From Trogon surrucura (Eukaryota; Chordata; Aves; Trogoniformes; Trogonidae): a stretch of DNA of 64,000 bases. The DNA lies in the NCBI GenBank assembly GCA_020746105.1, contig CM036628.1, positions 134,001 to 198,000 on the forward strand. The letters are read 5' to 3'. The notes beneath the pieces were generated by a model. That model did not search any database. It saw only the letters and a program-made list of their open reading frames with translations, and was not told the DNA's origin. Made by a program: the position numbers and the translations under genes. Numbering within the stretch: the first letter of the stretch is position 1; every line of letters starts with the position of its first letter. Below are positions 1 through 64,000 of this stretch, piece by piece.

Positions 1-198
1 CCAGTGCCTGAGGTATGGCAGGTGATGGGTGTTGTTTACTCTGCCACAACAGGCACAGGGTGAACCCCAGAATGTCCCACCTGTGCTCTGGGCACTGCTT
101 AGCTCCTGGGGACCCAGGGAATGGCAGCACTGGGTGTGGGGGGGGTGACTTTGGGGTCTTGGGAACTGCGGGAGCTCATGACCCTGTGGTCTCTGCAG

Positions 199-3100
199 AA
201 GAGTGTGAAGGAGGGGCTGTTGCTGAAGCAAACGAGCTCTTTTCAGAGGTGGAAGAGGCGATACTTCAAACTGCGGGGCAGGACACTTTATTATGCCAAG
301 GATGCCAAGGTAGGCTGGGGGTGGTTTCCAGCACCCTCATCCCGAGGAGGGGGAATTGAGCCTACAAGCATGGGGAGGAGCCTGAAATTCCTGCCTGGTG
401 GACTGGGGCTCTGTTTTCTCCCCCACAGTCTCTGATCTTCGATGAGGTGGACCTGTCTGATGCCAGTGTGGCCGAGACTAGCACCAAGAACGTCAACAAC
501 AGCTTCACGGTGAGGGAGGTGCAGAGCTACTTGACGTGCCCTTCCACCTCAGCAGCTCGTGGGGAGGCACTGCAGACCCTGCCTCCGCACAAAGCCATGG
601 GACACCCCGCAGCGTGGCTTCATGCTGCTGGAGGTGGCACCAGCAGTGGTGTGTCGGTGTCTGCCGGGGGCTGGCCATGGGGTGGCCTTGCAAAGGGATG
701 TGGGGATGGTGGCTGTTGCAGGTGATCACGCCGTTCCGGAAGCTCATTCTATGTGCGGAGAATCGGAAGGAGATGGAGGACTGGATCAGTGCCCTGAAAT
801 CTGTCCAGAAATGGGAGATCCATGAGGTGATGCTGGTGGAGGGCTGTGTGGGTGCTCATCTGTGAATGCGTACCCTTTCAGAGCCGAGGGTGCCTTTGGC
901 GCAGCTCCGCAGGGAGGACAGGAGCTGGGAATAGGGCTGGGGGGACTCGACGAGGCTTGGAGGGAGGGAGTGTCAGCTGGGGATCCCAGAGGACTGATGG
1001 GGCAGGGCTGTGCCCCCTGGCAGGCCACACAGTTCAACATGGAGCACTTCTCGGGCATGCACAACTGGTACGCCTGCTCCCACGCCCGCCCCACCTTCTG
1101 CAACGTGTGCCGTGAAGCCCTCCCGGGGGTCACCTCCCACGGCCTCTCCTGCGAAGGTCAGTGCCAGGACCCTGCTGGGGGTGGGCTGGGGCTGGGAGCA
1201 GGACCAGGGTAGGGCACCCTCTCTGAGCCTGGCCCGGAGCAGGAGGGATGCGGGCTGATGCCCACTGGCTGCCGTCACCAGCCGTGGAGCAGTTGAGGAT
1301 GAGGGTGTGCATCCCGTGGCAACTGTCCCAGCTCCTCACCTGCTCCCCACCCGTGCAGTCTGCAAGTTCAAGGCACACAAGCGCTGCGCCGTCAGAGCCA
1401 CCAACAACTGCAAGTGGACCACTCTGGCCTCCATTGGTACTGAAATCATCGAGGATGAGGATGGGGTAAGCAGGGGTGTCCCTGTGGGGCACCCTGGCAG
1501 GACAGAACCACCAGTAGAACTTGCCTTGCTGTGTCCAAATCAGGAATGGGGGGCAGCCAGCTGTCCCCTGCACTGTGTGGCCTCTTGGCTTGGCTCTGTG
1601 GGCCCATGCCCTGGGGACACCTCCTCTACCACCTGGCATCAGGATCCCTTATTGCTCTCCAAATGGGGCCACCCACACGTTTGCTGGGAACACCGCTGCG
1701 CTGCTCCAGGCACTGGCAGCTGCAAAGGGCCAGCCACGGATGAGGAGGCACAGGACAGATGCCCTGCTGCGGGGCATCATCCCCTGCCGACTTCTCCCGT
1801 GGTGCCTGGAAAGGGGGTGGCCCATGTCGCTGTCCGTACAGCGCATGGGGGTGGTGTGCCCTGGGCAACTGTCGCTCTCCACAGGTGGCCATGCCCCACC
1901 AGTGGCTGGAGGGGAACCTGCCTGTCAGCGCACGCTGTGCCGTCTGTGACCGGACTTGTGGCAGTGTGCGGAGGCTGCAGGACTGGCGGTGTCTCTGGTG
2001 CAAGGCCATCGTAAGGATGCATCCGCCCCTGTGTGTCCCTGTGCCCCAGCACTGACAGTATTGCCCCTCCCTGGGTGCATTGCCGGGGAAACTGAGGCTG
2101 GGGGCTTTGGTGCTACATCCCCTGGCTTTTTGCTCACGCACATTTCCCTGTGTCCCCAGGTCCACAGTGCCTGTAAGGAGCTCTTTGGCAAGAGGTGCCC
2201 CCTGGGCCAGTATAAAGTGTCCATCATCCCGCCAACTGCCTTGAACAGCATCGATTCAGATGGTGAGTCCTGGAGGGGACAGGGCTGGACTGTGGGTGGG
2301 AGTGACAGGCTGTTTGGGACAGGGATCTGAGATCCTCTGCAGGCTTTGATTTGTGGCGCTATGTCCACTTATCTGTGAGGAGATGGGAAAAACACTGTCA
2401 GTAGGTTCCAGAGTCAACGCCCCTCCCTGATGCACCCTTGGTTGAAGGCTACTTGTTCCCTTGCATTCTGCCCCAGAGCTGTGGCCTTGCTTTTGGGTGG
2501 CACTTCTTCCCTGTGTGCGGCTTCAGTGGCTCCCACCAGGCTGTTTTTCCCTTAGTGCAGAGCACAGCTTCACCCTGGCGTGGGTGGCTGCGGGATGCTT
2601 CGGGAAGAATCAGTGTGCCACCCTGCCTCCGCCATCTGCATCGCCCTTTCCAGAGAGGCCCAGCTGGCCTGTGCCGAGCAAAATCTGTTCTCCTCCAGAT
2701 ATTTCTTTCCTCCTTCTTTGACAATTTTCACCACTCTGCTCAGCCGGTGGCTCATCTGCTTCTCGTTACTCATCAGGATGCTGTCAGGGCAACCATCACG
2801 CGGCTTCTCCTCCAGCTTCAGAGCTGGGGTTGCTCATGACTGGGCCCCCGGCAGCATCCCTGCCCTGTCCCTCTCACAGTGGCCGGGCCAGCCAAGGCTG
2901 GACGTGACTGCTGCTGAGCCCGGCTGAGCTCAGTTACTGTGGGAAGCAGCACAGAAAGGCCTCAGCCTCCTCCTCCGCCAGGCTGTATCCCCAGCGCAGG
3001 GGTGCCGCTGGGCTCTGCTGCGGCAGCCCATACTCAAAGTCAGCAGCACCTGGTGTTCTGCACAGCGGGTCCACTGCTCTCGGCCATGGTGGGAGCAGCA

Positions 3101-6100
3101 ACGGAGTGATGTCTGGGCCAGGTGGCAGTGGCCGCGGGGATGCTACTCCCGTGCAGTTCAGGTGCCAGGGCTCTGGATGCGATGGCTGTAGGGTCGGTGC
3201 CAGCGACAGCAAGGGCTGGTGCTTGCCCTGCTGCGGCATTGCCAGGTCTGCCAAAGGAAGGTGCCAGCAGGCACTAACCCATGACCCAGGGACTGGGATG
3301 GCCAAGATGTGCCTGAGGCGAGTGTGGGCTGCGGGCCAGCGATCGATCCTCCTCTGCCTCGGGCACATTGCATTCCTCATCTCATTTCAGTAAAAGCGTG
3401 GTGCTGGCTGCCAAGCCTCCCGAGGCTTCTGCGTCATTGGCACCCACCCCACCAGAGCTGTGGTGGGAGTAGGCAGGAGAGACGGGGCTGACAGCTAGTG
3501 GGGGGGGTCACACCAGCTGCCAGTGCCACCCCTGAGAGCCCCCTCAGTGGGAGCATGACCCGTTCCCACTTGGCTTTGCTGGATCAATCCCAGCTGGGCT
3601 GTTGGCATGGAGAGGAGATGACCTGTCCTGCCCATGTGCCCACCACTGCTGCCCCTTTTGGAGTGGCAGGCCAGGGGCAGGAGTCAGTTGGGTGACATGC
3701 TTTGTGACTGCAGGGACAGCGATGGAGCAGGAACCTAACTGGGATCTGTCCTAGTGCTAGCCTTGCCTATCCCCATTCTGTCCCCATCTCCACTGTCATC
3801 TCGTCCTCTTGGCCCTCACCATTCCCTGGCACCCCAATCAGTGTAGCTCCTGCCTGGCCCCAGCACGCTGTGGGTCAGGCACAGGACGATCAGGGTGTCC
3901 ATGCAGGCTCTGCTCTCCTAAGGTGTCTCCATCAGTGTCCTTGGGGTCTGGGAGCCAGGGCTGAGGGCTCATGCATTTGGCCTCACCACAGGTTTCTGGA
4001 AGGCCACCTGCCCCTCGACCTGCTCCAGTCCTCTCCTGGCCTTTGTCAACTCCAAGAGCGGGGACAACCAGGGTGTCAAGTTCCTCCGGAAGTTCAAGCA
4101 GTTCCTCAACCCGGCCCAAGTCTTCGACCTCATGAACGGAGGCCCACACCTGGGGTGAGTGCTGGCCTGGGTGGTGGCCCCGAGTGGGTCCTGGTGGCAT
4201 CTGGCACAGCCCCCAGCCACTCTCCTTCTCCGTCCAGTCTGCGCCTCTTCCAGAAGTTCTCCACTTTCCGGATCCTGGTGTGCGGGGGAGACGGCAGCGT
4301 GGGCTGGGTGCTCTCTGAAATCGATGCCCTTGGCCTCCACAAGCAAGTGAGTGGCAGTGCCCAGCTTCACCGGCATGGGCTGGCACCGTCCCAGTATTGG
4401 CACCGCTGCAGCTGGGAGCCCCCGTGTGCCCTGGGGTGCTGTGAGCGACGGGCACAGCGGGGCTGGGGACGTGAGGGGTGCCTTAGGGGCTGTTCTGAGC
4501 CCCGCCGCCCTGTCTCTCTCAATCAGTGCCAGCTGGGCGTCCTGCCCCTTGGGACTGGCAACGACCTGGCGCGAGTGCTGGGCTGGGGCAGCTTGTGTGA
4601 CGATGACACCCAGCTGCTGCAGATCTTGGAGAAGCTGGAAAGAGCCACCACCAAGATGCTGGACCGGTGAGCATGGCGCTGGGCATGCACTTCCTCATTC
4701 CCCACCAGCCTCTGCACCTCTCAGGCAGCGTGTCCTCATCCCCTGCCCACGTGTGCTGGGGTTCCAGGAGGTGGCAGGCAGTCGTGGTCTCTGCTTGGCA
4801 GGTGGAGTGTGCTGACCTACGAGGCCCCGAAACATTCCCCCCCAGCCCTGAAGGAGGAGGAGAATGGTGACTCAAATATCCAGGTGGGCACTGTTGGGGA
4901 CTGACAGTTTGAGATGGGGTCAGGCAGGATGGGGGGCAGGTTCCCGTTCATGATCAGCCGTTTTGGGGGCATGCAGAGTGGGATTGTGCCAGGAGAGGTC
5001 ATGCCAGGGCTCTCTAGGAATTGGGCCTGTGAGAGGGCTGGCAGCTGCCTGTGTGTGAGGAAAGCAGTCTGGCAGGTCTCGGCTTGGCACGTGCCCTTGG
5101 GAGCAGGCAGCAGAGGGCGAGGCAGAGGTAGCTACCCAAAGGCTATTTCAGACTCTTCTGTGTGCTCACCCTCAACCTCTTACCTCAGTTTCCCTCCTGC
5201 TGAGACTGAGCATCCCCTCTTCCTGGCCTCCCTTGCGGGTGGGGGAGTGGGCTGAGGAGGGCTATCTGTCCCTGCTCCAGGGCTGGCCGGGCAAGGCTCC
5301 CTCCTGGAGCAGGACACCAGCAGGGTGTCACGGCTCCCACTGTCCTCCCCTGCCGCTCCCCAGGCCCAGATCTCCCACTATGCCGACTCTGTTGCCTTCC
5401 ACCTGGCCAAGATCCTGGAGTCGGACAAGCACTCAGTGGTGATCTCCTCTGCAAAGTAAGGATGGGGGTGATCGTCCCCACCCCCTGCCTTGTCCCAGGG
5501 CACGCTGTCCCCTCTCTGACCACCAAGGCTGCTGGCCCTGCTGGTGCCTGGCTGATACCCCCGGCACTGCACCTCCGGGGCACGGGGTGTTTTGCCAGCA
5601 GCGCCCCGGGCGGGAATCTGTGTCCAGCTGGCCGTGCACCCTCCACCCACCCGCTGCTCCCCTCATCAGGTTCCTCTGCGGCACCGTCAATGACTTCGTG
5701 GCTGAAGTTGGCCGAGCTTACAGGAGGGCTACAGAGAACAAGCAGGAGGCTGAGCTGATGGCGCGGAAGGTGGATTACAGGGCAGCTGGAGGGCTGGGGC
5801 ATGCTGGGTGGTACAGTCCCCAGGCATCGGGAGGCAGGCAGAGAGTGGGGGTCTGCTCTGGTGACCTGTGCCTTGACATCAGAGTGCTGTGCTTGGGGTG
5901 CTTAGGGACGCAGCATGCCCAGGTGAGCATGGGGTGCCCAGGCACGGAGTGTTCAGGTGCTTGGGGTTCACCAGCATTTGGAGTGCCCAGAGAAGCATGG
6001 GGAGCCCAGGAAAGCACCCAGCACTGGTGGGGGGCAGTGGCTTGTACCAGGGTGATGAGCGTGGTGGACATCCCACAGTGTGTCATGCTGAACGAGAAGC

Positions 6101-9100
6101 TGGACTCGCTGGTGCGAGAGCTGAACGAGGAGGCTCAGGCCATTCTGGTCCCTGAGGGAATGGCACAGGCCACCCCTGCTGACACCAAGGACCAGGAGAA
6201 AGTTGCCAGCTTAAACCCCAGCCCTGTGCCTCGCATCTTCAAATCCAAGGAACAGCTTATGCTGCGGGCAAACAGCCTGAAGAAAGCCCTGCGGCAAATC
6301 ATTGAGCAGGCAGAGAAAGGTGAGAGGGTGGTGGGGGGGTGGTGGGGACTGGAAGCTTGCGCAGCACTGCAGCAGCCTGGCGTGGGCTGGTGCTGGACCC
6401 GTGCCTTGGTTTCCCTATTGGAATTCTGGGGGTGGCAGCAGTGCCGTGCAGTCCAAAGGCATCTCCCCCTCCCTGATGCTTGGTCTGGCTGAGGGAGGTC
6501 CCCAGCATGGGGTCGAGGAGCCACCCTAGACCCTGCCTGGCACCAGCCCACAAGGCTGAGATGGGCAGGGGCACAGGGCCCTGGGGCTGCTCAGGCTTGC
6601 TGTCATACCCCTCTTTGCACCCAGCTGTGGATGAGCAGAACAAGCAGACGCAAACCTACCGGAGCAGCACAGGACCCAGCAAGAAGGACAGCTCAGAGGA
6701 GCTCAACAAGGAGGAGGAGAGGATCAGTAAGATGCCAGTGGGGCATGTGGCTTTTTGAGGGGTGTCATGGACGTGAGCTGTGGGATGGGCTGAGTAAAAG
6801 CCAGTTCAGCAGCTGCCTCCTCTCCCACCCTGGCCAGGCTCCCGGCAGGAGACAGTGACCTCTGCATCTTCTTCCATCATCCTGGACCGGCCAGACACGT
6901 TTGGCAGCCTGCAGTTCCCTGAAGACCCCAGCACACTGTGAGTCTGCCTGCCCCAGGGATCCCAGTCCACCCTTGGCATCCATCACAGAGTGGGAGCAGA
7001 GCTGGGAGCATGCTGCCTCTTAGAGATGGCTGCAGGGGCATCCTCTGCCCACCAGTGAGGCATCACTGGTGCCTAGCACTGCCCACGCGGGGAAGCCTGC
7101 ATGTGCCCAGTGCTGGAGCTCTTGGTGCCAGCCCATTGGCCAGCACTATGCTCATGCTGGGGACTCAGGGCTCCCAGTGCCCTGTGCAAGGAGATCCTGG
7201 GTGTGCTACACCCCACCATGGGGACCAACAGGGGTCCAGCCATCCCCACTAGCTTGGGCCAGGCTTCCGAGTGCCAACCTCTCCAGGACCTCATGCTGCA
7301 GCTCTGACAGATTTTACACTCTGGCCCCCAGTGCCAACCCAGCAGTTGCTGGTGTGCAGCTGCCGCCCAACCTGCCTTCCCTATTTGCTGCTTTCAGCCA
7401 CTTCTTGGAGAAATGCGTCATGAATAACTACTTCGGTATTGGCCTGGATGCGAAGATCTCCCTGGAGTTCAACAATAAACGGGATGAACACCCCAAGAAG
7501 TGCAGGTTGGCTTGAAACCCCCCTGGATTCACATGGGAAATATATGTACCCTCAACCCATCTCCAGTGTGTGCACCATGAGGGACTGTCAGGATGCTGGG
7601 AGCCCTGGAGTAAGCTTGGGACTGCAGTGCCTGGCTGTGGACCCCTTCCTGGGGTGTTTTTTTCTACCTACATCCAGTGCTTCAGCCGGTTGAGCACCTC
7701 TGGGTGGGTGGCAGATTGCAAACACCCCCAGGAAGCGGGAGGGCTAATGCAAGGCTCCAGCTGCTAATGCCCCTCAGGTGTGTGAACAGGCACAGCAGGG
7801 CTTGGTGGGATTTATCTATTCTGCACCTGCGTAGAGGAGGCATTGCTGCTCCAGCATGGAAGGGTGCACAACTGGATGACATGCTGCCACCTCCATCTCC
7901 CGGGGGGCAGCAGGCACCCCCCGTGTTCGGACAGCGGGGAACCTGAGGCAGGTGCAGGGCCAGATGGATCAGCCTAGTGCCCTGGGCAGGGTGTAGAGCC
8001 TGTGGCAGGCAGGGGGGAGCCCGCAGCCCCTCTCGTCTGTCCTGTTTTGCCCTGCAGCAGCCGCACAAAGAACATGATGTGGTATGGGGTGCTGGGCACA
8101 AAGGAGCTTCTGCAGCGCACCTACAAGAACCTGGAGCAGCGGGTGCAGCTGGAGGTACAGGGCAGGGGCTACAGAAATAGGGCAGGGGCGCAGCGATGCG
8201 GCAGCCCCCCAGGCTCAGCCCTCTCTTGCAGTGTGACGGGGTGCCCATCTCGCTGCCCAGCCTGCAGGGAATCGCAGTCCTCAACATTCCCAGCTATGCT
8301 GGGGGCATCAACTTCTGGGGAGGCACAAAGGAGGACAATGTGAGTGCCATCACCATGGGGTGGGGGTCACAACATCCTTCCCATGGTTCTAGGAACCTGA
8401 GAGCCCTCGGTCAGGTGTCTGGGGTGTCCTTGCCTTAGACACACATGTGAAAAAGCTGGGTCCCAAAATGAGCCCAGTTTTTGGGGGTTGTCTCACCTGT
8501 ACTGGTCCTCTACAGAACTTTGGGGCTCCATCCTTTGACGACAAGAAGTTGGAGGTGGTGGCCATCTTTGGCAGCATCCAGATGGCCGTGTCACGGGTCA
8601 TCAACCTCCAGCACCATCGCATTGCACAGGTAGAGGCACAGGACTCTGCATGTTGCTGGAAATCTTTGGATGGCAAGCAGAGGCTGAGGCAGTGCAGCTC
8701 AGATGAACTCCTGCCTGGACTGGCTGCCGAAGCCAATGACAGCCACAATGCCAACCCTGGGCTGTCTGCCCCACAGTGCCGTGTGGTGAAGATCACCATC
8801 CGGGGGGATGAGGGCGTCCCTGTGCAGGTGGATGGTGAAGCCTGGATCCAGCCACCTGGCATAATCAAGATCCAGCACAAGAACCGAGCCCAGATGCTGA
8901 CGAGGGACCGGGTGAGCTCGAGGTTGCACGTCCCACACAATGGGACTCTGGTGGGGTACGGAGAGGTGTGGCAGGCTGAAGTGGAGTCATCTCTCTCCAC
9001 TGCAGGCATTTGAAAGCACCCTCAAGTCCTGGGAAGACAAGCAGAAGGGGGAGAGCTACCGAGCAGCCACCAGGCCACGGCTCAGCTCCCAGCAGTCAAT

Positions 9101-11045
9101 GGAGTACCTGACCGAGGAGGAGAGCAGCATCTTGCAGCAGGTCTCGCAGGTCGCCGAGACCCTCATCACCAGGTCGGACTGTGGGGCGGGGGATGTGGTG
9201 GGCATGGGGTAGGGGGCTCTGCTGTGGCCACTCAGAGGCCTGGCAGCTCCAGCCCCTCTCACCCACAGGATCCACGAGGCAGCCAAGGCTCACAAAGCTG
9301 TGGAGCAGGAGCTGGCACATGCTGTCAACACCAGCTCCCTGGCACTGAGCGAAGCTCTCTCCAACAAAGCTGCTGGCACCTCAGAGGTGAGCTAGGGCTG
9401 GGAAGGCAAGGCAGCCTTCATCTGGATGGCCCAGGGCCCTCACCCCTCCATGCCCCCAGTTTCTCAGCAGGAATGCAGCTGTGGAGGTGGTGCTGAGCAT
9501 CAAGGAGCTGTACGCTGAGACCAGGGCATTCCTGGAAGGCAAGGCGGTGAGTGAGGGGCTGGAGAGCACTGCAGCCCTGCAAAGGAGGCACCTGTGCCCT
9601 CAGCTGGCACCTCTAGGGGTGGCAGCAGGACTGGCAAGTCCCTGTCTCCACAGCTGGACTCACCCCAGGAGGAGGAGGCACTGCATGGCCCCCTGAGTGT
9701 GCTGGGCCAGGAGCTGCAGAGGCTGCTGGACATCCACTGGCTGGGGCCCATTGCCCACCCCACTGAGGAGGTGGGTGTACAGGGGTGGGGTAGGGGGCCA
9801 GGGGCCTGTAGCACCTCACTTAGCCTGGCTTCTCACAGGAAAGTGCTGGCAGCACCAACAAGGGCAGCTTTAAGCTTCGCCTCAACATCCCCAAGCCCAG
9901 GAAGGAAAAGGACAAGGTGCAAAAGCAAAAAACCAACAGCATCCTCCCAGGTAAAGCGAGCCATGTGCTTGGCGGGGGGGACAAGCACAGCCCACATTGG
10001 TACGGACCACCCCGTCCTGGGCAAGCTGTAGAGGTAGCCTCTGGGAGAGGGACAGGGCATGTCCTGGCTGCCTGGGGATGTCACCTTTGTCACCAGCAGC
10101 TCCTTAGAGCTTAATTCCTCTGCTACTGGGCACGCAGAGCCCCCTGGTCCTGTAACTCCACCACCACTCCAAGGGAGAGAAGGGGGTAATGGTACAGCCC
10201 AGAGCTGGGGGGTCTTGTTGAAGGGGAGAAGCTTTGATGCTCTGTAAGTAAGCAAAGGAGAAGAAAAACCTCTCCAGGCTGAGCCTGCTGTGGAATGGGA
10301 GGGGGAAAATGCAGCCTGCTGCCCTCACTGCTGCCCTTGGCTGCCTTCCCTGCTGCATCCAGCTGCCTGGGCAGTGGCCCCATCCACCTCTCTGATTTTC
10401 CTCCCTGCTAGCAGACAAGTGGGGCTCCGAGGAGGTGACAGCTTGGCTGGAAGCACTTGGTTTAGGGGAGTACAGAGACATTTTTGTCCGGCATGACATC
10501 CAGGGCTCTGAGTTGATCCTACTGGAGAGGAGAGACCTGAAGGTACAACCCTCCCTTGTACCCTCTGAGGGAGCACGGTTTCCTCCATCCCTCCTCTCCC
10601 CTCTCTCACAGGGAGGGAAGGTGCTGTCCTAGTGCCAGGCCCTCCACCAGTAGGGCTGAGCCTGCACTGCTTGCTTCTCTTGCATGCAGGGGCTGGAAGC
10701 AGGGGAGGGGGTTGGTCCTGGCCCTCCAGCTTACAAAGCTCTGCATGTCTACCCAAAGCAGGATCAACTGCACCATGCCTTCTTCTGCACCCAGGCATGG
10801 GGACATGCTTGCAAGAGGACAGAGGGCTCCTAACAAGGAGCATGCTCTGCCAGGGAGAGCATGGCAAGCTGGGCTTTGCAGCCTAGTCCTCCACCTGTGG
10901 CTTCTCTGCCAGCGGGAGATGAGGGCTGGTCCCCTATGAGCATGTCAACTCCCCTCTCTCCTTCTCACAGGACCTGGGGATCACCAAAGTAGGCCACATG
11001 AAGAGAATCCTCCAGGCCATTAAGGAGCTCAGCAACCCACCCTAG
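199..11045 (+). CDS. DGKK: Type II diacylglycerol kinase, DGKK-position gene (5' exons missing)
   Basis: Phosphorylates diacylglycerol to phosphatidic acid at membranes. Twenty-eight coding exons are visible: 199-309, 429-509, 722-826, 1024-1156, 1359-1465, 1885-2010, 2160-2262, 3992-4154, 4238-4346, 4527-4666, 4802-4883, 5364-5455, 5670-5769, 6079-6319, 6625-6726, 6838-6937, 7332-7505, 8058-8154, 8232-8339, 8516-8629, 8777-8911, 9006-9172, 9269-9386, 9460-9546, 9654-9770, 9839-9950, 10415-10542 and 10971-11045. They join in phase into 1108 codons plus stop. Domains in order: PH (residues 1-99 of the visible part), two C1 zinc fingers (about 112-161 and 184-234), catalytic domain with the ATP-site motif GGDGSVGW (326-333), a linker with acidic and lysine-rich runs, the accessory catalytic domain (about 632-845), and a C-terminal SAM domain (about 1042-1105). 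Type II fits delta, eta or kappa; adjacency to CCNB3 matches human DGKK at Xp11.22. The start codon and N terminus lie before base 1. Enzyme class is certain; the kappa assignment rests on synteny. Confidence 0.93.
2263..3991 (+). other. Long intron of the diacylglycerol kinase gene
   Basis: This intron separates the C1b exon from the first catalytic-domain exon and is the longest in the visible gene. I see no exon-like conserved reading frame, interspersed repeat or RNA gene in it. Confidence 0.7.
5880..6020. repeat. Degenerate GC-rich tandem repeat in a kinase intron
   Basis: Imperfect units related to gtgcccaggcacggagtg and agcatggggtgcccagg recur several times between kinase exons 5670-5769 and 6079-6319. 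The units are too diverged for an exact copy number. No coding role is visible. Confidence 0.45.
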
Positions 11046-11465
11046 GATGGCATCGCAGCCGCAGCCCAGCTCACGCCCTGGGTGCTGCTCCTAGGAACCA
11101 GGGGTCAGGCCAGAGGGCTCCAGTCCCCGCCCTGCCCCATCTGTGTGGAGCCCCCTCTGCTTGCATTGCTGTGTCTGTTTGTCCCCTGATGTCACTGGAG
11201 CCTCTGCTTCTCCCCAAGGCTATGGAGCTGGAAACACTAAAGCAGAAGTCTGGCCCTGTAGGCAACATGCTGTGACCCCCAGCCCAGCCCACGGCAGGGC
11301 CATTACAGGAGCTCGGGCTGGGGCTAATGCAAAGATCCCTGTTCCTCACATGGGTATTTAAGCTGTGTAAATATTTGGAGAAAAGATACTCATTGCTGCT
11401 GCTTGTGTAGTGTCATTACTTGCAGGGAGGGTGATGGGGACCTGACTTCTTCCAGCCTTCACACA
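11046..11465 (+). other. 3' untranslated region of the diacylglycerol kinase gene
   Basis: Sequence after the TAG stop at 11043-11045 and before the CR1 element. I see no AATAAA here, so the true transcript end is undefined and could lie inside the inserted LINE. The 3' end faces CCNB3, which is transcribed toward it. Confidence 0.45.
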
Positions 11466-14400
11466 AAATCACACAGAACGTTAGAGGTTGGAAGGCACCT
11501 CAAAGATCATCTAGTCCAACCCCCCTGCCAGAGCAGGATCACCTACAGCAGAGCGCACAGGAACGTGTCCAGGTGGGTTTTGAATGTCTCCAGAGAAAGA
11601 GACTCCACAACCTCCCTGGGCAGCCTGTGCCAGTGCTCTGTCACCCTCACAGTGAAAAAGTTTTTCCTCATATTTTTGTGGAACCTCCTGTGTTCCAGCT
11701 TCCACCCATTGCCCCTTGTCCTGTCAGTGGACGCCGCTGAAGAGAGTCTGGCTCCGTCCTCCTGACACTCCCCCTTGACATATTTATAAACATTAATGAG
11801 GTCACCCCTCAGCCTCCTCTTCTCCAAGCTAAAGAGACCCAGCTCCTTCAGCCTTTCCTCATCAGGGAGATGCTCCACTCCCTTAATCATCTTTGTGGCT
11901 CTGCGCTGGGCTCGCTCAAGCAGCTCCCTGTCCTTCTTGAGCTGAGGGGCCCAGAACTGGACACAATATTCCAGATGCGGCCTCACCAGGGCAGAGTAGA
12001 GGGGCAGGAGGACCTCTCTTGACCTACTTGGTACTCCCCTTCTAATACACCCCAGGATGCCATTGGCCTTCTTGGCCACGGGGGCACATTGCTGGCGCAT
12101 GGCCATCTTGCTGTCCACTAAAACCCCCAGGTCCCATTCCCCTGCGCTGCTCTCCAGCAGGGCAGTCCCCAACCTATATTGGCACATGGGGTTATTCTTT
12201 CCCAAGTGCAAAACTCTACACTTACCCTTGTTGAACTTCATAAGATTTCTCCCCGTCCAGCCCTCCAGCCTGTCCAGGTCTCTCCGAATGGCTGCACAGC
12301 CTTCTGGTGTGTCAACCACTCCTCCCAATTTTGTATCATCAGCAAACTTGGTGACAACACTCTCTAATCCCTCGTCCAGGTCATTGATAAATATATTAAA
12401 TAGCACCAGCCCGAGCACTGACCCCTGAGGGACCCCACTAGACACAGGCATCCAGCCAGACTCTGCCCCATTGACCACAACTCTCTGGCTTCCTCCCTTC
12501 AACCAGTTCCTGACCCACGTCACTACTTGGTCATCCAGACCACACTTCCTCAGTTGACCTATGAAGATGCTGTGGGAGACGGTGTCAAAGGCCTTGCTGA
12601 TATCCAGATTAATCACATCCACTGCACAGCCACCATCTGTCCACCTGGTTATGTCCTCATAAAAGGCTCTCAGGTTGGTCAAACATGACTTCCCCTTGGC
12701 AAAGCCATGCTGACTGCTCCTAATAACCTTCTTATCCTTGATATGCCTAGAGACAGCATCGAAGATAAGATGTTCCATCACCTTTCCAGGGATGGAGGTG
12801 AGGCTGACCGGTCTGTAGTTACCCAGGTCATCCTTCCTGCCCTTCTTATAGACTGGAGTGACATTCGCTTTCTTCCAGTCTTCAGGCACCTCACCTGTTA
12901 CCCACGACTTACCAAAGATGATGGAGAGTGGCCTAGCAATGACTCCCGCCAGCTCCCTCAGCACCCGTGGGTGCATCCCATCAGGGCCCATGGATTTATG
13001 ATTGTTTATATGTTCAAATTGATCCTTAACCCACTCCTTATCAGCCAGGGCAAACTCCTCCTTTATCATGACTTCCTCTGGGGCCTCAGGGGACTGAGGC
13101 TCCTGAGGACGGCCTCCAACAGTGTAGACAGAGGCAAAGAAGGCATTCAGCAACTCTGCCTTCTTTCTGTCCTCTGTCTCCAGGACACCCACCTCATTCA
13201 ACAGAGGGCCTACATTGCCTCTAGTGTTAGTTTTGTCAGCAATGTATTTGAAGAAGCCCTTTCTGTTGTCTTTGACCTCCCTTGCAAGTTTTAACTCCAA
13301 GGAGGCCTTAGCTTTTCTGATTGCCTCCCTACACTCCCTGACAGCTGTCCTGTACCCCACCCAAGTGGCCAGCCCTTCCTTCCACAATTTATATACCCTC
13401 CCCTTCCACCTGAGTCTGCCGAGCAGATCCCTGGTTAACCAAGCAGGTCTCCTGGATCTCTTTCTTGATTTCCTACCTGATGGGATGCACTGATCCTGAG
13501 CCTCGAAGAAGTGGTCTTCGAATGCCAACCAACTCTCTTGGGCCCCTTTACCTTTCAGCACCCTGTCCCAAGGGGTTTCCCCCAGCAATTGCTTGAAGAG
13601 GCCAAAGTTGGCCCTTCTGAAGTCCAGAGTTGCGATCCTGTTCTGTTTTTAGCGCACAAGATCCTGAACTCCACTATCTCACAGTTGCTGCAGCCAAGAT
13701 TACCTTCAACCTTCACTGCTTCAACCAGACCTTCCTTGTTGGTGAACACAAGGTCCAGCAGTGCTCCTCTCCTGGTTGGCTCATCCACCATCTGCATCTA
13801 AAAGTTATCATTGATGCACTGGAGGAACCTCCTGGACTGAGGATGGCTGGCTGTGTGGGACTTCCAGCAAACATCTGGGTAGTTGAAATCCCCCATGAGA
13901 ACCAGGGCCTGGGATTAAGAGGCTGCTGTCAGCTGCCTGTAAAAGGCCTCATCAACTTCCTCCTCCTGATCAGGTGGTCTGTAGTAGACACCCACCACCG
14001 TATCACCTAAGCTAGCCTGCCCCTTAATTCTTACCCACAAACTCTCTACTTACTCCTCATCTGCCCCTGGATGGATCTCAATACACTCCAGTTGCTCTCT
14101 CATGTAAAGAGCAACTCTCCCACCTCGCCTCATCGGCCTGTCTTTCCTAAAAGGAGCATAGCCATCAAGGCCCACATTCCAGTTATGGGAGCTGTCCCAC
14201 CACGTCTCTGTAATTGCAATGAGATCATAGTTCTCCAGCTGCACATAGACTTCTAATTCTCCCTGCTTATTCCCCATGCTTCTTGCATTGGTATACAGAC
14301 ACTTAGATTTAATGGAGCATCTGTTACCGTTGCTTGTGCCTTTTACACCTAACCCTGGGATACTTCCCCTTGGCTCATGTGTAGTGACTTGGGTTTTATC

Positions 14401-14600
14401 CCCTTCCCCCTTCCAACTTAGTTTAAAGCCCTATCTATTAATCCCACAAACTCTCCAGCAAGTATTCTCCTCCCTCTCTTAGACAGCTCTACACCATCTA
14501 TATCTCTCATGCCCAAGCCTTGAGCTTCTTGCTCTCACCCTTCCTGCCTCTCTTCATGCAACCTCCCCTGCTCAGCAAGGAGGACCCCAGGGCAGGGGTT
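11466..14600 (-). mobile_element. CR1 LINE retrotransposon, 5'-truncated, minus strand
   Basis: The plus-strand left edge (cacagaacgttagaggttgg, then a run ending in tctagtccaaccc) is the reverse complement of a standard avian CR1 3' end. Reading leftwards on the minus strand gives CR1 ORF2: endonuclease remnants (about 14520-13555), then a long reverse-transcriptase frame (13588-11543). The 5' boundary is approximate. No obvious target-site duplication is seen, as is usual for CR1. The element sits between the convergent 3' ends of the kinase gene and CCNB3, immediately beyond the CCNB3 poly(A) signal. Confidence 0.93.
11543..14277 (-). pseudogene. CR1 ORF2 (endonuclease and reverse transcriptase), broken in the endonuclease part
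   Basis: A 681-codon frame runs from 13588 to 11543 and includes the RT hallmarks GVPQGSVLG and FADDTKLGG (the FADD box holds the catalytic aspartates), followed by the CR1 C-terminal region. The upstream endonuclease is in pieces: 14277-14050 carries the conserved ITETWWD segment and ends at a TAA, and 13797-13555 carries a further endonuclease part in another frame. At least one stop and one frameshift therefore separate endonuclease from RT, so this copy cannot make a complete ORF2 protein. The long undamaged RT frame indicates a relatively young insertion. Confidence 0.9.
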
Positions 14601-14674
14601 CAGCACAATCTCCACTGCTATACCTTAACCCTTGTCCCAGCAGTCACCACCTGCACATAGGACAAACACAACAT

Positions 14675-14680
14675 TTTATT
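14675..14680 (-). terminator. Poly(A) signal of CCNB3
   Basis: TTTATT on the plus strand is AATAAA on the minus strand, about 120 bases beyond the CCNB3 stop codon. It gives a short 3' UTR that ends just before the CR1 insertion. Confidence 0.65.
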
Positions 14681-14796
14681 GACAACTCTACATGACTTTT
14701 TTTTTTTCCCCCTTCAGTTAAAATTGTTATTTATGTACATGGAGCTCCCCTGCCAGAGAGCAGTCATCTATTTACAGGCTATTTACAGAACCAGGG

Positions 14797-17700
14797 CTAG
14801 CAGCTCTTCAATTTCTCCTCCAGCTTGAGCATGTCCATAGGAGTGACTTTGGCAACCTCAAAAAAGACCCTGGAAGGAATGATGTTGGCTTAGACCTCAA
14901 CCACAGCCCTGACACCCAGCCACCAAAAGCCCTGCAGCACCCAAAGGTGCATGCTGGTGGTGCCACTCTCTGGGTTGGGAGGGGTGGGCATCAGGCACGA
15001 GGCAGAGCCCCAGGACGCTCACCTGTGTGAATACTTGGTGCGCACAGCCTTCAGCTTGTCATGGGGCTGGTACGTGAGCAGGAAGTTCAGCCTCTTCACC
15101 AGGGGGTGGAGGTCCTGGGAGCAGTATCCACTGTAGTACTCCAGCGTGGGGGTCTGCAAAGGGACAGTGGGGCTGGCCTGGGTCCTCTTGGTGACAGTAC
15201 AGCCGTCTTCCCTTCTTCAGTCCCCCCAAATCTGAGCATAGCCCCACAGCATCACCCCTGCACAGTGGTCCATTAACTCCTGCACCCCTAGGGTGCCTGG
15301 AGGGGGACCACAGGTTGGGCAGACACTTACCCAGCCACCAAGGTTCTTCATGGTGAGTGCCAGCAGCAGGCAACTGGCAGCCAGCTTCGAGGGGCTCTCC
15401 CGGGCGTAGTCATACTCCTGTAGGGTCATCTCGCAGAGGAAGCGGGCCAGCGTCAGTGTCTCCATGGTGGCACGGGCGCACTACAGCCAGGCAGGCAGGG
15501 AAGGGCTCAGACTTTTGCCCAAGTCTGCTGTCCTCCCCCTGCAACCTTTTTGGGATCTAGATTGCCGTCTCTGGGGCACAGGACACGGACTCCCACACCC
15601 CCAGCTCGTCACAGACAAGTATCTTCTCCCCCGTTTGAGGGCCCTGGTCAAGACCTCCTTGCTCCCAGCTGGGAGCCCAGGACCCGGGGGACACGAGTCA
15701 CCACCCCAGGGGTGCCCAGAGGCACCCTGACACCAAGCTGCCCTGCTCCACACACCTTGGCAAAGCGTCGCAGGAACCGGTAGGGAATGGGGATGTTGAT
15801 TTCAAACTTGAGGGTGCTGAGGATACTCATTTCCATAGCAATGAGCTCTTCCCGCTTGTAGGCATCATCGCAGATATAGAGGAAGTCATCCACACACGGT
15901 GGGCACCGCTCCTGCCGGGGGACAACTGCTCAGCACCCTAATGAGGGCAATGCTCAGGAAATCTGAGGTTACAGAGCCTCAGTTTGCAGGCTCTGTAAGA
16001 GCTTATGCCCTGCAAGACCCCAAAATAACTGTTACAATATCCAGTGGCATAACACCCCAACAGGTCTCAGGAGAGTTGCCTCACCCCATGGTGACCTGGC
16101 CTTTTCCAATAAACCATGGGGACCAGAGAGGCACAGCTCCCTTGGCCCCAGCACCCCAAGACAGTACATGAGGAGTCACCTCAAATTTGGAAGCGATGAG
16201 GATGGCGGTGGAGCCGATGAGCTGCAGCTTGTCCCTCATGCTCACCACCTCCACTAAGTAGTGGTCCACGAGCTTCACAGCCAAGTACAGTGTCTCATGG
16301 TTCAGCTCAAAGTTCTCCTGCAAGGATGTGGGCAGGGGGGCAGGAGGGGGTGTCAGGCAGAAGCCAGGCTCACCTGCCTCCCCTACCTCAGTTCCCTCAC
16401 AGGGGCCAGAGATATGCAGAGAGACAGGTTTGCAGGGAGGGATGCAGGTTCATTACCCTGGGGAAGGGGGAAATCAGCTTTGCCCTGGGGACACTTGCAG
16501 GAGCCTCTGTCACCATACTGAGGTCCCCCACACAAAAGGATGGGGGTTGCTTAGCAGAAGGCCATGTCTCCTCCTCACATCCACTTACCTGCACCTCCAC
16601 CATCCAGTCCACCAAGATGGCACGCATGTCCCTGCTAATGTCTGGCTGCTTGTCCATGTAGTCAGGAAGCATGAATTTTTCCTGTCAAGGTACCAGCAGT
16701 CAGGGCCTCACGGGACACCGCCATCCCCAAACAAGACTCCTCCCATTCCATGCAGGGCCCCGCCAGGTGCTCAGAGCCTCTGGGCAGAGGGTGGTCCTGC
16801 CTACATGGTCACCCCTTCTCTTGACAGGGCTGGCCCCAGACCCAGGCATCGCCCACCTCTCTTTCCCTCATGTATTCGAAGATATCCTTGGCGTACTCTG
16901 CATTGGCATAGGGGTCACCCAGCTGCTCCTTGTCTATGTCTTCCACTACTGGTACCTGGTGGGATGAAGGAGGCAGCACTAAGGGGTGGTCTCTCTCGAG
17001 CTTTCTGGTCACCCCTTCAGCAGGGCTGCTGCACTTTGGCACCCCCTTTCCCCATCCTCCCCCCTCCATCACCCTGCCCTCTACTTGGAGGGCTTCAGTA
17101 CCTGCACAGGCACTGGCTCCTCTGGCACAGGATCCTCCTTAGGTTCTGTGGGAGCTTCTGTTGGGGGAGCTTTCTTCATTGACCTGTACAAGACAAGAGC
17201 ATAAATCATTGCTGGGGAGAAGGCCACGTCTCCTGGCTGAAAGCTGTTCTCCAGAGCAACCTGCTGCTTCAAGAAGGGGCTAAAGCAGCCCTAAAATATT
17301 TCTACAGAGAGTCTTAGAACCACTAAGATTGGAAAAGACCTTTAAGATCACAAAGTCCAACCATAAATCTAACACTGTCAAATCCACCACTAAATTACGT
17401 CCCTTAAGTGCCACATCTGCATGTCTTTTAAATACCTCCAGGGATGGGCAGTCTGTTGCAATGCTTCACAATCCTTTCAGTAAAGGGATTCTTCCTAATA
17501 TCCAATCGAAACCTCCCCTAGCACAGCTTGAAGCCATTTTATCTACTGTCTGTCCTCCCCATCTGGCTCATGGTCTCCATCCCCCAAAGACAGCCCCCAC
17601 CCCTGCTTGTTCTTCCCCAAGGGACAGGCTTGCAGGTACTGGCCCCGCACAAGCCCTCCAGTCCCTGCTCCCATCTCCCCTGGCTACTCACTTTTTCAAG

Positions 17701-18227
17701 TTGATCTCATTGTTCTTGGCCACCCCCAGGGAGGTGTGGGCTCTCTGTGCTTTGTGTGGTGCCACTTTCACAGCCTCCTTCTTCCCTGCTGCCACCTGGT
17801 TCTTGTGTGCCTGTTTGAGTCAGAACGGGGTATACAGAGGAACACACAGGGGTAAGTGAGCTTTGCCTTGCAGGGACACCCGCTGCCCTGCGTGCTGGAG
17901 GGGATACCCAGCTCCATTCCCATGGGGTGCTCACAGGGCACCAAAGCCCCTATCCCCACAGAAGTACTCACGTTCGTGATGTCCCCAAACGCTGACCTCT
18001 TCTTGGGCCCACCCTGGGGTGAGGATGGAGACCTCTTGGCCTGACAGCTCTCCTCCTGCAATAGAAGTTGTTGGAAGATGGGCCCCATCTGTCCTGCAGA
18101 AGCCCCCCCACTCCTTGCCCGGCTCAGGACTCACCTTCTCAGGGTTGACATTCTCTGTAGCGGGGCCCACCTTGCCTGCCCGGGGCTGCTTGGTGCTCAG
18201 CATCTTGGCATTGTGTGGCAACGGCAT
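14797..18227 (-). CDS. CCNB3: Cyclin B3
   Basis: Mitotic/meiotic B-type cyclin that activates CDK1 or CDK2 in the nucleus. Minus-strand coding exons: 18227-18135, 18055-17972, 17810-17692, 17183-17102, 16955-16857, 16681-16589, 16317-16180, 15911-15756, 15480-15331, 15153-15023 and 14869-14797. They sum to 406 codons (405 aa), close to the 403 aa I recall for chicken cyclin B3 and far shorter than the expanded mammalian protein. Residues 51-59, RSAFGDITN, form the destruction box for APC/C-mediated degradation. The N-terminal cyclin box holds MRAILVDW (178-185), followed by the C-terminal cyclin fold. The ATG at 18227 opens the second exon; a 5' UTR exon ends at the donor 18682. Convergent with the DGK gene, the same neighbour as on human Xp11.22. 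Identification is secure. Confidence 0.96.
17300..17525 (-). mobile_element. CR1 LINE 3' fragment in a CCNB3 intron
   Basis: The plus strand reads like a decayed CR1 3' end in reverse (gattggaaaagacctttaag, then tccaaccataaatctaacac), followed by the typical downstream CR1 text about a congregated set of failing bases. It lies between CCNB3 exons 17183-17102 and 17810-17692, in the same direction as the host gene. It is clearly older than the 11466-14600 copy. Confidence 0.85.
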
Positions 18228-18720
18228 CCTCTCCCTTGGCCTCTGCAAGCAGGCTGGGGGCAGAGCAGGGCTTGATGCAGACAGCTGCCTGCCTGCCAGG
18301 GACACCCCCGCGGCGGGGGCAGAGCCAGGGGGCGCCCGTCCCTCCGGGGAGCAGGGCGGGGGGACAGGCCCAAGCATGGCGGGCAGGCGCCCCGGGGGGG
18401 TGCGGGGAAGGGCTGGTGCGCTCCTCCCGGGTGGAGGGAGGACGCGGAGCCCCAGGACCGCACCAAACCCGCGGTGCTGGGAGCAGGGGCCGTTCCCAGC
18501 CCCCCACGTCCCCGGAAAAAGCGTGAGGGCTCCCGCTCCCCTTCCCCGCCGGCCCCCGGCAGCAGTGGGGGGGCTCAGCAGCACCTCCACCCCTTCCCTC
18601 CCCCGGGGGAAGCATACCTAGGATGGGGTACAGCGACCCTGCTAGGGAAGGACGCCACCAACCCCGCAGGACCGCACTCACCTGCGCCCCGTCCAGCAGC
18701 CGGCTCTTTTGAAAGTAGCA
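18228..18720 (-). other. CCNB3 5' UTR: untranslated first exon and intron
   Basis: The coding exon continues upstream of the ATG to the acceptor at 18242/18243. A donor (cgcag followed by gtgagt on the minus strand) at 18682/18681 marks the end of an untranslated first exon running to about 18720. The GC-rich intron between them is part of the CpG island. The transcription start is inferred, not mapped. Confidence 0.6.
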
Positions 18721-19220
18721 GTTCGGCAGCGGCCAGCCAGCACTGGCTGAGCCTCGCCCAATCAGGACGCGAGGCGGAGCTAGTCAGAGGCCAATCGGAG
18801 AGCGGGTAGGAATGTGGTTGCTAAGGGGCAGGGCGGCAGGGTTTAAAATTCAGCTCCGCCGGCCAATGGGCGGGCTGGCTCGTCGCCCAGGCGGGCGGTG
18901 ATTGGCCGAGCAGTCTGCCGTTTAGACCCGTCCCGCGGGGGCCCGTGGTGAGGGTGTTATGGCGGCCCATGGGGCAGGCGTGCGGCCTCTAGGGAAGCGG
19001 CCGCCGGCCCCCGTGCGACCGGAGCTCCAGGGGAGCAGCACCGGCGCACCCGCCCTTCAGGGGGCCTGGAACGACCTCCACAGGCCTCTGGGCCCTGCGA
19101 AGGGCGCACGGCGGCCTGCTGCCTACGCCTGCGGCCACGCCGGGGGCGGCCCCTCTCACCCCGCCACCGGGGCTGCCCTTTCCCGGGGCGGGGGCCGCTC
19201 TTTTGGGGGGCAGGGTGTAC
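18290..19220. other. CpG island at the CCNB3 promoter
   Basis: A dense run of CG dinucleotides and G/C homopolymers starts inside CCNB3 intron 1 and continues about 500 bases upstream of the presumed start site, typical of a constitutively unmethylated vertebrate promoter. Confidence 0.75.
18721..18905 (-). promoter_or_regulatory. CCNB3 promoter with four CCAAT boxes and a CHR-like element
   Basis: CCAAT occurs on the plus strand at 18758-18762, 18791-18795 and 18863-18867, and on the minus strand at 18901-18905 (ATTGG in plus reading). The first two are spaced 33 bases apart. TTTAAA at 18842-18847 resembles the cell-cycle homology region bound by DREAM/MuvB. Multiple NF-Y sites at about three helical turns plus a CHR are the known architecture of G2/M genes such as CCNB1 and CCNB2. 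There is no clear TATA box at the expected place. Confidence 0.6.
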
Positions 19221-19269
19221 CCTGGGCTGGCCAGGCGGCTCCTGTGGCCCAGTGTCGAGATCGAGTGGT

Positions 19270-20880
19270 TTAGATGGCTTAAGGAAGGCTGTCAGAGGTA
19301 ACAGAAAACGTGGGTTTAATGTGATGTTGTAAAAGCGCGGTTTGGTGAAGCTGAGTGGCGAGGATCGCCCTGTTACTGGGCTGCGGGATCACTTGAACCG
19401 TGATTTGAAGCCACCAAGGCAGAGGCAAGAGTTACCAAGACAAATTCAGAGTTACCAGGGCACAAATCAGAGCCGGCATCCCAGGGGCAGATGTGCTGTG
19501 TCAGCTGCTTACTGAAGGTCTGCCGTTGGTGAGAGGTCTCTGCCTCGAGAGGGGGATGTGCTGGGGCCCCGTGTGCTCCAGCCCAAAGTACGGCAGGTGT
19601 GTACTTGCCAGACTGAGCTGGGACACATCCCACCGCAGGTGGAAACACGGTGCATCGGCTTGTGGGATAAGATCCTTGGCCAAAAACCCCCACCCAAGTC
19701 TGCCTGTGGCTCTGCGGGGGCTCAGGCAAGCTGCCTGGTCAGGATGGGTCTGTGTCTGCCCAGCCTGCCCCAGCCCAGCACGGGGAAGCCAGCTCTTCCA
19801 GTCCCCACAGTGCTGCCATGCTGGCACTCCTGCAGAGGCTCTCGGGAAGCCCGGCCCCACTGCAGGGGCTAAGGCTTGTGCCACACGTGCTGAAATCCCA
19901 CCTGGATATTTGGGGGCTACTAGAGGAGAGACGGGGGAGCAAGAAGTGGACCGTGTAAGGTGAATACTGTGGGTCTGCACCAGAGGCTGTACCAGCTGTC
20001 CTAGCATGGAGCCAAGTCTGTGGTCTCAGTCCTGCCCATCATCTAAGGATGCTGAGGGCTGGTTTCAGGTGAGAGGCTCCCAAACTCTACTTGGGCTTTG
20101 GCATCCCTCAGCAAGCCCCTAAATGAGGCAGGACAGCAGTCCTTGCCCCTCCTCATTGGAGGAGGAGCTCAAGGCTGCTGCATTGCTGTGGCAGTCGACA
20201 GCGCACCTGGAGAGCATCCTTTGCCAAGCACAGTGTGGCTCTGGCCACAGAGACGGGGCTGGTGCCTCCCTGGCCCCCAGCCGGCCACCAACACCAGCAG
20301 CTGAGTTAAGGGGTGCACTGATGTCTCCCACAGCCCTCTCTTGCTGCACCCAGCTCAGGCACTATGTGTAGGGTGGCAGATGGGAGAACAGACCCTGCTA
20401 TGTGGTAGTGCAAGAGCACTGGTGCCTGGAGCATCCCAGTTGATGCTTCTGTCCAGCCGCTTCCCAATGCACTACAGAACCTGCGCTGCCTTTTGGAGCT
20501 GCAGCAGCCCCCAGGCCCAGCCCAGTTCCCTGGCACCACAGGGCTGCTGAGAAGCCCCTCTGCAAAGCATCCGGGGATGTTGGCTCCAAGGCTGCTTCCC
20601 AGACAGAAAGCTTCAGGCTCAAGAGAAGGAGCAAGGGCAGGGAAGCATCGTTCATGGGATCCACATGGACTGCTTTCCCTCCCTTCCATTCCCTAGGATG
20701 AAACTTCATCCTTTCCCATGCTAAAACAGGCCAAACTTGTTGTTCCCCATGTCCCAGTGCCAGAAACTCCAATGGGAGGAGAGGAGCTAGTCTGCACATG
20801 GAGGGCTGAGCTTTGCCGCTTCCTTCTTCCTGCCTTTTCATTGTTAACGGCAGAGGTCAGGGAAGGACATTGTGCCTATG
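19270..20880. other. Intergenic DNA between CCNB3 and the EVA1C-like gene
   Basis: No exon-like frame with recognisable similarity, no repeat family and no RNA gene was seen. Short open frames here are compositional. Confidence 0.6.
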
Positions 20881-20890
20881 AGCTGCTGCA

Positions 20891-20896
20891 TTTATT
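20891..20896 (-). terminator. Candidate poly(A) signal of the EVA1C-like gene
   Basis: Plus-strand TTTATT reads AATAAA on the minus strand, about 700 bases beyond the stop codon at 21591. It is the first good signal I see downstream. Confidence 0.5.
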
Positions 20897-21590
20897 TACT
20901 GGAAAAAAACCCAGCAAGTTAATCCCACAGATCTCCAGCCTGTGGGGAAAGCGTGAAGGAAAGCACAGAGTGTTGCAAGGTGACAGAGCTCCCGAATGCC
21001 CGCAGGGAGGTGAGGACCAGTGCTGTGCCAAGCTGCCAGCTGCCCCGGCTCCCCCAGGAATGCCAGGGCTGAAAGGCAGTTGTGCAACAGGGCTGTGCTG
21101 GGGGATACTCTCCCACCTGCTCCTCTGCACCCTCCCCACATCCTGGCCATTTCTGCATCTCTGCTGCCATCATGCTGCCCGAGTGCTGGGGATGTTTGCA
21201 GCACCAGGGGTGGAAGCCAGCACCCAAGAAGAAACAAGAACAAACAGCCTGGAAAGGCTCAGGGTGGGCTCGGCATGGCTGAGCAAGGTTAAGTGCTAGA
21301 ACCAGTCAACACAAGCCGAGAATGGGGAGATTAGCTTAGGGTTAGCAGTGTGTTTGTGACAAAGGAGCCAGAGGCTCCACAAGCCATCCCGCAGCCCCTC
21401 ATCGCACCCAGGGACCACATCTTACCCCCAGGTTAGAGGTTTCCAGGCTGGTGGAGCAGTGAGTTGGTGGCCACACTGGGGCTGCCATGGCCCTGCTGCC
21501 ACTCAGGATGCCTGCTCACCCCAAGGAGCCCAAACTCTTGTTTCTCTTGGAGCCTGCACCCCGCACTGCTCTCCAGACATTTTACTGCAG

Positions 21591-24500
21591 TTATTTGGTG
21601 GCTGATTTGATCTTGTGGATGGCGTAGGGGCTTGACTCCTTGGGCATCCAAATCTCTTCCCCACTGCAGCCCTGGTTCTCCACTGCTCCCTCCATGGCTG
21701 CTGTCAGCTCGGGGCCAAAGATGCTGTCGGTGGCTCGGTAAGTGCGGGTGAGGCGGCGGAAGGAGGAGTCCGAAGAGCTGTCATCAGGAAGGTCTTCATC
21801 CTGCTCATCCCGCAGCTTGGTCTGGTTCAGCTCCGAGCTGCTACCCAGCTCTGGGTCTTTGAGAGCCTCCCCCAGCTCCTGGAGGAAGGTCGTTTTGGGG
21901 CTGATGATGCACAGCAGGAGCATGAGGCCTCCTGAGACCCCACAAAGAAAGTAGAGGCCAACTTTCTCTGGAACACCTGGAGGGAGAAGAGTAGAGAGAG
22001 ACACCAGATTTCAAACTGCCTCCGCAGCCTGCCGGGTACTGGTGCCTGGAAAACCCCTCTGCTGGTGTTTTCCACTGGGATGGGAAATTTTTGCCTGCAG
22101 TCCGTCAGTGTCATCAGACAGGACAGAAAGGAAGGAGACCCAGCAGGTAATTCAGCCCGTTGAAGAAGGGAGGTCCACAGGCAGGACCACAGCAGCACCA
22201 CAACCATTGATGCTGTGGGACCTTGGGTCTGGTTTGACCTCTGAGCTCCCACTTTATGTGCCACCCCACAACCCAGCATGGACACTTGGTGCCCTCCTCC
22301 CTCGCGTGCCTGCTGACCCTGCCAGAGGGGTCTGAGGTCTGGCTGCCTCTGAGCTGAGCCCTGGGCTGAGCATGGGCCATCATGGGACCTGAGCCACCCT
22401 CCCAAGCCTGTCCCACTCCCCCGGGTGCTGTGTGAAAGCCAGGGAGGGCACATACCCCAAAGGTGGGCAAAGGCTGCCAGGGAGCTAGTAAAAATCATCC
22501 GGTCTTCCCGGAGCCTGGAGAACCTGGGCCCTTTGTACCAGCCACCTGCAGCAAACAAGGGGACACGGGCTGAGACAGGAGGTGCTCTCCCGCGCCCCAC
22601 TGCCCGGCTGCCTGCCTGCTTCCCCACGCACACTTCTTCCTTCCTGCACAACCTCTCCTCTGCCTGCCGGGATGCTCCCTGGTCGCAGCAGACCACATCT
22701 CTTCAGCCCCTCAGACATGAGCACTGACCCATGGGCGACTTCAGCCACAGGCAGTGATGCTGTGATGGAGCTGCAGGGCTTGTGCCAGAGGTGGGTACCA
22801 TGGACACAGACAGGCCACAGAAGGGGTGGTTCACCTGGGCATGGGCATGATGCTGCACTGCTTATGGCGCAGCCTCCCCACCACGTTACCGTGCATGTAG
22901 TCCGAGAGCAGGAAGGGGTCCGAGGTGTCAGGGCCCACCTCTTCCAGCAGCTGCCTGGGCACTGCAAGGAGAGCACACGTCAAGCATCACCACCCTGCTC
23001 ATCTCCAGCAGGCCCTGCCTCCCCAGGGAGACCCGCAATCCTGCCTGCCTGGCACAGTGTGGGCACAGCAGGGGCTCAGCCAGTGGTCCCCGTGGCCCCA
23101 GGCCTGCAGGCAGCTCTCACCGCAGGTGTAGGAGACTCGCAGCTGTTTCTTCATGCCTGGGAGGCAAGGGTCCCCAAAGGTGGCCTGGTCAGCAGCCACG
23201 GTGCAGTTCCCCTTGCGGTGGCACTTCTTGGAGACCCTCCGTAGGGCATCCGGAGCCAAGCACTCTGCAAAGACACAGGGCATGGACCCGTGGGCAGACC
23301 TGCCTTCCCCTGCAACAGCCAGCTGGGACCAAGGGGCACAGGTATGGCCCAATGGCACACTTGTGCCACACTGTACAGCTCCTGGCCCCGTTTCTGGCTT
23401 GAACCAACCTGATTTACCTATATGGGGTCCTCCAGTGTTCAGGGCATCACACTCCGGTTTGCCTCGCAGGAATCGTCCATAATTTGCAGAATAAATGGCC
23501 AGGATGGATTTTGGTCGGCACTGCAGCCTCAGCTTGTCATTCTCGCACACAGTCTTGACCCGATGGTTCCCTGGGGAGTGACATCACAGAGCATCTCAAT
23601 GCAGCCCGCTCCTCCTTAAGCCCAGCCAGGGATCTGACAGGTGTCAAAGACAGGGCTGGAGGAGCGCTGTAAGATACAGGAGCAGCCCTGCTCCCCTCTC
23701 TGGCCCTTTCTGAGCAGCTAAGGCCAGAGCTCACACAGCGCTGCTCAGACTCTGCTCCACCTCACCTGGTCGGCACTTGTAGGAAGCAATGAGGTACTTG
23801 TGTGTGCCAGGGCATGGGTCCGGCCCAAAGACTTGGCTGTGCACTGAGAACTGGCACCACTGCTGGTCCTGGCACTCAGACAGCAGCTTCTGGAGAGCAA
23901 AGTGGGACAGACGTGAAGATGGGTGAGATGTCCTGAGGCTGCACTCACCTCCTCTGCCTCGGTGCCATCAGCAAGCTCAGGAAAAACGGCCTCTCCCTCC
24001 CATAGCAGCTCACACCCACCCAGCCTCACATGTAAGTTCCTGGACCCGTTCCTCCCCTGCACCCACATAGACCTGTGTGACAGAGTGCACAGCTCTGCTC
24101 CCGCCTGTGCTGGCACGCCCGCACCGCGCCGCGCCACGCACATGCAACGCGTGGGCACACCTGTGCACACCGGCGCACACCCACATGGCTCTGTGCGCAC
24201 CCACAGGGCCCCGTGCGACACTCGTGTGACACTCACAGGGCCCCGCGCAATGCGCGGCGCGGCCGCACGATGGGGCCGGGGGACCGCAGCACCGGCTGTT
24301 CGGGCTGCGTCCCCGGCGGGACCTGAGGGTCCGTCGCTGCTGTCCCCGCCTGACCCGAGGCGACGCTGCCACACGCACCGCGTGGCCGAGGGGCCGCGGC
24401 TCTGGCAGAGATCACCCAGCAGCAGCAAAGCCACGACCTGAGCAGAGCTCCGGGAGGGAGCGGGGGCCGCGGTTTATTCCTGACCCTTGCTGCCGCCCCT

Positions 24501-27500
24501 CTGGCAAATTGTCCTGTGCCTCGGGCCCCGGGGATCCATCACCTGAGATGACGGAGCCCCTCTTCATCTCTCCTTCCCCTCCTGTGTCCCTGTCCTTCCC
24601 AGCCCAGCACAGGACTGAGCCTTCACTGGCTGTCAGAAGTGAAATTTGGGGAAGAAATGCAATTAATCTCCTCAGGTTTTGCCCAAACAAGAGATGAGCC
24701 TCAGCAGCAGCCTTGCTACTCTCCAGACATCCCTTCTTCTCCCATAGCAGTGCTCAGGCAGTGAGGAACGCAGCCCCGTGTGATCCTGGTCCCCTGGGTG
24801 GAACGGCTCCATCTCGCTGTAAGATTGAGCTGCACAGATCCTGCTCACAGACTTGTCCTTTGGTTTACAAACATCTGTTCTGGGCTGTATCCTCCACCCC
24901 GCACTTGACACACAAGCTCTGGGCTTTGTGTCATGCCAGCATTATCTGCTCCTGGGATATGCAGGATGCTGGGAGGGAATCTACGGTTGGAGCAGGGCTG
25001 GGCAGTAAAGCTTCGCAAGCTCCCAGAGCAGCTGGCCCCTCAGCTCTTGTTCCTCTTCTCCAGCTCTAAGTTCTCCTTCCCCACAGGCAGCTGAACGCAG
25101 CTGTGTTTGCTGCGGTTTTGCCCCAGCCCTAGCAAGGAACTGGAACAGGAATAGAAAAGTAGCACATGAAACCCTGTCCTCATCGAAGCCCTCCTGCCAG
25201 CCCCCACCCCGGGCCCTGGCTGCCCTGGGTTTGTCAGAGCCCTGTGACCAGGAGGGAGAAGCAGGTGCAGTTCAGGCATGCTGCGTCTGGCACGGTACGA
25301 CGCGTTGCCCACCTCACTCGCTCTCCAGCAGCTGGTGGGTGCCACTTCCCGAGCCTGGCAGCCTGACTGCTGCATGCCCCCATTCCCAGGACCCAGCCCC
25401 AACTGCCAGGGCTTTACTGAGCCTGCTGCATCCTGTGGGATTACTCCAAAAGCCAGCTGAGGACACAGCAGTGCCTCCTGCCAGGCTCCTCTGGCAGGGC
25501 TGCCCCACCCTGGGACCCATGGCAGAAGGCCTCATCCACCCACATCTCCCAAAAAAGCTCCAAGAAAAGGACCCCAGTGTTGAATCTTGATACTGATGGC
25601 AGCAGCCTCCCTCAGGGCATGGGGGGCTGCGGTGCCTGCAGCCACTTGCCCCGAACAGGCAGTTCAGTGATCTGGGAAAGGACGGCTGTGCAGCACAGTC
25701 ACTTGGGAATCCCGCTCTTACCAGGTGCGCGGTGGCAGACGTGCACACGGTGCTTTCCTGGGAAGCATTTCCAGGGCTGGGGCAGAGGTTGGGACTGGGT
25801 ACACGACGCCCATAAAAGGCACCAAGGATGCTGATAGTGGTCTTGCGAGGGCATACAATGAGGAGCTGCTCCCCATCGCAGGTGTGGGCAGTGTGGTTCC
25901 TCAGCACCTTGTGCAGGTATCCTGAAAAGGGAGAGCACAGGTGGCATTAGCCAGAGGAGACACTGTGGTGGCAGTGCTTGGGATCCTGGCAGCGAGGACA
26001 TCCTGGGCTGGGGCACTCATGGGGCAAACAGGACCAGAGTGGGACTACAGCAGAGAAGGTGGACTCATGGCAAATCGTATCCAGCATTGCAGCCTAGAGG
26101 CTGGAAAGCAGCATGGAGTAGCTGAGCTAGTCAGCAAAAAGGAAGCAAAGGCTGGAGGCAGGACAACAGGTCAGAAAACAAAAACATGTAGAAGAATTTC
26201 ATGAGGAGTAGTAAAGGGTTTTGAGAAAATCAAGATTGTTATGAAGATGTGGGGAGGAGAGAGTGAGGATGAACCAAAGGTGATCATCCGGAGATGATCA
26301 CTGGAGTCCAGGAGAGGAGGATGCTTGCTGTCATGTTGTGTCAAGCCATGAGCTTGAGGAATGAAGGGTCTAGTGGCTGCTGCGAGCTCCTGCAATTGGC
26401 TGGGTTGATGTGGATGGGTGTGAGTTGCCAAGTCATCATCCGAGCCCAGCTGACCCCAGGACTCTGCCAGAGAAGCCCAGAGCATTGGTACAATCTGTTC
26501 CCAGCCCACAGCCTTTTGATGGGCACTGGCCCTTCTCCCTCTGAATTCCCAGCATGGGGGGTTTCTTTCTTTTAATCTTGGTTTGTTCATGTCTCAAAGC
26601 ACTTACCCTGTTACCTTTCCTACCATGGTCAGTAAGGTAGGGCTGTCCTGCCCAGCCTTTAAGAGGATTTAGTGTAGCTATCAGCTCTGACTGGTATCAG
26701 CTGTGCTGGGTGAGCCAGGAAGCTCTTAGTAAAAGATCTGCAAGTTGCCAGAGGTGCTCTTAGTAGGCACTAGTTGCTGGTGAAGGCTGAGAAAGCAGTA
26801 AAACCTGACCAAAAAATGATGTGTAGGGCCTTGGACAGAGCAGTTTGTACCTGAACTGTGAATAAAACAAAAGCAAAGGGGAAGCATCATCTGAGTCTGG
26901 AAGGTGAGGACAGGGCAACCGGATACCTACAGGCAGGACCCTGGACTTCTGAGTGGGTCACAGACCCCATTCCTCAGCTGCGAGGTCCTTGGAAGGACTC
27001 AAACCTCAGCCCAGTGCTGGGGTGCAGGGCAGGACATGCACCTCGTGCCCTGGTTCGCACCGTGTCAAACTCCCAAAGCCAATACAAGAGGGTGAGAGCA
27101 CTGGCTCCCAGTCCCATACTTTTCCCTCTGTCCTTCCACAAAGTGATGCCGGGCTCCGCTGCGTAAAGGGCCCCTTTCACCTTCCCTGCTGCCACTAACC
27201 CTTTGGCATCTATGGCCAGCATCCCTCCCCATCACACCGTTCTGGGCCAGTGAGAAATTGTGAAGATGGGTTTTGGCGGGGGCTGAAACCATGGCAAAGG
27301 AGGCTGCAAGCAGATTTTGAGAGCGATTCCGGTCTCTGCGGTTGCCACTGACTCAGCCTCCAATGGTGCAGCTAGCTCTGCCCCCATGAAATCACATCCT
27401 CTCCGCTCCAGCCACCCTGCCGTGCTTGGCGGCATCGTGCCAGGCTCTCGCACCACCCAGTCCCAGCAGCGCAGGGTGGAGGGTGTGTGTAGCTGTTTCT

Positions 27501-28293
27501 AGAAGATCCCTCAGAGGAATGGCAGCCCCAGGTGCCCAGCCTCCCTGTGCCCATCCTGACTGACTGTCCCAAGATCTGGGGCACAAGGGAACCCAAATTT
27601 CTGCCTCAGCTACGACTGCGTAGCTGATCCTCTGCCCCCAGGGAGAGGATCTGCCCGTTGCTGTGCCTGATGGCAGTGTGCCCTGCAGCCCCCTACTCAC
27701 AGGTGGCTCTGGCTGAAGACTGCAGCCACCGGCTCCACCCATGGGATAGGTAAAGCCTTGACTCATCTCTTCTCTCATCTTCTCAGAGCAGCTAAGGGCT
27801 TGCAGGGGAACCCTGGGTGCCTCCAGGAGCCTTCGGCTCCATACACCACCCAGCACTGAGGGCATGGGCACCATGGCTGGGGGCATCCCAGGGAAACTCA
27901 GGGACTGTCTTAAGATTTCTTTTTTTCACATTTCTGCTTTCAAACCATCCAGGGGAGTGTAGCAGCAGTGGGAGATGCTCCCATGCTCACACCGGTGCTG
28001 TGGGACAACCAGGGGGCAATTTCAGATCCCAGCGTTGCCACGAGGACAAAAAACACATACATTCTTTTTTTTTTTTTTGCAAGCTCCCTCTGTCCTGCAC
28101 TTTTTTATGCCTCATTTGTCCCTTCCCCACCAACCACGGCTGTCATTCCACCCTCCTCTCGTCCCGGTGGTCCCTGGCACCCCTCGTCACCCTGCATGCA
28201 CCCCAACTCACCGGAGAGCTCTGGGCTGGCCTCCAGCCCCACGGCCAGGCAGAGGAGGAGCAGGGCTGCCGCTGGCCCCGACAGCCCAGCCAT
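21591..28293 (-). CDS. EVA1C-like single-pass membrane protein with two SUEL lectin domains
   Basis: Minus-strand exons: 28293-28212, 25921-25722, 23889-23766, 23570-23418, 23264-23121, 22961-22890, 22545-22456 and 21976-21591, giving 416 aa in phase. A signal peptide (residues 1 to about 22, leucine-rich core) is followed by two galactose-binding SUEL-type lectin domains, about 34-135 (ending VFGPDPCPGTHKYLIASYKC) and 142-234 (ending FGDPCLPGMKKQLRVSYTC). A juxtamembrane segment, one transmembrane helix (about 294-314) and an acidic, serine-rich tail with the family-typical EEIWM near the end complete it. EVA1C is a Slit-binding, heparin-binding receptor related to worm EVA-1, which acts in axon guidance. 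Exon order matches human EVA1C, but that gene lies on 21q22, so this is probably a paralogue. The juxtamembrane part and the tail end differ from human EVA1C as I recall it. Confidence 0.9.
24060..24420. other. CpG-rich block inside EVA1C-like intron 2
   Basis: Alternating purine-pyrimidine CA/TG/CG sequence (such as gcacacctgtgcacaccggc) passes into a dense CG run around 24240-24380. The annotated first exon at 28293 has no such island, so this may be an alternative promoter or a decayed tandem repeat. No coding exon is apparent. Confidence 0.5.
25922..28211 (-). other. Intron 1 of the EVA1C-like gene
   Basis: Separates the signal-peptide exon from the first lectin exon. It holds a 14-base T tract (28065-28078); otherwise I see no exon, repeat family or RNA gene. 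Confidence 0.6.
28065..28078. repeat. Poly(T) tract
   Basis: Fourteen consecutive T residues in EVA1C-like intron 1, possibly the A-rich tail of an old minus-strand insertion, with no recognisable element attached. Confidence 0.8.
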
Positions 28294-30588
28294 GGTGTGG
28301 CCACTGTCGGCTCCGCTGTGTCCTGCCAGCCTGTCCTCGGTGGCAGCTGGCAGCGTGCAGGGACAATGGCTCACTTCTGTGTCCTGCCAAGGCACTGCAG
28401 CCGGGTGGGTGCAGTGTGCCTGCTCTTTGTCTGCTGCCCGGGGCAAGGGGCTGCTGGGGACAGCTGGGACATGCTCAGTGTGGAGACACCTCCCTTGGGG
28501 AGGGCCGGAAGGAGGAAGGGATGTTTTTTCTTGGGTGCTCGTGGTGGGTGAGCAGGTGCTGTGCCTTGGCATCATCATCGCTGGCAGAGGAGCCGGTCGC
28601 CCCTTCCCTCCTGTCTCCGTTCCTCCCAAGCAGAGAGATGGGGCTTGGCCAGGTTTCCAGTGTGGTCCCTGCTTTCACGTGTGCTGCAATCTCCATCTGG
28701 GCAAATGTCCGGCCATTCACCATCTGAGGAGGAAGGGAAGGGCTGCCTGCTCAAGGAGACTGCTCCTGCAGAAAAGGAGAATGCGCTCCGTGCATTGAAC
28801 ACCGCAGGCAGGGACCTCTTTGTCTTTGCCTCGCTGTCCCATGGCCTCTGCACGGTCAGATGCAGGTGCTCCAGCACCTCATGAAGAGGATATTGTGTCA
28901 CCCCTGTGCCCCTCACCCTGCAGGGGCAAAACTCTCTGCCTGCTGCCTCAGCTGGCAGCTCTGTTGGAGGGGACACGGTGGCAGGAGCTGATCGCTCTGA
29001 CCGGGCTGACGTCAGTGGCCAAGGAAGCAGCCAGCTGTGCCAGGAGCCGGCCCAGCTGCCCACAGGCTCAGCATTGCTCAGGACGGGGCAGCACTGGGGG
29101 AGCTGGCACAGCAGCAGGGACCAGCATGCGTGAGTCAGAGGTCTGCAGCAGGAGCTGGGTGGGGGAACAAGATGGGCACCGAGCTTGTGCTGAGCGTGCT
29201 GTCCTGGACCTGCTTGGCACTTGCAATGCCACTAATTCATTCCTCTCACTTGTGAGAACATCAAGCAACCTTCCCTGTCCCATCAGGTGGAGTTTCAAGT
29301 GCTCTGTAAACTTTGAGGGGACAGAAAGAGAAATGGTCCCCAGCTTCACCCCTGCAGGCACCACTCTGGACTGTGCAGCAGGACCCAGGAAAAATATCTC
29401 CTCTGAGAGCCTGCAAAATAAATTCTGATTCTAATTGCCTTGGGGTGGATCATTTCTTATCAGTGTTTGATCATTTTTTGGAAAGTCTGAGCTTACCAGA
29501 GCTGGGAAGGGGGCTGAGTCAAGCTATCATTTAGTGCAAAGGTCAGTACCAGCTATGGGGTCCCAGAGTGAGAGATGGGACTTGCCCAAGAGAGGAGGAA
29601 AGCCCGTGGGTTCCGGGAAGCTCTCTCCATTGGGACAAGAGCCAGAATGACCTGACAGTGAATGCCCTCCCATCCTGGGGAGGAAAGAAAGCTGGTCATC
29701 CTTCCAGAGAAACAGCCCAAGTTCCAGGAATGGGGCGCTGCCAGGGGTCAGCCCTGGAGACATCTCTTCCATCACCCCACCACGCGCCGCCCTGGCTGGG
29801 CTGCTGCCAGCTCACTCTGGGGTTCCCCGCTGCACCCCAGCATGGTTCCTGTCCGTTTTGCAATCCGTCCCGCCCCAGCTCTGCGCCCTGGCACAGCTCA
29901 TTCCGCTGCACAGAGCTGGTGGCAGGCAGCCATGCTGCCCCACTCAGCCCCCGGCCTTCAGCAAGTGGTGCTGAGAGGAGCACAGCCGGGGAGACCCCGG
30001 GGGCGGTGGGCAGGGAGAGGGGCTGTACCACCCCGTGCCCCCGCATCAGGAGGGGGGATGCAGTGGGCAGGTCACTCCAAAGCGGTAAAGAAGTGGCGAG
30101 CCCTGGGGCAGCGATGTCTGGGCACAAGGGTGGGAACATGGCAAAGGGGAGCGGGGTGAGACAAGACTGGAGCAGCAGAGGAGCAGCAGGTGAGAAGCTT
30201 CCTCTGCAAACTGCCTGCTCCCAGCCGGGAGGTGCACCCGTGGTGCGGGGGCTGCCAGCCCCCTGCTTGGAGCCACGGAGCAGCGAAGCAGCATCTGGGC
30301 GGGTGCGATAGACTGGAAGGGGCCCGGTGAATCAGTCTAGATAGACACATGCTGAGTCAGAGCTGGGAGGTCCTGCAGCTCCCCCCTCCCCGGCGGGTCC
30401 CGTTGCACACCCTAATCGCTCCTCCCCGCTTCAAAAGGAAGGAAAGGGTGAGCCCCAGCCCTCTGCGGGGCACGAGCTCAGCCGAGGTGCTCGAGCCCTC
30501 CGAGAGTCTTCCCTGCTGCAGAACTGCAAAGAACGGACCAACTCACCATAGCAGTCAGCAGCCAGAGATCCCTCCCTACTCTGTCAGG
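28294..30588. other. Shared upstream region of the EVA1C-like gene (-) and CLIC2 (+)
   Basis: The two genes are divergent and about 2.3 kb apart, so both promoters must lie here. Short open frames are not gene-like. There is no strong CpG island. AP-1/NF-E2-like TGAGTCA motifs recur near 29132, 29514 and 30353. Confidence 0.55.
30339..30360 (+). promoter_or_regulatory. Possible GATA plus NF-E2/MARE site upstream of CLIC2
   Basis: AGATAG (30339-30344) fits WGATAR. TGCTGAGTCAG (30350-30360) fits the NF-E2/Maf recognition element. Both lie about 230-250 bases before the CLIC2 start codon. This is a motif match only. Confidence 0.3.
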
Positions 30589-33500
30589 ATGGAGAGTCGA
30601 CAACACAACATCACCAAGGAGCCTGAGATTGAGCTGTTTGTGAAGGTGGGTCCTGGGGGGACGGTTGTTCTTTGGAAGTCGCCTGCAGGCTCATCCTCAC
30701 CAGCCTCTGGCTGCATGTAGGCAGTGGAAATTCATGGGTGTCTTCATGTTTTGGGAGGCTGGAGACTGGTAACAAGTTTGGGATTGCTGGCCAAGTGGGT
30801 GGCTAGAGGAGGCAACTGGACACACAGTGACGCTGGGACTGGTGAGGTGACACATCCAGCATCTGAGAGATGCCCTGGTGTCATGGTGGTCATGCACCCC
30901 AGGGGCATGGCGCTGCTGGCAGCTGGTGTAAGAAAGGAGTGGGCACACATACACCTCTTGAAACCCAGATAAGACAAGCCTGAGCCTGGGAACAGCAGTC
31001 GGGAGGGCTGGGAGCAGCCACTTCAGCTTCTCCTGGAAGCCAGTGTTGCGAAATGGAGTGGGGGTGGCTTGGGGAGCCAGCGCGGGTGCCCACATGTGGG
31101 CAGGATGGGGCGGCTTTGCAGGGCAGCCCAGGGAGATTATTCACTGGAAATGGCTCTTTTTGCCCATTAAGCAATTTTCTGAACACTTCTCCTGGAACAT
31201 TTTAGCACTCAAGTTCAAAATACTTGCAGCAGACATGGGGGGGTGTAGAAGGAGAGGAGCCGAGGCTGACGGCTGGTAATGGTGTGTGTCAGTGACAGTG
31301 CCTGGGGAGCGATGCCTCACTGTGCAGCCACACCAGGGTTTTAAGTGTGGGTGTCATGGGTTAGGGGTGGGTTTGTCTCCTCTGCTCCCAGGGCAGCTCA
31401 GTGCCCTAGAGGACCAGAGTGCTGGGCTGGAGGCACTGGCTTCCCTGATGCAGGCCCCGGCAGTGCTGGGCACTGTGTGTGGCACCTCGATTGGGTCACG
31501 GTTGGAAATATGTGTTGGAAGGGACTATCTGAGCCTTCGCAAGAGGGATCTCCCTATCCCCTTGCCAAAACTGTGGCCATGGTGGTGTTTGCCAGGCACT
31601 GAGCTCGGCTGAGCTGAATTGAGACAAGTGTATTTGGTGAAAGTAACTTGGGTATTGAATTCCCTTCTTAGCACTACTTTTTCCCCAGGACAGCTGAGGA
31701 GAAGAGGAAAATGATACATGTGGTGCCTGCTATGGCAGCAGCACGTTCAAGGGGGTTTTCAAACGGAAGGGAAACTGCAAACAAAGCAGCAGCGTCCTCA
31801 GGACTTCCCCTGTGTCTTAATTTATCACAAAAGAAACTTTCTGGCTTGTCTGTTAATAGACAAATGGATGCTGTGCCTCCTCCTCCCATTCAGAACTCAG
31901 TTTCGTCAAAGTCACGGCAGCTCTCAGCTTCAGACAGGCACCCTCCAGTGCCATCGGCACCTCACTCCTGCCTGGCTTGTGCTTTGGTGAAGGCCGAAGT
32001 TAACTCAGTGGGGAGGGAGCAGAGCAGCTCCTGCACTGCTGTCGAGTGGGCAGTCCCCAAGGAGCTGGCAGGTTCCCACCCGTCCGTGGTCCCAGCGAGA
32101 GCACCGTCCCACTGGCTCGAGGGTCTCTCCCTGCCCAGGAGGAGGCTCCACTCCTCAGCCCCATGAGGCATTTAGCTGTCCCAAGCTGCTTCACAGATTT
32201 TGGGATGGCTGTAGGAACTATGGGCAGGTCCCAGTGGGTGCTGAGCACTTTGCAGTGCCCCAGGCACTCAGAGCTGCTCCCTCTTGCCACCGCATTTTGT
32301 GCTGTTTCACCAAGAGTAAACCACAGGAACTGCCTGGTAACTGGGGGTTTAACGTCTCACGGAGCCTCTTGAGACCTCAGAGAACTGAGTCTAAAAACCT
32401 ACACCTCCCTGGAGATGCTGTGCTAGACCACACTGGGTTTATCCATCAGGTGGAGAGGAAAAGAGTGAGGAAAGTCAGTTGGGGGGTCCTGCAGCTTTAT
32501 TTGTTATAAGCTGACATGGGATGCTGCTGAGTGGAAGCTACCCAGGAGCTTTTCTTATTAATAGCCAGCAAAAAGCCTCATGTGTGCATTCAGCGTCCCA
32601 GAGAATAAATACATTTCTCAGTTCCCATCTCCTTTCTCAGGAGCATCGTTACATGACAGCTGAGCATAAGAAATACTGATTAAAAGTAATTTTCATTCCT
32701 CTGAAATTACTAAAAGGTGCTGTCATCACCTCCAGCTGACCACTCAGAGCATCGGGGTTTTGTTTCGGTCAGTTTACTGCCTCCCAGTTTGAGGCTGGTG
32801 TATCTCTTCTGGAGAAGCTGAGCACTCCAGAGTCTACAGGCCACCTGTAGACCCAGAGAGGTGACTTGTAGCACTTACCTCCAGCCCAGGAGAGCCAGGC
32901 ACAGGTCTCTGTGTCTTCTGCTCATGAAGCATCCTCAGCCATCCTGTCTGTGTGGTTCCTCCCTGCACTGGCAGGGCTGCCATGTGCGCTGGAGGACCAT
33001 GGTTCACGTGCACCTGAGGAACAGTTAATTTTCTTAAAGAAACTGAGTTTCCTGTGAGCCATTTTACCTCTCATACCATGGTGAAACTTCCGTCTCTGAG
33101 CAACATCTGTGCCAGTTTCCACGCATGGTGGGGAACCTGCCCTGTTTCTCTTGACCAAGCTCCTCAAAAGGAGCTTCAGTTGTTTTTGCAAAGTATATTT
33201 TCAGCTGCTACATAGCAAGGAAATGGGATTCATTCCACCTGCTGCTGCTTTCCCTTGGGATTACTGAGTGGGCATCATCTGGGTGAGACCCTGCTGAGGG
33301 AGCCCTGGTGGGACTCAAGGCAGGCTGTCCGAGCTCCTCGCTTTCCCATGTCCCCACTGACCCCATCCTGGTCACAGAACAGCCCCCTCAGTGCTGAGAT
33401 GCCACGGCTCTGTAAAAAGGGACAGCTTGCACACGATTGGAGTGTTAGGAGTTGAAACGTGGCTCCATTCCCTGCCGATGCGAGCATGAATCCACTGCTG

Positions 33501-36500
33501 CACAGCCTCACCGACCCCAGCCCCTTCTCCTCCCTGAGGCTGAGGAGGCTCTGTGGGTGGTTCTTGGCCATCATCAGCCTGAGGGAGTCATGCCTGCGCA
33601 CAAAACTGGAAGCAGGCACTAACAGCACACAAAAACAAACTGCTCTTTTCCTGGCAAACATTAGCACATTTCCCTTCTCGCCGCCCTTTGCAGCCTGATC
33701 TCCCAGCCAAGTGGACCCTCCCTTCCTCCCTATCCATCAGCAACCGCCCTCCACCTCCTTCCCCCGCCTTCTTCTCCTCTTCCTCCCAGCTTTATCTCAC
33801 ATTTCTGGGAAGGACTCGACCCCGGTATCCTGAGGATGCTCTCTGATGCTTTTGCGTGGCAGCAGGGCCACAACTTAAGGAGAGGATCCCACAGCTGAGC
33901 CCCCCAGTGCCGGGGGGGGCTCTCTGCAGCACACAGTGCCAGGGAGCCGAGCCGAGCCCTCTGTCTGCCTTCCTCCAGAGATGGGCTCTGGTCACTCTGC
34001 ACCTCCAGGCATCCCAGCTGTGCTGGTTGAGCCCAGCCGACGGGTTAAATCCTCATTTATCTGTTTTCCTGACAGGCTGGTCTGGATGGAGAAAACATCG
34101 GAAACTGCCCCTTCTGCCAGCGCCTTTTCATGGTGCTGTGGCTCAAAGGGGTCAAGTTCAACGTCACCACGGTGGACATGACCAGGTGAGATGACAGCAC
34201 AGACCAGCAGTGGCAAGGACACCTCCATCATCCCTTTGCTCCCTCCCGCCTGGTCTGCAACCAGCGTGCCATAGCAGGAGCGGCTGAGGTGACAGTCCCT
34301 GCCTGAGCACTGCCCGTCAAACATTGGGATGCAGGGGTGGGCCAGCATGCCACAGGGACTCCCTGTCCTGCTGGTTGTGGGTATGAGCCCAAGGCACCAC
34401 AGGGCAGACAGAAAGGCTGGGGACATTTCTCAGCCCCCCCCAAACCCAGCAGAGCAAGTGGGGATGCTCCCAGTCCAGCGCTCCCTCCCACACACCCACC
34501 TCTGCCTTGTCTGTTCTCCCTGGGGAGGCTGATGGGTGCGGGCAGGCTGCAGGCTCTGAGACCGCTTATTTTCTCCACTCCAGGAAACCTGAAGAGTTGA
34601 AAGATTTAGCACCAGGCACCAACCCACCCTTCTTGCTGTTCAACAAGGAGCTGAAGACAGACTTCATTAAGATTGAGGAGTTTCTGGAGCAGACCCTGGG
34701 CCCACCCACGTAATTGCAAGCTCAGTCCTTCCCTGTTTCGGGGCCCAGGCACGCCATGGCATTGCGTAGTGCTCGGCTGATTGGGAAACCCAGGCAGGGT
34801 GCTGGGAGGTGCCTGAAAGCAGCTCTGGGAGGAGGCTGGCTCCCTACACAGCACCCTGAGCCGTGTTCTGGAGGGCCAGGGATTGTGATACTGAGGGGCT
34901 GCATCCTCTGGGGGAAGGCAGTGGTTCAGGCTGTGAGGGGACGGGGACAGGCTAGGATGGAAAACAATGGGGGGAAATGCAGCAGCCCCTTGGTGCAGGC
35001 AGGGTTGGGGGGGAAGAGGGAGAGCATGGAGGGGTCCCTGCAGGTGCGGGCACCCCCAGAAGCTGGTGGCCTCGCAGCTGGTTGAGGCAGTTGGTGTCAA
35101 GGCAGAGCAGGAATTAAGATTCCTCCTTGTCTGTTTGTATCTGCTGTGCTCAGCTGAGTGAAAGCAAATGCCCTTGCGTGAGTGTAGCGGCATAGCTGGC
35201 CCAGAGGGCTGCTGCAGAGGCCAGACCCCCTGAGCAGGGCACTGCCCACAGCCCACTGAACCACCCACCCCGTGCGCTGCACAGCCGCAAACCTTCCTGC
35301 CATGTGCAGAAGAGGAAGTTTCAAATGCATTTGTCATCCGCCTCCTCAGAGGTGTCTGCCCTTGCAGCGCCCCCTGGGATGGCTGAGCCAACGAGAGACT
35401 GTTTCTAAGGAAATCGTAAGAGTTTCTGGGTTCTCCGGCCCCCTCCTGAGCCAACATGCATCCTTTGGGCCAGCTCTGCTCCAGGACTCTGCTGCCACCA
35501 GTGTCCCCACACCATGGGGTTTCTGCCTTGTGATTTTCCCCAAAATAACACAGCTCCCAGGGTGGCAGCTGCAGTAGTTTAAAGCATTGCCGTTCTCCCA
35601 CAAGCAGCCAAACATTACCTGCATCCTGCAGTACCAGCCCTGGGCACCACAGCCCAGGAGATAAGGCAGCTGAGGACCATGAGGCTGAGTCTCTGCCTGC
35701 ACCAACACGAATGTCTCTTTAAAGGTATCCGCACCTGAGCCCCAAGTACAAGGAGTCCTTCGATGTGGGGAGTGACATCTTTGCCAAGTTCTCAGCGTAC
35801 ATTAAGAACCCACGCAAGGAAGCAAATATCAGTAAGAGACGGGTGGGGGCTGTGGGGATGTGACTATACTGGGGAGGAAGTGATGCTTTTGTCTGGGGGC
35901 AAATCTTGCTGCCTTCCCCACCAAAGCCTCCTTAGCAAGCAGAGGAGCGGGCAGGAAGGGTGAAGGCAGTCCTGAGCTCCCCAGGGCTCTCCATGAGGAG
36001 AGCGGATCCGGGAGGGGGGCTTGGGGTGATGCTGCTGGCATCCCTGGGACCAGAGGCTCTGGCCAGAGTCAGGGCTGTGCACCACTGGGGTGGCCCTGAG
36101 GGCTTTCTCGCTCTACGCTAAGCCTGGGAGAGACTCAGACATGCAGGTGGAGCCCTGGGCTGTACTAGGAGCCCAGGTCACAAGGCTGACTGCACTTGTG
36201 TCCCTGCCCACCCAGATTTCGAGAAAGCCCTGCTGCGGGAGTTCCATCGGCTGGATGTCTACCTGAACACGCCTCTTCCTGAGGAGATCGACCAGGACAG
36301 CGTGGAGGACATCACTGTCTCCAAGAGGAAATTCCTGGATGGAGACCACCTAACCTTGGCTGATTGCAATCTCCTGCCTAAACTGCATATCATCAAGGTA
36401 ATGGCCAAGGTGGGGACACTCACTCCAGGACAGGGTGACAGGGTGGGGTGATGCAAACAGGGGGGCCTGTATTTGTACCCCCAGGGCCAGAGAGTGAGTC

Positions 36501-36709
36501 TTCCTCAGGTCTGGGAAGTCTCAGCCTCCTCCCCCTCTCTTCTCTAGATCGCAGCCAAAAAGTACCGTGACTTCGAGATCCCAGCAGACATGACGGGCGT
36601 CTGGCGCTACCTCAACAACGCCTATGCCTGCGACGAGTTCAGCCACACATGTCCTGCAGATGAGGAGATAGAGCATACCTATGCCAGCGTCGCCAGGAAG
36701 ATGACCTAA
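30589..36709 (+). CDS. CLIC2: Chloride intracellular channel protein 2
   Basis: Soluble glutathione S-transferase-fold protein that can insert into membranes; mammalian CLIC2 also inhibits ryanodine receptors. Exons 30589-30645, 34076-34185, 34584-34709, 35725-35831, 36216-36397 and 36548-36709 give 247 aa, the human length. The thioredoxin-like N-terminal half contains the glutaredoxin-type site CPFC at residues 30-33, followed by the putative membrane-inserting helix. KFSAYIKN and the all-helical C-terminal domain follow. Similarity to human CLIC2 is very high throughout (for example [20 protein letters not shown]); the first 11 residues differ, as expected for the variable N terminus. CLIC2 is at Xq28 in human. 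Exon 1 is separated by a 3.4-kb intron. Divergent from the EVA1C-like gene and convergent with the urotensin-like gene. Confidence 0.97.
30646..34075 (+). other. CLIC2 intron 1
   Basis: No coding exon, repeat family or RNA gene was recognised in this intron. Open frames on both strands lack family resemblance. Confidence 0.6.
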
Positions 36710-38076
36710 TCTGCCGTGGCTGTGCCGGTGGTGTCCCCCGGCCAAGCCCCCCGCCTCCTCAATCCTGCCACACCAAACCCCGGCCGACGCAGGGACTGGA
36801 GGGGGTTTACGACATCGCTGCCCCATGCCTTTCAGAAACAGCACCTTGCTTCACACTGCTGCCACTGCTTCCTCCTCCTCCTCCTCTGCTGGCTGCAGCC
36901 CCTGTCAGCACTGACCACCTGTACGAACCGGTCCCTGCTCCCTGGAGACAGGTCTCACAGCCTGCGACCATGCATCACAGGAAAAGCCAAGTGCTAGCCT
37001 TCTGCAGGAGCACTTTGGTGGAAGAGATGAGACCCCCAAATGGCTGGGCCAGCCCTGCCTGCCTGCCCACTCTGCCAGCCACCCACGGTCCCGGAACCCC
37101 GGATGCTCGGAAAGGGGCGTCCCAGCATCCCAGGCATCACCTGGGCTAGACCTGTTTGAATTCGCACATCTGCCCTCCCGCACAGCACCTGCAGCCTGCA
37201 TTTGCACAAGGCCTCTCTTCCACCAAGGCATTCACACTCCATCTGAAGACACTGAAAGACGCTGCCCTGGCTAGTTTATTGCCGTGATGAATTATTCTCA
37301 CTGTCAGAGAGCTGTAACGTGAGTCTAACGTCCCATTAGGACATGAGGGTGGGAAGATGCTGGGGATGATGCCTGATGTGAAAATGCCAGGACCTGTTGT
37401 GGGAGGGAAGGAGAGGTGCAGGGACCGAGGAAGGGTTGAGGATCAGGGCATCCCTCCCATGCATGCAAGCACCCAGGGCCACGGGCAGCTGCCTGAAAGG
37501 TCCCACGTGTCTCCCGTGAGATAGGAAACCTCCTCCTGCCTTGCAGGACACTGCAGGAGATGCAGCCATATGTAGCTCTGGCCCCACCACCCCCTCCCGG
37601 GTCCCCATCACCAAGTCAGGTGCCTGACTGGGAGAGGAAGGCATGGGGTAGGGTATGGGTTTCACACCCCAGTATCAGATGGCCTAAGAGAGCAAGCACA
37701 AGCTGCTTTACTAAGTACTTTGCCTGTAGGAGACGTGGGCAGGTTTCGTGCTCCCTGGCTCAGCGCTCTGCCTTCCTGTCCAGTGTCGCTGGTGCTAGAG
37801 GAGTCGAAGCCGCTCTGCACAGCCACAGCATCCCATCCTTCCAATCCGACACCTCCTGCCAGTGCCTGTGAGCTCAGCCAGCCCTTCCCAGTCACCCCCA
37901 GGCAAAAAAATACTGTATACTGTACAGTGAGTGCGGTGGGTCCTGTGGGGACATGGTGATGGCAGACATTCACCCCGCCAGCCCTCACTGCCACTTCCCT
38001 CTTTGCACTAGAAGGAGTGTCCTCGCAAGCCTGCCTCTGATAGCACTGGGTTTGGGGACTGGTTTTGTTATTAATG

Positions 38077-38100
38077 GGTTTGTTTGTTTGTTTGTTTTTT
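38077..38100. repeat. (GTTT)n microsatellite
   Basis: Four to five tandem tttg units followed by a T run, in the distal CLIC2 3' UTR. Confidence 0.85.
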
Positions 38101-38113
38101 AACTGATAACAGC

Positions 38114-38119
38114 AATAAA
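38114..38119 (+). terminator. Poly(A) signal of CLIC2
   Basis: AATAAA followed about 15-30 bases later by a T/G-rich stretch (tgctttgcttgtgta), the normal arrangement of cleavage signal and downstream element. Confidence 0.8.
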
Positions 38120-38438
38120 CTATATTTTAATATGCTTTGCTTGTGTACTGTCAGGGCACAGGCCAAAGCCACTGGGCATGGAGGGTGCTGGGAGAGTGGA
38201 GGGGGTTCCCCTCGGTGGAAACCCATATGTAATTTAGCACGAGTGAAACTGCAGCTGTAGCCTCTGCTGCTCTGGATGGCTGGGATGTGGGAGCAGCTGC
38301 CACCCTGCCCGAGGAAGACTATGCCCTCCCTGGGGCATGGGTGCTACGCTCTGCCCACCCACACAGGTGGGGTCGGGGTGCATGTCCTGCACAGGATGGG
38401 AATGGAGGAACCACAGGATACTGGTCCGGTGCGAGGGG

Positions 38439-38444
38439 TTTATT
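38439..38444 (-). terminator. Poly(A) signal of the urotensin-like gene
   Basis: Plus-strand TTTATT is AATAAA on the minus strand, about 220 bases after the stop codon. The 3' end would face the CLIC2 3' end across about 280 bases. Confidence 0.6.
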
Positions 38445-38662
38445 CAGCTCCCACAGGCAGCCAGCATGTCCCTGCCCAGCCACGGCAGCAGCTCAGCCAT
38501 GCCTTGAGTCCTGAAGGTCTGCTGGTATGGCAGAAACACTGTCAGAGCTCTGTGCAGACCATACTGCAGCGAGATGTGGGGCCACCACGGGTGGGCACGC
38601 TGGAAGGCACTGGGTAATGGCGACAGGGAGTGGGCTGGCAGGCAGAGCTCTGCCTGTCCCTC

Positions 38663-41588
38663 TCACTTGGTGACACAGTACTTCCAGAAGCAACCTGGAA
38701 GAAAAAGTAAAAGACACCTATGTTAGGGGCTGCAGTAGTGCTTGGCTACAGCTGAGAAGCTTAAAGGAAGGGGGATGTTCATCTCTTCTTCCAGGCTCTC
38801 CTTCGTCTTTGAAGTCAGCTGCAGGAGCACATCCTGGGAGCTGATGGCCACCATGGACACCCTCTAATTAAAGCATCGGTACTCTTCACCCCGTCATGAG
38901 CATCCTCCACCCCAACCATGAGAATGCTCCACCCCAAGTCATGAGAGCATCCTCCACCTGAAGCCCAGCCTCTGCTTGCCGTGGTCTCTCTGCCAGTCAG
39001 TGGCAGGTTGGGTTCCAGAACCAGCTGGGAGTTGGGCACTCACCTTTCTTGCTGGGTTGCTGAGGGGCCTGGTATGTCTGGGTAAATCCCTGGCTCTGGA
39101 GCTCACCAGCTGCCACCATCTTCCAGAGGAGTGCACCAAGGTCTTGCACCTGCCATGGCAACACCATCATGCTTGTGGCGTCCATCTGGCAAAGGCAGCC
39201 CCCAAGCCCCTACCCCTCACTGCTGGACCAGGGAGGGATGAAGTGTTTGCACCTGAGTGGGGCTGCCTTGATCCCAATTTACTGCCCAACAGGGCTGGGG
39301 TTTGCTGGAACTTCATGGGAGGCTGGCCTACGGGATCCTCCTGCCCCATGGTGTCTCCCTGGGCTGCCCTCGCCTAGCCCAGAAAGGAACCCCCAACTCA
39401 CCAAACGGTCAGGGACATCCCCCTGGAGAGTGATTTTGTTTCCTTAAAAAAAGAAAAAGAAATGCCATGAGCATGCAGAGGCTACAGGTCCACTGCAGGG
39501 GGCAGGAGCCAAGGGTAGATATGTCAGAAAGAGAGGGGACACAGCACCTTCGCCTGCTTCTCTCCATGCTCCTCTGGAGCACTCCTTCATCCTGGATGCA
39601 ACCTTCCACCTCTTCATCCTTGTGCCTGCCTCCCTCCATGTGTGCCCCCGCACCCGCCCCCTCTGTGGGTCCAGTTCACCCTGTGCTCTGGGACTCACCT
39701 GTGCTATGAGCTGCTTTCTGGTCGTGGCTTGCACCTTCCCTTAGTGCAGGCAGAGCCTGGTTCAGGTCCCTGGATGGCTGGGGTCCTGCTAGAGGTTTGC
39801 TGTCAGCCATGAAGCCAACTGCACCGTCACCCAGGTTAAAATCCATTGGCGTGAGGTCTGGGTTGAATGAGAAGACAAGGACAAGGACAAAGCAACTCAT
39901 TTGAGGTGTGCTTGTTCCTCAGGCAGTGGAACAGAGAGCCTGAGACTGACAGCGAGTTGTTTGAGGGGCACTAGGGTTTGTCTCCTTATCTGGCCATGCT
40001 TGGCAGCTGGTGCTGGGAGTCAGAACTCTGCCAGGGCACTGCAGGTGTGGGTTCAGCGGTGCTGTGCTGAGGGGAAGGATCCCGTCCCTCGACCTGTGGT
40101 AGCACTCCTAACACAGCCCAGGACACCGCTGTGTCCTGGTGCCTGGCGTTGTTCCTCCTCAGGGCAATGACTACCACAGGCAGGAGAAGATCCCCATCAG
40201 TCACCCAAGTTCTCCTGCCACCAAAGATCCTTCCAATGGCAGCTCTGCAGACCCTGTCCTGGTCTCACTTAGCCAGGCTGCTGTGCCAATGGGAGCAGTG
40301 AGGGGTTGGGTCCAGACCCCTGTCACCCCAGGTATCATCACAGGAAAGTGTAAGCAGAAATCTTGCCTGGTGACTCTGTCCTGTAGCTCATTTGTGTTGC
40401 TCAGGAGAGGGAAAGTCTAAGGTCACCACCAAAACAAACGTCAAGCTCATGGCTACAATTAAGGTAACAAGTCACAGAATCATAGAACAGTTTCAGTTGG
40501 AAGAGACCTTCAAGATCATCGAGTCCAAACTTTGTCCTAGCCCTACCAACACCACTAAACCATGTCCCTAAGCACACGCTGCCCGACTGCGTTTAACCGG
40601 AAACCGGCTGGTGTTCTGGGGACTTTCCAGTGTCTCACCCTTCAACCCATTCCTTCTCCAGCATCTGCCCAGACCCAGGGAGCTCCCAACAAGCTCTGGG
40701 AGCTGAGCAGTCCCAAGCACTTGGCCTTGGATTTCCTTTGCCTCAGACACACGATCAAGCTGCTGCAGCTCTGGAAGCCCCCAGGAGTCAGCCAAGTGAC
40801 ACGAGGATCCTGCTTGCTTCCCAGCAGCAGGTGGCAGCATGCCGTGCCGGGGCCGCTACTGGAGGCTGTGCAAACAGACTGCGGGGCTGGGGCCATGCTC
40901 TCTTTCAGGAATTGAGTGACTTTCTCCAGCATTAGGAAGCCCGGAGTGCCTGGACCAGTGCTTATGCTGCTAGTCAGTACTAGCATGGGTACCAGCCCCG
41001 TGACCATGTACAGAACTCACTCCACTCCATCCCAGACCAGGCGACCCAGTGAGCACCGCTCACTCCCATGTGAGCTCCCTCCATACAGGGTGTCAGAAGA
41101 ACATCCAGTCTAGAGGCATGCCTTGTTTGCATGCCCCAGGCTGCCTGATCCCCAGGACAGCTCTGTCTGTCATCTCAGCACACCCGGACACTTCACCCGG
41201 GCTCTGCTGTCTGTAGATCACAACAGCCTAAGCAGTCCCTCAGGTACAAGACAATCTTTCATTATCCAACCCTGGAATGCGTTTAACAGTACTCCTAACA
41301 AAAAACCTGCCCCAGGCGAAAAGGTCTTTCTGCCCAAAGAAGTAGGGGCAGCTACACTGCTGTGCACGTCTGCAGCAGCCAAGTCCCTCTGACACACCAG
41401 ACACGAACCAGCATCCAGCACCACACAGTGCTGCACAGGGACAAACCTCACCCAACTTTCAGTTACAAACACCCAAATGTGCTGTCCTTACCTTGGGCAC
41501 TGTCGCTTTCAGGGTAGACAGGATAAGCATCGATGCAGTAAGCCCCTAACACGAGCACCAAGGTTATGACTGTCCTCTGGGAAGTCAT
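38663..41588 (-). CDS. Urotensin II-related peptide precursor, URP1-like
   Basis: Secreted neuropeptide precursor of 156 aa from five minus-strand exons: 41588-41492, 39857-39699, 39442-39402, 39185-39044 and 38694-38663. All splice sites are GT-AG and all phases agree. Residues 1 to about 20 form a signal peptide (core VITLVLVLGAYCIDA). A variable propeptide follows. The last exon gives residues 147-156, GCFWKYCVTK, directly after the dibasic Lys-Lys at 145-146. CFWKYC is the invariant disulphide-closed hexapeptide of the urotensin II family, whose receptors are class A GPCRs. The C-terminal Val-Thr extension resembles teleost Urp1 (ACFWKYCVTN) rather than UII or URP, which end at Val. The five-exon layout with the peptide in the last exon also fits. 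The weakest point is the 5' edge of exon 4: an internal acceptor at 39149 would remove 12 residues without changing frame. Confidence 0.85.
38878..38958. repeat. Short tandem repeat in a urotensin-like intron
   Basis: Three to four diverged copies of a roughly 28-base unit containing catcctccacccc and catgag lie between the last two exons of the urotensin-like gene. Confidence 0.6.
40474..40572 (-). mobile_element. CR1 LINE 3' fragment
   Basis: The plus strand reads cacagaatcatagaacagtt, then an element-typical run ending in accactaaaccatgtcccta, the reverse of a CR1 3' end. It lies in the first intron of the urotensin-like gene. Confidence 0.9.
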
Positions 41589-42300
41589 CTTCTTTCTTCC
41601 AAATCTTGACTGATTTCCTGGGAGCCTGTCAGTGAGGGAGTGTGAGGCAGTTCTCTTTTATGTCATCCACCTCTCTGAGATCAATACGCTCTCATCAGGT
41701 GGATTGTCTTTTCTGCTAGGTTGTCCATCCATCCTGGTGAGAGGAGGTGTCTGTCTCTGCTCTCTCCCAGTTCCATTTCTGTCACTCTTGAATGAGGATG
41801 CTTGATAAATGCTCGTCTGGGTTTTCAGAAGCTGTGCTGTGTTGGGGGAGTAAGTGCTACGGAATGCAGGACAGGTTATCCAGGGGTCTGGAGGAGGATC
41901 AGAACAGAACGAGGGGCCAACATTTGGGCAAAACACACAGACCCATGCTTTCTTTTAGCATGATCTTCCTCCCCAAGTGTTATCACATGTCACACTTCTT
42001 TCACATCTCATGGCAACACGAGGGCAGTGGCAAAGCCTTCAGACTCCGAGCATCCTGAACTTATTCTTGGTGGGTGCCCCATTTCCTAATGGGGGGGCAG
42101 CAGCCGGAGCTTCCTTGCTAGAACAATGTTTGACCTCACTGGTGTTCCAAGGAGCCTCTCTCCCTATTCTAGAAGCCAGCAGTGCAATTCTCCCTTCTAA
42201 AGGATGTGTCTGTGAGCTTCAGAAAATGATGTTGTCCCAGCCCTCTTGGCTGTGAACATCCAGGCCAATAAGTCACTGCAGACTGAAGGGACAGGCTGGG
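41589..42300. other. Upstream region of the urotensin-like gene
   Basis: About 700 bases between the first coding exon and the LTR. A promoter is expected here. An AT-rich stretch (minus-strand cataaaagagaactg near 41650-41665) could hold a TATA-like element about 70 bases upstream of the start codon. Nothing else was recognised. Confidence 0.4.
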
Positions 42301-43084
42301 TGTAGCGGGTTAGGGCTGGGTCGGCCACTAACACGGACAGACGCTCTCTAACCCCCTCCTCCTCCCCCTAAATGGGAAGAGAAAAGGGAATGAGGCAGAG
42401 AGACTTACGGATTAGAGAAGAAAAAAAACTTGAACAGCTTTAATGAAAATAATGGAAATAATGGTGAAAAGATAAAAGTAAAGAACTATATACAACTATA
42501 GATAGTAGCCCGATATCGAACCCGACTCCCTCCCCCGATCGAAATCCCCACTGGTGCTGCAGAGCAGGAGGCACTGGGGAAACCCCAGGCTCAGCGGTGG
42601 CGGGAGCTGGATACAGGGAGCTGGATTCGGGAACTCAGGATCCGGATCAAAATCATGAGGTCAGATGGAGTCCTCTCTGGACACCGGTCATTGCAGAAAA
42701 GAAGGGCAAAAAGACCGAAAAAGGGCCAAAACTCCCGTGATCACTCAATTTATACTAAATATGACATATATGGAATGGAATACTCTCGTTGGTCACCTGT
42801 CCTGTCTATTACCCCCCGGAGGTGCAACCTTTTACTTCCTCGTGCCCCCTTCTTACTACCCGGCACCCCCAGCGTGGCACACAAGAGCCAGCAGTGGCCT
42901 TGGGCACTATAGGAGTAAGTATAAGCAAGAGCCTTTCTACACACCAGTCCCAGGCCGTAACTGTAGCAAACACTGTCTGCAAAAACATGCTGGTGACTTC
43001 AGAACATGCAGCCTTTTAGAAGACACTAAACTGGAAAGCAAAAATCACTAAACAGGACTGGGTTTTTTAGCTAAACCCAGGACA
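42301..43084 (-). mobile_element. Solo LTR of an avian endogenous retrovirus, minus strand
   Basis: On the minus strand it opens with tgtcctgggtttagct and ends in taacccgctaca, giving TG...CA termini with an imperfect inverted repeat. Flanks are CTGGG (42296-42300) and ATGGG (43085-43089), a near-perfect five-base target duplication. Inside, in minus orientation, TATAAAT (42754-42748) is followed about 300 bases later by ATTAAA (42444-42439), the order expected of U3, R and U5. No internal viral genes are present, so it is a recombination-derived solo LTR. The opening resembles LTRs common in neoavian genomes; the exact family is undetermined. Confidence 0.75.
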
Positions 43085-43595
43085 ATGGGCTTCACAGCAA
43101 CATGAACGTCATGCAATTTAGAGCCAGTATTGGAGCCTGCCTAGTTTTGGCTTAGATTTAAATACCCAGTTTTTCTCTCTGGAAAAAAATGGAGCCAGTG
43201 ACAGAGGTCTTGCAGCCAGCATCCCAAAGCAACTTCCATGAGACAGGATCAAACTGGTCCCTTTGGTGACTTCAGCAAGGCCATCTTTGCTGTGACAGCA
43301 GGTTGCATCTGTGCTCACATAGTGCCGCACTTCCTGAGATCACTGAGGAAGAATTCAACAGATATGAGTAGATTTTAAGCTCTCAGGATCTGCAGATCAA
43401 CTTTGGGTATTATTCATGGGGGAGAGGAGACAGAAAGGTCCATTCAACACCCTTTCCTTCCCCTAACAATGCTGGGGCTCAGCCACGCTGAGCAGTACCT
43501 GCTTCAGAGGTGCCAGGAGGGAAGTCCCTTGGAAATCTTGATGGGAGATCCAGTCTCTCAATCTCGTGTCATCTCCTCTTGTGGGATGGGATGTC

Positions 43596-43930
43596 ATGGA
43601 GCCTTTCCTGAGGAAGACCGGACAGGATGCTTGGGAGCCTGAGTGTCTGTTTTTTAACCAAGAGGCTGACCAGAACTCTGCTGATCACAAAACAGGGAGA
43701 CAACATTGTCTGCATGTCCAGCTACAGGCTCTCATTTTTCATAAAGTGGTTGAAGGTACATCGACAAGAGATCATTATTTCTGTCTCCAAATCCCTAGCT
43801 GCCAGGAGCACAGCAGACTGGGAGACAGGTGAGGCGAAGCGTTCATCCATCTTGACAGGACAAACCACTCAGCTCGGACTGTTCTCCAACAAAAAGCCAT
43901 CTCTCACTTCTTTTCCAGCTACTCCCATCC
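43596..43930 (+). pseudogene. Probable decayed retrocopy of a fatty-acid-binding protein gene
   Basis: Successive frames show FABP-like pieces in the right order: MEPFL at 43596 (compare the N-terminal E-A-F-x-G-T-W), a run ending LITKQGDNIV at 43681-43710 that parallels the FABP segment TIIxxxGDxI, IFHKVVEGTSTRDH in another frame (compare ISFKLGVEFDETTADDR), and near 43841-43875 nucleotides close to those for KLVH...WDGQETTLVRE. No introns separate parts that are in different exons of FABP genes, pointing to a processed copy with indels. The similarity is weak and judged by eye; chance resemblance is possible. Confidence 0.35.
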
Positions 43931-46900
43931 CCCGGATGCCGGGTTTCACGTCATACAATGAAAAATCCTGGAGGCAGGCTCATCACTACTGCTGTCAGGA
44001 CATGGGGGTGAAGCACAGCCAGGAGAGGGTCGCCATGGGGAGAGAGCACAGAAACCCCCTCCGAACTCACTTGTGCACCCCACCAGCTGATGTGCACGCA
44101 GCGTGGGGGCCAGCTCTGCCCGTGCTGTGTTCCCCAGAGCAGGGAGGCATCGAGCTGAGCCACCTGGTCCATTCCTCGTTGAGAAAGCAGAAATCTCTTG
44201 ACAGGCATCAGAAGGATGGAGCACACAAGGACCAGGGGCGAGCTGTCAGCATCCTCCATTCAACACAGGGGACTTCATCCTGTGGAGCAAGGGGACCCGG
44301 TGACAGCGCTGGCTATCTCAAGGTTCTGTCAGCTTCGCTTCAGCAGCGCCCTCGGCACCTCCCGAGCGCCCCGGCACCACCCCGCGTCCCCAGAGGAGGG
44401 CACTCCCAGACCAGCACACGACGGGAACAGTTCCTCTCTGCAGCTCCCCAGCCGCAGATCTGGGCCCTGGGCATCTCCATCCCCCGAGGATGCTCCCCGC
44501 TGCTGAGCCACAGGAAAGCTCCTGCCCGGGGAGGAATCACACAGGTTGGAAACAACGTCACATCTCTAAAGCCCTGTAACCACCTCCATGCACGTGCTCC
44601 AAACACCCTGCACTTAGTCTCCAGCTTTGGGGCTTCCACAGTGCCCACCCACATCTCAGTGCGCTTTGCCAAGCTAAGCTGGTAAGAGGATCCATCTCCT
44701 GACTTGCTGGCCCAGCACTGCAGGGAGGGATGCAGCAGGGACTGGTAGCCTGGGTTACGTTGCAGCTCAGACCCGTCCAGCCATGAAGCCTTTTTGAACT
44801 GAAGGATGAGGACCAGCAGCTCTGACACTGCTGCCCACCTGGAGCTGCAGAGCATCGCAAAAGCACCTTGCACAGCGGTGGCTGGATAACAGGATCTCGC
44901 TCAGCTGGGTGTCCCCAGTCCCAGGTCCTTTGCCATATACGCAGGATTATGCCAGACAGTGCTTGGGATGGTGGCAAGGATTTGGGGTGGCTCTGGGCTG
45001 TCCCGGGGTGCTGGCAGGGCAGCTGCAGTGACAGGCAGGATGGAGATTGAGCAGAGCAGGGTGGGTACAGGGCCACGGCAGACCCAGGGGCTGGGGTGCC
45101 AACTGAGATGTTGCTCTCTGCTTCTCTACCTCCCGTGGCTGTCTAGGGCAAAGAGGAATGGATCTTCCTTTGTTCTGGCAGCCTGTGAAATACCAGAGCT
45201 TATTTTTTCCCCATCATTTTAGGAGCTGCTGTCTCCCTTGTGCTTGTTAGGTGCTATGTTTCCTACAAGGCAGCTAAAAAAGTCCCATTAACCCTCTCAC
45301 AGCAATGTTTCGCTCTCTGCTACTTTTACAGGCTGGCAGCCGAACTCTCCGAGAATTAGTAATAAGAAATACCCTCTTACATAGTCCTAATATTGCTATT
45401 TCTAATAAAGACCCATGTTCAGTTGCATTCCACTCGTTGCTTTGATCTGGTACCAGCAGAATCTGAAAACACCTCCAACAGCTCGGAGAGCTGCCTGGAA
45501 TGAGTCTATTGATCGCGATGAGTCAGAGCTTTCAAAAACCTCTGCACCAAATATCTCCAGGCACGGTGCTGGGGCTGTGGGCTGAAGGCCAGCGAGAGAA
45601 ACGACTGCCGACCTACCAGCTGATGGGCACTGTGGGACTGGGCTGGGTGTCTGAGGACCCAGCCCCAGCTCACCGACCCCAGGATGCAGAGGGAGGGTGG
45701 GACGCCTGAGTGCTGCAGCAGTGGAGGGACCGGACATCATCTGGCTGCATGGGCTCAGCTGGGGGCCTTCCTTGGACCCACCCCCACCCTCCAACAGCAC
45801 CTCATCCTGCTCAGTCTGTAACGCCTGGCCGAGCAGATTGGAGCAGGGTGTAGTCTGGATACACTCCGCCCAGATCCTGAGCGATGCACGGCAGCGGCAG
45901 GTCGCTGTTGGGGCACGCTGGGACCTCACCCCACAGTTCACGTCACAGCTCCTGGCTGTAGCCTGCAGAGTCCCACACACCGCTTGCGCCTCCGAGGTGG
46001 GGCAGAAAAACACCCTCTTGCATCCACTCAGAAACTTCAACTGCTAAAATGTCATCTTGAAATGTCACGAGTCTTTTGTCTTTTTCTGCTCTACATGAAT
46101 ATCTCTGTTTCGTACAGAACAGGGAGAGCTCAGCTGCTTCAACCACCCCCTGGGCTGGTGAGTTCTGGTGAGTAATGTGCCTGAATCACCTCCAGGGTCT
46201 TGTTCTGCCAGAAATCTGAAAAAAGATTGGTTTCTTTTGATCATCCATCTCTATGTGGATGATGTGCAGACACGTGTCCCTGGAGCGGACATGGAGCTCA
46301 TCTCAGGCTGCAGCTGTGAGACTGCTGAGCTGCGCAGGCTCATGAGTGGCCAAAGGAAACACAGAGGTCCAGCTCCAAAAGAGCTCAGCACCGCAACACA
46401 GGTCACAGCAACATAGGTTATGAGGCCAGACTAACAGGGTCGGGAGGTTAGACTAGAAGAGAGACTGAAGGAAGGTGCAGACAGCTGTGGGGCAGTCCTG
46501 CTCTGCTGCCAGGAAGCCACAGGCAGTGTTGTTGCAGGTCCCCACCCAAGTCACTGCAACGGTGGCAGGGGAAGAGGAAGGCTGGCAGCCTGGCAGAGGA
46601 AGGGCAGAGCTTTGGAAAGTGGCAGGGCCAAGGGTGTCAGGGTGACCCATGGCGTTGGAAAGTGGTTGCATGCAGTCCTGCTTTACACCAAAAGGAACCC
46701 TGAGGCTGGCACCCCTGTCCCCTCTGTTACCTCCGCCAGATGCCTGGATGCTGGGCACCAATTTCTCGCCTGTTCTCAAATCTGGCTCAAATCTCTGAGT
46801 CCAGGAGTCTGGATTTGTCCCTCCAAGCTCGACTCCTCCACCCCAGGCTGCTTCAAATCACAGCGCTGCCTGATGTTGGAGAGGGGATTTTCTCTTGCTT

Positions 46901-47266
46901 TGTGGCTGCAGGCGCAGCCTCACAAACATGTCTGAGAAGCACCCGCAGTGCAGGGCTGCTCTGAAGGAAATTGCCCCAGTACTGGTAGAAGGTATAATAA
47001 AACTGTTCAGCAGTTGCTGAAGAACCAGCCTTTTTCCACATGACAACAATGTGTAGACCAGCTGCGGATGTAATTTTCTCACAGGGAAATCCCAAGTTTT
47101 CCTAGTGCCTTTCCCAGATGCTTTCCCAGGCAGGGCAGTGTTGGTTCTGTAACACAGAAAGAATAAGTACTGAAAGCAGTTTTCCATAATAAACTTGTGT
47201 TATTAAAAAAAACCCCACACTCCAGTGCACAAAGTAAAAAAACCGCTCCTCTTTCATTAAAGAGGG

Positions 47267-47309
<43 letters not shown>

Positions 47310-47641
47310 CATAAACTTGTATTAGTATATATACTGTACACACACATACAGATGGATAAATAGATAAAAGTTTTGGGGCTTCATCTTTGGTCTGTATTCC
47401 CTATGCTTTGGCTCAAGAATGCCAAAACCACACAGGGAAGCTCTGAAGATACTGATCTTGGCCATCCATGGCAGCCGTGTCTGAAGTGTGCCTGTGCCTG
47501 CCCCAGCAGCCTGCCTCAGCAAGGCACCGGCAGGTCAGAGCAGGCAGCGGTATGGCCAGGAGTGCTCCAGGCAGCACTTCCAGCTCTGCTCAACGCTGTG
47601 ATCTGGGTGCCGGGAGATCCTGGCGTGCCTGTGCCTGCCTG
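43931..47641. other. Intergenic DNA between the FABP-like remnant and the cytokine receptor gene
   Basis: Contains a TG/TA microsatellite. No exon-like frame or repeat family was recognised. The 3' UTR of the cytokine receptor gene must occupy the right-hand end, but I see no convincing minus-strand AATAAA. Confidence 0.5.
47266..47310. repeat. (TG)n(TA)n microsatellite
   Basis: About six GT units followed by about twelve AT units. Likely length-polymorphic. Confidence 0.95.
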
Positions 47642-50600
47642 TTACAGCTCACCGGCAGCTGAGGGATGTGGCTCGTAGCCAGAGAAGGCAGCTGCCTGTA
47701 GGTCATCGAGGGGCAACCACGGCGGCTGGCTGGGGATGCCCAGAGCTCCCTGCTCTAAGTCGTTCTGCTGCACTGTGCTGTTGCCCAGCTGTGGCTCAGT
47801 CCCACAGCCATGCAGAGGTTCGAGAACACAGAAGAGCTGCCCTCTGTCCTCCGTCTTGCTGGGAGGCAGCTTCACAGAGCTGAGCGGTACCCAGTGCCCT
47901 GCCATGCCCAGGCTCTCCCGCAGATCCTCCTGGTTGAAGCTCCTGCCCAGTGTGGGCAAAGGAAGGCAGCTGCCTGCTCCCGAGGCTGGGTGGTATTTAG
48001 AATAAAGCTGGAGTTGCAGGGAGAGCCACATCTCGGATGTCCAGTAGTCCCTGTCACCTCTGTAGCTGTTTCTGGCGCATTCCATCAGCACCGGCTGCTC
48101 CAGCACATCATCCTCATCATGCTCCTTCCCATCCTCCTCCAGCCGTGATGAGACCTGGGAGCCCAAGGCATGGCCCAGCTGACTGTGGGTGCAGGAAGGG
48201 TCCCTTCCCTCGTGGCAGACTGGTCCAAACCCATTGGCACAGTAGCCACTCATGTCCTGGGAAAGGCCTCCAAGGAGCTGGGCTGTGGACATTGTCTGCT
48301 CATCCACAGGCGATGCACGGGAGGGGAGCACGGTCGGCAGGAGCAGGGCAAGCGTGTCCATCTCCAGCTCCAGGGTGGGCGCCCCGACAGGCATGCTCAG
48401 CTCCCGGTTCAGGAGAGCCTGCTGGGAAACAAGCAGCAAAGCAGTCAGCCTCAGCTTGCTGAACTCTTCCGTGTTTTGGATCAGTGCAGCAGGGTTGCAG
48501 CCCTGAGAGCCTCTTCGAGCCCTGGGGCTGTACTTGTCCCAAGGGCAGAGCAGTGAGGGGCTGCATCTCCTCCAGGTCAGGAGAGCAGCCCCACTGTTTG
48601 CTTTTCTTCCCCTTTTTCTCCCCTTCAAGCTGTGTCGATGGACATGCAGACAAGCAAAATCCAACTGCCTAAAGCACGAGGCTCCTAACACTGAGGGCCA
48701 TGCTCGTAGAGTACGTGCTGCCCAAGAAACCCTCCTCCAGTGTGACCCACAGACGATTGATGCATCCCACCAGTATCTTCTCCCATGCAGCGTGGCCCTG
48801 GGGGTATGGTGGGTCAGGCAGTGGTGAAGGCCCCTGGGCACCAAGATGAGTTTGGTGGTGCAAGAGGCAGAGGGTAGGAGGAGCTGAGACTCCTGCAAAC
48901 ACCGGACCCCCTGCTTGGCTGCAGCACATGCGAGGTGGAGCTGGAGGAGGATCGTTCACTTACAAGTGTTTTCGGGAGGTGTTTCTCCGAGGCACCAAGG
49001 AAGATGTGCAGCTGGATGAAGCAGAGCCCGGACATGCTCAGCAGCAGGAAGATGCCACTCATCACAGCAAGGAGGACCCAGCGAAAGCCTGCCAGAAGGT
49101 CACCAACCAGCTGAGGGCTGGATCCCAGCCAGTATCCTCCCCCAGTCTACCCTATGCCAGTGCTTCCCCAGAGCTCCCTTGGCAGCCTGGGATGTTCAAG
49201 GAGGACATGCAGGGCAAGCCCAAGGAGGATGGTGAGAGCACATCTCACCAAGAAAGATCCTCACAAGGCATTATTGGGCCACCAACCCTGACCAAAATGG
49301 CTGGGGGCGGTAAATGACCCATACCTCCACCCGTGTCTGTGCCACAAGCAGGACCCATGATGCAACTACAGCTGCTGAGTTGGTGAGAGAGCTCCTACCT
49401 GAGGGGCTCACTGGCGTCACCATACACTGCTCAACCTCCTGGCTCCGCTCCCTGGCCACATCTCTGGCTGCTGTTCGGACACAGTACCGCGTGCTCGGCT
49501 TCAGGAACCTGAAGGTGCATGGTGCTCCATCCCTGCGCCGTTCGCAGGGCACCTGGAAGCAGCAGGGACACACAGCCAGGGTGGCTGGAGGTGGTGTCTG
49601 TGCACTGCTCCCCTCCACAGTGCCGCCTTGACACCCCACTCACTCCACGGTGTGGAGCACAGACCCTCCCTCCCTGCACCCCAGCATCTCCAGACCTTGT
49701 TTCTTCACCCTGGGAGGTGTTCAGGTCCCAGAGTACCTCACTAAATACCCACTGCCTACTTTCATCTGAACAGAAATTGTTACAGTTTTTTCTTATTTGT
49801 TCAATCTAGAAGAGGAAAGAAATCTCTTGCCACCCCCAGGTTATGAGACCTAATTGGGAGTGCAAAGCCTCTCACCGCTGGGTGTGGGCACAGGCACTAC
49901 CACACCAACACAACTGGGCACAGGCATCTATGCTGCACTAGGAAAGCTTTTGTAAGTCCTGCACACCCTGAGCCTTGCCCACCCACCACATACTTCTTGG
50001 AGGAGCACATCCCCTTCGTAGAGCTCCAGGCAGTACCGCAGCCTTAGCAGTACTTGGTCAACCGGCTTGTAAGAGCCATTTCTCCTTCGGTAGGGAGTGA
50101 ACGGCGTGGTGATATTTATACTGAGGATGTCATTCTGGAGCAGCAGGGACAGCTTGGGGGGACCCACAATTGCTGTAGGGAGGGAGGAAAGAAAAAAAAA
50201 AAAAGAGCAGGAAAATTAAGCTCTTCAAAACAGAAAGCAGACATCTTAATTCTCTAGAAAGGAAGCTTTTCTGTTGGACATCCAGCACACAGAAGCTTCC
50301 TTGGGTCTAGCCTGATGGCACTTTGTGCTGCAAAACCAGCTCCAGCAGCCACCATCCCTTTTTGACAGCACTTCATCTCCGAGCTATCAGACGATGGTCC
50401 AGAGACTCACCATGGAGAGCAGAAACTGCTCTTTTAGCTAAGTGCATCTATTTCCATGGCAGCTGGACACAGAGGGAATGAAAAAGGAAACTTAAGCAGC
50501 TGATATACATCCCATCTCAGCCCCCAGGAGGGGCAGGAGCCCAACTGAAGGAGCTCCCTGGTCCTTACTGTCTCTGTAGGGCTGCAGCTCGTTGGAAATG

Positions 50601-52019
50601 GCCCACTTGGACAGCTCGCCTCCCGCCACGGCTCTCACCCTCGCCCAGTACATAGAGTGGATGTCGTCAAAATACAGCTCACACGCCCAGGAGGAGTTGG
50701 TTCTCTTCCCTCCGCAGGCATCTGCCTTGGTCCAGTGAGAGGTTTTGCACCTGGAGAAAAAGCAGAGATTTCTCCTTTTTGACACCTTGCTAGCCAAAAA
50801 AGAAGGCTGCCTAGCTATCACCACCCTGTCCAGGTGGGAAGCGTGGGAGAGCACAGATACCGGCCAACAGCACCCTGGGCTGCATTAGGAAGAGCACTGA
50901 CAGCAAGTCAAGTCCCCTCTCACCAGCACGAGTGGGATGGCATGTGGAGTGTTGCACCCTGACATGCGCTCTCCACTACAAGAAAAACCACATCCACACC
51001 AGGGAGAGCTCACTGGAGGGCCAAAAAGATGGTACAAGGGAGGCTGAGTGAGAGGGAACTACTTAGTCTCAGAAGCAGGTGGGAGGGAGTGCATGTCACA
51101 TCAACATGACAGAGTGAAGAAGATGGAGACTGCTCAGCAGTGCCCATGGAAAGGACAAGAGCACTGGGCAGAGGTTGAGATACAGGAAATTCTGTTAAAG
51201 TCCAAGGGAAATTAACCCCCAAACCCAAACTCAAAAGCAACCCCCTTTTAACCCTTTTGTTGCTGGGAGGTGACCAGGAAAGGGAGTAGGTTGCCCAGGC
51301 AGGTTGTGGAGGCTCCATCCCTGAAGGTGGTCACAACCCAAGAGGACACAGTCCTGAGCCAGCCCTGCCTGAGCAGGGCTTGGACAAGCAGGTCTCTGGA
51401 GCTCCCTGCCAGCTCTGCTAGCTTCTTACCCCGCACTATTTACTGCCAGAGAATAATCCCCTGAGTACCGGGGATTCCTGATAGCCCTCTGCCAGAGCCA
51501 CCTCCACCCCACCTACCTCCACTCCACCTCGTATGTGATGTTGCTGGGTGAGCCGGGTGCCAACTCCCATCGCAGGCAGACGTGGAAGTTCTGTGCCTCC
51601 AGTCTCACGTCCTGTGGAGGCACCAGCATACCTGGCGAGGGGGCAGAGGGGTTGCTTTGCCATGCCACACAGGTCTCTCCACTTGACACATGCATCATGG
51701 GGCTTCCATTCCCCCCTACAACCTCCAGCTTCAGTCCTGACTGCCTACCAGGCTCAGGCAGGCACTAGCTGCCCTATCGGCATCCCATGAATCTCCTGCA
51801 CATCCCGGAGCATCCTACCTGTGGTCCTGTGAAAGGCACCGACACCCTGATGTGGTGGCTGGTCACCCTGGGGTTTTCATTCCCATTGCACCTCGAAGAC
51901 CACTTGATTCCCCTCCTCCCTAAGTCTGAGAGTTGTACCCATGCAGCTCCAGACCTAGACTTACCCTGGAGTAGGGTGCAGCTGGCCAGGGACAGAAGCA
52001 GGCTCAGGACAGGGCTCAT
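47642..52019 (-). CDS. Class II cytokine receptor, IL22RA1/IL20RA-like architecture, subtype unknown
   Basis: Single-pass receptor of the interferon/IL-10 receptor family, 529 aa. Minus-strand exons: 52019-51965, 51631-51517, 50750-50569, 50172-49994, 49552-49399, 49088-48964 and 48421-47642, the seven-exon plan of the family with the whole tail in the last exon. Signal peptide 1-19. First fibronectin III domain about 22-118 (PPQDVRLEAQNFHVCLRW, then YWARVRAVAGGELSKWA). Second about 119-225, opening VGPPKLSLLLQND and carrying the STRYCVRTAA...VEQC cysteine pair typical of D2. Transmembrane helix about 232-259. The juxtamembrane LPKTL (266-270) resembles the JAK1-binding box 1. The long 260-residue tail implies a signalling (R1-type) chain; tyrosines are present but no YxxQ STAT3 motif is evident. 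The ligand is unknown. Family membership is secure; orthology is not. Confidence 0.9.
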
Positions 52020-54480
52020 CCCGCTGCACCCCGTCCATCTGCCCCAAATCTGATGCTGCCGCGCTGGGCGAGGCGGAAGGAGGACAGGCGTGCCGTGACG
52101 GAGCTGTTCTGCCACCTGCAAACACAACAGGCAGTTGGAACCTGAGATCAAAGAAAATATTTCTTTTCCCTGAAGTTGTGGTCAGCAATACCCACTGCAG
52201 GCATGCTTTGCCCTCGGAGGGTGCATGCCCAGCTGCGGTGCAGAGGTGGCCACTCCAGAGAAGTGGGGACCTCTTGCACCTCTGGGAGGGGGTGAAGTGG
52301 CAGCGGTGCACGTGCCCTCCAAGCTGCGGCAACAAATGGGGACAGCAGGTAGCTGCCACAGCACCGTGCATGTGCTGCAGGGACCTCAAGCTGCCACCCA
52401 CCTCTAGCTGGGAGAGGTCATGCTGCCGGTGTCCCCGGGATGTGGGTCTGAGAAAGCTCCTGGCCTGATGCTCACACCACTCTGGGGGTGACTCAGCCCT
52501 GCTCTGAGGGTGACTCATTCTGGCAGAACCAGTGATACTGACGCCGTGACACCCCCAGCCCCTCTGCAGCCCCGGGACGCTGGTGCAGTCGCACGATACC
52601 GCCCCACTCCCTCCTCCCTCTCTCCAGAACTTGGCCAGGAGCTCCTTACCTCAGCCTCGCCCCCCCATTCAGCTACCAAGGAATTTTTGTCCCTGCTCTT
52701 ACCGGCCACAGAGGAAACCTTGCTCTCTGGGGAGAGACACACACGGGCTTTGAGGCCACCAGCACAGACATCTTGGTTGTGGGGACACGTCCTCTGGGGA
52801 GCCCAGAGCCCCCTCCAGAAGCAGGCAGGCAGGAGCACCTCCCCGGCCAGACTGGACATCCATTGGGCTGGGTTTCTCCCACTCACTGCCTCTTACTCTT
52901 CCCGTTTTATACTGACTCGGCACTAACGTTATGAGCACCATGTGCAAAACGCTTTTGCCGTGTTTTCTGTTCCTTGCAAGTGTTCGGATCTGGGAACAAG
53001 GAGGAGTTGCCTGCAAGCAGGGACAGGCAGCTGCAAACGGTGAGCAAGGGCACCCAGCGCCGAGGCAAGACCTGAGACATGCCAGGGCCAAAGTGGAGGC
53101 AGTGTGTTTAGGGCCTCCCCCTGCCCCATCCCGAGCACAAGTCCCCTGGCTTTGCAGCCCCTGGCAGAGGCAGCAGGAGAAGGGGCCCCACCAGTCTGCT
53201 CCTGGGACTTGAGGAGGTGCAAAGCAGTAAATCAGGTCCTGGGGAGATCCCAGGACCTGGTTGGTTGTGTGGGCAAGGGCAGGGCTCCTCCTGCTGAGGA
53301 GGTGGCAGCATGCAGGGGTCTGGATTTTTGCAGTGGCGAGGGTCGTTGCAGGATGGTCCCTGCCAGCCCAATGCTATGCTCAGAACACCTGGTCCCGGCT
53401 GCCTCGGCCAGGGGGGAAAAACCCAGCACCCCTCTCCAGGTTATGGTTTCTGTAAAAATATGGTTGTGTCAACCCTGCCGGCTGAGACTGAGAGATGAAG
53501 CCCCTTTTCCCCTTGCATCCTTTCTTTCACCTGCATCCCGCCGCCGCGCTGCCCTGAGGTGTCCCCCGTACCTCACTCAATGTCACTGAAACCTGGTGCC
53601 GCCGCTGGCATCCACCACGCTCTGAAAGGCAGCCGCCTCACTCAGCAATCCGGCGTCAGGCTCCGAGGGTTGGGAGCACCCCCAGGTCTGGGGGACAGGC
53701 TCGCGTCCTCCATGCCACTGCACCAGGAGGCTGCAGAAGACCTCCCACAGCACCAGGCTTGACTTTGGTGGGTTTTGTCCTTTTTCCTGGGTTACGGTAC
53801 TTTTTTCTTCCTTCCTTCCTTGTTGAGGGCGTCTCACCAGGTCGCAGGCTCCCCAGGGTGGCAGCCCGGGCCGGCTCAGCAGTGCCCTCTGGGAGCGAGC
53901 GGCGAGGCAGCCCGAGCCCGTGCCCCTCCCCTTGCACCCCGGCTGCACCCAGCGCCCACGTCCTCCTTTGAGGGACCATCAGCCACTTGGGGACAGGAGG
54001 CAGCGGCACGAGGATCAGAGCAGGACCTGTGCTGACACACAGCGGGACAGACGTGAGACAGGACATCCACACAAAGCCAACACCAGGAGGTTCCCCCTTG
54101 CCAACACCTGTGTGGCACGCTGGGCACGCAGACCTGGCACCCCCCGCACCCTGCTCTGCCCAACGCCAAGGAACCCCTGCACAGTTCAGCTTCGCCCTAC
54201 GAGCCCCAGGCCTTTGGTAGCCCACCGTGACCAGAACGCACCAGGGCTTACACTCTCAGAGAGCGTACCACCACAACTGCTGCAAGGCTAAGAGCCACTG
54301 AGTGCAGCACCACCAGTGCCAGCACCCTTCAGCCCTGCCCACAACCGAGCCAGCACCGCCGCTCCAGAGGCTCCAAAGCACGAGCCCGGCAGCAGCCAAG
54401 GGCAGCCTCTGGCACCAGCACTGCTGCCCCTGCACCACACCAGTGCCTCGGCACACCCCTCGGCGTGAACAAGGACGCAG
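52020..54480. other. Region between the cytokine receptor promoter and the FAAH2 3' end
   Basis: Holds the unmapped promoter and 5' UTR of the cytokine receptor gene (an upstream ATG at 52036-52038 overlaps the main frame). I see no other exon, repeat family or RNA gene. Confidence 0.5.
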
Positions 54481-54502
54481 CCAGCCACAACTGGACAGAG
54501 TC

Positions 54503-54508
54503 TTTAAT
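54503..54508 (-). terminator. Candidate poly(A) signal of FAAH2
   Basis: Minus-strand ATTAAA, the commonest variant signal, about 820 bases beyond the stop codon. No AATAAA lies nearer. Confidence 0.45.
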
Positions 54509-55329
54509 ACCATCCTGGCCACCTTGGGCTCGCTGCCTGCCCCAGAACAGCCAGCTGCCCGCGCGGCAGGCATAGGCCAGGCAGCTCGGAGGGCAGGGAC
54601 AGGGGACACCGATCGGGCTGGGCGATCCCCTGGGACAGGGTGGGAAGACACAGGCAGTGGATCCTTCAGCTGTCCCAGCACACACGGGGGGCAGCAAGAG
54701 CTGTTCCAGCGCCATCAAATGCTCATCGGAGCAAAACCTTCTCCCTCACCCACCAGCTCCACATGGGGCAGAGCCCGGCACCGTTCACCCACAGAGCACT
54801 GCCAGCAAGATGGGCAAAGGGCAGACTCCAGCCCCTCTCCCTTCTGGGTTGGGGGGCAGCTCAGGAAGGCTGCGGAGGCCTGGAAGCCCATTGAGCACCA
54901 CCCTGGCCCACCAAGCGGGACAGATGCACCCCAAGGGTGGTGGCGGGGTTGTCCTCGAGTAGTCCAGCAACACCTCATCTCCTCAGCCTTCACTTGGCGT
55001 CTTCAGAGCAGCAAGCGTTACCGAGATGGCCATCTCCAAGCCCAGGAGAAGGTGGGTGCCCGTCTGCCAGCCCACGACCAGCACCGCGGCTGCTGAGGGG
55101 CCACAGGGAGGGGAGGTCTCCCCCGACAGAGGGTGCTGCAGCGAGGGGCAACTCCAACGGCAATAGCGCGGCTTCCCCGGGGGCTGAGGCACGGCTGGCC
55201 ACTGCCAGGAGGGCACAGCCCGGGAGGAGGCAGGTAGTGTCATAGTGGGATCAGTCATCAGCGCCTGCCGTCGCCTCGCTGGGCACCACCATCTCCATCC
55301 CTGCCTCCCCGCAGTGCCAGGAGCCCAGG

Positions 55330-58300
55330 CTAAACTTTCCCAGGTAAAACCCATCCTCCAAAGGCCTTCTCCAGGTACTGGGCTACCGCCAGCGTCAGGT
55401 GGTCGTTGTAGGAGGCTGCCACAAGCTGGATGCCCAGCGGCAGCCCCTCGCTGCTCAGGCCGAGCGGACACTGCGTCACTGGCAAGCCCAGGACGTTGAA
55501 GATAGCTGGAAGAGAGAAGGTTGCATCAGAGCAAACGCAGCAACTGGGACACATCACTGCCTGGCTCTCCCAGCCCAGGCCCGCAGCTGCTGCCACGCAC
55601 ACTGCTGCTCCTGCGAGCTGCTCCTTGCCAGAGCAGTGCAGAGATGTGATGACAAGGGGACATCACTGGCCAGACGTTCCCAGCATTTCACATATGCCAA
55701 TTGCACCCAGGAGTGATGACACACTTGCTGTGGCATGTCAAGATCTGCTTTGGGACACTCTTGTCCCAGGCACCATCCGTCAATTACTCCAAAGTCAGGC
55801 AGCATTGCAACACGGCACTGGCACTACGGAGCTCAAGCCACAGGAAAGATACACCAAGAGCCCCAAACAGCACCCCAAGAGAGGGAGCAGCTGTCGGGTG
55901 CCTGCTAACCACAGCACCAGCTGTAATGGCATGAGAGCATCCCTCTGGGACAAGATGTCCCTGCTGACATCAAACCTGCCACGCTACGGACAGCAAGTAC
56001 AAATGCCACAGTTGCAAAGCAAGATCATCATCCTTGCCCCGTGTTCTGGAGCTGCAGAGCTCACTGCGTCGGTGACACAAATACTCTGGCTCCCAGCCCG
56101 CACGGCTGCAGCGGGCAAGGGCATGCCTGCACCCCAGCAGAGGAGTGAGGGGACTCACCTGTGTAGGCGAAGTTGAAGGGCATGCATATGGGGCAGTTGT
56201 GCCTGGGAGCTACGGTGGGGTGGGAGGGGTAGAGGAGCACCCCGTCGGGCCCCAGCAGAGCCTCCACCTCCTCCTGCAAGCTCTTCCCCATGCTCACCAG
56301 CTTGGCATTGCCACCAGGGTTGAGCTTCATCAGCTTCTCCGTCAGGCCCAGGGCTGCAGGGCACAGACATGAACAGAAAGCGAGTGAGAGGAGAGGGGTT
56401 AAGCAGGCAGGAGAGCACACTGCTCGCAGGCAGCATTCTCCAGCTCCGAGTGGGGCCCCCCAAGTCCCCCCCACTGCCAGGATGCCAGCTTCTAGAGCCG
56501 AGTGACCCAGCACAACTCTGTGGGCAGCATCTCCCCAGCTTTGCCAAGGAAAAGACTTTCAGCCCACCCATTGCTTCGGGGTTTTCCAGCTACACGGATT
56601 GAGCAGAGCCAACAGAGTGACCTCAGCATTCATTAGACAGCAGCATGACAGCAGTAATTAGGGTTCTCTGGTAGCTGTTGTTAAGAAACAAGATCGGTGC
56701 AAACTCCTGACTGTCTCTCTCTAAGCTCCAGCAGTTCTGACAGGGCTCACAGCAGGAGAAAACCCTGCCTGCAGCTCCACTGTCCTCACTTCTTCTCCCA
56801 GGATACCCAAACTCAAAACTCAGTGCAAGCTTGAGTCCCTCCACAGGGCACTAGAAGGGCACTATTTTGATATAACAACTCGCCCATCCTGCACACCTCG
56901 AGGCTCCTCTCGGCCTTACCGATAGCTGGGAGAGTGTGGGACGACAATCCCAAAAGCCACTTCACCAGCTCCCACAGCGGCCACACCGGCTTCCCGTGAT
57001 CCCCCAGCAGCTCCGTGAACATCTGTGCCTCCTGCAACACATGGACATGCTCCTGCTGTCAGCCATGCGCTGGTGAGGAGCAGGATGGTGAATGGCAGGG
57101 AAACCTTTGGCTGTCCAAGTGTCCTGACTCAAGCTGTTCCCAAGGGTTTATTTTTGCTACAAAATACTTCCATGTACACACAGAGCATGGCACAGTGGCT
57201 ACAATTCAAGGAAAAATAAATGCAAGCAGGCCTGCTGTTGAGAAGTTGCTCATCTACCTCTTCAGCCCTGGCATTCTAACAGATGCTAATCCCAGCCTAC
57301 AGTGTCAGGAGACGCAGCTCAGAAGTAAGAGCAAGGCAGGTCATGACCTGCTTGGCTGACTTACCACCTCACGTGGAAAGGGTCAACATGCTAAAAGGGC
57401 CTCTCCTCACCTAAACCATGGTCTCCTCTGCTGGGAGTCATATTGTCATCTTGTGGGAAAGCAAGGGAGAAGGGGCTGCATAGCTTTGGAGAAATGAAAG
57501 GATGACTGGGGGGGACAAAGGGAGCAGAGAAAGCCCCCGGCCAGGTCTGGGAAGCCTGAAGCTCTCCATGGCTAGCCCCAAACAGTCACCGAATTTGTGC
57601 CTTTGCCAGCTCGGTCTGACACACCTGCCCATTGCTGTCCTTGGACGACATCATGGCTGACCAGATCTGGAAAGAATACTTCATCTTGTGGATCGCCACA
57701 CGCCGAACTTGGACCCCCAGCTTGCCTTCGAGGTGCTCCACCACCTAAGGGGAGGAGCAGGAAGGGTTTGTTTCCGTAAGAATGTGATGTGCTCTGGTCA
57801 GCCCATGGAAACTTAGGTCAGGAGAGAGCCCAGGAGCAGCCGCCCTTTGCTGCCACACAGGGATCCCGCAGCTCACTCCCCTCTGTCCCGAGCAGGAGGA
57901 CCTCGTCCATCTGGTAACAGCCTCAGAACTCCCCAAACAGCCCTCCACACTATCCCCAGTGATGCTCCAGAAGAGCACCGAAAAAGATTTCATTGAAAAG
58001 CCAAAAAGCTCCTTTGCATGACTAAATGCCAGGCAGCAAGCCTGGAAAACTCACAAACACACAGCCATGCCTACGCTGTGCCCCCAGATGGTCTCCATAA
58101 CACGGACAAGAAATATTAAGCAAAAAAAAAAATGCAATGGGAATTGGGCCAAAAACCTTGAGCACCCTGGTACACTCCAGCATGTGGGTGCTGCTGGCAA
58201 CAGCAGCTGCTTGCAAGATTTCCCCTTTACTTCCTTAACATTAGAAAAAGATCTTTCCACTCTTTTCCCCACTGGAAGGGCAGGATCGGGACTCAAGGTT

Positions 58301-61300
58301 GTAGCCCTCCATCTGGCAATCCCTGCAGAAGCCATGCACAGAGCAGCTCACCTCACCTCCAAGAGACTCCTCAGACTGCTCTCCCCAGGTTTTATCTCCA
58401 GGCTCACCCCAGCAAAAGTCAACCTCCACTCCTTCCTACCTTCTTTTGGGCCTGCAAGATCTCCTTGTCCACAGGCGACACAAAAATGGACCCGCCGTCA
58501 TGATCCATGCAGTGGAATTTTATTTTCTGCAGTGACACCTTTTCATTCAGCTTCAGCCTGGGAAAGGAACAGCACTCTGCTCACAAACCCATCCTGGCCC
58601 CACCCTGGCTGCCATTGCTGCTCACGTGCTTGTTAATGTGTCCTCAGGCCACCCAGTATGTCCTCAGGCCACCCTGCTCCACCCATCAGAGTAGGAAGGA
58701 CAGTCCCTGAAGGCACACAGACACCCGCTGCCCACAATCCACCAGCTGCTCGCCCACCCATCAGTCCCAGCTAGCTCTGCATACGCGTTGCCATTAGGAA
58801 AGTCCTCACCTCTCAAAACTGCCCTTGTAATTACAGACTTGGCCATGGCTGAGGTCGGGATTGTACCACAAGAGCCATAGAGAAACAAAAGGGGTAACGG
58901 AGAAAGCAACCACGTGCAGGCTTCAGCAAGAAGCAGGACCTGCCCAGTCTACCACACTTTCACTCCGCTCCTTACTGGTACAGGCACATAAAAGGCTGCT
59001 GTGCCGCCTGGACCTAAGGGGCCAAACTGGGCCACGGTGTGGGATGGAAAACTCATTATTCAGCAACAGGAAAAAGCACCTGTAAAAACCAAAAGAGAGG
59101 CCAGCCCCAGGAGGGAACAGCTGTGCCAGACTGAGGCAGCTCACTGAAGCCTTCCTGCCAGCAGGACCTGGGTGCAGGGCTGCTGGCTCCCCAGGGCATG
59201 CGGCTGGTGGGAGGGACAGCCCCGGCTGCCAGGGTCCTGCTGAAGCAGACGAAGGAAACTGGTAACAAGAGACCTGGGTGCTGCAGGCTCGGCTCGTGCA
59301 CTGAAGCAGCAGAAGCAACTCACCTGTTGACTCCAGGACCGGCCATGACCCTCAGCATAAGCTCCAGGTCCTCCGCATAGCGGCACATGGGCCCTGTGCA
59401 CAGGAAGCTGGTCCGCACCCCTTGGGCGTTAGGGAACTGGCCGTCATTGGGTACCACCCCTGCAAGCACAGAGAGAGACACTGGGCACCACTGCGACAGC
59501 ACGAGCCGCGTGGAAGGACAGTCCACGGGCACCCAGGGATTACAGGCATCGGCGGCACTCGCAAGCTGGCAGCAAAGTGCACAGGGTGGTGAAAGAAGGA
59601 AAAGCACCCAGCCGGGACACCAGCTGCCAGGGAAACACCCCAGCCACAGATTCAGACCTTGGGAAAACATCCCACACCAAGGATGCAATATCGAGGTAAA
59701 ACACGTCCCACATGCTTGGTGTTGCGCTGCCAAAGTGTTCTGCTGGCAGAGCCGAGCTGCAATCATACAGCGGGCCTGTCCCGTGCAAGAAGCTGCCCAC
59801 CCCCTTGCAGCAATCCCAGCAGATACAGGCTCGGGTGTGTCCCAAACAGGTTCCTCCCACACCCTGCATCCTACTACCCCCTGACATTTCTGCTGAGAAG
59901 GAGATCCCCACACCTGCTCTACCTGTGGAGGGTTTATGGCCAAAGACTCCATTGAAGAAGGCAGGCATCCGGATGCTGCCACCGATGTCGGAGCCCACAC
60001 CTATGACTGAGCAGGCAGCTGCCAGGACACTGCCCTCCCCACCTGTATGGGAGCAAAGACAGAAAAACACCACTGGCTTGGGGTGCAAACCATCCAGCAA
60101 AGCTGGAGCATCTCACGGTGGCTGCTTCCCTTTGCATGCAGAGGGAGGGGGAGCTGCCCCAGCTTTAGCCATGTTTGGGGGATTGGGCCAAAGGGACTTC
60201 TCTGCCAAAGTGCCAGACCAGCACCACGGTTTGCACAGAGGAAGGCAGAGTCAGCCAAAGCAATGCTGGGTGCAACATCTGGGAGGTGCAAAGCTTTTGG
60301 AACCCCAAAGAGCCTGCCACACTGCCCAGGAAAGCGGCCAGCGAGCTCTGCAGGAGCCTGCCGACAAGTTACAGCCGTGTGTGGAGGACTTGGCAACTCT
60401 CTCCCTGCTGCACTCTGACCTGCTGCTCTTGCAGGACCACGCTGCAGCGCCAGGGCTCACCTGAGCTGCCACCCGCGATCCTCTGCAGGTCGTAGGGGTT
60501 GTTGGTCCGTCCGTAGACCCGGTTGCTGGACTCATACCACATGCACAGCTCGCTGCAGTTGGTCACGCCCAATGGGATGGCACCGGCCTGCTTCAGCCGG
60601 GACACCACTGCTGCATCCGAGGTGGCAATCACATTGCGGCGGTTGACCAAGCCAGACGTGTTGGGCATCCCTGCAGTGCCAGGGTTCACAGATGGAGGGA
60701 AGTATCAGGGCCAGCTCCCCCTGGGTTACCCTGGGGACAGCAGGCTGCAAGGCTGGTCACATGTACCAAGTCTGTGAGAAGCGGGTCCCCAGCAAGGGCT
60801 GCTCCCCTGAGGCACCACAACCCCACAGCGTCTGGGTGCTAGAAGTGTACGCAGACACGTGAGCCCAGGCAGAGAGGGAAAAGGAAGCTGCTTCCTTCCT
60901 AGTGCCCTGCCACAGGCACCTACCAGCTCGGGGAGTATGGTGGCCACGTGAGTCACAACCTGTTAAGCTGAAGAGAAGGAAGGGCAAACCCACCATGCAG
61001 AGAAAAGGCCTCCTTGACGGTGATGGGAACCCCCAGCAAGGGGAACTTCTCTTCCAGGTAGTCATCGCCAGGGCTCTCCAATAGCAGCTTATCCACCTGC
61101 CGGGCTTCCTGCAGGGCCTCCTCGAACCTGCAAAGCAGCAGAGGGTGGGGATGACGCTCGGGTGCTTGTCCCCAGCCCCGAGGGACTGGCAAGCAGCAGG
61201 TCTCTGCCGGTCAGTCAGCTGCTGAGCACGGGAGCTGGTAACGGAAGATAAGACTTCCCGGTCCTGGCAGAAACCGCTCCCTTCTGCACCCGGAGGTGCA

Positions 61301-61834
61301 GTGCCGCGGCATCGAGCCAGCCGTCCCCTCTCCTCCCCGCCTTACCTGTCCTTGACAACGGCGTTGATGAGGGGGTTAACCTCTTTGATCCTTTCCACAT
61401 ACGCCTCGACCACCTCGATGCATGACACCTGCAACACCGAGACGGCCGTGAGGCGCTGGGCGGCCTCCAAAGGGACTGGTGAGGGACGCGGGGGGGCCCC
61501 CGGCAACCCGCCCTTCCCCGCCGTCCCCCAGGCTTTCCTCCTGCCCCCCAGCCCTTCCCCCCGTCCCCCCGTCCCCTCGCCCTTCCCCGCCGTCCCCCAG
61601 GTTTTCCTCCCGGCCCTTCCCCGCCGCCTCCCGTCGCACCTCCCTGCGGCGGAGCCGTGCCGCCAGGCGCCGGGCGGGTAGCAGCAGCAGGGCGCGGCGC
61701 GGTGGCGGGACGGCGCGCGGTGGCGGGACGGCGCGCGGCGGCGCGGGGCTCACGAGCCCCAGCAGCGCGAGGCAGGCGCGCGACAGCAGCCGCAGCAGGC
61801 GCGCCAGACAGCGCTCCGCTCGCGACAGCGCCAT
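55330..61834 (-). CDS. FAAH2: Fatty-acid amide hydrolase 2
   Basis: Amidase-signature hydrolase that cleaves fatty-acid primary amides and anandamide-type lipids, located on lipid droplets in human cells. Minus-strand exons: 61834-61640, 61428-61346, 61127-60994, 60670-60461, 60042-59923, 59459-59324, 58557-58440, 57744-57625, 57031-56920, 56353-56159 and 55505-55330. They total 532 aa, identical to human FAAH2 length. The Ser-cisSer-Lys triad falls at the same numbers as in human: Lys131 (in TVKEAF), Ser206 (in GGSSGGEG) and Ser230 (in GSDIGGSIRMP). The N-terminal hydrophobic anchor (about residues 9-28) is followed by a bird-specific Pro/Arg repeat, then LLLLPARRLA as in the family. The C terminus, AFGGWVLPGKV, is conserved. 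The ATG is the first in the CpG island and opens the anchor. Human FAAH2 is at Xp11.21. Identification is certain. Confidence 0.97.
58638..58675. repeat. Twenty-base tandem duplication in a FAAH2 intron
   Basis: Two near-identical copies of tgtcctcaggccaccc with a four-base linker, just upstream (in gene direction) of exon 58557-58440. Confidence 0.7.
61495..61630. repeat. C-rich minisatellite in FAAH2 intron 1
   Basis: Four imperfect units built around cccttccccgccgtccccc and ttttcctcc lie between exon 1 and exon 2. One strand is almost purely pyrimidine. Confidence 0.75.
61689..61747. repeat. Eighteen-base minisatellite inside FAAH2 exon 1
   Basis: The unit ggcgcgcggtggcgggac is repeated about two and a half times. 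In the coding frame it produces the tandem Pro-Arg-Ala-Val-Pro-Pro repeat at about residues 32-47. Confidence 0.8.
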
Positions 61835-62201
61835 GACCGCCCGCCGGGGACACGCCCACCGCGGAAATGACGTCGCTCCTCCCCGCGTTGCTATAGCGAC
61901 CGCGGGCCGCCAGGTCCGCCGGGCCTGCCGGGCCCCGCTGCCCGCCCGCCCCGGGTGTCACGGACAGCCCCGGGGGGAAAGGCTGCGCCTCGGGCGGGCG
62001 TCCCGCTGCGGAGAGCGCCTCGCCGAGTCAGCGGTCCCGGGCGAGGCGCTGAGCCGCAACGCCTCCTCGCTGCCTGCGGAGCGTCCCGCGCGGGCGGCGA
62101 GCAGGGGTCGCTCCCGCTTCCCGTCCGCGCCAAAAGCCTGTCCGCCAGGCCTGGCTCTGAGCACAGAGGGTCCGTCCGCAGCCTGCAGGACCTTAACGCC
62201 A

Positions 62202-62325
62202 GTTCACAGAATCAGAGAGTTGTCAGGGTTGGAAGGGACCTTAAAGATCATCGAGCTCCAGCCCCCCTGCCATGGGCGGGGCTGCTCAGAGCCCCATCCA
62301 GCCCGACCTTAAAAACTCCCAGCTG
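62202..62325 (-). mobile_element. CR1 LINE 3' fragment upstream of FAAH2
   Basis: The plus strand begins cacagaatcagagagttgtc, continues ggttggaagggaccttaaag and ends in the CR1-typical ccatccagcccgacctt, the reverse complement of a CR1 3' end. It abuts the edge of the CpG island. Confidence 0.92.
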
Positions 62326-64000
62326 AAAGCCATCTAACTACATCGTTCCTTTGGATTTTAAACACAGAACTTCACACTCAAGCTCTTCCCTTCATAAAAG
62401 ACAACCACTAGCATGCTTAATTCTCAAACAAGCACTGAGAGTTTTAAATCGCTTGAGTACAGGAACTGGAGGAACACCGGATAGTCCTTAATCCCCAGGA
62501 CGAAAGTTACAAGAGTCGGTAATGCTGGGGGAAAAAAAATCATGTCTTTTAAAATAAGTGTTTCAGCAGCATCTGGGTTGGCCTTATTACATCTCTTTTC
62601 TTCCACACAGTTGCCAATTAAATTATCAGCAAAAAACGAGGGAGATGAGGGGATACATTTCTTGTGAAAATCTTGTATGACTGCACAGTCAACAAGTCAG
62701 CACTTACAAAAACAATCTGCCGTGTACACACCCTGGGAAGATTCTGGGTTGACCTCCGTCCCATAAAAACCATATAAGGAAAGTCATCTTTATAATAGTT
62801 CTTTTTTTACGAACTCTTATCAAAGAGACCTTTATTACCCTGCCTAACGCAAACGGAGGACAGGAGAGAAGGAACGGGAAAGCTGCTTTCCCGCTTGGGC
62901 ATGATTTCCCTTGCCCCAGGAAAGCTTGTCCATCCGCTGGCAGGTTCGGTCACCAGGTACCCTTCTGGGGCTCAGAAAGGCCACTCCAGCCATAAAAGTT
63001 GGGAAAGCCCTGTACCGCGTGAAGGCCGGTTGAAAGCTGCTTTTTTCCATTTCCCTGACACTGCTGGGACACCCGTAGCCTTGTCTGGATCCTGATGTAG
63101 CCTTTGCCTTTTCCCCCACAATACCGAAGGACCCGCGCACCCTCTGATTGCAGCAGGCACAGATTGGAAAGGTTTATGTGCCTGCCCTAGCCCCTTCCTT
63201 GCGCCTATACTTCTATGCAATCACTGCTTAACAGAGCCCCAAAGTCACCTGCTTGGAAAACGCTCTAAGTCAGGACTCATTAAAACCCAGCTTGTGAAAT
63301 CTTCTGTGGTGTTATCTTCAGTTTGCCAGATCTAGAACCAGGGATGACAGTGCTTCCTCAGAGCCGAGGAGTGGCCTGGGCAAGTCACTGGTCCCACAGG
63401 TTTCTTCCCGAGCTAGAACAGTAAAATGTGTGCTCTGAAGGGAGGCAGGGAGAAAACGTCCTTCCTACATGTTATCCCAGCACTGCTTTTGTCATTTTTA
63501 ACTCAGTCTCAGTGAAATTGCCATTTTTCCCCCCTCAAGTCCTGCCCAAGTGTTGGCAGGGAGCAGGGTGAGCAAAACCACTTCTGTTCTGGGTTTCTGC
63601 TTCCTTTGCTGCTCAGGAGTTTTAGCAGAGATCTTCCCCAAGCAGCCCAGCTTTGGTGTATTGTCTGCCATGGAAAGTATCTCCCTTGATCTTTGTCTTT
63701 CAAATTTCAGGAACAGAGCTTTGAAATTCATACCAGATAAGCTGCCACGTACTTGGCACGAGCTCCCTGCATCCCCGCTAATCACGCTGTAACCAGCACT
63801 GCCCCAGAGAGCGGCTCGTGCTGCTTCTCATTAGGTCAAGCTGGTGAGCTTTCTGGGAGTTGAGCCAAAAGAACAGCTACCATCATTCATGGTAGCCCAG
63901 TGGAGATTCATCTCCATGAAAAAAGGAAAAAAGTGGGAGGTGCTCTAGAAATAAAGCACTATGATCTGGAAGCCTAAGGTCAGAATGGTTAAGACTGCTT
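62326..64000. other. Unassigned sequence at the right edge
   Basis: No coding exon with recognisable similarity was found. AATAAA occurs at 63949-63954 (+) and TTTATT at 62831-62836, but nothing ties either to a gene. Confidence 0.5.

Follow-up and report, generated by a model that had tools for sequence, protein, structure and literature searches.

A urotensin-related peptide 1-like gene next to CLIC2 in a bird genome

A 64,000-nucleotide stretch of the genome of Trogon surrucura (GCA_020746105.1, contig CM036628.1, positions 134,001 to 198,000; hereafter the window, in which all positions are counted) contains a five-exon gene on the minus strand, at 41588..38663, whose small precursor ends in the decapeptide GCFWKYCVTK. 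The gene itself is confirmed as a real observation. Taken as a whole, it is very probably the avian orthologue of urp1, encoding a secreted precursor whose terminal peptide would act on urotensin receptors. The bird gene adds to the known urotensin family. Its original description as the fourth urotensin-family gene in a bird is apt in that it represents a fourth type of the vertebrate family, but among birds it is a third ligand gene, next to the UTS2 and UTS2B that are given as the peptide genes in the zebra finch survey (PMC6349858, in part).

According to PMC8354755 (in part), urp1 and urp2 were previously known from ray-finned fishes alone, and frogs are described as having urp2, with no urp1 found there; the original prediction, which placed URP1 in frogs, erred on this point. 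A loss of URP1 in the tetrapod lineage has been suggested (PMC4364556, in part). The original prediction also knew of no report from a bird, and the open-access PMC literature searched yielded no account of URP1 from birds or any other tetrapod. Public databases, on the other hand, already carry the gene, filed as uncharacterized in Lathamus, Guaruba and Aquila and named URP1 in two lizards.

Results

The coding sequence extends exactly from 41588 to 38663 and comprises 435 nt, specifying 144 amino acids and a stop codon, with no stop or frameshift inside. Four introns of 1634, 256, 252 and 349 nt (in the 5′ to 3′ order of the gene), all of them GT-AG, separate its exons in phases 1, 1, 0 and 1, as derived from the exon ends. 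The coding part of exon 1 (41492..41588, minus strand, as are all exons of this gene) provides the ATG, the start of the propeptide, and a hydrophobic N-terminus that resembles a signal peptide by eye only and aligns with the N-termini of relatives. Exon 2 (39699..39857) and exon 3 (39402..39442) continue the propeptide, the latter consisting of only 41 nt that are entered in phase 1 and left in phase 0, and being placed by its splice sites and by alignment to relatives. Exon 4 (39044..39149) encodes the segment that begins VQDLGALLWKM and runs up to the Lys-Lys cleavage site, and also contributes the first base of the following glycine codon, while exon 5 (38663..38694) is devoted to GCFWKYCVTK and the stop. 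The product therefore reads as a prepropeptide with a hydrophobic leader, a propeptide, and a C-terminus in which KK directly precedes GCFWKYCVTK; the five phase-consistent exons, dibasic site and terminal peptide of the original prediction are all borne out. Pattern matching alone identifies a TATA-like element, CATAAAAG, at 41655..41662 on the minus strand, 74 nt upstream of the ATG, as a putative core promoter, and a putative AATAAA polyadenylation signal at 38439..38444 on the same strand, 219 nt past the stop. Chance origin of the CFWKYC stretch is ruled out, as a dinucleotide model predicts about 4e-5 occurrences of an 18-mer encoding it over the two strands of the window, against the one observed.

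The acceptor of exon 4 has a weak pyrimidine tract (45%), and it is at this position that the model given here departs from the 156-residue precursor first proposed, which can be reconstructed by using an acceptor 36 nt further upstream. The 144-residue form is probably the correct one, because the 12 extra residues are carried by none of 11 aligned relatives. The exon 3-4 junction is also where two parrot models (P0001 and P0002) differ by a single Gln (PL-GED versus PLQGED), a difference that a tandem NAGNAG acceptor, used alternatively, could explain.

A copy that is dead, its transcription having ceased, is an unlikely account of this structure. The presence of introns indicates that the gene is not a processed copy, the 435 nt of coding sequence are free of stops and frameshifts, and in both parrots the gene is represented by several isoform models, which would suggest transcript support.

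The propeptide provides evidence of identity that is separate from the short peptide. In a blind six-frame scan, the 2428 open stretches of the window were compared with URP1 profiles. A profile of seven squamate URP1s returned five matches, four of which are exons 2, 4, 1 and 5 of the gene (E-values 2e-11, 5.4e-9, 7.7e-6 and 0.0029, respectively), arranged in the correct order, with exons 1, 2 and 4 occupying profile positions 1-32, 33-90 and 100-135; the fifth is a single unrelated stretch (E = 4) that is taken as chance. A second profile, built from the 93 proteins among P0019-P0120 that are 120-170 residues long and contain CFWKYCV, all from fishes and sharks, matches exon 4 (2.1e-6), exon 5 (5.9e-4) and exon 1 (0.016). 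Among the same 2428 stretches, exon 2 was missed by the fish/shark profile and the 41-nt exon 3 by both profiles.

When the mature peptide was removed from the profiles, the bird propeptide still scored 134.5 bits with the squamate profile (best of 200 shuffles, 3.9) and 52.4 bits with the fish/shark profile (best of 200 shuffles, 5.8), and the match is therefore not driven by the peptide alone. These comparisons bear directly on the possibility that the gene is one of the two already known from birds, UTS2 or UTS2B (PMC6349858, in part), with which it shares the CFWKYC ring, a core common to the whole family. Human UTS2B, in a sequence that was not taken from a database and was stripped of its peptide, obtains 2.8, 3.8 and 5.7 bits from three peptide-less profiles, which is the level of shuffled sequences, and UTS2 from the same kind of source, without its peptide, is not among the best 20 rows shown for each of these profiles. 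With the peptide retained, UTS2B rises to 21.0 and 21.7 bits and UTS2 scores 8.7 and 13.3 against the full-length profiles, as would be expected from the shared ring. The tail argues in the same direction: three residues (VTK) follow the ring in the window, whereas human UII and mammalian URP have one, ending in Val (PMC4364556, in part). Since the relatives among the matches listed are, in addition, mostly named URP1, identity with UTS2 or UTS2B is largely contradicted, and we consider it extremely improbable.

General databases contribute little. The Pfam model Urotensin_II (PF02083), which covers 12 residues and is not specific to URP1, matches at 15.2 bits, under its cut-off of 18.6; a BON_like match (15.6 bits against a cut-off of 24.1) is taken as chance, and a comparison of the precursor with PDB sequences gave 0 matches.

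Relatives of the precursor were gathered in stages. A protein search with the window precursor found three proteins, from the parrots Lathamus and Guaruba, and a region search with one parrot protein found five, adding two further records. A four-bird profile (the window, Lathamus, Guaruba and record P0004) then gave 192 matches at E-values up to 10, the best 120 of which are listed and span from 1.1e-44, for a gecko, to 7.4e-10. Among the matches listed are the golden eagle, seven squamates (Gekko, Podarcis, Phrynosoma, Varanus, Liasis, Phrynocephalus and Paroedura), the newt Pleurodeles, sharks, rays, and many ray-finned fishes; urotensin-related peptide 1 is the name given to the majority of the fish and shark entries. 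That mammal, chicken, crocodile and turtle are missing from the best 120 of 192 matches is no evidence of loss.

In an alignment with 11 relatives, identity to the window precursor is 63-66% for the birds Lathamus, Guaruba and Aquila, 43-51% for three squamates, and 29-33% for the shark, bichir and characin rows; in the alignment made for the tree, the golden eagle is nearest, with 71% over 124 columns, a kinship that by itself points to a bird as the source of the window. The same gene is present in Lathamus (LOC136019610), Guaruba (ACIB01_012094) and Aquila (LOC121232514), without a urotensin name in any of them. Squamate URP1s share with the window the pattern AYPVYP...DFNL...VGF as well as the exon-4 block, and two of the models already go by the name urotensin-related peptide 1, that of Podarcis lilfordi and, as a UniRef entry, that of Phrynosoma platyrhinos. 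Shark and ray-finned fish urp1 proteins have the CFWKYC core, a Val-Thr-X tail, a dibasic site and a small precursor, and their propeptide is homologous, including the LWKL/LWKM block of exon 4, which is clearest in sharks. Two database names look wrong in light of the sequences: Varanus P0011 (Urotensin-2B) and Pleurodeles P0017 (Urotensin II) end in ACFWKYCVTN and ACFWKYCVTK, respectively, and their names are doubtful because these ends are of URP1 type and both proteins match the bird profile along their length.

A further candidate is URP2, the paralogue known from frogs and fishes, which likewise has a longer tail and a fifth exon for the peptide only. Indeed, the last exon of frog and zebrafish urp2 encodes the peptide alone, a plan that the window gene shares (PMC8354755, in part). 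By the same account, URP2 ends in SQN in fish and in IQNK in frogs, whereas the window gene ends in VTK, and urp2 lies near rcan1, clic6 and gart in frog and fishes. The neighbour of the window gene is instead CLIC2, whose coding exons, placed by comparison with a human CLIC2 sequence, occupy 34073..36709 on the plus strand, convergent with URP1, with a possible N-terminal piece at 30619-30660. The joined pieces score 430.9 bits with solved CLIC2 and 373.9 with CLIC6. The urotensin-named proteins in the best 120 of 192 matches are all URP1, except for those of Varanus and Pleurodeles, which end in CFWKYCVTN and CFWKYCVTK. URP2 identity is rejected on the VTK tail and the CLIC2 neighbour, and is regarded here as highly improbable.

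The original prediction had asked whether clic2 or faah2 is nearby. The former adjoins URP1, as described above, and for the latter the window does contain an amidase-family gene, presumably FAAH2-like; the comparisons made with it show the family but not the subtype. By Pfam domains the window further contains a PH/C1 kinase (presumably diacylglycerol kinase-like), a B-type cyclin (which we assume to be CCNB3-like, its best-scoring solved structure being cyclin B1), a SUEL lectin gene, and a class II cytokine receptor. CLIC2-URP1 and the published CLIC6-URP2 arrangement may, as we infer, represent two copies of a duplicated block.

Two other genes deserve mention. The class II cytokine receptor-like gene (48817-51764, minus strand; pieces joined by eye) matches Tissue_fac at 47.1 bits and Interfer-bind at 23.3 bits and has no good match among solved receptors, the best being IL22RA2 at 42.7 bits; it may be an orphan gene related to the IFNAR/IL10RB cluster, which would be in line with a duplicated block. 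The SUEL lectin gene, presumably EVA1-like (21594-23967, minus strand), matches the SUEL lectin domain in two stretches (93.6 bits) and FAM176 with a score under its cut-off. In human, EVA1C is a chromosome 21 gene in the vicinity of IFNAR and CLIC6, and the EVA1-like gene may thus also be a paralogue from that block. Elsewhere in the window, a 701-residue open frame (11546-13648, minus strand) resembles, as read by eye, the reverse transcriptase of CR1-type retrotransposons.

A tree was constructed from 27 URP1 rows and two outgroup rows (UTS2 and UTS2B, likewise not from a database), with no URP2; P0001, P0011 and P0083 were trimmed N-terminally, and the eagle row was cut before the frame change described below. 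The bird clade is supported at 100/100 and birds plus squamates at 97/97, within which birds are placed beside geckos, inside squamates, with weak support (87/83); the newt joins at 83/49. UTS2 and UTS2B sit apart on very long branches, and UTS2B falls among the URP1 rows. Kinship with squamate URP1s is what the tree establishes; taken by itself it does not separate the paralogues, given the long-branch position of UTS2B and a row set that lacks URP2. URP1 identity is supported, beyond the Val-Thr-X tail, by the propeptide, the squamate grouping and the CLIC2 neighbour.

The tail was compared across 120 fetched proteins, of which 110 have a readable peptide end, several being isoforms of one gene. 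Val-Thr is found in 108 of these (93 VTN, 6 VTD, 6 VTK and 3 VTS), with VSD in the remaining two, and the claim that the VTK tail of the window matches teleost Urp1, and not UII or URP, holds. Upstream of the ring the window is unusual: KR followed by Ala precedes the first Cys in all 110 readable relatives, and KK and Gly1 occur in none of them. The peptide of fish urp1 is ACFWKYCVTN, all seven squamates keep KR and ACFWKYCVTN, and both parrots have KR followed by ACFWKYCVTK, as opposed to KK and GCFWKYCVTK in the window.

Irregularities of other kinds occur in two further bird records. One VTK record that groups with birds in the tree has CLWKYC, with Leu in place of the core Phe, and the two golden eagle models examined (P0006 and P0013, from Aquila chrysaetos LOC121232514) depart from the common reading frame within exon 4, upstream of the peptide. 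CFWKYCVTK-stop, read in a shifted frame, is compatible with the tail of P0013 and with that of a second Lathamus isoform, Lathamus X4 being an isoform that carries the peptide; in an approximate control, ACFWKYCVTK-stop was compatible with 2 of 20000 random fragments, the match found being CFWKYCVTK-stop. The eagle frame change may be a mutation or an error of assembly or annotation.

Because KK and Gly1 are absent from all 110 relatives, and because frame or core changes appear in those two records, constraint on URP1 may have been relaxed in birds, or the gene may be in the course of being lost there. In its fuller form, this reading describes a gene that looks intact but is fading in birds, disappearing lineage by lineage, with a peptide that is perhaps scarce or weak. 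In favour of such a history, the bird stem of the tree is long (0.57), and chicken has been reported to be without URP2 and Utr4 (PMC8354755, in part). The frame, splice sites, ring and Val-Thr of the window, however, are all intact, the dibasic site and peptide are kept in protein models of two parrots, and the eagle change is possibly an artefact of the kind just mentioned. Lys-Lys, moreover, is a usable convertase site. We regard such fading as conceivable, though somewhat doubtful; it is compatible with descent from URP1, and its probability does not compete with that of the urp1 orthologue proposed above.

Discussion

If the bird gene is a urp1 orthologue, its operation can be proposed from what is known of the family. 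The signal peptide would be removed from the secreted prepropeptide, a prohormone convertase would cut after Lys-Lys, and the ring CFWKYC would be closed by its two cysteines, releasing the decapeptide GCFWKYCVTK to act on G-protein-coupled urotensin II receptors. Zebrafish express urp1 in hindbrain nuclei and in cerebrospinal fluid-contacting neurons of the spinal cord, and the synthetic form of fish URP1 (ACFWKYCVTN) is an agonist of human UT, with a pEC50 of 7.99 (PMC4364556, in part). By analogy, hindbrain neurons and spinal neurons contacting the cerebrospinal fluid may be the sources of the bird peptide, and it is on this same analogy that its expression, processing, receptor and role are suggested here, whereas the structure of the gene, its homology and its CLIC2 neighbour are read from the sequence.

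The receptor is likely to differ from that of fish. Zebrafish Urp1 and Urp2 maintain the spine largely via Uts2r3 (PMC9836392, in part), and this receptor, also called Utr4, has been reported missing in chicken and mammals and present in Anolis (PMC8354755, in part). Since it is reported missing in chicken, bird URP1 probably acts through another urotensin receptor, such as UTS2R1, 3 or 5; the receptors described for chicken are UTS2R1, 2, 3 and 5, with UTS2R2 likely lost in Australaves (PMC6349858, in part). A more tentative proposal, which we would not put at even chances, is that those birds that keep URP1 use the peptide without URP2 and Utr4, through a different urotensin receptor and in a different role, and that URP1 is being lost in other birds. 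If true, this would provide a natural series inside amniotes, with a full axis-control system at one end and a dismantled one at the other.

URP1-type proteins occur in sharks and ray-finned fishes as well as in a newt, in squamates and in birds, a distribution that fits a loss in mammals rather than a gain in fish, as the original prediction proposed. Together with its squamate and newt relatives, the bird gene would shift the loss of URP1 to later lineages, namely mammals and, separately, frogs. Bird URP1 is also a candidate extra ligand, as chicken is described with four receptors and two known ligands (PMC6349858, in part). Overall, the role of URP1, best known from fish, would now become testable in birds and reptiles, and with it the pathway that leads from neurons contacting the cerebrospinal fluid to the shape of the spine would become testable in amniotes.
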